Assembly: GCA_022826305.1 (NCBI GenBank)
Contig: JAJDVC010000258.1
Span: 1-34,694 of the forward strand
Source: Gammaproteobacteria bacterium
GTDB lineage: Bacteria > Pseudomonadota > Gammaproteobacteria > Arenicellales > Poriferihabitantaceae
Reading direction: 5' to 3'
DNA: 34,694 nucleotides
The translations under genes were made by a program, and so were the position numbers. The notes below the pieces were generated by a model. That model was not told the DNA's origin and made no database searches. It saw only the letters and a program-made list of their open reading frames with translations. This document shows positions 1-34,694 of the stretch, in pieces; position 1 is the first letter of the stretch, and every line of letters begins with the position of its first letter.

Positions 1-623
1 ATCACGGGATGTGCCCCTGACAGTTCCATCGCCATGGACTCGTCGGTTACGGGCACTCCACGGTCTCTTGCAACTTCCAGGGCCGCCTTGAGCTTCTCCA
101 GAGGAAAAACCTGGGGAGTGAACGCCTGCCATACGTTATCCCTTTCAAGCGTGCCGATGATCTGCTCCTGATTGTCGGAGCGTTTAAGCGTATCATGCAG
201 TCTGGACCCAAGCACTGCACCACCCGGAACCGACAGGGCCCTTTCGATCACTCGATCAATATCTTCCGGTGCCACGCACGGACGAACTGCATCATGAACG
301 GCAATCCAGTCTCCCGATCCGGCGATACATGATTCCAGAAGATGCGACAGCCCGTTCAAAACAGTGTCCTGCCGCTCGCATCCACCTCTGAATATTCCCC
401 GAAACTTGGGATGCTGATAGGATAATGTAGACCATTGGCTGTCCTGAGGGTCGAGGCCGACTACCACACCGCTTACGGCCTCGGAGGCACAGAGCCTGGA
501 CAATGTCCAGTGCAACACCGGTTCTCCGCATAATTGCAGATACTGCTTGGGAATGTCACCGCCCATTCTGGTTCCCTTGCCTGCAGCCGGAACCAGTGCC
601 CACACATCGGCTTCATGTTTCAT
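1..623 (-). CDS. ispD: 2-C-methyl-D-erythritol 4-phosphate cytidylyltransferase IspD (partial, 3' end outside window)
   Basis: Transfers CMP from CTP to methylerythritol phosphate in the MEP isoprenoid pathway, in the cytoplasm. Translating leftward from the ATG at 623 gives 207 codons with no stop before the window edge. The N-terminus carries the nucleotide-binding signature LVPAAGKGTRMG followed by PKQYLQL. Further on come HDAVRP (the metal/substrate Asp and Arg region) and TDESMAMEL near the end of the visible part. These are family hallmarks. The usual length is about 230 residues, so only some 25 are missing. The gene diverges from mfd, with 73 bp between the two proposed starts. No strong ribosome site is visible; AGGA lies about 16 nt upstream of the ATG. 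Family assignment is secure. The start is fixed mainly because the LVPAAG strand must lie within the first dozen residues. Confidence 0.93.
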   Translation of the reverse strand, partial: MKHEADVWALVPAAGKGTRMGGDIPKQYLQLCGEPVLHWTLSRLCASEAVSGVVVGLDPQDSQWSTLSYQHPKFRGIFRGGCERQDTVLNGLSHLLESCIAGSGDWIAVHDAVRPCVAPEDIDRVIERALSVPGGAVLGSRLHDTLKRSDNQEQIIGTLERDNVWQAFTPQVFPLEKLKAALEVARDRGVPVTDESMAMELSGAHPV

Positions 624-696
624 GACCAGACAATATCCTGTTCTAATACATTTCAAGCAGGTAGAATCCCCGGTGCCTCCGTCACCCGCCCTGCAC

Positions 697-3600
697 ATGT
701 TTCATCCCCCACTTGTTACAGAATCCGGCAGTATGACATGGGGTAATCTGAGCGGGTCGGCACTGGGACTGTGCCTGGCACAAACTGCCCGCAACCTTGA
801 TGGTATCATGTTGGTTGTACTGAATGAGCCACGAAAACTTCAGATTGTCGAGGATGAATTACGCTATTTCTTGTCGCACGTGCCGGATCTGCCTGTTTAT
901 CAGTTTCCCGGATGGGAATGTCTGCCTTACGACCGGTTCTCACCCCATGAATCGATTACCTCTGAACGGCTGAAGATACTCTCGCAACTTCCCTGGATGA
1001 AGCGTGGTCTGATACTGGTGCAGACCGCGAATCTGATCCAGAGGCTGCCCCCTGCAGAGTTCGTGCACGGACATTCATTTTCTCTTGGCGTATCGGGCAA
1101 ACTGAATATTCATGCGTTCAGGGAAAAACTGACAGAAGCACATTACAGCCTGGTCAATCAGGTCATCTCTCCAGGGGAGTTCGCGATCCGCGGCGGTCTG
1201 ATTGATATCTTCCCGATGGGCTCGGATCGCCCCTTGCGGATCGACCTGTTTGACGAAGACATCGACTCGATCCGGACATTTGACCCGGATAACCAGCGAT
1301 CCTGCGAGCGGATAGACAGCATTGAAATACTCCCTGCACGGGAATTCCCGATGAATAAAGCAGGCGTGCGTGCATTCCGTTCCGCCTTCAGGAAACGTTT
1401 TTCCGGTGACCCCAAAACCCAGGCCATCTATAATTCAGTGTCAAAAGGCAATACCCTCGCCGGAACCGAGTTCTTTTTCCCGCTCTTCTTCGAGCACACG
1501 GAAACCCTGTTTGAATACCTGCCCTCCAGGACCCGGATCGTAGCTGACGAAAACTACAAGGCATCTGTCGCTACAGCCTGGGCTGAAATTCAGGATCGGT
1601 TCGAAATCTGTCGGCGCGATCCTGAGTACAAGATACTCAATCCTGATGAATTGTACCTGTCTGCTGAGCAGGTTTACGAGAGACTGCATGACTGGCCTAT
1701 GGTCAAAATCAGCAATACCCGGAACCATGCGGACTGGAACGCACCCTGCAGTTACGTCGGTCAGTATACGATCAATCCGCGCAGTGAGCGGCCACTCGAC
1801 ACACTGGTTTCGCATATCCGGAGTTCCAGCCACCGGATTTTGATTTCCGTGGAAACTCCCGGTCGTCAAGACAATCTTGAGGGCATCCTTCGAGCCAATT
1901 CGATGCGCCCCGCAAGGCTGTCTCACTTCGATGATTTCCTGTACGACACTTCCTGCCCGCTCGGATTGGTCACGGCCCCTCTGGAACGTGGTTTCACTGT
2001 ACCTGATGCCGGGGTGGAAATAATCTGCGAGGGACAGTTGTACGGAGAGCGTGTGATGCAGCGCAGGCGTCGACAGAACACGGCCAGGGATCCAGCAGCC
2101 ATAATACGATCTCTTGCAGAACTCAGTCCCGGAGATCCGGTCGTACATATTGAACACGGCGTCGGCCGATACCATGGCCTGAAACAACTCGAGATTCTCG
2201 GCAGGGTATCCGAGTACCTGATCCTTGAATACCAGCAGGGAGACAGGCTGTACATACCTGTTACCAGTCTGAACCTGATCAACCGCTTTACAGGCGGTTC
2301 TCCGGAAAGTGCTCCCTTACACAAGCTCGGCGGAGAGCAGTGGGAAAAATCAAAAAATCATGCACGAGAAAAGGCCTACGATGTAGCAACTGAATTGCTC
2401 GAGCTGGAAGCAGTCAGGAAAGCGAGGAAGGGGTTCGGGTTTGCGGTTAATGCGGAAGAGTATGAAAAATTCATCAGCCAGTTCCCATTTGAGGAAACAC
2501 CGGATCAGGTACAGGTCATAAACGAGGTCATTGAAGACCTCAAATCGGACACGCCTATGGACAGGCTGGTTTGTGGCGATGTCGGGTTCGGGAAAACCGA
2601 AATTGCCCTGCGCGCAGCCTTCGTCGTTACACAAAACTTCCGACAGGTAGCAATCCTTTGCCCGACCACCCTGCTGGCTCAACAGCATCTTCAGTCTTTC
2701 ATCGATCGATTCTCGGAATGGCCAATCAATATCGCTTCCCTGTCGCGCTTCAATACCCCGAAACAAAATGAAAGGATTCTTGCACAAGTGACCGAAGGGA
2801 AACTGGACATCGTGGTCGGAACTCACCGGATGCTTCAATCGGATGTCCGCTTTCCCAATCTGGGATTGATCATCATTGACGAAGAGCATCGATTTGGAGT
2901 CACGCAGAAAGAGCAACTCAAGAAACTCAGGAGCCAATCCGACATCCTTACGCTAACAGCCACGCCGATTCCGCGCACGCTCAACCTGACCATGTCCGGG
3001 CTGCGGGCAATCTCCATCATCGCAACACCTCCGGTAAATCGCCTCTCGATCAAGACCTTTGTCCGTAGCTGGAACCCTGAACTGATCCGGGAGGCCTGTT
3101 TGAGGGAAATCAGGCGTGGCGGCCAGATCTTCTTCCTGCACAACGAAGTACGTTCCATTGAATCGATCCTTGACAAGCTTGGCAAGATAATTCCTGAAGG
3201 CGATATCAGGATCGCGCACGGACAGATGCCGGAAATGAAGCTTGAAGGCGTCATGCAGGATTTCTATCATCACCGATTCAACATACTGCTTTGCACCAGC
3301 ATCGTTGAAAGCGGGATAGACATCCCAAGAGCCAACACAATCATCATTAACCGCGCAGACAGATTCGGGCTGGCCCAATTGCACCAGTTACGTGGACGTG
3401 TTGGACGCTCTCATCATCAGGCCTTCGCCTACCTGTTTGTGCCGGATATCAAAATCTTGACAGGTAACGCGAAAAAGAGACTGGAAGCGATTGAATCAAT
3501 GGATGATCTTGGAATCGGCTTTTCTCTGGCCTCCCAAGATCTGGAAATACGTGGAGCCGGAGAACTGCTAGGAGAAACTCAAAGCGGCCTGATCGATGAT

Positions 3601-4170
3601 GTAGGATTCTCCCTGTACAGCGAATACCTGAACATGGCAATCAGATCCATACAGACCGGTCAACTCCCATTCCCATCTGCAGATACGGTCAGTATACAGG
3701 ACAGGCAGTGCACCGTTGATCTGCACACTACAGCGTGGTTCCCCGAGGACTACATACCCAATCCTCATTCTCGACTGGTACTGTACAAGCGTATTGCCGG
3801 TGCGATAACCGATGAAGATCTTTCGGATATCCGGATGGAAACCATCGATCGATTCGGTCCCATGCCACAACAGGGCAAAAACCTGTTCCAGGTGACCGGA
3901 ATACGATTACTTGCCGAAAAGCTGGATATTCGGAAAGTCGATATTGACGAACAGGGCGGACATATTCATTTTCATGACAATCCTGTTATCGATTTCACAG
4001 AGCTGGTACGATTTGTCCAGGACAGCCCCCATGTCTGCAAACCGGTTGGGCCGGATCGACTGCATTTCATTCCCGCGATTGAATCAGGAGAAAAACGCAT
4101 TCTGGAAGTACGCAGGATCCTGGAATTGCTTGACAGATATTCGGCAAACGGCACGCATTCTCCCATGTGA
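697..4170 (+). CDS. mfd: Transcription-repair coupling factor Mfd
   Basis: A translocase that removes RNA polymerase stalled at DNA lesions and recruits UvrA. From the chosen start the protein is 1157 residues; E. coli Mfd is 1148. The N-terminal UvrB-like module includes GWECLPYDRFSPH. An RNA-polymerase-interacting CarD-like domain begins near residue 478 (HIEHGVGRYHGL). The translocase has Walker A GDVGFGKTE near 627, DEEH near 728, TATPIPRTLN, and QLRGRVGRSHHQAFAY with the following TRG region. The C-terminal regulatory domain ends at the TGA at 4168-4170. The frame stays open upstream to 547, but that part overlaps ispD. The ATG at 697 best matches family N-termini; the ATG at 733 (1145 residues) is the alternative. 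A TAGAAT box at 662-667 could be its -10 element, although no good -35 is seen. Confidence 0.95.
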   Translation: MFHPPLVTESGSMTWGNLSGSALGLCLAQTARNLDGIMLVVLNEPRKLQIVEDELRYFLSHVPDLPVYQFPGWECLPYDRFSPHESITSERLKILSQLPWMKRGLILVQTANLIQRLPPAEFVHGHSFSLGVSGKLNIHAFREKLTEAHYSLVNQVISPGEFAIRGGLIDIFPMGSDRPLRIDLFDEDIDSIRTFDPDNQRSCERIDSIEILPAREFPMNKAGVRAFRSAFRKRFSGDPKTQAIYNSVSKGNTLAGTEFFFPLFFEHTETLFEYLPSRTRIVADENYKASVATAWAEIQDRFEICRRDPEYKILNPDELYLSAEQVYERLHDWPMVKISNTRNHADWNAPCSYVGQYTINPRSERPLDTLVSHIRSSSHRILISVETPGRQDNLEGILRANSMRPARLSHFDDFLYDTSCPLGLVTAPLERGFTVPDAGVEIICEGQLYGERVMQRRRRQNTARDPAAIIRSLAELSPGDPVVHIEHGVGRYHGLKQLEILGRVSEYLILEYQQGDRLYIPVTSLNLINRFTGGSPESAPLHKLGGEQWEKSKNHAREKAYDVATELLELEAVRKARKGFGFAVNAEEYEKFISQFPFEETPDQVQVINEVIEDLKSDTPMDRLVCGDVGFGKTEIALRAAFVVTQNFRQVAILCPTTLLAQQHLQSFIDRFSEWPINIASLSRFNTPKQNERILAQVTEGKLDIVVGTHRMLQSDVRFPNLGLIIIDEEHRFGVTQKEQLKKLRSQSDILTLTATPIPRTLNLTMSGLRAISIIATPPVNRLSIKTFVRSWNPELIREACLREIRRGGQIFFLHNEVRSIESILDKLGKIIPEGDIRIAHGQMPEMKLEGVMQDFYHHRFNILLCTSIVESGIDIPRANTIIINRADRFGLAQLHQLRGRVGRSHHQAFAYLFVPDIKILTGNAKKRLEAIESMDDLGIGFSLASQDLEIRGAGELLGETQSGLIDDVGFSLYSEYLNMAIRSIQTGQLPFPSADTVSIQDRQCTVDLHTTAWFPEDYIPNPHSRLVLYKRIAGAITDEDLSDIRMETIDRFGPMPQQGKNLFQVTGIRLLAEKLDIRKVDIDEQGGHIHFHDNPVIDFTELVRFVQDSPHVCKPVGPDRLHFIPAIESGEKRILEVRRILELLDRYSANGTHSPM

Positions 4171-4244
4171 TAGAATATTGCCCCCACAGACCTCGATGCC
4201 GGAACAATCCGACATCGGTGCTGAGATAATTCGGGCCAGAATTG

Positions 4245-4901
4245 ATGCGCGCATATCTGAATCCAGTCATTGGAATACTCATACTTCTCACTTCAACAAT
4301 ATCCATTTCTCATGCCAGAGACTATGCAGTCGAAGTAATCGTTTTCGAACGGCATAATACGGATGATCTGGCCGAAGCATCGACAAACCTGACCCCCGGG
4401 CAACTTGCCAAGCATCAATCCCGACTGAACGAGCTGTCGTCAAGAAATGATAAGGTTGTACTTCATTCCAAACTGATCAACCTGTCCCGGATAGCCCGGA
4501 ATCTCGAAAACTCGGGATTTATTCTGGTCAGCACCGCACGATGGCGGCAACCACCCAACTTCTATCAGAATGCGCCGATCATATCTCTGGGCAACGAATC
4601 CTCGACATTACCCAATGCGTTTATCCGTATTTACAGAACGTCGCTTATCTTTGCCGACCTATACCTTGAGTTGGCGCCCAGAAAGACGGACACAGGGCTG
4701 GTGCCCACCACCCGCAATGCAACAACTCAAATCCCACGGACAGGTGTCTTGCCCACACCCATGAACGAAACAGCAACCGAATCCATCCCGAGTCCCTCCT
4801 ACATCATATCGGAAAAAAGGAGACTCAAATTCGGTGAGGTCCACTATTTCGACCACCCGAAATTCGGTGTAATCCTGGGTGTTTGGCCCAACCGGGGTTA
4901 A
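4245..4901 (+). CDS. csiV: CsiV-family exported protein
   Basis: A 218-residue protein beginning with a hydrophobic signal segment (roughly residues 5-22: NPVIGILILLTSTISISHA), so probably periplasmic. The mature part opens with DYAVEVIVFERHNTD and ends with VHYFDHPKFGVILGV. These two conserved ends match the CsiV family, whose gene commonly lies directly after mfd in Pseudomonas-like genomes. CsiV from Vibrio cholerae binds peptidoglycan and supports D-amino-acid signalling; whether that role holds here is unknown. The frame can be read from a TTG at 4242, but the ATG at 4245 is the more natural start. The gene follows mfd by 74 bp and is probably co-transcribed. Its TAA stop shares three bases with the stop of the convergent downstream gene. 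Confidence 0.75.
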   Translation: MRAYLNPVIGILILLTSTISISHARDYAVEVIVFERHNTDDLAEASTNLTPGQLAKHQSRLNELSSRNDKVVLHSKLINLSRIARNLENSGFILVSTARWRQPPNFYQNAPIISLGNESSTLPNAFIRIYRTSLIFADLYLELAPRKTDTGLVPTTRNATTQIPRTGVLPTPMNETATESIPSPSYIISEKRRLKFGEVHYFDHPKFGVILGVWPNRG

Positions 4902-5659
4902 AGTCGACAATATCGAGCCAGGATTCGTAATACCTGAAGGGTTGTCTGTTCAAGAACCTTGTCTATCTCATCCAGCAATACCTGACCTTTGCCTCTGCCG
5001 GCCGCGGCATTGACCACCATGGACAAGGCAGCATAAGGCAGAGACAATTCGCGCGCCAGAATCGCTTCCGGCATGGCGGTCATGCCCACGATATTCGCAC
5101 CGTCACGCTCCATACGATCAATTTCAGCGGATGTCTCCAGACGCGGTCCCTGTGTCACCCCGTAAACTCCGCCCGTCACGACCGGAACACCTGCCGCGAG
5201 AGCCGCCTGCTGAAGCCTGGACCTGATCTTCGGATCATACGGGACAGTAAAGTCTACATGCGCCGACAGGACACCGGTACCAGGTCGGTCAGATCCGGCA
5301 TGAAACGTACTCTCCCGTCCCCAGGTATAATCCAGTATCTGATGCGGAATCACGATACTGCCGGGTTTGCAGTCCGTAGTGATACCACCTACGGCTCCCA
5401 AGGCAATCAATTCTGTCGCTCCTGCCGACATCAGGGCATAAAGGTTGGCCCGGTAATTCACCTGATGCGGAAGAAACCGATGCTCATCCCCATGCCTGGA
5501 CAGAAATACCATCCGCCTATCTGAAAGGGTTCCGTGCAGCAGTTCGCAAGAGGGTTTGCCATATGGGGTTGCCACGAATTCGTGCCTTTCGATCTCAAAC
5601 TCCGAGAATGCCTCAAAACCCGTACCACCGATCACGCCGAGCAACGAGTTCCGCGTCAT
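4898..5659 (-). CDS. S-methyl-5'-thioinosine phosphorylase (MTAP/PNP family)
   Basis: Phosphorolyses a methylthio-nucleoside to a free purine base plus 5-methylthioribose-1-phosphate in purine and methionine salvage. The 253-residue protein starts MTRNSLLGVIGGTGF, the phosphate-binding GGTG loop of the family. It contains FLSRHGDEHRFLPHQVNYRAN, VTQGPRLETSAEI and TAMPEAILARE. Near the C-terminus, VVNAAAG carries Asn. Adenosine-specific MTA phosphorylases carry Asp in this base-recognition loop, while 6-oxopurine enzymes carry Asn. The Pseudomonas relative (PA3004 type) prefers methylthioinosine, so that substrate is inferred here. The frame is open a further 41 codons upstream, but the ATG at 5659 places the GGTG loop at the usual position. 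The gene is convergent with csiV, with overlapping stops. Confidence 0.85.
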   Translation of the reverse strand: MTRNSLLGVIGGTGFEAFSEFEIERHEFVATPYGKPSCELLHGTLSDRRMVFLSRHGDEHRFLPHQVNYRANLYALMSAGATELIALGAVGGITTDCKPGSIVIPHQILDYTWGRESTFHAGSDRPGTGVLSAHVDFTVPYDPKIRSRLQQAALAAGVPVVTGGVYGVTQGPRLETSAEIDRMERDGANIVGMTAMPEAILARELSLPYAALSMVVNAAAGRGKGQVLLDEIDKVLEQTTLQVLRILARYCRL

Positions 5660-5807
5660 GTCGCCATGCCATGTGATGGGCGTGCAGGGAGATCGATCAC
5701 GCAATGGGTAATGCAGCCAACCCGGACCCCGGGACCGGGAAGATGAAAACACTGTCGCGCCCAGCGCAGAGGAGACCGACAATGCTTCCAGATATCAGAC
5801 AGAGGCG

Positions 5808-6689
5808 TCATGTCTCTGCACAAGTATCGTGCAGGAGCGCAAGCAAGTACCGACCGTACCGACTCTTGCGAAGCTGTCCTGCAAGAGTTTCAAGCTGCAT
5901 GGAATCAATGTATCCCAGCTCCCAGCATATTTCTTCCGGGCAGCACAACTTTGCCCCGCTATGCCGATCAATCCTTTCCACCAGCCGCGATGCGTCCAAA
6001 AGCGCTTCAGGAGTGCCCGCATCCACCCATGCCACGTTATCTTCCAGGATCTCGACGGACAGTCTGCCCTCATCCAGATAAATCCGATTCAATGCGGTGA
6101 TCTCCCATTCCCCGCGTGATGAACAATTGATGGATCGAGCCTTTTCACAAACAGTCGAGTCGTAAAAATACAATCCCGGGATCGCATAGTCTGATCGAGG
6201 AATATCCGGTTTTTCCTCTATCTCCCTGACCACACCGTCCTTATCCAGCACAACCACGCCGTATTGCCCGGGATTGTCTACCGGACATGCAAGCACTTTT
6301 GCACCCTTATCAAGTGCGGAGGCTTTTTGCAACAGACTCCTGAGACCCCTGCCATAAAATATATTGTCCCCCAGCGCAAGGGAGCTGGAGTGGTTTCCGA
6401 CAAACTCCGAGCCGATTACAAATGCCTCGGCTACCCCCTGGGGCTCAGGCTGTACAGCATAGGAAAAACTGATGCCCCATCTGCTGCCATCACCCAGCAA
6501 CTGCTGAAATCTCGGGGTATCCTGTGGAGTTGATATGATCAGAATGTCCCGGATTCCGGACATCAGATGCATGCAGATCGAATAGTAGATCATCGGCCTG
6601 TCATAGACCGGAATCAACTGCTTTGAAATTGCGAGCGTCGCAGGCCACATGCGCGACCCGGTACCGCCAGCAAGTACTATTCCACGCAT
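5808..6689 (-). CDS. rfbA: Glucose-1-phosphate thymidylyltransferase RmlA
   Basis: Makes dTDP-glucose from glucose-1-phosphate and dTTP, the first step of dTDP-rhamnose synthesis for surface polysaccharides. The 293-residue protein has the N-terminal nucleotide loop GIVLAGGTGSRMWPAT, then SKQLIPVYDRPMIYY, GIRDILIISTPQD, LLGDGSRWGISFSYAVQP, LGDNIFYG, EEKP and YAIPGLYFYD, in the family order. Length is typical (about 290). The loop reads GTGSRMWP where most members have GTRLxP, a mild variant. The frame is open 10 codons upstream (6719), but the ATG at 6689 is the family start. The usual partners rmlB, rmlC and rmlD are not beside it. It is the last gene of the leftward lapB-ugd-hldA-rfbA row. 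Confidence 0.93.
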   Translation of the reverse strand: MRGIVLAGGTGSRMWPATLAISKQLIPVYDRPMIYYSICMHLMSGIRDILIISTPQDTPRFQQLLGDGSRWGISFSYAVQPEPQGVAEAFVIGSEFVGNHSSSLALGDNIFYGRGLRSLLQKASALDKGAKVLACPVDNPGQYGVVVLDKDGVVREIEEKPDIPRSDYAIPGLYFYDSTVCEKARSINCSSRGEWEITALNRIYLDEGRLSVEILEDNVAWVDAGTPEALLDASRLVERIDRHSGAKLCCPEEICWELGYIDSMQLETLAGQLRKSRYGRYLLALLHDTCAET

Positions 6690-6761
6690 GATCCCATATC
6701 CCAAAGCCTCAGGCTTCAACCTCCCGAAGCGCGACCAGTGGCAGCACGGATCGTGAATGCA

Positions 6762-6789
6762 TCTCAGGCAAATCCGTCCATGCCTGAGA
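6762..6789. repeat. 9-bp perfect inverted repeat between hldA and rfbA
   Basis: TCTCAGGCA at 6762-6770 pairs perfectly with TGCCTGAGA at 6781-6789 across a 10-nt loop. It lies in the roughly 210-bp gap between the hldA stop and the rfbA start. No T-tract follows on the minus strand, so it is not a standard intrinsic terminator. It could be an RNA processing or stability hairpin. No gene is otherwise supported in this gap. It does not encode the missing adenylyltransferase half of HldE. Confidence 0.6.
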
Positions 6790-6900
6790 AAACAGAAAGC
6801 GGAAGATCAATGTTTCCGGCACTGTTCGCCTGTTACCGCGCACATGTCTGCTACTGAGTTCAGCCGGATTGCGTTCTCGGGAAATTGCATGACCTCTCCG

Positions 6901-7905
6901 CTACCCGGTTCTTTCCTGGCGACTATCGTCCTGCTTCATGGGTGACGGATAGTCCCGAAGCATTGCCTCCTTCAGGGTATCAATACTGGTGGTTGCCGTG
7001 CCCAGCTTGGAAATCACTATACCCGCTGCGCTGTTGGCAATTTCCAGGGCCTGTCTGTCTTCCATGCCTACGGCCATCGCCATTGCGATCACGGCCATGA
7101 CGGTATCCCCCGCTCCACTGACATCGAAGACCTCACGGCTTCTTGCCGGAATGTGCATGCCGGAACCATCTGACAAGACCAGCATCATCCCTTTGTCGCT
7201 CAGGGTAATCAGAAGCTTGTCTACCTGGCACTCTCCGATCAGGACATGTGCCTTGCTCATGATGTCGTCCTTATCCACGGTAGCCCCGACCACAGATTCG
7301 AATTCATGCAGATTAGGAGTAATCATGGTTGAATTACGATAACGCGAGAAGTATTTGCCCTTGGGATCAACAAGAGTGGGCTTTCCACAGGCCCTTGCTA
7401 GCTGAATCAACTGTTCAATGTGCTCCAGTGAGCCTTTCCCGTAGTCCGAAAACACCACCACATCACACGCTTCAATCTGTTCGGCAAAACAGTTGTGTAA
7501 CCGATCAAGACATTGCCCGCCCGGGTCCTTTTCGAAATCAACTCGAATCAGTTGCTGATTCCTTGACAGGATTCTCAACTTGACCGTCGTATGCACACCC
7601 GATTGCGGTGGCAGGGAACTGACGATTCCCGAAGAATTGGCAACCGCATTGGCCTTCAGTCCTGCTGCGTCATCACCCACCAGCCCCAACAAGGTACAAT
7701 GACCACCAAGAGCAGTGATGTTGCAGGCTACATTACCGGCCCCCCCCAAACGCTCGTCTATCTGGTCTACAGCAACAACCGGAACCGGAGCTTCCGGAGA
7801 TATCCGGTTCACATCACCCATCCAGTAACGGTCAAGCATGACATCCCCAACGACCAGGATGCGCGCGCATGAGAACAAGTCAAGTTTATCTACGGCCAAT
7901 TCCAT
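6901..7905 (-). CDS. hldA: D-glycero-beta-D-manno-heptose-7-phosphate kinase (kinase domain only)
   Basis: Phosphorylates heptose-7-phosphate at C1 on the way to ADP-heptose for the LPS inner core. The 334-residue protein is a PfkB-family sugar kinase. It has ILVVGDVMLDRYWMGDVNRISPEAPVPV near the N-terminus, the RLGGAGNVACN signature around residues 54-64, and the catalytic DVSGAGD loop near residues 260-266. It stops after the kinase domain, whereas E. coli HldE (477 residues) continues into an adenylyltransferase, so this is the split form (HldA/RfaE1). The HldC-type partner must be elsewhere. The ATG at 7905 is preferred over the TTG at 7914. It overlaps the end of ugd by 20 bp, implying coupled translation. 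An uninterrupted run of eight C (eight G in the coding strand) at 7740-7747 encodes the LGGAG motif. Confidence 0.9.
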   Translation of the reverse strand: MELAVDKLDLFSCARILVVGDVMLDRYWMGDVNRISPEAPVPVVAVDQIDERLGGAGNVACNITALGGHCTLLGLVGDDAAGLKANAVANSSGIVSSLPPQSGVHTTVKLRILSRNQQLIRVDFEKDPGGQCLDRLHNCFAEQIEACDVVVFSDYGKGSLEHIEQLIQLARACGKPTLVDPKGKYFSRYRNSTMITPNLHEFESVVGATVDKDDIMSKAHVLIGECQVDKLLITLSDKGMMLVLSDGSGMHIPARSREVFDVSGAGDTVMAVIAMAMAVGMEDRQALEIANSAAGIVISKLGTATTSIDTLKEAMLRDYPSPMKQDDSRQERTG

Positions 7906-9211
7906 AATATACAAGTCCTGCCTGCTTCATGGCCGCCGGTGAAAACAGGTTGCGCCCGTCAATCACTACCCTCCCGCACATCTTCCTGCGAATGACTTCA
8001 GGATCCATGCCCCTGAACATCCACGAATCTGTAGTTACAATCAGTCCGTCGGCCTGCAGCAGTGCATCACAAGGGTCTTCATCATACAGCATCAGATCCG
8101 CCCGATTACCATAGATTCGGCGAGCCGGCGTGGTTGCCACGGGATCGAAGGCATGAATGCTTGCCCCATTCTCCCACAGCGCTTCCATAATGGTCCGGCT
8201 CGGAGCGTCACGCATATCGTCGGTATCTGACTTGTATGCAAGACCCCAGATTGCGAAATTCTTTCCCGACAGGTCTCCCCCGAAATGCTCAATTATGATC
8301 TCGACAGGAACAAGCTTCTGATCATTATTGACCGCTTCGGCAGCTGATATGATACGAGCTTCGTAACCTACCTCCCCGGCCGCGCGGTACAGCGCCTGCA
8401 TATCCTTTGAAAAACATGATCCGCCATATCCGCAACCGGGGTTGATGTACTGGTATCCGATCCTCGGATCGGCACCAATTCCGTTTCTCACCGATTCAAT
8501 GTCCGCCCCGACCCGGTCAGCTATGTTGGACAATTCATTCATCAGGGATATTCTCGTCGCGAGCATGACGTTAGCCGCATATTTTGTCATTTCAGCGGAT
8601 TCCATATCCATAACGATGATGCGCTCATGCTCCCGATTGAATGGTGCATACAAAGAGCGCATGATGTTCTGCGCATGCGGATCATTGACGCCAAGCACGA
8701 TCCGGTCCGGCTCCATGAAATCGGTTACGGCCGCTCCCTGCTTGAGAAACTCCGGATTGGATACGACAGCAAACTCGATGTTTTCCCCCCGGAGATCAAG
8801 GGTTTCACGAATGGTGTCATGCACGATACGTGAGGTGCCGACAGGGACCGTTGATTTTGTGACCACAACCCGAAATGCATCCATGCATACGCCAATCGAT
8901 CGGGCGACCTGTCTCACATGCTGAAGATCTGCCGAACCATCTTCATCAGGTGGAGTGCCTACGGCAACAAACAGAACAAGTCCGTGTCCGACACCCTGTT
9001 CCATATCCGTAGAAAACGTCAGCCGTCCCCTGTCCTGATTCTCCCGCACCATCTGCTCCAGGCCGGGTTCATGAATCGGCAGGGCACCGGTGCCAAGTTG
9101 CCTTATCTTGGCGCTATCATTGTCCACGCATATGACATCATTACCAACTTCCGCGAGGCATGCACCTGTCACCAATCCTACATAACCGCTGCCAACTACT
9201 GTGACGTTCAT
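7886..9211 (-). CDS. ugd: UDP-glucose 6-dehydrogenase
   Basis: Oxidises UDP-glucose to UDP-glucuronate with two NAD+, feeding polysaccharide or LPS modification. The 441-residue protein begins MNVTVVGSGYVGLVTGACLAE, the Rossmann GxGYVG fingerprint. It continues with KSTVPVGTS, SNPEFLKQGAAVTDFMEPDR, EMTKYAANVMLATRIS (catalytic Lys) and GYGGSCFSKD, which contains the catalytic Cys. Most relatives read GGSCFPKD; here the Pro after Phe is Ser. The C-terminal domain includes GLAYKSDTDDMRDAPS. Length is typical for the bacterial TuaD/Ugd class. It lies between lapB (47 bp upstream) and hldA (20 bp overlap) and is probably part of one envelope-related transcript. Confidence 0.95.
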   Translation of the reverse strand: MNVTVVGSGYVGLVTGACLAEVGNDVICVDNDSAKIRQLGTGALPIHEPGLEQMVRENQDRGRLTFSTDMEQGVGHGLVLFVAVGTPPDEDGSADLQHVRQVARSIGVCMDAFRVVVTKSTVPVGTSRIVHDTIRETLDLRGENIEFAVVSNPEFLKQGAAVTDFMEPDRIVLGVNDPHAQNIMRSLYAPFNREHERIIVMDMESAEMTKYAANVMLATRISLMNELSNIADRVGADIESVRNGIGADPRIGYQYINPGCGYGGSCFSKDMQALYRAAGEVGYEARIISAAEAVNNDQKLVPVEIIIEHFGGDLSGKNFAIWGLAYKSDTDDMRDAPSRTIMEALWENGASIHAFDPVATTPARRIYGNRADLMLYDEDPCDALLQADGLIVTTDSWMFRGMDPEVIRRKMCGRVVIDGRNLFSPAAMKQAGLVYYGIGRR

Positions 9212-9258
9212 GAAACCGGGGAAGCTATGAGGGAAATGGGAGAGATGACCCTATCGTC

Positions 9259-10452
9259 TTAAATCGGCAGGTCCGCATTGTCCTGGTTGATGGGAACGCT
9301 CGGATATTGGTACTGCTGGACAGTGCCCCATCCCTTGCATCCCGGACATTGCCAGTGAAGCGACTGGCTCTGGAAGCCGCATTGCTTGCAATAATAGCTT
9401 TTGACGGATTGGGTCACCTGGGACAACAGTTCCGCAAGCGTGGAATAATCCCGATTCTGCCTTCCCGATGCCAGCTGACTGTTGCTCCTGATCAGTTGAT
9501 GAAGGCTCTCAATTGAAGGGAACTTTCGAACCAGGTCAACAAACAGTTTCTGCCCGGCATCTCTACCATCCTTTTCATTCGTCAACTCAACAAGAGCATT
9601 GATGATGCGTGGATCAGGAGATTTGTCGAGGGCCGATTCCAGGAACACACGCATCCCACGGAGGTCGCCCATTACCCTATAGCTGTTGCAGACATGCTCC
9701 ACCACCTCCCCGATCGCATCTGGATGCCAGTACTCGATTCCTCTCCAGATAGCGATAGCATTGACATGGTTGCCACGCATCGATTCGAGTCTTCCTGACT
9801 GGATGACAGCCCGTAGACATCTCGAGTCATGCTTGAAAGCGGATTGAATGCAGTTCTCTGCCTTATGGTTTGCACCCGCTCCGATGAAACCCTCTGCCAG
9901 TTCGCAGTATAAATGCGCAATCGTCTTCGACGACTCCTCGTTCTGCTCGCTGTTCAACTGCAGGGCAACCTTGATGGCTTTCTCCCATTCCCTTTCCTGC
10001 TCGTATATCTGAAACAGGAAGCCGTTCGCGCGTTTCGTATAGTTCTTGATCTTTCTCAGGACCAGAAAATGCTCCTCGGCGCGATCATACAAGCCTGCAC
10101 GAAAGTAATCCTGCGCAAGCTCAAACAATGCCAAGGAACGCAGTCCCTGCTCCAGATCGGTTCGCCGAAACAGATGGTAATGTATTCTGGTTGCCCGCTC
10201 CACTTCGCCCTGTCGCCGGAACAGGTTACCCAATGCCAGGTGCATCTCCACGGTGTCGGAGTCCACTTCGACAAGTTTCAGGAACAATCTTAGCGCCTCA
10301 TCCGGTTCCTCGTTAAGAATCAGATTCAGCCCCTTGAAATAGGCTTCAGGTATTTCTTTCCTGGTTCTTTTGCCGTCTTGATCATAAACAGCCATGAACC
10401 ACCCGCCGACAGCGGCCAACGGCAACAGGATTAGCAACCAGACGGGATCCAT
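9259..10452 (-). CDS. lapB: LPS assembly protein LapB (YciM)
   Basis: A cytoplasmic-membrane-anchored TPR protein. In E. coli it brings LpxC to FtsH and so limits LPS synthesis. The 397-residue protein starts with one membrane segment (MDPVWLLILLPLAAVGGWFM) followed by a charged stretch. Repeated TPR-like helices follow (for example EALRLFLKLVEVDSDTVEMHLALGNLFRRQ). It ends in a rubredoxin-type metal site: YYCKQCGF near residue 358, then CPGCKGWGT, giving four Cys. The whole layout matches the family (389 residues in E. coli). It lies 50 bp downstream of lapA, the usual arrangement. Confidence 0.95.
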   Translation of the reverse strand: MDPVWLLILLPLAAVGGWFMAVYDQDGKRTRKEIPEAYFKGLNLILNEEPDEALRLFLKLVEVDSDTVEMHLALGNLFRRQGEVERATRIHYHLFRRTDLEQGLRSLALFELAQDYFRAGLYDRAEEHFLVLRKIKNYTKRANGFLFQIYEQEREWEKAIKVALQLNSEQNEESSKTIAHLYCELAEGFIGAGANHKAENCIQSAFKHDSRCLRAVIQSGRLESMRGNHVNAIAIWRGIEYWHPDAIGEVVEHVCNSYRVMGDLRGMRVFLESALDKSPDPRIINALVELTNEKDGRDAGQKLFVDLVRKFPSIESLHQLIRSNSQLASGRQNRDYSTLAELLSQVTQSVKSYYCKQCGFQSQSLHWQCPGCKGWGTVQQYQYPSVPINQDNADLPI

Positions 10453-10502
10453 GGACTCTTGTCGGACGGGTTCGCCGATATTGTAACCAAAACCCGCCTC
10501 AA

Positions 10503-10757
10503 TCAGGATATTTTGTAGTTTTTCAACTCCCTTTTCATGCGGGTCAGATTGCGGCGGGACTTGAGCAGGGACACAGCGTTTCCCGTCATTCCAATCAGCA
10601 CTCCGAAGATCAGTGTAATCAGCAACAAGATCGAGAGCGGAATTTCTCCGTCAAAAGACAGATAGCGGATTTCAACCGCCTGGCTGTTCATGTAGGCAAA
10701 TGTCAGACCAGCCAGCGCAATGATGGAAATTACCAGCACATAAAACAGCTTGCCCAT
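10503..10757 (-). CDS. lapA: LPS assembly protein LapA (DUF1049, YciS)
   Basis: An 84-residue inner-membrane protein with two membrane spans (about residues 3-23 and 41-63) and a basic C-terminal tail (LKSRRNLTRMKRELKNYK) that is likely a short coiled coil. Size, topology and position between ihfB and lapB identify it as LapA, a partner of LapB in the FtsH/LpxC regulatory complex. The ATG at 10757 is one base after the ihfB stop codon (10759-10761), so translation is very likely coupled. Confidence 0.9.
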   Translation of the reverse strand: MGKLFYVLVISIIALAGLTFAYMNSQAVEIRYLSFDGEIPLSILLLITLIFGVLIGMTGNAVSLLKSRRNLTRMKRELKNYKIS

Positions 10758-10758
10758 A

Positions 10759-11091
10759 TCACGGGCCGACTTTCCCGCTGTTCACACGCTGCCTCAAACC
10801 TGCCCCTGGTTTGAAATGCGGTACAAATTTTGCCGGAACATGTACTCGTTCACCCGTCTTCGGGTTACGACCTATTCGGGGAGGGCGGTAATGCAGGGTC
10901 ATACTGCCAAACCCCCGGATTTCTATTCTCTCTCCATTGCTCAACGCATCGATCATCCGTTTCAGGATACTGTTTACGGCGACTTCAACATCCGTATCAG
11001 ACAACTGAGGCTGTGCCTGAGAAATGCTTGCAATCAACTCCGACTTGGTCAGCTTTGGATAGGATCCGATATCAGACAATTTTTCCACCAC
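10759..11091 (-). CDS. ihfB: Integration host factor subunit beta
   Basis: One half of the IHF heterodimer that bends DNA sharply in recombination, replication and transcription. The core matches the family: [41 protein letters not shown] (the DNA-intercalating beta arm with its Pro) and [15 protein letters not shown]. The protein is 110 residues against about 94 in E. coli. It has about 14 extra N-terminal residues ([13 protein letters not shown] before LTKSEL) and a slightly longer tail. The extension is supported by a GTG at 11091 preceded by TAGGTAAA at good spacing, and by the lack of an ATG, GTG or TTG at the standard start (that codon is CTG). It starts inside the last codons of rpsA (19-bp overlap) and is followed directly by lapA. 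Confidence 0.94.
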
Positions 11092-11108
11092 AGTATTTAC
11101 CTACAAGC

Positions 11109-12785
11109 TTAACTCGATTTTTTTTCCAGCTGCGCCTTCAGTTTGTCACCCAGTGTAGCACTTCCAACGTTTGCTCCCCTAGCGTACTCCTTGGTTGCCA
11201 CTTTCTCAAGCTCCATGTCCCGAGCCTTGATGGACAGGGAAATTTTCCGGTCCTTGCGTTCCACGCTGGTAATCTTGGCCTCGATTTCATCCTCTTCCTT
11301 TAGTATGGCCCGAGCATCCTCCACCCGATCACGGGCAATCTCCGATGTCCTGAGGAAGCCTTCCACCTTGGGAGCCAGTTCAACCACTGCCCCTTTCGCA
11401 GTAACCTCCCTGACCACCCCCTTGACATTGCTACCCTTTGCATTTTCGGAAATGTAGATCAGGAAGGGATCTTCCGTGGACTGTTTCAGCCCAAGCGAGA
11501 TTCTTTCGCGGCTGGCGTCCATGGAGAGTATTACAACAGACAATTCGTCCCCCTTCTTGTATTTCGTCATCACCTCTTCACCAGGCACATCCCATGACAG
11601 GTCAGAGAGATGCACCAGACCATCAATTCCGCCATCGACCCCTATAAATACACCAAAATCGGTAATCGAACGAATCTTTCCGGTGATCACATCACCCTTT
11701 TTATGTGTCGCCGCAAACTCCTCCCATGGATTGGGGCTACATTGCTTGATGCCCAGAGAGATCCTTCTGCGTTCCGGATCGATGTCGAGGACCATTACCT
11801 CAACCTCATCTCCGATATGACAAATCTTGGCCGGATTTATATTCTTGTTTGTCCAATCCATTTCAGACAGATGGACCAGTCCCTCTACACCCTCCTCCAG
11901 TTCAACGAATGCTCCATACTCCGTCAGATTGGTAACTCTGCCGAAGAGCCGGGTGCTCACGGGATACCTTCTGACCAGATCGTTCCAGGGATCTTCTCCC
12001 AACTGCTTGAGTCCCAACGACACTCGGCACTGCTCCCGGTCAAACTTCAATACCCGGGCCTGTATTTCCTCGCCAACCGCCAGAACCTCGGATGGGTGCT
12101 TGACCCGTTTCCACGCCAGGTCGGTTATATGCAGCAAACCGTCCAGACCGCCAAGGTTGACGAAGGCGCCATAGTCGGTCAGATTCTTTACAATCCCCGT
12201 AACGACCTGCCCTTCCTGCAAGGTATCCAGAAGTTTTTCCCGCTCTTCAGACAACTCGCTTTCCAATATGGCGCGCCGTGACACGACTATGTTGTTCCGA
12301 GACTCATCAAGCTTGATGATCTTGAATTCCAGTTCACGGCCCTCTATGTATGCTGAATCCTTGATGGGACGAACATCCACCAGGGAACCCGGCAGGAATG
12401 CACGCAACCCGCTGACCTCCACGGTAAATCCTCCCTTTACCTTTCCCGTAATCGTGCCTGACACGATCTCCCCGGTCTCAAAAGCATTTTCCAGGTGCTT
12501 CCAGGCACGCGCCTTCATGGCTTTTTCCCTTGAAACGCGGGTATTTCCGTTTCCATCCTCGACCGCCTCCAGAACAACCTCCACCTGATCTCCTGCCTTG
12601 ACAGTCAATTCTCCGGATGCATTCTTGAATTCCCCTGCCGGAATTTCCGGATTGGACTTCAGCCCGACGCTGACCACAACGTAGTCGTCATTGGCCTCGA
12701 CTACATCACTAATTATGATGTTGCCGGGCTTCATCACCACCGAGTCAAGATTTTCTTTGAGTAAGGTTTCGAAATTTTCAATCAT
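11109..12785 (-). CDS. rpsA: 30S ribosomal protein S1
   Basis: Binds mRNA and helps 30S subunits load structured or weak ribosome sites. The 558-residue protein shows six successive S1 (OB-fold) repeats, approximately at residues 22-88, 106-172, 193-261, 278-348, 365-435 and 452-521. Recurrent G(A/V)FV...GLVHLS(E/D) and R(I/V)SLG(L/I)KQ motifs mark them. Length equals the E. coli protein (557). The ATG at 12785 has no proper Shine-Dalgarno sequence; a GAGGG lies about 20 nt upstream, too far away. This resembles enterobacterial rpsA, where the start region is folded and S1 represses its own translation. Downstream ihfB overlaps its 3' end. Confidence 0.97.
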
Positions 12786-13040
12786 GTTAGTAATGACGCA
12801 CTACCCTCTTGTCACAGCCAGCACTCCCCATCCATGGTTCTGGTGATGAGAAACGCTCTCTGGAACGTAGGGTCTGATGTGCGAACTTGTAAAGGTTGTT
12901 AGGATGGTATCAAAGTTAACATCTCCCGACACTGCAGGTTTCCACCACAGTACGGGCACATAACCAAGCAGTTATGTCGAATAGTAACAACAAACTGTTT
13001 GGGAACATAGTCTTACATAAAGCAAACGGTCAAGAAACCT
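12786..13040 (-). promoter_or_regulatory. rpsA promoter and long leader (candidate S1 autoregulation site)
   Basis: The 255-bp gap between cmk and rpsA holds a good sigma-70-like promoter on the minus strand. TTGACC (13028-13033) and TATGTT (13004-13009) are separated by 18 bp. Transcription would start near 12997, giving a leader of about 210 nt. Just inside the leader is a perfect 7-bp stem, ACATAAC at 12958-12964 with GTTATGT at 12971-12977 and a 6-nt loop. The absence of a Shine-Dalgarno before the rpsA ATG, plus a long leader, is the pattern expected for S1 self-repression. The promoter is read from sequence; the regulation is inferred from E. coli. Confidence 0.5.
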
Positions 13041-13703
13041 TCAAGTTCCACGACATCTGTCGGCTTCCTTCAAAATCGTGGCCACGACTTCTTCCACTTC
13101 CAGATCCGAGGTATCCAGTATCAACGCATCATCTACAGCTTTCAGGGGAGATGCGGCACGATTCCTGTCGCGCTCGTCCCGCTCATCAATTGTCCTGGAA
13201 AGCGCCGACAGTGTAACGTCGAATCCTTTATCTTTCAACTGTTTAAAGCGTCGTTTTGCCCTTTCCTCAACACTTGCCGTAAGAAATATCTTGCAATCGG
13301 CATTCGGAAACACAACGCTCGCCATATCACGTCCCTCGGCGACCAGCCCGGGCATGCGGGCCTGATCTCTCTGCCAGACAAGCAACTTCTCCCTGACTTG
13401 CGGAATCTGCGCCACGATGGAAGCCGCCTTCCCTGCCTGCTCGGTACGAATCACATCTTCGACTACAATACCCTTCAGCAGGACCTCGCCATCAGTGAAT
13501 GCAATGTCCAGGCACTGAATCAGATCAAGCAGTTGACCGATATCTTCAAGATTGACCTGTCGGTCCCTTGCCAAATGTCCAAGTACGCGGTACACGGCCC
13601 CGCTATCCATGTAATGCCAGCCCAAACGACATGCTATCGCCTGGGATACTGCTCCCTTGCCTGAGCCACTTGGTCCGTCAATTGCAATAACCGGAACGCT
13701 CAT
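13041..13703 (-). CDS. cmk: Cytidylate kinase
   Basis: Phosphorylates CMP and dCMP to the diphosphates for nucleotide recycling. The 220-residue protein starts MSVPVIAIDGPSGSGKG, with the Walker A loop. It continues with YMDSGAVYR (nucleotide-binding region) and GLVAEGRDMASVVFPNADCKIFLTAS, which contains the family GRD motif. Toward the end are RDERDRNRAASPLKAVDDALILDTS. The frame is open 10 codons further (13733), overlapping aroA. The ATG at 13703 is preceded by GGGA at proper spacing and fits the family N-terminus. It sits in the conserved aroA-cmk-rpsA order. Confidence 0.96.
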   Translation of the reverse strand: MSVPVIAIDGPSGSGKGAVSQAIACRLGWHYMDSGAVYRVLGHLARDRQVNLEDIGQLLDLIQCLDIAFTDGEVLLKGIVVEDVIRTEQAGKAASIVAQIPQVREKLLVWQRDQARMPGLVAEGRDMASVVFPNADCKIFLTASVEERAKRRFKQLKDKGFDVTLSALSRTIDERDERDRNRAASPLKAVDDALILDTSDLEVEEVVATILKEADRCRGT

Positions 13704-13722
13704 GCAAATCCCAGGTCCCACT

Positions 13723-15072
13723 TCATTCGTCATGCACCGTTATGTTCATGCCACAACTCTTGCCCAGGACAGGAAATTCTGGAAACGATGTGGATACATT
13801 CGCACAATCAACAACGTCAACCGGTCCTTCGGCCACCAGACCCGCCAGAGAAAATGCCATGGCAATCCGGTGGTCTCCAAAACTGTTGACCGTCCCCGAC
13901 TGAAATTTTCCGCCAACGATCCTCATGCCATCAGGAAATTCCCGGGCCTGAATCCCGAGTACCCTGAGCCCTTCCACCACTGCCGCAATCCGGTCGCTTT
14001 CCTTGACCCTGAGTTCCGATGCGCCCCGAATCACCGTTTCTCCATGTGCACAGGCAGCTGCGACGGCAATGGCAGGAATTTCATCGATGGCCAGAATGAC
14101 ATCTTCACCGTCAAGATTGCAACCTGTCAGTTCCGAATGCATTACCCGGATATCCGCAACAGGCTCTCCCCCTGCCTCTCCTGCATTTTCTGTTTCGATG
14201 CGCCCTCCCATGCGCCGGACGACATCCAGAATACCGCTACGACTAGGATTGATGCCTACCTTTTCAAGCACTACTTCGCTACCCTCCGTAATCAGGGTCG
14301 CAACAATGAAAAAAGCGGCGGATGACAAGTCAGCCGGAATATCGATGTCCTGTCCGGTCAATCGGCCGCCGCCCCGCAACTGCGCCAACCCGCGTGACCA
14401 CTTCACCGCGTATCCGAACCCGGACAACATGCGTTCCGTGTGATCCCGGGTCCAGCCCCGCTCAATCACCGACACCTTTCCTTCAGCATACAGTCCGGCC
14501 AGGAGTATGGAAGACTTGACCTGAGCAGACGCCACTGGCGCATGATAGATGATTCCTGACAACCGGTTGACAGGGCTGATCTCGAGGGGAGGCTTACCCG
14601 ATTCCGAAACTATGGATGCTCCCATGTCCGTCAACGGGGCAATGATTCTTGACATGGGACGTGCAGACAGGGATGCATCACCTTTCAGTACGCAGGGGAA
14701 ACTCTGGGCGCTCAGCAATCCTGCAAGCAATCTGAATGCGGTGCCTGAATTGCCGAGATCAAGGTCGGCATCCGGTTCTCGAAGTCCGTGCAGACCAACT
14801 CCCTCAACCGTAAACACCCTGTCCCGATCATCGTGTGCGGATGAGATCATGACCCCCATCTGACGAAAGGCGGCAACAGTCGCCATTACATCGCCACCCA
14901 TCAGCAAACCCCGGATCCGGGTTGTTCCCTCTGCTATAGCCCCGAGTATTACAGCACGGTGTGATATCGACTTGTCACCCGCCACCCTATGACGTCCATG
15001 AAGATTTGCTGACGGGGCACAATGAAAGCGCATTGATCGGCTGGAAGGATAGGGGGTGGCGTCTTTTAACAT
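13723..15072 (-). CDS. aroA: 3-phosphoshikimate 1-carboxyvinyltransferase (EPSP synthase)
   Basis: Joins PEP and shikimate-3-phosphate in the shikimate pathway. The 449-residue protein contains VAGDKSISHRA (substrate loop), DLGNSGTAFRLLAGLL, GDASLSARPM, ASAQVKSSILLAGL, TRDHTERML, ELRVKESDR and FGDHRIAMAF. The combination GDKS, SAQxK and RxHxE is the class II style of this enzyme, also seen in the EPSP half of Pseudomonas TyrA-AroA fusions. The fourth class II motif (NxTR) reads NPSR. The glycine of the GNSGTA loop is retained. An ATG at 15033 (MRFHCAPS...) matches homologue N-termini as well as or better than the one at 15072; neither has a clear ribosome site. It is followed by cmk 19 bp later. 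Confidence 0.95.
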   Translation of the reverse strand: MLKDATPYPSSRSMRFHCAPSANLHGRHRVAGDKSISHRAVILGAIAEGTTRIRGLLMGGDVMATVAAFRQMGVMISSAHDDRDRVFTVEGVGLHGLREPDADLDLGNSGTAFRLLAGLLSAQSFPCVLKGDASLSARPMSRIIAPLTDMGASIVSESGKPPLEISPVNRLSGIIYHAPVASAQVKSSILLAGLYAEGKVSVIERGWTRDHTERMLSGFGYAVKWSRGLAQLRGGGRLTGQDIDIPADLSSAAFFIVATLITEGSEVVLEKVGINPSRSGILDVVRRMGGRIETENAGEAGGEPVADIRVMHSELTGCNLDGEDVILAIDEIPAIAVAAACAHGETVIRGASELRVKESDRIAAVVEGLRVLGIQAREFPDGMRIVGGKFQSGTVNSFGDHRIAMAFSLAGLVAEGPVDVVDCANVSTSFPEFPVLGKSCGMNITVHDE

Positions 15073-15255
15073 ATATTGACGTCATATTCCAATTTGCAGG
15101 AATACTCTCCTGCATTGTCCGGATGAGGGCTTCCACATGTCATTACAGTTCCAGATTGCTCCTCAAGAAACCAGCTTGCAGGACGCACCAGGTCTCCCGG
15201 TCATAAAGATCGGATGACCTGATCTCAACGATCCGGTACACGATTCCAGGCAGGA
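15073..15255. other. Gap between pheA and aroA without a gene; small hairpin
   Basis: No ORF with family resemblance is seen here. In related genomes hisC and tyrA commonly occupy this position between pheA and aroA, and I can find no trace of either. The only structure noticed is TGCAGGA (15095-15101) paired with TCCTGCA (15108-15114) over a 6-nt loop, just upstream of aroA. Confidence 0.5.
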
Positions 15256-16371
15256 TTACACAGACCTGGGATAAGAACCCAGAACATTGAGAAATGCCGC
15301 TTCACGCTCCAGAAGCTCCAGTGCCGTCATGACCGGCACGTCATCCCGATGCCCGATCACATCAATAAAGAACAGGTACTCCCCGTGTCTATTCCTTGAC
15401 GGATGAGATTCAAGCTTGGTCATGTCGATCCCGCAATCCGATACTATCTGCAATAGATCCAGCAACGCACCCGGCCTGTTCTTTGAGGCAATGATCAGAC
15501 TGGTCTTGTCGTCCCCGCTCGGTGGAGTCAGGCGATCCGAAAGCACAAGAAACCGCGTTGTGTTTCCCGGTTTGTCTTCAATATTGCGGCACAGTATGTC
15601 TATATCATAATGATCAGCCGCAGCCTCTCCGGCAACTGCCGCCGTACCCGGTTCTTCTGCAGCCATGAGCGCGGCCGTGGCGTTGCTCCCTACCGGAACA
15701 GTTCTGGCCCAGGAGCAGTTTCTGCCCAGCCATCCCCTGCATTGACCGAGTGACTGGGTGTGGGCATAGACATGCTTCACATCCTTGAGTCGTTTCTCGT
15801 TTGAAAGCAGCGCGTGGTGGATCTGCAGATATACTTCTCCGCAAATTGACAGATCGGTATCAATCAGGTGATCCAGGGTCCTGGAAACCCCGCCCTCCGT
15901 TGAGTTGTCAATCGGGACTACCGACAGGTCAGTCTTCCCCGACTCGGTAGACCTGAACAGGTCATCCATGGACAGACAATCGGAAATGCTTATCTGGCTA
16001 CCCAGCAACTCCCGGGCAGCAGCCTCTGTATAGGTGCCCCGGGGACCAAGCACACAGACTCTCAACCGTGATTCCATGCCGCGCGTTATGGAAACAACTT
16101 CCCGGAACAATGGCACAATCTCGTCGTCAGGCAAGGTCCTGGAAACCCCTTCATGCAGGTGACGTGCTTCGGAATTCAGTGTCAGCAACCTCCGAATAAT
16201 CTGCGCTTCGCGCTCGGGATGATAGTAATCCGGATTCATGTCCCGCGATTTCAGTTCGCCGATCCGGCGGGCAATCCCGATCCGGCGATTTACCAACTGG
16301 AGGATTTCCCTGTCTATCGGCGCTATCTGATGACAGCCGTTCCCAGGCGACGATCCGATCGTAGGACTCAT
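15256..16371 (-). CDS. pheA: Bifunctional chorismate mutase / prephenate dehydratase (P-protein)
   Basis: Converts chorismate to prephenate and then phenylpyruvate for phenylalanine synthesis. The 371-residue protein has an AroQ-type mutase domain in the first ~90 residues (APIDREILQLVNRRIGIARRIGELK, YYHPEREAQII). The dehydratase domain follows, beginning RVCVLGPRGTYTEAAA, with IDNSTEGGVSRTLDHL, HAL and the catalytic NTTRFLVL. A C-terminal ACT domain contains KTSLIIASKNRPGALLDLL and LESHPSRNRHGEYLFFID. The phenylalanine-binding ESRP motif reads ESHP here, so feedback control could differ. The ATG at 16371 has an AGG upstream and avoids overlap with gyrA; the frame is open to 16476. It follows gyrA by 38 bp. 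Confidence 0.95.
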   Translation of the reverse strand: MSPTIGSSPGNGCHQIAPIDREILQLVNRRIGIARRIGELKSRDMNPDYYHPEREAQIIRRLLTLNSEARHLHEGVSRTLPDDEIVPLFREVVSITRGMESRLRVCVLGPRGTYTEAAARELLGSQISISDCLSMDDLFRSTESGKTDLSVVPIDNSTEGGVSRTLDHLIDTDLSICGEVYLQIHHALLSNEKRLKDVKHVYAHTQSLGQCRGWLGRNCSWARTVPVGSNATAALMAAEEPGTAAVAGEAAADHYDIDILCRNIEDKPGNTTRFLVLSDRLTPPSGDDKTSLIIASKNRPGALLDLLQIVSDCGIDMTKLESHPSRNRHGEYLFFIDVIGHRDDVPVMTALELLEREAAFLNVLGSYPRSV

Positions 16372-16409
16372 ATTGCCTGTCCGGACATGACGCGAATACC
16401 AGCCGTTGT

Positions 16410-19019
16410 TCAGTGGAGCGGTCCTTGAGGTCCAGACTCCTCCATATCGTCCTTGTCTGGATCGACGATCTTGCACACGCCGACAAGGCTCGCCCCATCA
16501 TCCAGAGAAATCAGCCTGACCCCCTGGGTATTGCGTTGCAGAACCGAAATCTCGGAGACCCGTGTACGAATCAATATGCCGTCCGTGGTAATCAGTATCA
16601 CCTCGTCTTGTATGCCTACGATCCCTGCATTGATCAGCTTCCCGTTACGACCGGCCGTCTTGATCGCTATTACCCCTTGTGCCCCCCGGCGCTTCCTTGG
16701 AAAATCGGCCACCGGAGTTCTTTTTCCGTAACCATTAACCGTACTGACCAGCATCGCCGGCTCCTCGGAGGTATCCGGCATCGGTTCCCCGTTCCCTGGC
16801 GAACATGACATCAGGGATATTACCTGCTGACCCGCCTTGAGCCCGATCCCGCGCACCCCTCTTGTCGCTCTCCCCAGAACCCGAACATCCTGCTCGGAAA
16901 AGCGGCAAACCTTGCCCGCATCAGTCGCCAGCAGAATATCCTGCCGACCATCCGTGATCGTCACACCAATCAGGTAGTCTCCTTCCTGCAGCACGACGGC
17001 CCGCAGCCCTATGCTCCTGGGTCTTGAGAAATCAGTCAATCGGCACTTCTTGACAACTCCCCGGGACGTCGCCATGAATATGAAATGATTCTCATCGTAC
17101 TCCTTGACCGGCAGTATGGCCGTAACCGACTCGTCGCTTCCAAGCGGCAACAGATTCACCAGCGGCCTGCCTCGGGCATGACGACCTGCCTGCGGAAACT
17201 GAAACGCCCGCAGCCAATAGACCTTCCCGGAGTCTGAAAAACACAGAATCGTGTCATGCGAATTGACCACGAACATCTGATTGACAAAATCCTCTTCCTT
17301 CGTTCGTGTCGCAATCTTGCCCCTTCCCCCACGTCTTTGTGCAGAATACTCGGCTATCGGCTGAGACTTCACATAACCCGCATGAGACATGGTTATGACG
17401 ACATCCTCTTCCGGTATCAGGTCTTCCATCGAGAAATCCAGTTCACCCTCGATGATCTCAGTGCGCCTGTCATCCGCATACTGATCACGAACAGCCTGCA
17501 GTTCTCCCCGGATCACCTCCACCAAACGGTCCGGGTTCTGCAACACCTCCAGAAGCGCCAGAATATCTCCAATTACATCGGAGTACTCCTTGACGATCTT
17601 TTCCTGCTCAAGGCCAGTCAGTCGATGCAACCTCATGTCCAGAATCGCCTGGGACTGTGCCGCAGACAACCTGTATCCATGCTCTGTCAGTCCGAATCCC
17701 TCGTCCAGCCAGTCCGGACGAGACAGGCTGGGATCACTGCGTGACAGCATCTCCGCCACCACACCGGAAGTCCACAATTGTGCAAGAAGCCGTTCCTTGG
17801 CCTCTGCTGAAGACGGGGATGCCTTGATCAGGGCTATAACCGTATCGATGTTGGCGAGCGCTACCGCCAGTCCCTCCAGAATATGGATTCGTTCCCTGGC
17901 CTTGGCCAGATCGAAAATTGCCCTGCGGGTCACTACTTCCCTACGATGAGCAACATATTCGGCAAGCGCTTCCTTCAGACTGAAAATCCGCGGCTGATTC
18001 CCGGTCAGAGCGACCATGTTGATTCCGAACACGGTCTGCATGCTGGTATGCCTGAACAGGTTGTTCAGCACAACATCCTCCTGCTCTCCGCGCTTCAATT
18101 CAATCACCATCCGCATCCCTGACTTGTCTGATTCATCACGTATTGCCGAAATGCCTTCAACACGCTTGTTGCGAACCAGATCGGCAATCTCTTCCATCAG
18201 CCGGGCCTTGTTGACCTGATAGGGCAATTCGCTCACGATAATGGCGTTCCTGTCACCCCGGACCGATTCAAAGTGGGTGCGGGCGCGAATCACCACCCTT
18301 CCCCTTCCGGTTTCATACGCCTGGATTATGCCGCTCTTGCCATTGATAATCCCCGCAGTGGGGAAATCCGGTCCAGGCACATGCTTCATCAACTCGGCAA
18401 CAGTAACCTCGGGATTGTCGATCAACGCCAAACAGGCGTCGATTATCTCTGCGAGATTATGTGGCGGAACATTGGTAGCCATGCCCACGGCAATACCGGC
18501 AGAACCGTTGACCAGAAAGTTGGGCACCCGACTTGGAAGGACCAGGGGCTGGGTTTCCGTCTCATCGTAGTTGGGACCGAAATCAACCGTATCCTTGTCA
18601 AGATCGGCCAACAGTTCATGCGCCACCCTGGCGAGTCTTATTTCCGTGTATCGCATGGCAGCTGGGGGGTCTCCGTCAACCGAACCGAAGTTTCCCTGCC
18701 CATCTATCAGCATGTAACGCATTGAGAAGTTCTGCGCCATACGCACGATCGTGTCATAGACCGCCGTGTCCCCGTGAGGGTGGTATTTCCCGATCACATC
18801 CCCCACGATCCGCGCAGATTTCTTGTATGGCTTGTTCCAGTCGTTGCCAAGCTCGAACATGGCATAGAGCACTCTCCTGTGAACAGGCTTCAGCCCATCC
18901 CTGATGTCAGGAAGAGCCCGACCCACGATCACGCTCATCGCGTAATCCAGATAGGATTGCCTCATCTCCTTTTCGAGATTGGCAGGCAACGTCTGCCGGG
19001 CAAAACTGCCTTCGCTCAT
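16410..19019 (-). CDS. gyrA: DNA gyrase subunit A
   Basis: The DNA-cleaving subunit of the type II topoisomerase that introduces negative supercoils. The 869-residue protein (E. coli 875) starts with [37 protein letters not shown]. The quinolone-determining region reads [10 protein letters not shown] (residues 80-89), with Thr at the E. coli Ser83 position, as in wild-type Pseudomonas. The catalytic tyrosine is Tyr124 in AAMRYTE. The C-terminal DNA-wrapping beta-pinwheel begins with the GyrA box QRRGGRGK near residue 560 and is followed by repeated blades such as [21 protein letters not shown]. The tail is acidic ([11 protein letters not shown]). pheA follows directly. Confidence 0.97.
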
Positions 19020-19347
19020 GCGTGATGCGTCTCAGTCATTTATCTGCTTGGAATCCCAACCCGAAAGATTTTTCGGCAAAGTACAGTGCTTGTTCAGGCG
19101 TCAATGACGAAAAACAGAACTGGGTGGAGGCGGGGTCTGTACATGCAGCAATCATACCATACTCGGTTATCGCCAGATAGCCCGGACGGGCCTGTACAGG
19201 CTACCCACCCTGCGCCGGAAAGGCAGAATCCGGAGGCCGGTCGGGCTGACGAATCAATGCCCGAGAGAAAACCGACTGAAAACGCACCGGAATACTTTCA
19301 GATTGCTGCACATCATGCAGATCGCAAGGGAATCGGTTCGGAACCCG
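19020..19347 (-). promoter_or_regulatory. gyrA upstream region: possible promoter and leader hairpin
   Basis: This 328-bp gap between hflX and gyrA contains no convincing gene. A 122-codon rightward frame (19086-19454) crosses it but matches nothing known and runs antisense into hflX. On the minus strand an extended -10 element, TG-G-TATGAT, lies at 19151-19159, which would give a leader of about 125 nt. A perfect 6-bp hairpin, CCGAAA (19061-19066) with TTTCGG (19071-19076) and a 4-nt loop, lies about 40 nt upstream of the gyrA ATG. The hflK/hflC genes that often follow hflX are absent. Confidence 0.35.
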
Positions 19348-20697
19348 TCAAGCCTGACGATGCCGCGGAATTCGTGACCCAGTCCACAAGCCTTCATAGC
19401 GTTTCTGTCCTTTCAGCCAGCCCCAGGTGGCTTCATCCATTCTTACATCCATGACAACTGATCCGGTATCGTCTACCTCCTCGTGAATCACCTCACACTT
19501 CCGAAACAGCCTGGAACGCAGCTCTCCCGCATGCAGAACAAGACTGATCCTGTACAGATGACTGTCTTTGCCCAGCATATGTCCAAGTGTGCTTCGCAGG
19601 TCATCCACACCCTCTCCGGTCAAGGCGGAAACCCATACACTGTCAGCATTGTTATCCTGTCGTTTCGGAATATTCCAGGCATGGCTGATGATATCAATCT
19701 TGTTGTAGACCTGAATTACCGGAATATCTCCCGCGCCAATCCCATCCAGCACCTGGCAGACCTGGTCCCGGGTCTGCTGAAAATCAATTGTCGATGCATC
19801 CATCACCAACAGCAGGCACGATGCATGGGTTACCTCTTCAAGCGTGGAATGAAATGCCGCAATCAGACTATGTGGCAGATCCCTGACGAATCCTACGGTA
19901 TCGGATAACACGACATCCCCGAATCCGGGCACATGAATACGACGCATGGTCGGATCAAGCGTTACGAACAAACGGTCTGCTACGGACACGTCTGCCCCCG
20001 TCAGTGCCCGGAACAAAGACGACTTGCCGGCATTGGTGTAACCAACCAGCGATACTGTAGGTATTGGTGCGCGCTGTCGTGCCCTTCTGCGCAATTGTCT
20101 CTGGGATTCGACCTGTTCCAGTCTCCTTGTCAGGGTCTTGATACGCTTTCCGATCATCCTGCGGTCTGTTTCGAGCTGGGATTCTCCGGGGCCCCTCAGT
20201 CCGACGCCGCCCTTCTGCCGCTCCAGATGGGTCCATCCCCGCACCAGGCGTGTGGACAAGTGCCTGAGTTGTGCAAGCTCGACCTGGAGTTTGCCTTCAC
20301 TTGTGGTTGCGCGCTGGGCAAAGATATCCAGTATCAGCCCTGAACGATCAAGAACGCGGCATCTGAGGATTCTTTCGATGTTCCGCTCCTGAACGGGGCT
20401 CACCTGGTGATCAAAGATCACCAGGTGAGCCCCGTGCTCCTCAACCAGCCGGGCCAGCTCCTCTGTTTTCCCCTTTCCCAGATAGGTAGCTGCAACCGGA
20501 CGAGCGCGAACAGATACCAGCCTGGCGCAGACTGCTACACCAGCTGAATCGGCCAGTTCAGCCAGTTCCGCAAGCGGGTCGCCGCTTGCCAGTGCCGTAT
20601 CGGCGACCTGACATGCCAGTACGGCCTTTTCCCGGGAGCGTGAATAGCGGGGTGGATGATTGATGGGGGAGAACAGAAACGGAAACCCGGTTAACAG
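19348..20697 (-). CDS. hflX: Ribosome-associated GTPase HflX (5' end inferred)
   Basis: A GTPase that splits stalled or heat-damaged ribosomes. Motifs in order: LDRSGLILDIFAQRA, VELAQLRHLSTRLVRGWTHLERQKGG, GLRGPGESQLETDRR, then the G domain with GYTNAGKSS (G1), DTVGFVRDLPH (G3) and NKIDI (G4). The conserved N-terminal domain continues upstream of the first usable start (GTG at 20421). It reads SREKAVLACQVADTALASGDPL... and PVAATYLGKGKTEELARLVEEHGAHLVIFDH, aligning with E. coli residues from about 6. No ATG, GTG or TTG occurs in this frame between 20421 and the TAG at 20713-20715. The end at 20697 marks a possible CTG start after TGAGTGG and is a guess. A perfect 43-nt palindrome lies within the gene at 20393-20435. 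It follows hfq, as is usual. Confidence 0.9.
   Translation of the reverse strand: MLTGFPFLFSPINHPPRYSRSREKAVLACQVADTALASGDPLAELAELADSAGVAVCARLVSVRARPVAATYLGKGKTEELARLVEEHGAHLVIFDHQVSPVQERNIERILRCRVLDRSGLILDIFAQRATTSEGKLQVELAQLRHLSTRLVRGWTHLERQKGGVGLRGPGESQLETDRRMIGKRIKTLTRRLEQVESQRQLRRRARQRAPIPTVSLVGYTNAGKSSLFRALTGADVSVADRLFVTLDPTMRRIHVPGFGDVVLSDTVGFVRDLPHSLIAAFHSTLEEVTHASCLLLVMDASTIDFQQTRDQVCQVLDGIGAGDIPVIQVYNKIDIISHAWNIPKRQDNNADSVWVSALTGEGVDDLRSTLGHMLGKDSHLYRISLVLHAGELRSRLFRKCEVIHEEVDDTGSVVMDVRMDEATWGWLKGQKRYEGLWTGSRIPRHRQA
20393..20435. repeat. Perfect 20-bp inverted repeat with 3-nt loop inside hflX
   Basis: Bases 20393-20412 are the exact reverse complement of 20416-20435, with AAA (TTT in the mRNA) as loop. 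The inner 12 bp are CACCTGGTGATC and GATCACCAGGTG. On the coding strand it spells the conserved stretch HGAHLVIFDHQVSPV, so the protein is kept intact while the DNA is fully self-complementary. The GTG at 20421 lies in its 5' arm in the mRNA. There is no T-run after it. Confidence 0.95.
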
Positions 20698-20738
20698 AAT
20701 GCCACTCAGGTCCTAGACATCTCCAGAGCCGGCAAAAT

Positions 20739-21005
20739 TCATTCGTGCCCCAGGGGCTGCCCTGGACCAAGGTGCTCACCGGAAGACAATCTTACCTCTC
20801 GGGAAGGGACAATGGTCGATATGGCATGCTTGTAGACCATCTGGCTAACGGTATTTCGAAGCAAGACGACAAACTGGTCGAATGATTCCACCTGTCCCTG
20901 CAACTTTATTCCATTAACCAGAAAGATGGATACCGGTACACGCTCTTTGCGCAGGGCATTTAAAAACGGTTCCTGCAATGCCGTTCCTTTACTTTGTGCC
21001 ATCAT
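20739..21005 (-). CDS. hfq: RNA chaperone Hfq
   Basis: A hexameric Sm-like protein that pairs small RNAs with mRNAs. The 88-residue protein has the canonical Sm1 and Sm2 motifs: [40 protein letters not shown], then [19 protein letters not shown]. The C-terminal tail is short and Gly/Pro-rich. Two successive ATGs open the gene (21005 and 21002). The AAGG seven nt before the first favours 21005. The usual upstream neighbour miaA is separated from it by a doeB-like gene. hflX follows downstream. Confidence 0.97.
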
Positions 21006-21373
21006 AATGCCACCTTGTTGTCATGTGACTCTGTTTTACATCATCCAAGCCGGAAATTTCAACTTGTGATTCGTTTTCCTTGATATCCGGATTCTGGAAT
21101 CACGTGCGGCCACATGCATTGCTCATGCTTGCGCCTGCAGGAGTACGACCATCCGGATCACATTGAGTTTCCATCATCACGGAACAGGACAATTTCCCTG
21201 GTCATGAAGGCTGTTCTTCATCGTGAACCCAGTCAACAATCAATCCCTTCATGATTGTCTTGCTCCGGGGATGGCACTCGCGGATCAAGACCGCCCGAGC
21301 GTCCAGAGCATCATTGATCCCGGGCGGACTGCCAGACAGCCGCAGCCTGTCCGGTGCAACAAATCCTCACGGG
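21006..21373 (-). promoter_or_regulatory. hfq upstream region with candidate promoter
   Basis: This 368-bp gap lies between the doeB-like gene and hfq. On the minus strand TTGAAA (21057-21062) and TGTAAA (21035-21040) are 16 bp apart. They form a plausible sigma-70 promoter that would start hfq transcription near 21027, about 20 nt before its ATG. A 7-bp inverted repeat (CCGCCCG at 21291-21297, CGGGCGG at 21321-21327) lies after the doeB stop but has a 23-nt spacer and no T-tract. No ORF is supported. Confidence 0.4.
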
Positions 21374-22369
21374 TCAACCTGCAACGACATTTGCCATGAC
21401 CGCCATGACATCACCCGACCTGATCAGCCCGGGATGATGTCTGCCGATCAGCAGGCCATCATACACGGAATGATACATGACAGGCTGAATTCCGGTCCGT
21501 TCGGTATTATGAATGCGTGCAAGCAGCTGACCGGAAACTACCGGGCTTCCCAGATCGACAAGGAATTCGAGCAGACCGGAATTCTCAGCTGTCAGAAAAC
21601 ACCTTTCCGATGGCATCTCCAGCGTGATGCCATCGCCTTCAGCAGGTTTCCAGTTCAGAATGCCCGCATGCACACAGAAATTTATGATGCCGGAACGGGC
21701 GATGCCGATCGAGCGGGCAGTTATCGTGCCGCCACCGCCCAGTTCCGTGGAAACAAATACCTTCCCCTGACTTTCGGCCTCGGTATCATACATTCCCGCT
21801 GAATCAAGCTCGCGCAACATGACGTTGTAAGGGGCGCCAAATGCACGCATCGCAGCTTCACACCGGGCCTGCTGCCCCTTGTCCGACAGGACATGCGCTG
21901 CTGAAAAGGGGACAAAATTGAGTGTCTTGCCTCCAGAATGGATATCCAGCACGAAATCAGACATGGGAATGAGTATCTTGCTGAAATAGTGCGCCATTTT
22001 CTCCGTCGCAGTGCCATCTGGACGACCTGGAAATACCCGGTTCATGTTTCCTTCATCAAGAGGCGATGTCCTTCTGCCGGCACAAAATGCCGGATAATTC
22101 ATCATCGGCACCATAATCAACCTGCCTGCCATGTCTTCAGGCTTGATCTCGTTGCACAGATCAAGCAATGCGGCCGGCCCCTCATACTCGTCTCCATGGT
22201 TGGCGCCCGTTACCAGAACCGTCGGACCCGAACCATTCTTTACAACTGTTACCGGCGCCATGATCGCTCCCCAGGCGGCCCGTTCGTCGGAGTGCGGAAG
22301 TTTCAGAAAACCGTGCTGAATTCCGGGCTTCTCGAAATCGACGGTCGCTACAACCGGACTTGTGCTCAT
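21374..22369 (-). CDS. doeB: N-alpha-acetyl-L-2,4-diaminobutyrate deacetylase, DoeB-like (succinylglutamate desuccinylase/aspartoacylase family)
   Basis: In ectoine catabolism DoeB removes the acetyl group from N-alpha-acetyl-diaminobutyrate. The 331-residue protein is a zinc amidohydrolase. GANHGDEYEG carries the His and Glu metal ligands, and VLDIHSGGKTLNFVPF carries the second His. NMNRVFPGRPDGTATEKMAHYF and MYDTEAESQGKVFVSTELGGGGT are strongly reminiscent of DoeB. The C-terminal part (VVSGQLLARIHNTERTG) is the usual beta-barrel lid. No other ectoine genes (doeA, doeC, doeD, ectABC) are visible in the window. The gene interrupts the common miaA-hfq pair. The family call is firm; the exact substrate is inferred and another N-acyl amino acid is possible. 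Confidence 0.8.
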   Translation of the reverse strand: MSTSPVVATVDFEKPGIQHGFLKLPHSDERAAWGAIMAPVTVVKNGSGPTVLVTGANHGDEYEGPAALLDLCNEIKPEDMAGRLIMVPMMNYPAFCAGRRTSPLDEGNMNRVFPGRPDGTATEKMAHYFSKILIPMSDFVLDIHSGGKTLNFVPFSAAHVLSDKGQQARCEAAMRAFGAPYNVMLRELDSAGMYDTEAESQGKVFVSTELGGGGTITARSIGIARSGIINFCVHAGILNWKPAEGDGITLEMPSERCFLTAENSGLLEFLVDLGSPVVSGQLLARIHNTERTGIQPVMYHSVYDGLLIGRHHPGLIRSGDVMAVMANVVAG

Positions 22370-22397
22370 GCTCTCACCTCATGTTGCTGACATCGGG

Positions 22398-23387
22398 TCA
22401 GCTGCAGACTGCCGTCCGGCCACTATGCCGATGGTCATGAAAACGAATCACCAGAGGATGTTCCCGCAGGAAAATCCTTAACCCGTCAGCGCATCCGGGA
22501 TGGAGCGTATCGAGCCAGATGACATTCGCCTGGTTACGCAGCCAGGTCAGCTGCCGTTTGGCCAATCGTCGGGTCGCAACTATTCCCCTTTCCTGCAATT
22601 CCCGGTGTCTTCCACCGTGTTGCAGATATTCAAGCACCTGCCGATAACCGACACTGCGCATCGCCGGAAGGCTTTCCGGCCGCGAAACTCCCTGCACCAG
22701 TCTTTCCACCTCTCCGATCAGGCCAGTTTCAAGCATTTCCCGAAACCGCCCGGCAATTCGTTGATGCAATATCGATCTGTCTGAACAGAACAGTGCAATC
22801 TTGACAAGATTGATATCCAGTTTTTTCGGTGGAAACTGCCTGAACAGCCGTGACGGAGGGTGCCCTGAAACACGGTACAGTTCAACGGCCCGCAACAGCC
22901 TCTGCGTATCGGATGCCCGGACATATCCGGATAAATGCGGATCAACGCTGGTCAGAAAATCGTAAAGATGACGATTCCCCTTGCGGGAAAGCTCCCTCTT
23001 CGCTTCCTCGCGCACCGCAGAATCCGAACCGGGCAATTCTGAAATTCCGTATTCAAGCGCCGAAAAGTAAAACATCGTTCCCCCTACCAGAACCGGCAGC
23101 CTCCCTCTTCCGGCAATCGAATGGATCAGCGATATCGCATCGCGCCTGAAACTGGCGACATTGTACGGTTCACGTATGTCCCGTATATCGATCAGATGAT
23201 GCGGGTAACGCTTGAGAACCGAAGGGGCCGGTTTCGCCGTACCAATATCCATTCCCCTGTACACCTGGGATGAATCGACACTGATCAATTCAACATCCAG
23301 ATCATCATGAAGCTGAAGCGCGATCTGCGTTTTCCCCGAAGCGGTGGGGCCCATCAGGCACACGGCAGTCAGTCGTTTATCTTCCAC
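22398..23387 (-). CDS. miaA: tRNA dimethylallyltransferase MiaA
   Basis: Transfers a dimethylallyl group to N6 of A37 in tRNAs that read UNN codons. From the GTG at 23387 the protein is 329 residues (E. coli 316). It has the P-loop MGPTASGKT, DSSQVYRGMDIGTAKP, PHHLIDIRDIREPYNVASFRRDA, VLVGGTMFYFSAL (catalytic region), RLLRAVELY and MRSVGYRQVLEYL, then the C-terminal TRRLAKRQLTWLRN. An earlier GTG at 23423 keeps the frame open but overlaps mutL more deeply. With 23387 the overlap with the mutL stop is 11 bp, implying translational coupling. Confidence 0.95.
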   Translation of the reverse strand: MEDKRLTAVCLMGPTASGKTQIALQLHDDLDVELISVDSSQVYRGMDIGTAKPAPSVLKRYPHHLIDIRDIREPYNVASFRRDAISLIHSIAGRGRLPVLVGGTMFYFSALEYGISELPGSDSAVREEAKRELSRKGNRHLYDFLTSVDPHLSGYVRASDTQRLLRAVELYRVSGHPPSRLFRQFPPKKLDINLVKIALFCSDRSILHQRIAGRFREMLETGLIGEVERLVQGVSRPESLPAMRSVGYRQVLEYLQHGGRHRELQERGIVATRRLAKRQLTWLRNQANVIWLDTLHPGCADGLRIFLREHPLVIRFHDHRHSGRTAVCS

Positions 23388-25176
23388 GCATGAACCACTT
23401 GTCCATTTCCGACAGGGAGACACTCATCCAGGTCGGTCGACCGTGGTTGCACTGTCCTGAACGCTCGACAATCTCTATCTGTCGCAACAGGGCATTCATT
23501 TCCTCCCTTTCGAGCTTGCGATTGGCCCGCACGGAGCCGTGACAGGCAATGCTGGACAGTATCGCGTTGATCTCCTCCTGCACCCGGTCACTCTCGCCAT
23601 GCTGCATGAGATCAGACACCAGGTCCCGGACCAGCTTCTCGATATCCGCGCCGGACAGCAACTCGGGAACGCTTCGCACGATGATCTGCTCCGGTCCGAA
23701 TATCTCGATCTCCATTCCCGTAAGTGCCAGTTGGGAAAGATGCTCCTCGGCACACCGCACCTCAGCCGCACTGAGGTTCAGGCTGACTGGAACCAGCAAT
23801 GGCTGGACGGCAATCCTGCTTGATTCAAATTGGGATTTCAGGGATTCGTAGGTAATGCGTTCATGTGCCGCATGCATGTCAACCACGATCAGACCCTGTG
23901 CATTTTCTGCCAGGATATAGACACCTTTCAGTTGAGCCAGGGCGAAACCCAGGGGAGGAATATCCTGTACAGAACCGCCCGGATCAACCCCTGCGGCTTC
24001 CTGCATGCCCATTACCGGAACAGCAGGGTCGCTGTAGCCGTCCGCCTGTTCGCGGATCAGCCAGTTGATGTTCTGCTGGACTGGAGTTCCGCCTCTTCCT
24101 GACGGATATCCAGGTGAAGGAACCCCGGCAAGTGGCAATGCGACTTCCCCCTGTTCCGGAGACAACTCCGCAATGGCTCCATGCAGGGTGCGAAAAATGA
24201 AATCATGGATGCTTCTTCCCTCCCGGAACCGCACCTCGCTTTTGGCCGGGTGAACATTGACATCCACCAGTTCCGGGTTGACTTGAAGATACAGCACAAA
24301 GGCCGGATGACGGCCCTGATACAGCACGTCCCTGTAGGCCCGTCGCACAGCATGCGTGATCAGGTGATCAGTGATCGGGCGGGAATTCACGAACCAGTAC
24401 TGCAAATCCCGCTGGCTGCGGGAAAACGTCGGCCTCCCCATCCACCCTGCAAGGGAAATCCCTCCCCTGTTCGCCTCGACATGAATCGACTGTTCGGAAA
24501 ACGGCTGACCGCAAATCTTTGCCAGCCTGCGGATCATTTCCGGCGTCCCGTCAGCTACCGGAACCTGTATCACGGGCCTGCCGTCCCTGTGAAGCTCAAT
24601 CGCAACAGCCGGATGGCCCAGGGCAATTTTCCTTACAACCGCATCACAGTGGTTGAATTCCGTCTGCTCGGCACGCAGAAATTTCCTGCGTGCCGGTGTG
24701 TTGAAGAAAAGATCTTCCACCTCGACCCGGGTGCCCATTTCACGGGCAACCGGAACCAGGTCACGCGAGACAGCCCCCCCCTGCACCCCGATCTCGAACC
24801 CTGTTGACTGATTCGCCACCCTCGACCGGACGGATATCCTGGCAACTGCTGCAATGCTGGGCAATGCCTCTCCCCTGAACCCCATGGTTGTAACACTGAA
24901 CAGGTCTTCCGGGATTTTCAGCTTGCTGGTTGCATGCCGGCGCAGGGCCATCTTCAACTGCTCTCCGGGAATTCCGATGCCATTGTCATCAACAGCAATG
25001 CGCTTGATTCCACCACGGTCAACATGTACCTGTATTCTGGTCGCCTGCGCATCAATGCTGTTTTCCAGCAATTCCTTCAGGACAGCCGCAGGCCTTTCAA
25101 TCACCTCTCCTGCCGCAATCTGATTGATCAGATGATCTTCAAGTTGAATGATCTCCGGCAACTCGATCTCTGTCAT
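23377..25176 (-). CDS. mutL: DNA mismatch repair protein MutL (endonuclease type)
   Basis: Couples MutS mismatch recognition to strand removal. The 599-residue protein has the GHKL ATPase motifs: IAAGEVIERPAAVLKELLENSIDA, DDNGIGIP, TMGFRGEALPSIA and FFNTPARRKFL, plus NVHPAKSEVRF in the transducer domain. The C-terminal domain carries DMHAAHERITYE (residues 433-444), which fits the D(Q/M)HA(x)2E(x)4E metal-endonuclease motif. The accessory motifs ACHGSVRA (544-551) and CNHGRPT (576-582) are also present. E. coli MutL, which relies on MutH, lacks these. So strand nicking is probably done by MutL itself here. It lies between the amidase gene (8 bp upstream) and miaA. Confidence 0.96.
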   Translation of the reverse strand: MTEIELPEIIQLEDHLINQIAAGEVIERPAAVLKELLENSIDAQATRIQVHVDRGGIKRIAVDDNGIGIPGEQLKMALRRHATSKLKIPEDLFSVTTMGFRGEALPSIAAVARISVRSRVANQSTGFEIGVQGGAVSRDLVPVAREMGTRVEVEDLFFNTPARRKFLRAEQTEFNHCDAVVRKIALGHPAVAIELHRDGRPVIQVPVADGTPEMIRRLAKICGQPFSEQSIHVEANRGGISLAGWMGRPTFSRSQRDLQYWFVNSRPITDHLITHAVRRAYRDVLYQGRHPAFVLYLQVNPELVDVNVHPAKSEVRFREGRSIHDFIFRTLHGAIAELSPEQGEVALPLAGVPSPGYPSGRGGTPVQQNINWLIREQADGYSDPAVPVMGMQEAAGVDPGGSVQDIPPLGFALAQLKGVYILAENAQGLIVVDMHAAHERITYESLKSQFESSRIAVQPLLVPVSLNLSAAEVRCAEEHLSQLALTGMEIEIFGPEQIIVRSVPELLSGADIEKLVRDLVSDLMQHGESDRVQEEINAILSSIACHGSVRANRKLEREEMNALLRQIEIVERSGQCNHGRPTWMSVSLSEMDKWFMRGR

Positions 25177-25184
25177 GAATCTGT

Positions 25185-26360
25185 TCAGTGATGAAATGCG
25201 TAGACATTGGGATTCTTGCGCAGGTATCTCTTTATACCAGCCACCACGGCCCCGGCAATTTTCGTCTGGTGCTCATGGCTGCGAAGAAGCCTTTCCTCGG
25301 CAGGATTCGTGATATAGGCGGTTTCAACCAGAATGGAAGGAATGTCTGGCGATTTCAGCACGGCGAATGCGGCCTGTTCGACCCGGGTGCTATGAATCTT
25401 CCCGATTTTTTTCAGTTCGCTCAGCACCTCCCGCCCGAAGCTTATGCTTTCACTAACCGTTTTGGTCATGGAGAGATCCAGCAATACCTCGGCCAGAAGA
25501 TTGTCCTTGTCGGAAAGACTGACACCGCCCACAAGGTCCGATGAGTTTTCCTTGTTGGCGAGCCATCTGGCCATTTCACTGGACGCACCTCTTCGAGACA
25601 ATGCATAGACTGATGCGCCCTGGACGTTCTTGTTCTTGAAGGCATCTGCATGGATTGACACGAAAAGATCAGCGGCCTGTTCCCGCGCAATCAGGGTCCG
25701 CCTGCGCAGTCCGACATAGTAATCTCCCGTCCGGGTAAGCCGGGCCCTGATTCCGGGCTCCTTGTCAAGCTGCCGTTCCAGTCTCTTGGCTATCGCCAGG
25801 ACGATGTCCTTCTCCTTGGCCCGTTTGCCAAGCGCTCCAGGGTCCTCCCCGCCATGACCGGGATCTATCAGCACGAGGACTTTCCGGCCAGGATCACGAG
25901 GCGATTTCCTTTTCGGCAAGGGATCTGGAAGTGTCCCTTGTCTCGTTTCGGGATTCGCGTCCCGATCATGGAAATCAATCACCAGTCTGTACTGGTAATT
26001 GTCGATCGGCTTCAGTAGTTGCATGAAGTAACGAACCGGTTTCTGCACATCGAACACCAGACGCAGCGTACTCCCGTCCGGACTGCCCCTGCGGATCCTG
26101 CTGACAAACTGGCCGACAGTTCCTTCCCGGGGAATCCTGCCCATGAGTCGTGTATTTTCCAGATCGACAACAACCCGCCCCGGATTGTCCAGGCTGAAGA
26201 CCCTGTATTTCGGTTCATCATCCAGATCCAGCACCAGTCGTGACCGATCCGGGGCATGCCACATCCGGATATCCCTGATATCGGCCCCTTGCGACATGCC
26301 GGCATACAGGCCCAGCAGGCACGAGATGACCAACCCTCCGGACCAACGCGCCCCTCTCAT
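25185..26360 (-). CDS. amiC: N-acetylmuramoyl-L-alanine amidase, AmiB/AmiC type
   Basis: Cleaves the amide bond between muramic acid and the stem peptide, splitting septal peptidoglycan at division. From the ATG at 26360 the protein is 391 residues. A signal peptide covers about residues 1-26 (WSGGLVISCLLGLYAGMSQGA). An AMIN targeting domain follows (DIRMWHAPDRSRLVLDLDD). The Amidase_3 zinc domain has LIDPGHGGEDPGALG (His and Glu ligands), FVSIHADAF (His) and ILVETAYITNPAEE (catalytic Glu). Between them lies the regulatory-helix region of EnvC/NlpD-activated amidases. No LysM domain is seen at the C-terminus, favouring AmiC over AmiB. The ATG overlaps the tsaE stop (TGATG). The frame is open 43 codons upstream, but inside tsaE. 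Confidence 0.9.
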   Translation of the reverse strand: MRGARWSGGLVISCLLGLYAGMSQGADIRDIRMWHAPDRSRLVLDLDDEPKYRVFSLDNPGRVVVDLENTRLMGRIPREGTVGQFVSRIRRGSPDGSTLRLVFDVQKPVRYFMQLLKPIDNYQYRLVIDFHDRDANPETRQGTLPDPLPKRKSPRDPGRKVLVLIDPGHGGEDPGALGKRAKEKDIVLAIAKRLERQLDKEPGIRARLTRTGDYYVGLRRRTLIAREQAADLFVSIHADAFKNKNVQGASVYALSRRGASSEMARWLANKENSSDLVGGVSLSDKDNLLAEVLLDLSMTKTVSESISFGREVLSELKKIGKIHSTRVEQAAFAVLKSPDIPSILVETAYITNPAEERLLRSHEHQTKIAGAVVAGIKRYLRKNPNVYAFHH

Positions 26361-26785
26361 CACGCCCCTGCACCGTGTTCGATGATCACCTTGCGCCCCG
26401 TGCCGGAGGTCGATATGTTCACCCTGACTGAAGGGGGCGGCAAAAAGCCCTCTCCCCGCTCCGCCCACTCGACCAGGCATGCCGACCACCCATCCAGCAT
26501 GTCCCGGAAACCCAGCACTTCCAGTTCTTCGGGAGATTCGAGGCGATAGAGGTCAAGATGGTTGATCGGGAAACGCTCCGTTTCATAGGTCTCAACAAGC
26601 GTATAGGTCGGACTCGGGATATTCTGACGACATCCCAGTCCGGTCAGGATTCCTCGGATCAGCGTTGTTTTTCCCATCCCCAGGTTTCCGCTGAAGTAGA
26701 CCAGTGAACCCGGATTGATTGCACCGCACAAGGACCGACCAAGTTCCAGCATGGACAGCTCGTCGGGCACGCTGTGCTTGAACAT
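26360..26785 (-). CDS. tsaE: tRNA threonylcarbamoyladenosine biosynthesis ATPase TsaE
   Basis: The ATPase of the TsaB-TsaD-TsaE machine that makes t6A37 in tRNAs reading ANN codons. The 141-residue protein has Walker A GNLGMGKTTLIRG, SPTYTLVETYE, HLDLYRLESPEELE and LVEWAERGEGFLP, all in family order. The Walker A carries Met where most have Ala (GMGKT against GAGKT). The frame is open to 26845, but the ATG at 26785 places the P-loop at the usual distance from the N-terminus. It sits between nnr and the amidase gene, the conserved order. Confidence 0.93.
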   Translation of the reverse strand: MFKHSVPDELSMLELGRSLCGAINPGSLVYFSGNLGMGKTTLIRGILTGLGCRQNIPSPTYTLVETYETERFPINHLDLYRLESPEELEVLGFRDMLDGWSACLVEWAERGEGFLPPPSVRVNISTSGTGRKVIIEHGAGA

Positions 26786-26852
26786 TTGACTGTGGACCTG
26801 GACTGTTGCAAAAGTACATCGACAATCTGCCGGGAAGTGTATCACGGGAGCA

Positions 26853-28343
26853 TCACCGGCCGACTTCCCTCAAGGAAGCCTGGATCGCGATTTCGCGTAT
26901 CGCATCGCCAATGTGATCAATTACCTGTGAGGCCGTCAGCGTTCGTTCGGGAATTCGCCGGGTTGCGTAATCCGCCGAAACGGAATGAATCCAGGTGCCG
27001 GTAGTTGCTGAAATGCCGGTTTCATGCCCACCGGCAAGCAGGGCCCCGACCACCCCGCTCAAGACATCCCCCATTCCTGCCGATGCCATGCCCGGATTCC
27101 CCCGGTTGCAGATCCACGGCAGACCCTGTTCCTCCAGTACAATGGTGCCTGCTCCCTTGAGTATGCAAATCCCCCCATAGATTTTCACGATCTCGGCCGC
27201 TGCCTCACCCCTATTCCCCTGTATGTCCCCTGTCGAGCATCCCAGCAACCTGGCCGCTTCACCCGGATGCGGAGTAAGAATCCATTTGTCACGCCTTGAA
27301 GGTTGTTGAGCCAGCAGATTCAGCCCGTCAGCATCCACGACCATGGGACCCGGAAAGAGAAGTGATCGTTCGAAGGCGTCGTGACCGAAATCCGACTGTC
27401 CGAGACCCGGCCCAAGCACCAGGGCATCACAGTGCTCGAGCAACGATTCATGAGCCGGGGACCCGATCCGGACACTCATCAACTCAGGACAGTAGATCGA
27501 CGGCCAGTCCAGATGCGCAGGGGTACTGCAGATTGTCACGAGTCCACAACCGGATCGCAGCGCAGCCTTCCCAGCAAGCAGGGTGGCTCCCAGCATTCCG
27601 TTTTCTCCACCGACAACCATCAGGTGCCCGCATTGTCGTTTGTGTACTGTCTGATCGAGTGCCTGAAGCACGGCGGGAGCGATGGTCCTGGCGCTGACTT
27701 CAACGGCTTGAAACACCTCATCCGGAACATCCAGCGACTCATGGAACAGTGCTCCGCACATTTCCCGCCCGTCACCCGTGTAACAGCCAATTTTCCTGCT
27801 GATAAAGCTCACCGTCATCAAGGCCCGCATGCATGGCTTCAAGGCAAGTCCGGTATCACTTTCCAGCCCAGAGGGGATATCAAGAGAAATCACCTTGCAT
27901 GCCGATTCGTTTGCCGACTCGATCATCCTCCGGATTCTTCCGGATGGCGGCCTGTTCAGACCTGTTCCAAGCAATGCATCGACAATCAGCAACGTACCTT
28001 CAGGAATCGCCCCATCAAACTCTCTGACACGACCACCCTGATCAATATACGCTGCACAAACGGAACGCGCGTCCTCGGTCCCGGGTTCACCCGACCTGAG
28101 AACCTGGACATCCAGCCCCGCCCGTTTGGCAAGGCTGGCCACAACGTAGCCGTCACCCCCGTTGTTCCCGGGACCGCACAACACGACCATGGGATCAAGA
28201 AGCTCCAGACTGCCCGTAATCCGGGAAAATGCACTGGCCCCTGCACGCTCCATCAATCCCTGCCCGGAAATATCCATTGTCTTCATGGCAACGGCCTCAA
28301 GAGTCCGTGTCTGAAATGCGTTGTACAGGTTTAGAGACGACAT
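26853..28343 (-). CDS. nnr: Bifunctional NAD(P)H-hydrate epimerase / ADP-dependent dehydratase (Nnr)
   Basis: Repairs hydrated NADH and NADPH. From the ATG at 28343 the protein is 496 residues. The N-terminal YjeF_N epimerase domain has LMERAGASAF, VVLCGPGNNGGDGYVVA, VDALLGTGLNRP and SLDIPSGLESDTG. The C-terminal dehydratase domain has GHLMVVGGENGMLGATLLAGKAALRSG, VLGPGLG, VVDADGLNLLA, ILTPHPGEAARLLG and RGNPGMASAGMGDVLSGVVGALLAGG, with the catalytic Asp in GMGDVL. A GAGGA lies just before the ATG, rather close. The frame is open 40 codons further upstream without family resemblance. tsaE follows. Confidence 0.94.
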   Translation of the reverse strand: MSSLNLYNAFQTRTLEAVAMKTMDISGQGLMERAGASAFSRITGSLELLDPMVVLCGPGNNGGDGYVVASLAKRAGLDVQVLRSGEPGTEDARSVCAAYIDQGGRVREFDGAIPEGTLLIVDALLGTGLNRPPSGRIRRMIESANESACKVISLDIPSGLESDTGLALKPCMRALMTVSFISRKIGCYTGDGREMCGALFHESLDVPDEVFQAVEVSARTIAPAVLQALDQTVHKRQCGHLMVVGGENGMLGATLLAGKAALRSGCGLVTICSTPAHLDWPSIYCPELMSVRIGSPAHESLLEHCDALVLGPGLGQSDFGHDAFERSLLFPGPMVVDADGLNLLAQQPSRRDKWILTPHPGEAARLLGCSTGDIQGNRGEAAAEIVKIYGGICILKGAGTIVLEEQGLPWICNRGNPGMASAGMGDVLSGVVGALLAGGHETGISATTGTWIHSVSADYATRRIPERTLTASQVIDHIGDAIREIAIQASLREVGR

Positions 28344-28481
28344 TTCCTCGCCAAGGGTCAACCACGACAGAAATCCTGTTGTACAGGTAAAACCACGTTT
28401 GTTGCAACTCCTCTTGCCGGTTCTCGGCGCCCGGACCGACAACTCCCATGACCGTGCCGCCATGTTTCAGAAAACGGATTG

Positions 28482-30206
28482 CTATCCAGTCCCGTGTTCC
28501 TCGTTTCGCACCTCATTCATCACTGCCAGGTAACCCTCGATGATCGAGGACTGGTGCACTACCCCCAGCAACACTCCCTCAGATGCCTTGTCATCAAGGA
28601 CAGGAATACTTTCACCCGTGAAATCCCTGATCTGTTCAATCGCGTTCCAGATCGAGGTTCCCGGGGTCATGTGCCTGTCCTGCACGCACAGCGAACCACA
28701 TCGCACCCCGGCATTATCGCCACCCTGTTGTTCCGACTGAACGATCCTCATCAGGCTTATGGACCCCAGATAACACCGGTTTTCATCCACTACATGCACT
28801 TCATTCATTCGATTATTCAGCAGCAGATCCCTGGCATGATCAAGCGTCTCGTCACCCCGGACCGTGACAAACCTGGTGGATATGAAAGCCGATATGTTCC
28901 GGCTTTCCAGAATCGCCCTGTCCCTGCCCAGACTCAGATGCATGCCCCGCAGAGCGAGCTGGACGTCAAATATGGAGCGACCGGCCAGTCGGTAGCCAAT
29001 CAGGTTCGCGAATGCCACACATACCATCACCGAGACGGCCAGCTGATAGCTTCCAGTCAACTCGAAGATGATCAGGATGGCTGTCAGCGGCGCTCCGATA
29101 ACCGGGCTCATCACTGCAGTCAAGCCACACGCTATGTAGGGTATCGGGGAGGAAAAGTGAGCTCCCAGAACCGGTTCGGCAACAACGATGACCAGTGCAC
29201 CGAACATCATTCCACTGAGCAGGGCAGGACTGAAGACCCCGCCTGCTACCCCGAACCCCAGGCACAGGGCGGTCAACAGGACTTTTGCGAACAGGAGAAT
29301 CATCAACTCCCCTGCCGGATATCCGGATCCGTGGAGTATCTGTTTCATTACCCCCTGTCCGATACCCAGAACTTCCGGGAGCCACAAGCCGACAATCCCG
29401 ACAATCAGACCAGCCATGGCCGGTTTCATGTAGCTCGGGACTGCCAGGGATCTTGCATAATCGGTAAACAGGAGAGTGGATCTTATGAAGAACGTTGCTA
29501 TCAGTGCTCCTGCAACACCCATCAGCATGAAGACAAGAAATTCAACGGAATGGATCGGATCAATCTCCGGAACCCGAAACACCCGTGCTCTTTCAAACCC
29601 GTAGCTGGAAACCATGTATCCAGTGACCGATGCAACGGTTATCGGTGCAAAGGACCGTAGGGAATAGTGCCGCAAGATCACTTCATGGGCAAAAACCAGT
29701 CCCGCAATCGGAGCGCTGAACGCCGCCGAGATGGCGGCGGCCGCTCCGCACCCGATGCCCATCGTGGCGGTGAATCCTGATTCCCGAAACCATTTCTGCG
29801 CCTGCAATCCGATCGAGGACCCCAGAAATGCAATGGGCGTATAGTGCCCAAGGGAAGCCCCGCTTCCAAGTGCAACCACACATGCAACGGATGTTCTGAG
29901 CGAGTCCCTTGACGGCGTTGAAAAGACCAGGGACTGTGCGGAACTGATCGTATCTGCCAGAGACAACGGACGCGCGTCAGGATTGCCCTTGCACAGCAGG
30001 CCGGACAGCAATCCTCCCGCGGCAGGGACCATCAGAAAAATTACTGTCTGCCATGCCGGAATTGTGGGCCGATTCCTGAATTCAAGAGATACCCACAGCA
30101 GTTCATTCAGCCGGGAAACCAGAAAAACGAAGAACACTGCACCCAACGATGCAATGATGCCTATCAGTCCGGCGAGCAAGGTGACGGAAAGAATTCTTCT
30201 CAACAT
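28482..30206 (-). CDS. CLC-family chloride channel with C-terminal CBS pair
   Basis: An inner-membrane anion channel or transporter of 574 residues. The first ~420 residues form many hydrophobic segments with CLC signatures: GSGASLG near 114-120, AAAAISAAFSAPIAGLVFAHEV near 155-176, and GGVFSPALL near 322-330 (the GIFAP counterpart). Two CBS domains fill residues ~440-565 (TVRGDETLDHARDLLL... and GTSIWNAIEQIRDFTGESIPVLDD). The gating GREGP motif is replaced by GHYTP (120-124), so the gating Glu is Tyr. The proton-pathway Glu (E203 in E. coli ClcA) aligns with Val176. A GSGIPE motif is not visible. Together this suggests a passive channel rather than an H+/Cl- exchanger. The ATG at 30206 is chosen over a TTG at 30212. 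Confidence 0.88.
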   Translation of the reverse strand: MLRRILSVTLLAGLIGIIASLGAVFFVFLVSRLNELLWVSLEFRNRPTIPAWQTVIFLMVPAAGGLLSGLLCKGNPDARPLSLADTISSAQSLVFSTPSRDSLRTSVACVVALGSGASLGHYTPIAFLGSSIGLQAQKWFRESGFTATMGIGCGAAAAISAAFSAPIAGLVFAHEVILRHYSLRSFAPITVASVTGYMVSSYGFERARVFRVPEIDPIHSVEFLVFMLMGVAGALIATFFIRSTLLFTDYARSLAVPSYMKPAMAGLIVGIVGLWLPEVLGIGQGVMKQILHGSGYPAGELMILLFAKVLLTALCLGFGVAGGVFSPALLSGMMFGALVIVVAEPVLGAHFSSPIPYIACGLTAVMSPVIGAPLTAILIIFELTGSYQLAVSVMVCVAFANLIGYRLAGRSIFDVQLALRGMHLSLGRDRAILESRNISAFISTRFVTVRGDETLDHARDLLLNNRMNEVHVVDENRCYLGSISLMRIVQSEQQGGDNAGVRCGSLCVQDRHMTPGTSIWNAIEQIRDFTGESIPVLDDKASEGVLLGVVHQSSIIEGYLAVMNEVRNEEHGTG

Positions 30207-30212
30207 GGACAA

Positions 30213-31024
30213 TTACCCGACACCTGTACAAATGAGAATTATATACTTGCCCAGGCATACTGTTGTGCATGGTGCGGCGACTTCACGAGCCCGCTGCAAT
30301 TCTCTTCCTGCCCATGCACCGGCCGGGACATTCCCGTCCGGACAGCCGGACATCAGCCTGCCCGCAAGGATATTCCTTGCCGCATTCACATCCCGATCCC
30401 CTTTGCATCCCCACCGACTGCAACGGCACGTCCGATCTGATAGCGCCAGCTTCTGATTCTTCATCATCCTCTTGATGTGCAGGTCCTCGACATGTAATCT
30501 GTTCATCTGACTGCATACCAGGGCAGTCGTGATGCTGTGGGCGTCCTTGCGCTCTCACCTGTATCCTGCAATGTTCCTGCGCCAGCATGCTCCGGGTTCC
30601 GTTGCGGCTGTTCGAACCCTTCACCTTCCTGGACAGGCTACGCTACAGGCGCTTGAGCCGCTACGCTGGCGCGGTACTTGTGGTGTACCGTTCCCCGGTG
30701 GGCCGGGTGATGCGGTCGGTAATGCTCACATCGTTCCCTTTCGAGACTGTCCCAGGTCCTTCGCAGCCGGGTTCTCGACCATCAATTGCGCGTTCACCCG
30801 GCAGGAAATACACACTATCCGGGCAACCTTGACTTCCAGAGGCTCGAAACCCTCCGGAACTTGCCGATGCCTTTCACCGACAGGACATGATACCTGTTGC
30901 ACTTGTGGATGACTGGATTCGGAATATCAAAAGAACGTATCGCTCGACTGCGGACCCCGAACCTCGGGAAATCCGACTTCTCCCCTTGCTTCATCCGGTC
31001 AAGGTGTGATCGGGAAATCCGCAT
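30213..31024 (-). pseudogene. tnpB: Decayed TnpB (IS200/IS605 family, IS1341-type)
   Basis: TnpB is the RNA-guided nuclease carried by IS605-type elements. Reading leftward from 31024, pieces of it appear in shifting frames: MKQGEKSDFPRF and SFDIPNPVIHKCNRYHVLSV; then VKVARIVCISCRVNAQLMVENPAAKDL in a second frame; then NDVSITDRIT...TGERY with two stops and LSRKVKGSNSRNGTR in a third; then RLHVEDLHIKRMMKNQKLAL and DRDVNAARNILAGRL. The RuvC residues are still recognisable (Asp in NDVS, Glu in VEDLH, Asp in DRDVN). About 60 residues are deleted between QKLALS and the zinc-ribbon remnant CRCSRWGC. The N-terminal domain is missing. No TnpA gene is nearby. It cannot encode an active protein. Confidence 0.85.
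30238..30243 (-). promoter_or_regulatory. Candidate -10 element for the CLC channel gene
   Basis: A perfect TATAAT is present on the minus strand at 30238-30243, which would start transcription about 25 nt before the channel ATG. No good -35 hexamer is seen 17 bp upstream. The element lies within the 3' end of the decayed tnpB, so the insertion remnant may now supply the promoter. Confidence 0.4.
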
Positions 31025-31149
31025 GATGAAGATGCCCAGAATTCAGTGACGAAACGGTAAAATCAGGGGGTATCTTGTGATTTTTCCGGAGTCTTCGCCC
31101 TGAAAACCCGCCTGATGAGACATACCCACGCCCCGGAGATCGGTGCATG

Positions 31150-31300
31150 CCCCCGAGCGATCCACAATCATGATGACCTTGCAGACCTGCCCCGAATGGT
31201 CTTGCTTATTTCGGCACCCCTTTTTGGGTCACGCTGAACCTGCCGTCAACGAAACACACCCCATGGTCAATCTCACCGCGCTTCTCTTGACGGGATCATG
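31150..31300 (-). pseudogene. Possible IS5-family transposase scrap
   Basis: On the minus strand VCFVDGRFSVTQKGVPK ends at a stop. ISKTIRG follows in a second frame, then KVIMIVDRSGACTDL in a third. Joined, they resemble the DGxFxxAKKGG..GKTxRGKGxKxMxxxDRxGxP segment of IS5-family transposases. The fragment is short and frame-broken and the match is by eye only. The rest of the gap 31025-31343 shows no gene. Confidence 0.35.
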
Positions 31301-31343
31301 GACTATTTTTCGGAATTCGGGGCACTTCCACTGGTGGCAAGCA

Positions 31344-31835
31344 TCACAACATTGACCATGACCAGAGAAAATACCAAGATATGGAAGTCAAGACCAGAGC
31401 AAAGAGATTGGAAATGAAATCGGATCTTTTGGGCAAACAGTCCAAATGACGACTCCTGTGAGCATTCAGAACATCGGTCTTCCCAGAAAAATCCCGATAA
31501 TCATGCATTTCACCATCATCCAACATACTGAGAAATCGTTTCAGGTACCAGTAAAGACAAACCAAAGCTACTGAAAGGCAAAACCATCGAACATCTTCCT
31601 TATCGGATGGCTGCAGTCCGAAGAAATTGATGTCCTCAGGACTTTTTTCCATTAATCCGGCCAGAATTATGGTGCTTGAAAGCATCAATATGTTGCGTCT
31701 GCACCTCTTTGACACACTAGGCTCCTGAAGTTGGTTTTCATTGAAGCTGTTTCTAAAAATCTTGCGGAATGCTGAAGGAGCACTGGGTATTCCAAAGCAA
31801 TAAAGAAAAAATTGCCGCATCCAAGTTAGTTTCAT
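31344..31835 (-). CDS. Small membrane protein of unknown function
   Basis: I do not recognise this 163-residue protein. Visible features are a basic stretch KRCRRN followed by a hydrophobic segment (ILMLSSTIILAGLM, about 48-61). Then comes SPEDINFFGLQPSDKEDVR, a second membrane segment (FCLSVALVCLYWYLKRF, about 85-101), a charged loop with several His and Arg, and a C-terminal membrane segment (ISNLFALVLTSISWYFLW). The pattern RRN-hydrophobic-SPE-INFFGL recalls small uncharacterised membrane proteins seen in accessory regions. The gene is AT-richer than the core genes, suggesting transfer. No good ribosome site precedes the ATG. It lies downstream of the hairpin-rich gap and the AlbA_2 gene, on the same strand. 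Confidence 0.6.
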   Translation of the reverse strand: MKLTWMRQFFLYCFGIPSAPSAFRKIFRNSFNENQLQEPSVSKRCRRNILMLSSTIILAGLMEKSPEDINFFGLQPSDKEDVRWFCLSVALVCLYWYLKRFLSMLDDGEMHDYRDFSGKTDVLNAHRSRHLDCLPKRSDFISNLFALVLTSISWYFLWSWSML

Positions 31836-32183
31836 TCGGCGAGGATTTTCACTTGTCTGCTATGGCTTATCTAGTCGAAACTTCCACGATATTTTTGTTC
31901 CTGTGCCAGTGTGAAGTGCAACACTGGCACAGGGGGGTATGAAAGATATGCAACCAATCGTACGAACCATGTTAACCAGATGGTTATCCTGATGGAGTAA
32001 CTTCCGATGTGTTTCGGAATCTTTATGGGGAAATTCTCTTATTCAAGAGATACGATGAAAGGGAAAGAATTCGCCCTTTCGTTCCTACAACAAGTTCTTA
32101 TCTGAAAATAAGATATTAAATTTCGTGCATTTTTGAGGTCAATCAATCACCTCATTCCTATATATCTGAATAGTTTTGAACGA
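31836..32183. other. 348-bp AT-rich gap with seven perfect stem-loops
   Basis: No gene is seen. Perfect inverted repeats fill 31900-32154. Stem length and loop size: 31900-31933 (13 bp, loop 8); 31965-31985 (6, loop 9); 32002-32019 (6, loop 6); 32035-32050 (6, loop 4); 32057-32080 (7, loop 10); 32096-32113 (6, loop 6); 32134-32154 (6, loop 9). Centres are about 24-59 bp apart, mostly 32-39. Random sequence of this length should contain about one such hairpin. None has a T-tract typical of a terminator on the transcribed minus strand. Function unknown. Confidence 0.75.
31900..31933. repeat. Perfect 13-bp inverted repeat, 8-nt loop
   Basis: CCTGTGCCAGTGT (31900-31912) is the exact reverse complement of ACACTGGCACAGG (31921-31933). 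The flanks are a run of T before and six G after, so neither strand has a classic terminator tail. Candidate roles are a structured RNA, a protein-binding palindrome or a mobile-element end. Confidence 0.9.
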
Positions 32184-33443
32184 TCAAGAGTAGTCGGCAG
32201 CATGGATCGTCAGCAGTAGTTCCGATTGGTCAATCAAGCGATATTCAGGAGTTTTTCCGGATAGTTGCTCACTTTCAGAAAGAATAATCGGTACCCCTTC
32301 GCCTCGTTTGTCCATAATGTACGTCCGATGCCTGCCGAAATCATCCTGCACAATCGGACAGCGCGCCAGTTGACTTGTAATCGCTTCGTTCCTGGAGGCC
32401 TGCCTATATGGCAGGCTTTCCAGAGTCATGGTATTTACCAGAAATCCTGGCGTATACAATTCCAATCGATCATCAAACAATCGAAGCCGGATCTTGCTGC
32501 CTGACATGGAATAATCTCGATGGGCTACCGAATTGGTCACTGCCTCGAACACAGCAAGCATTGAATACTGCGGAATATCTTCACGTCCGCCAGATCTTTT
32601 CCTCGCCGCTACCCGCATGTTCATTCGAACGAACTTGCAAGCTTCAATGATCTGCCGGTCCACCGGCCCGGTTATGTCCCGGGCATCATGCTGGTACGCT
32701 CTCTCAGACCCTGCGGATATTTCGGTTCCATGGTACGCAACTGCCTGAATGAATCCGCTTGGGAGAAACTGCTGGGGTTGTTCGGATGCCAGCAGGACTC
32801 CAGCCACTGTGGGTCGCCAAATACCTGCATGATCCTGCGAAAACATGCCAAGCTTGGAAAGAAACTGTTCCGCTGAATCCGTTGTAAGTTGTGTAGAAAA
32901 ACGGCGCCATAGCGCTTCGGTCAGATCTTCAAGTACTGCATTGGGAACAGGCGTTTCGTCAAATCGAATAAGTCGAGATTGGCTTCGCTGTTGAAATAAT
33001 CGACCCAGTTGTTCAGGGGGTATTGGCCGTTTTGATGACCCAACACGATGAAAATACCCTCCTGGACTTTGGTGTACAAACAGGCTCGGAGAAATCTCGA
33101 CGCGTACTACTGGCTTCTCAACTCCAACACCATCAGGCAAGTTGATACGTTCGATTATCGGGGCGCCGGGTGGTTTCATGGAATCCTCGCATGCTTGCCT
33201 CACCAGCACTTCCACTGCATCCAGTCGCTCGACAGGGATTCCGAGTACTTCACGCGCCTTGTCATGAACCCCCAAGAGGAGCACACCTCCGCGTGAATTG
33301 GCGAAGGCCGCGAGTTCATCAGCAAGAGAATCCTGCCCGGGGGCCCGAATATTGCCTCCTGCAAACCGCACTTCTTTCAATTCCAGAAAATTATCTTCCC
33401 CGAGCCTGATCTTTTCCAGCAATTCACTACGTGTTGCGAACAT
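32184..33443 (-). CDS. AlbA_2 (Schlafen-type) N-terminal and HATPase_c_4 C-terminal domain protein
   Basis: A 419-residue protein of a family often annotated as ATP-binding transcriptional regulator or RecG-related helicase-like. It starts MFATRSELLEKIRLGED. The AlbA_2 domain has NFLELKEVRF and DELAAFANSRGGVLLLGVHD. The C-terminal GHKL-like ATPase domain has AVFEAVTNSVAHRDYSMSG, LRLFDDRLELYTPG and SRNEAITSQL. No winged helix is obvious at the end. The ATG at 33443 is preceded by GAGG at good spacing and lies one base after the TGA of the upstream ATPase remnant (TGA-C-ATG), so the two were translated together. Proteins of this kind occur in stress and phage-defence loci; the role here is not known. 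Confidence 0.8.
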   Translation of the reverse strand: MFATRSELLEKIRLGEDNFLELKEVRFAGGNIRAPGQDSLADELAAFANSRGGVLLLGVHDKAREVLGIPVERLDAVEVLVRQACEDSMKPPGAPIIERINLPDGVGVEKPVVRVEISPSLFVHQSPGGYFHRVGSSKRPIPPEQLGRLFQQRSQSRLIRFDETPVPNAVLEDLTEALWRRFSTQLTTDSAEQFLSKLGMFSQDHAGIWRPTVAGVLLASEQPQQFLPSGFIQAVAYHGTEISAGSERAYQHDARDITGPVDRQIIEACKFVRMNMRVAARKRSGGREDIPQYSMLAVFEAVTNSVAHRDYSMSGSKIRLRLFDDRLELYTPGFLVNTMTLESLPYRQASRNEAITSQLARCPIVQDDFGRHRTYIMDKRGEGVPIILSESEQLSGKTPEYRLIDQSELLLTIHAADYS

Positions 33444-33444
33444 G

Positions 33445-33924
33445 TCAGACCTCACGACGCAAACGAGCCCAACGTCGCGAGAAAGCCTCGCGACCACCTT
33501 CCATGACCCGACATACTTCATCTCGAACAGATTTCATCTGCAATGCACCATATTCCATGACCCGACATTGACCGTGTCGAAAATCAAGAGCATGCACCAT
33601 CTCCGCATCACCGTTAACCACAATATTTGGGTTATGAGTCACAATAATCAGTTGCCGACGCAACTTGTTTTCACGGATCTGTCGCACAATCAAATCATAA
33701 ATCAAATGATTATCCAGATCGTCTTCTGGTTGATCGAGCACCAATGGTTCATTGCCAAACGCGAGCAGAAATGCCAATAACGCTGCAGAGCGTTGACCCT
33801 GTGAGCCTTGGGTGATAGCTGCCCAATTGTCGCCATCGCCATCGCGGCTGTATCGGATGTGTAGGTCATCATCAGGAAACCAGCAGTCGATAGAGCTATA
33901 CCCGAAAGTGGTGTATGGCCGCAT
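33445..33924 (-). pseudogene. C-terminal remnant of a TrlF-like AAA/ABC-type ATPase
   Basis: The 159-codon frame carries only the second half of an SMC/ABC-like ATPase. It has a signature-like TQGSQGQRSAALLAFLL, Walker B PLVLDQPEDDLDNHLIYDLIV, and RRQLIIVTHNPNIVVNGDAEMV with the switch His. These are hallmarks of the large TrlF-like ATPases, which normally also have an N-terminal PHP domain and a Walker A loop. Both are missing. The ATG at 33924 and about the first 11 codons lie in what appears to be the end of the adjoining IS256-type element, so this start was created by the insertion. The protein cannot bind ATP in the normal way. It is followed one base later by the AlbA_2 gene. Confidence 0.75.
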
Positions 33925-34694
33925 CGACTCAGGCGGCTCGGGATTGATTGACAGTATCGTGATTCTGCTCTATTCCGTTTTCAAATGGAACCCCTCGAAT
34001 GACCTTGGCGAGGTAATCGAAACCCCGCAGTCGCTGCCAGTTTCTTTCGGCACACTGTGCGAGTCTGAACATCATGCCGAGTGTGCCATCGCGGCTCAGG
34101 CAACCCTTGGAGCGCCGGGTCCGGTGACGGATGGTCGCGAAGGTCGACTCGATGGGATTCGTGGTACGGATACTTGCCCAATGCCGGGCCGGGAATGAAT
34201 GGAACGTCATCAGTTCCTGTCGATCCCTTGCCAGGCTCCGGGTCGCCTTCGGGTACTTGTCCCGGCAGATCCGGACAAGGTCGTCGAAAGCCTTGCCGGC
34301 CGCTTCCCGGGTGTCTTCCTGCCAGATGTCGTGCAGGTCCCGCCTGGCTTTCGGCTGTACGGACTTCGGCAACTTGTTGAGGATGTTCGCCGTCTTGTGT
34401 ACCCGGCAGCGCTGATGGCGCGTCTGCGGATAAATCTCTGCCAGCGCATTCCGGAATCCCAGGGGCCCGTCACCGGTCGCCAGTTCGGCCGCGTTCAGCC
34501 CGCGGGCCTTCAGGTGCAGCAGCACTTCCCGCCAGCTCTGCGTCGATTCCCGGACACCGTCCTCAATCGCCAGAAACCGCTTGTGCCCTCGCTCATTCAC
34601 GCCCATCACCACCAGGGCGCACAGCTTGCCCCGTTCGCCCCTCAGTCTGCTGTAGATGCCATCTGCCCACAGATACACCCAGCGCTCCCGATCC
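33893..34694 (-). mobile_element. IS256-family (Mutator) insertion sequence, right part
   Basis: The transposase gene runs off the window edge. On its 3' side the sequence GAGCTATACCCGAAAGTGG at 33893-33911 looks like a terminal repeat of this family, so the element probably ends near 33893. It interrupts the 5' part of the TrlF-like gene. The other end and any target duplication are outside the window. Confidence 0.6.
33929..34694 (-). CDS. IS256-family transposase (partial, 5' end outside window)
   Basis: Catalyses cut-and-paste or circle-forming transposition of the element. The visible 255 codons are the C-terminal catalytic half. They include WVYLWADGIYSRLRGE (first Asp), LATGDGPLGFRNAL (second Asp), RCRVHKTANILNKLPKSVQPKA, HWASIRTTNPIESTFATIR (catalytic Glu) and a normal C-terminus ending NQSRAA. 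All three DDE residues are present and no frameshift is seen, so the copy may be active. The frame is open through the right window edge. Confidence 0.92.
   Translation of the reverse strand, partial: DRERWVYLWADGIYSRLRGERGKLCALVVMGVNERGHKRFLAIEDGVRESTQSWREVLLHLKARGLNAAELATGDGPLGFRNALAEIYPQTRHQRCRVHKTANILNKLPKSVQPKARRDLHDIWQEDTREAAGKAFDDLVRICRDKYPKATRSLARDRQELMTFHSFPARHWASIRTTNPIESTFATIRHRTRRSKGCLSRDGTLGMMFRLAQCAERNWQRLRGFDYLAKVIRGVPFENGIEQNHDTVNQSRAA

Follow-up and report, generated by a model that had tools for sequence, protein, structure and literature searches.

Inverted repeats are perfected by a process known as quasipalindrome correction or sequence-directed mutagenesis, in which template switching acts on an imperfect repeat, and this process is established in Escherichia coli from reporters and natural hotspots (PMC6357072, PMC7202029). 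A perfect hairpin can arise by one template-switch event (PMC8794818), and in yeast template switching has been traced in 39 coding genes, with up to five adjacent residues altered together (PMC8604942). For prokaryotic coding DNA, the work of Ladoukakis and Eyre-Walker 2008, as relayed in PMC4060949, reports a small excess of short inverted repeats and attributes it to sequence-directed mutagenesis. Palindromes also lie within mitochondrial genes of Nematomorpha, where they are scattered and lineage-specific and have no clear function (PMC6649704), and within bacterial coding sequence in Rickettsia.

Here we describe a perfect inverted repeat with 20-bp arms and a 3-bp spacer in hflX, the gene for a ribosome-rescue GTPase, of a draft genome of the Poriferihabitantaceae, found in a 34.7-kb stretch of DNA, which we call the window. 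As in the E. coli thyA hotspot and the lacZ QP5/QP6 reporters (PMC7202029, PMC6357072), a short-spaced repeat appears to have been perfected inside a gene, and the hflX arms are comparable in length with the 18-bp arm of the lacZ reporter. However, the hflX event is deduced across species rather than observed. The homogenization of arms in Saccharomyces cerevisiae (PMC8604942) likewise replaced several adjacent amino acids in coding genes, although in yeast the events were traced between closely related strains, whereas hflX is compared with relatives at ~70% identity or less. The locus resembles the repeats of Ladoukakis and Eyre-Walker in its excess and proposed cause, but those repeats, in the account available through PMC4060949, measure 6–9 bp. 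In both hflX and the Nematomorpha genes, the two arms encode conserved protein. The mitochondrial palindromes, however, are abundant and reach 284 bp, whereas hflX has one repeat, on a bacterial chromosome, in what Mikhailov et al. (PMC6649704) call phase 2, the second codon positions of the two arms pairing with each other. We regard hflX as a clean case, found in nature, of a conserved bacterial gene with a long perfect palindrome, and the hairpin is best filed as a fresh example of an already known mutational process. One copying event can alter several codons of a core protein together.

A perfect inverted repeat in the hflX coding sequence

The repeat occupies positions 20393–20435 in a 20+3+20 arrangement. 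An earlier note on this DNA had described exact 20-bp arms around a 3-nt loop within the hflX coding sequence, and both points are borne out, the arms being 100% complementary and the minus-strand frame open and matched by HflX models. The first base pair beyond the arms is mismatched. No other short-loop inverted repeat in the window comes near it in length, and no other arm pair there is of such quality. The minus strand reads CAC GGG GCT CAC CTG GTG ATC TTT GAT CAC CAG GTG AGC CCC GTT, corresponding to HGAHLVIFDHQVSPV. The positions of the arms, the loop, and the neighboring genes are listed in Table 1.

Table 1 Features of the hflX region in the window
Feature	Position	Strand	Description
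hflX CDS	19348..20676	-	442 aa; proposed CTG start 20676-20674; stop 19350-19348
Arm 1	20393..20412		downstream arm on minus (coding) strand; encodes DHQVSP and GT of next Val
Loop, 3 nt	20413..20415		AAA plus / TTT minus; Phe codon
Arm 2	20416..20435		upstream arm on minus strand; AC of His codon, then GAHLVI
GTG	20419..20421	-	internal Val codon in upstream arm; start candidate of the earlier note
hfq (presumed)	20739..21005	-	upstream of hflX; hfq-hflX order conserved with E. coli; named from gene order
Succinylglutamate desuccinylase/aspartoacylase-like gene	21374-22369	-	between miaA and hfq, which adjoin in E. coli

Two HflX equivalog models were matched above their cut-offs, NF008280 at 480 bits (cut-off 441) and TIGR03156 at 464 bits (cut-off 216.75). 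E. coli HflX (5ady) aligns to the product with E = 4e-119, gapless across the hairpin site. The gene is intact and present in a single copy, its reading frame and length are kept, and there are zero inserted residues at the hairpin. The hairpin itself likewise occurs once in the source genome, a draft of 3.03 Mb in 263 contigs that is 90.8% complete. These observations bear on the idea of an inserted mobile palindromic element. Coding genes of Rickettsia are known to contain embedded palindromes, as cited in PMC6649704, but the Rickettsia elements are inserted, mobile, and present in many copies, whereas in hflX nothing has been inserted relative to orthologues, no residue has been added relative to E. 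coli HflX, the sequence of either arm is homologous to HflX, and the repeat is present once. Because the hairpin is neither an insertion nor multicopy, an element of the Rickettsia type was rejected, and we give it a probability close to nil.

The translation start of hflX is probably not ATG. Orthologues mostly begin with TTG in a TTG-TTT context (41 among the readable cases), as does the E. coli K-12 gene, which starts with TTG, and CTG-TTT or CTG-TTC stands at the matching start position in the family members L008, L009, L012, L014, L017, and L020. Since the window has TTT CTG TTC where orthologues begin with TTG or CTG, the CTG in Table 1 is likely the start. The GTG in the upstream arm had been taken in the earlier note as the first usable start, covered by the hairpin. 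This proves wrong because the conserved N-terminal domain (KAVLACQVA...GKGKTEELA) extends ~85 codons further upstream, and both the frame and the orthologues make the GTG an internal codon. In the Poriferihabitantaceae, the CTG start is apparently conserved within TTT CTG TT(T/C), whereas most gammaproteobacterial orthologues have TTG there. A conserved non-AUG start of hflX would escape automatic gene callers here.

Chance, conservation, and possible function

Given the protein, the hairpin is well beyond chance. For the given amino acids and the codon usage of this genome, the probability of all 20 pairs is 10^-5.8 (~1.7x10^-6), and with amino acids drawn from an orthologue profile it falls to 10^-9.5 (102 orthologues) or 10^-9.1 (the 29 closer ones). 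Moreover, arms of at least 18 bp appeared in 0 of 200 synonymous shuffles of ~0.74 Mb of coding DNA sampled from the source genome. The peptide nevertheless helps by several orders of magnitude, and for that reason the phrase "essentially impossible by chance" in the earlier note was right in direction and too strong in wording. In orthologues, the hairpin register pairs 7.54 of 20 positions on average, compared with 5.14 for the mean codon centre (rank 5 of 260), because the codons for V-I-F-(D/N)-H are partly self-complementary. A coincidence between a peptide of complementary codons and ordinary codon usage would draw on exactly this: the peptide allows a palindrome, the centre ranks high, and the more lenient of the above probabilities applies once the amino acids are given. 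We consider such a coincidence very unlikely, as the shuffles gave no arm of this length and the amino acids are atypical exactly at the positions where pairing demands them.

Comparison with relatives shows how isolated the pairing is. In 102 distinct hflX orthologues, a set that includes those with FNH as well as FDH, 3–12 of the 20 positions pair in the hairpin register (mean 7.5), compared with 20/20 in the window gene. Relatives in the same genus form 5–8 of the 20 pairs with inner pairing weak or absent, and the nearest hflX DNA found is ~70% identical at the locus. Runs of 5–7 contiguous inner pairs occur in 6/102 orthologues, none of them close relatives (e.g., L090, GTGATCTTTGATCAC), and the rest have 0–3. 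Among the 24 genomes of the family that were searched, no other carries the hairpin within 3 mismatches. As judged from these alignments, the hairpin is not a conserved element and appears confined to one lineage. Alignment of hflX from relatives had been proposed in the earlier note, with residues encoded there in the absence of pairing named as the outcome that would count against a functional hairpin, and the pairing is indeed not retained. The functional readings that it offered (ribosome stalling, an RNA switch, or a protein-binding site) are left unsupported, as the 102 orthologues, those of the same genus included, lack the pairing.

Signs of a cis-acting element were looked for in several ways. 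Neither conserved nor covarying pairing, as a structured RNA element would have, was found across the 102 orthologues and the 24 family genomes. No intrinsic terminator is predicted at the hairpin, and its flanks contain no U-tract or T-run on either strand. In Rfam, zero families exceeded the gathering threshold at the hairpin; a known RNA family was rejected because the only matches were subthreshold ones to eukaryotic microRNAs, such as any perfect hairpin yields. On the other hand, a 123-nt segment of the hflX mRNA folds at -58.8 kcal/mol (z = -4.65 versus shuffles), which would suit an RNA or DNA element kept by selection to tune the transcription or translation of hflX or the stability of its mRNA. 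Since stalled ribosomes are what HflX acts on, feedback through a structured stretch of codons is conceivable. Selection for such an element is quite unlikely, however: the pairing is kept in 0/102 orthologues from the genus, the family, and beyond, a terminator tail and an above-threshold Rfam family are both lacking, and the other coding hairpins of the genus sit in unrelated genes. An effect of the predicted fold on hflX expression is possible, although nothing points to selection for that effect.

Template switching as the proposed origin

We propose that the hairpin is probably the product of a replication template switch that perfected a near-palindrome, the outcome being tolerated by the protein. 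This origin was absent from the causes listed in the earlier note and is the most likely one. The seed would have been the HflX motif V-I-F-(D/N)-H, whose common codons GTG ATC TTT GAT CAC form a short near-palindrome. At this motif the growing strand would fold back, or jump to the sister strand, so that one arm templates the other. A single event could then swap several codons and leave two 20-bp arms exactly complementary about the Phe codon, with gene length and frame retained and changes limited to tolerated residues. Templating by the downstream arm would have introduced the His at F-4 (counted from the loop Phe); templating by the upstream arm would have introduced the Gln and Val at F+3 and F+4.

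The residues encoded by the arms agree with this proposal. Among 103 HflX sequences, the window gene included, His at F-4 is unique to the window, and Gln at F+3 and Val at F+4 occur in 4/103 each. The codon at F-4 is paired with that at F+4 (CAC/GTG), and the one at F+3 with the codon of the common Leu at F-3 (CAG/CTG). The family-atypical residues are thus carried by paired codons, such that base complementarity predicts the oddities of the protein. They lie, however, in both arms, with His in the upstream arm and Gln and Val in the downstream arm, implying that at least one of them predated the event. The likelihood of being the native arm is 10^-6.0 to 10^-6.2 for the downstream arm and 10^-7.0 to 10^-7.3 for the upstream arm, which are ~6- to 20-fold apart, and the downstream arm is therefore slightly favored as the native, templating arm on this profile-based comparison. 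For a native arm and its copy, the cost is ~10^-6 to 10^-7 times the event rate, compared with 10^-9.1 to 10^-9.5 for two independent arms.

Taken as a whole, the repeat fits template switching because of its putative motif seed, its single centre, the unchanged gene length, the atypical paired residues, and its occurrence in a single lineage. Its arms match perfectly around a short spacer, more so than chance would allow for this protein, and it is perfected in this lineage only, as is expected of such events. The excess of coding hairpins in the genus and the undetected ExoI domain, both described below, also speak for this origin. Whereas the exact repeat, its restriction to one lineage, the atypical residues at paired codons, and the excess in the genus are observed, we infer that one event made the hairpin and, more tentatively, that the downstream arm served as the template. 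Against template switching stand the weak or absent inner pairing in relatives of the same genus, the presence of ExoVII (XseA), and the draft state of the genome. In addition, the closest DNA is ~70% identical, too distant for the ancestor or a cluster of mutations to be reconstructed, which leaves the choice of the copied arm tentative. The hairpin is best read as a replication scar rather than a regulatory element.

Coding hairpins and nucleases in the genus

Perfect hairpins in coding DNA were surveyed in sampled contigs of the source genome (~1 Mb) and two further members of the genus, with 5' ends trimmed and codon shuffles as the control. The genus has 22 hairpins with arms of at least 11 bp, compared with 7.8 in the shuffles, and 11 versus 2.15 at arms of at least 12, a roughly five-fold excess. 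At longer arms, the counts are 6 versus 0.65 (at least 13) and 4 versus 0.21 (at least 14). In E. coli K-12, sampled as 17 x 50 kb with 0.63 Mb of coding DNA analysed, the corresponding counts are 1 versus 3.3, 1 versus 0.79, 0 versus 0.17, and 0 versus 0.02. The split of 22 to 1 at arms of at least 11 has a probability of ~0.003 under an equal ratio, a post hoc figure that sets drafts against one closed genome.

The same contrast between the draft genomes of the genus, which show the excess, and the closed E. coli genome, which does not, could be expected if hairpins arose during sequencing, library preparation, or assembly, with self-primed hairpin read ends rewriting one arm in the draft consensus. 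The fragmented and incomplete assembly described above would favor such an error. However, the hflX site is internal to a 34.7-kb contig, the HflX frame and length are intact with no insertion or duplication, and the residues encoded by either arm remain compatible with HflX. Nor is there a clear excess (1 versus 0.37 expected) at other gammaproteobacterial loci from drafts and isolates. The fold-back artefact raised in the earlier note is disfavored in its usual inserted or duplicated form by the gapless alignment to E. coli HflX, and what is left of it, local rewriting of one arm, is in our judgment unlikely.

In the genus there is no detectable exonuclease I (ExoI) and no clear SbcCD, the enzymes that would be expected to hold such events in check. 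The ExoI C-terminal family PF08411 was undetected in 7/7 genus genomes (G000–G006, all drafts); it was found in 5/25 genomes searched, 3 of those 5 in the same family. SbcC and SbcD gave weak matches only in the genus, below the cut-off. Going by the titles of Laranjo 2017 (cited in PMC6357072) and Eykelenboom 2008 (cited in PMC7999016), respectively, template switching in E. coli is aborted by ExoI, and a palindrome is a site of DNA breakage by SbcCD. It is conceivable, though doubtful, that a genus without ExoI and a clear SbcCD makes and keeps perfect coding palindromes at an unusual rate, a suggestion that comes from a correlation within one clade of draft genomes. If true, coding hairpins could be read from a genome as a sign that surveillance of hairpins and template switches is missing, and they would repeatedly give rise to multicodon changes in proteins. 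Should the excess in the genus follow the absence of ExoI and SbcCD, lineages that have these nucleases and lineages that do not could serve as a natural test of what E. coli mutants show.

Several individual palindromes were seen in the course of the survey. The source genome has a second perfect coding palindrome, 16+2+16, at L141:5066-5099 in the sense frame of a ybeY-like gene. Genome G003 contains a 17+0+17 palindrome (L196:16815-16848) in a nicotinate phosphoribosyltransferase-like gene, and genome G001 contains a 14+0+14 palindrome (L222:11507-11534) in a glutathione-synthase-like gene; these three gene names are our assumptions from sequence motifs. The short contigs L122, L129, L136, L217, and L225 consist entirely or nearly entirely of N, being withheld or masked sequence. 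A pair of adjoining perfect hairpins (22+9+22 and 13+8+13) at L161:2876-2962 is probably intergenic and lies just upstream of a TRAP transporter permease-like gene.
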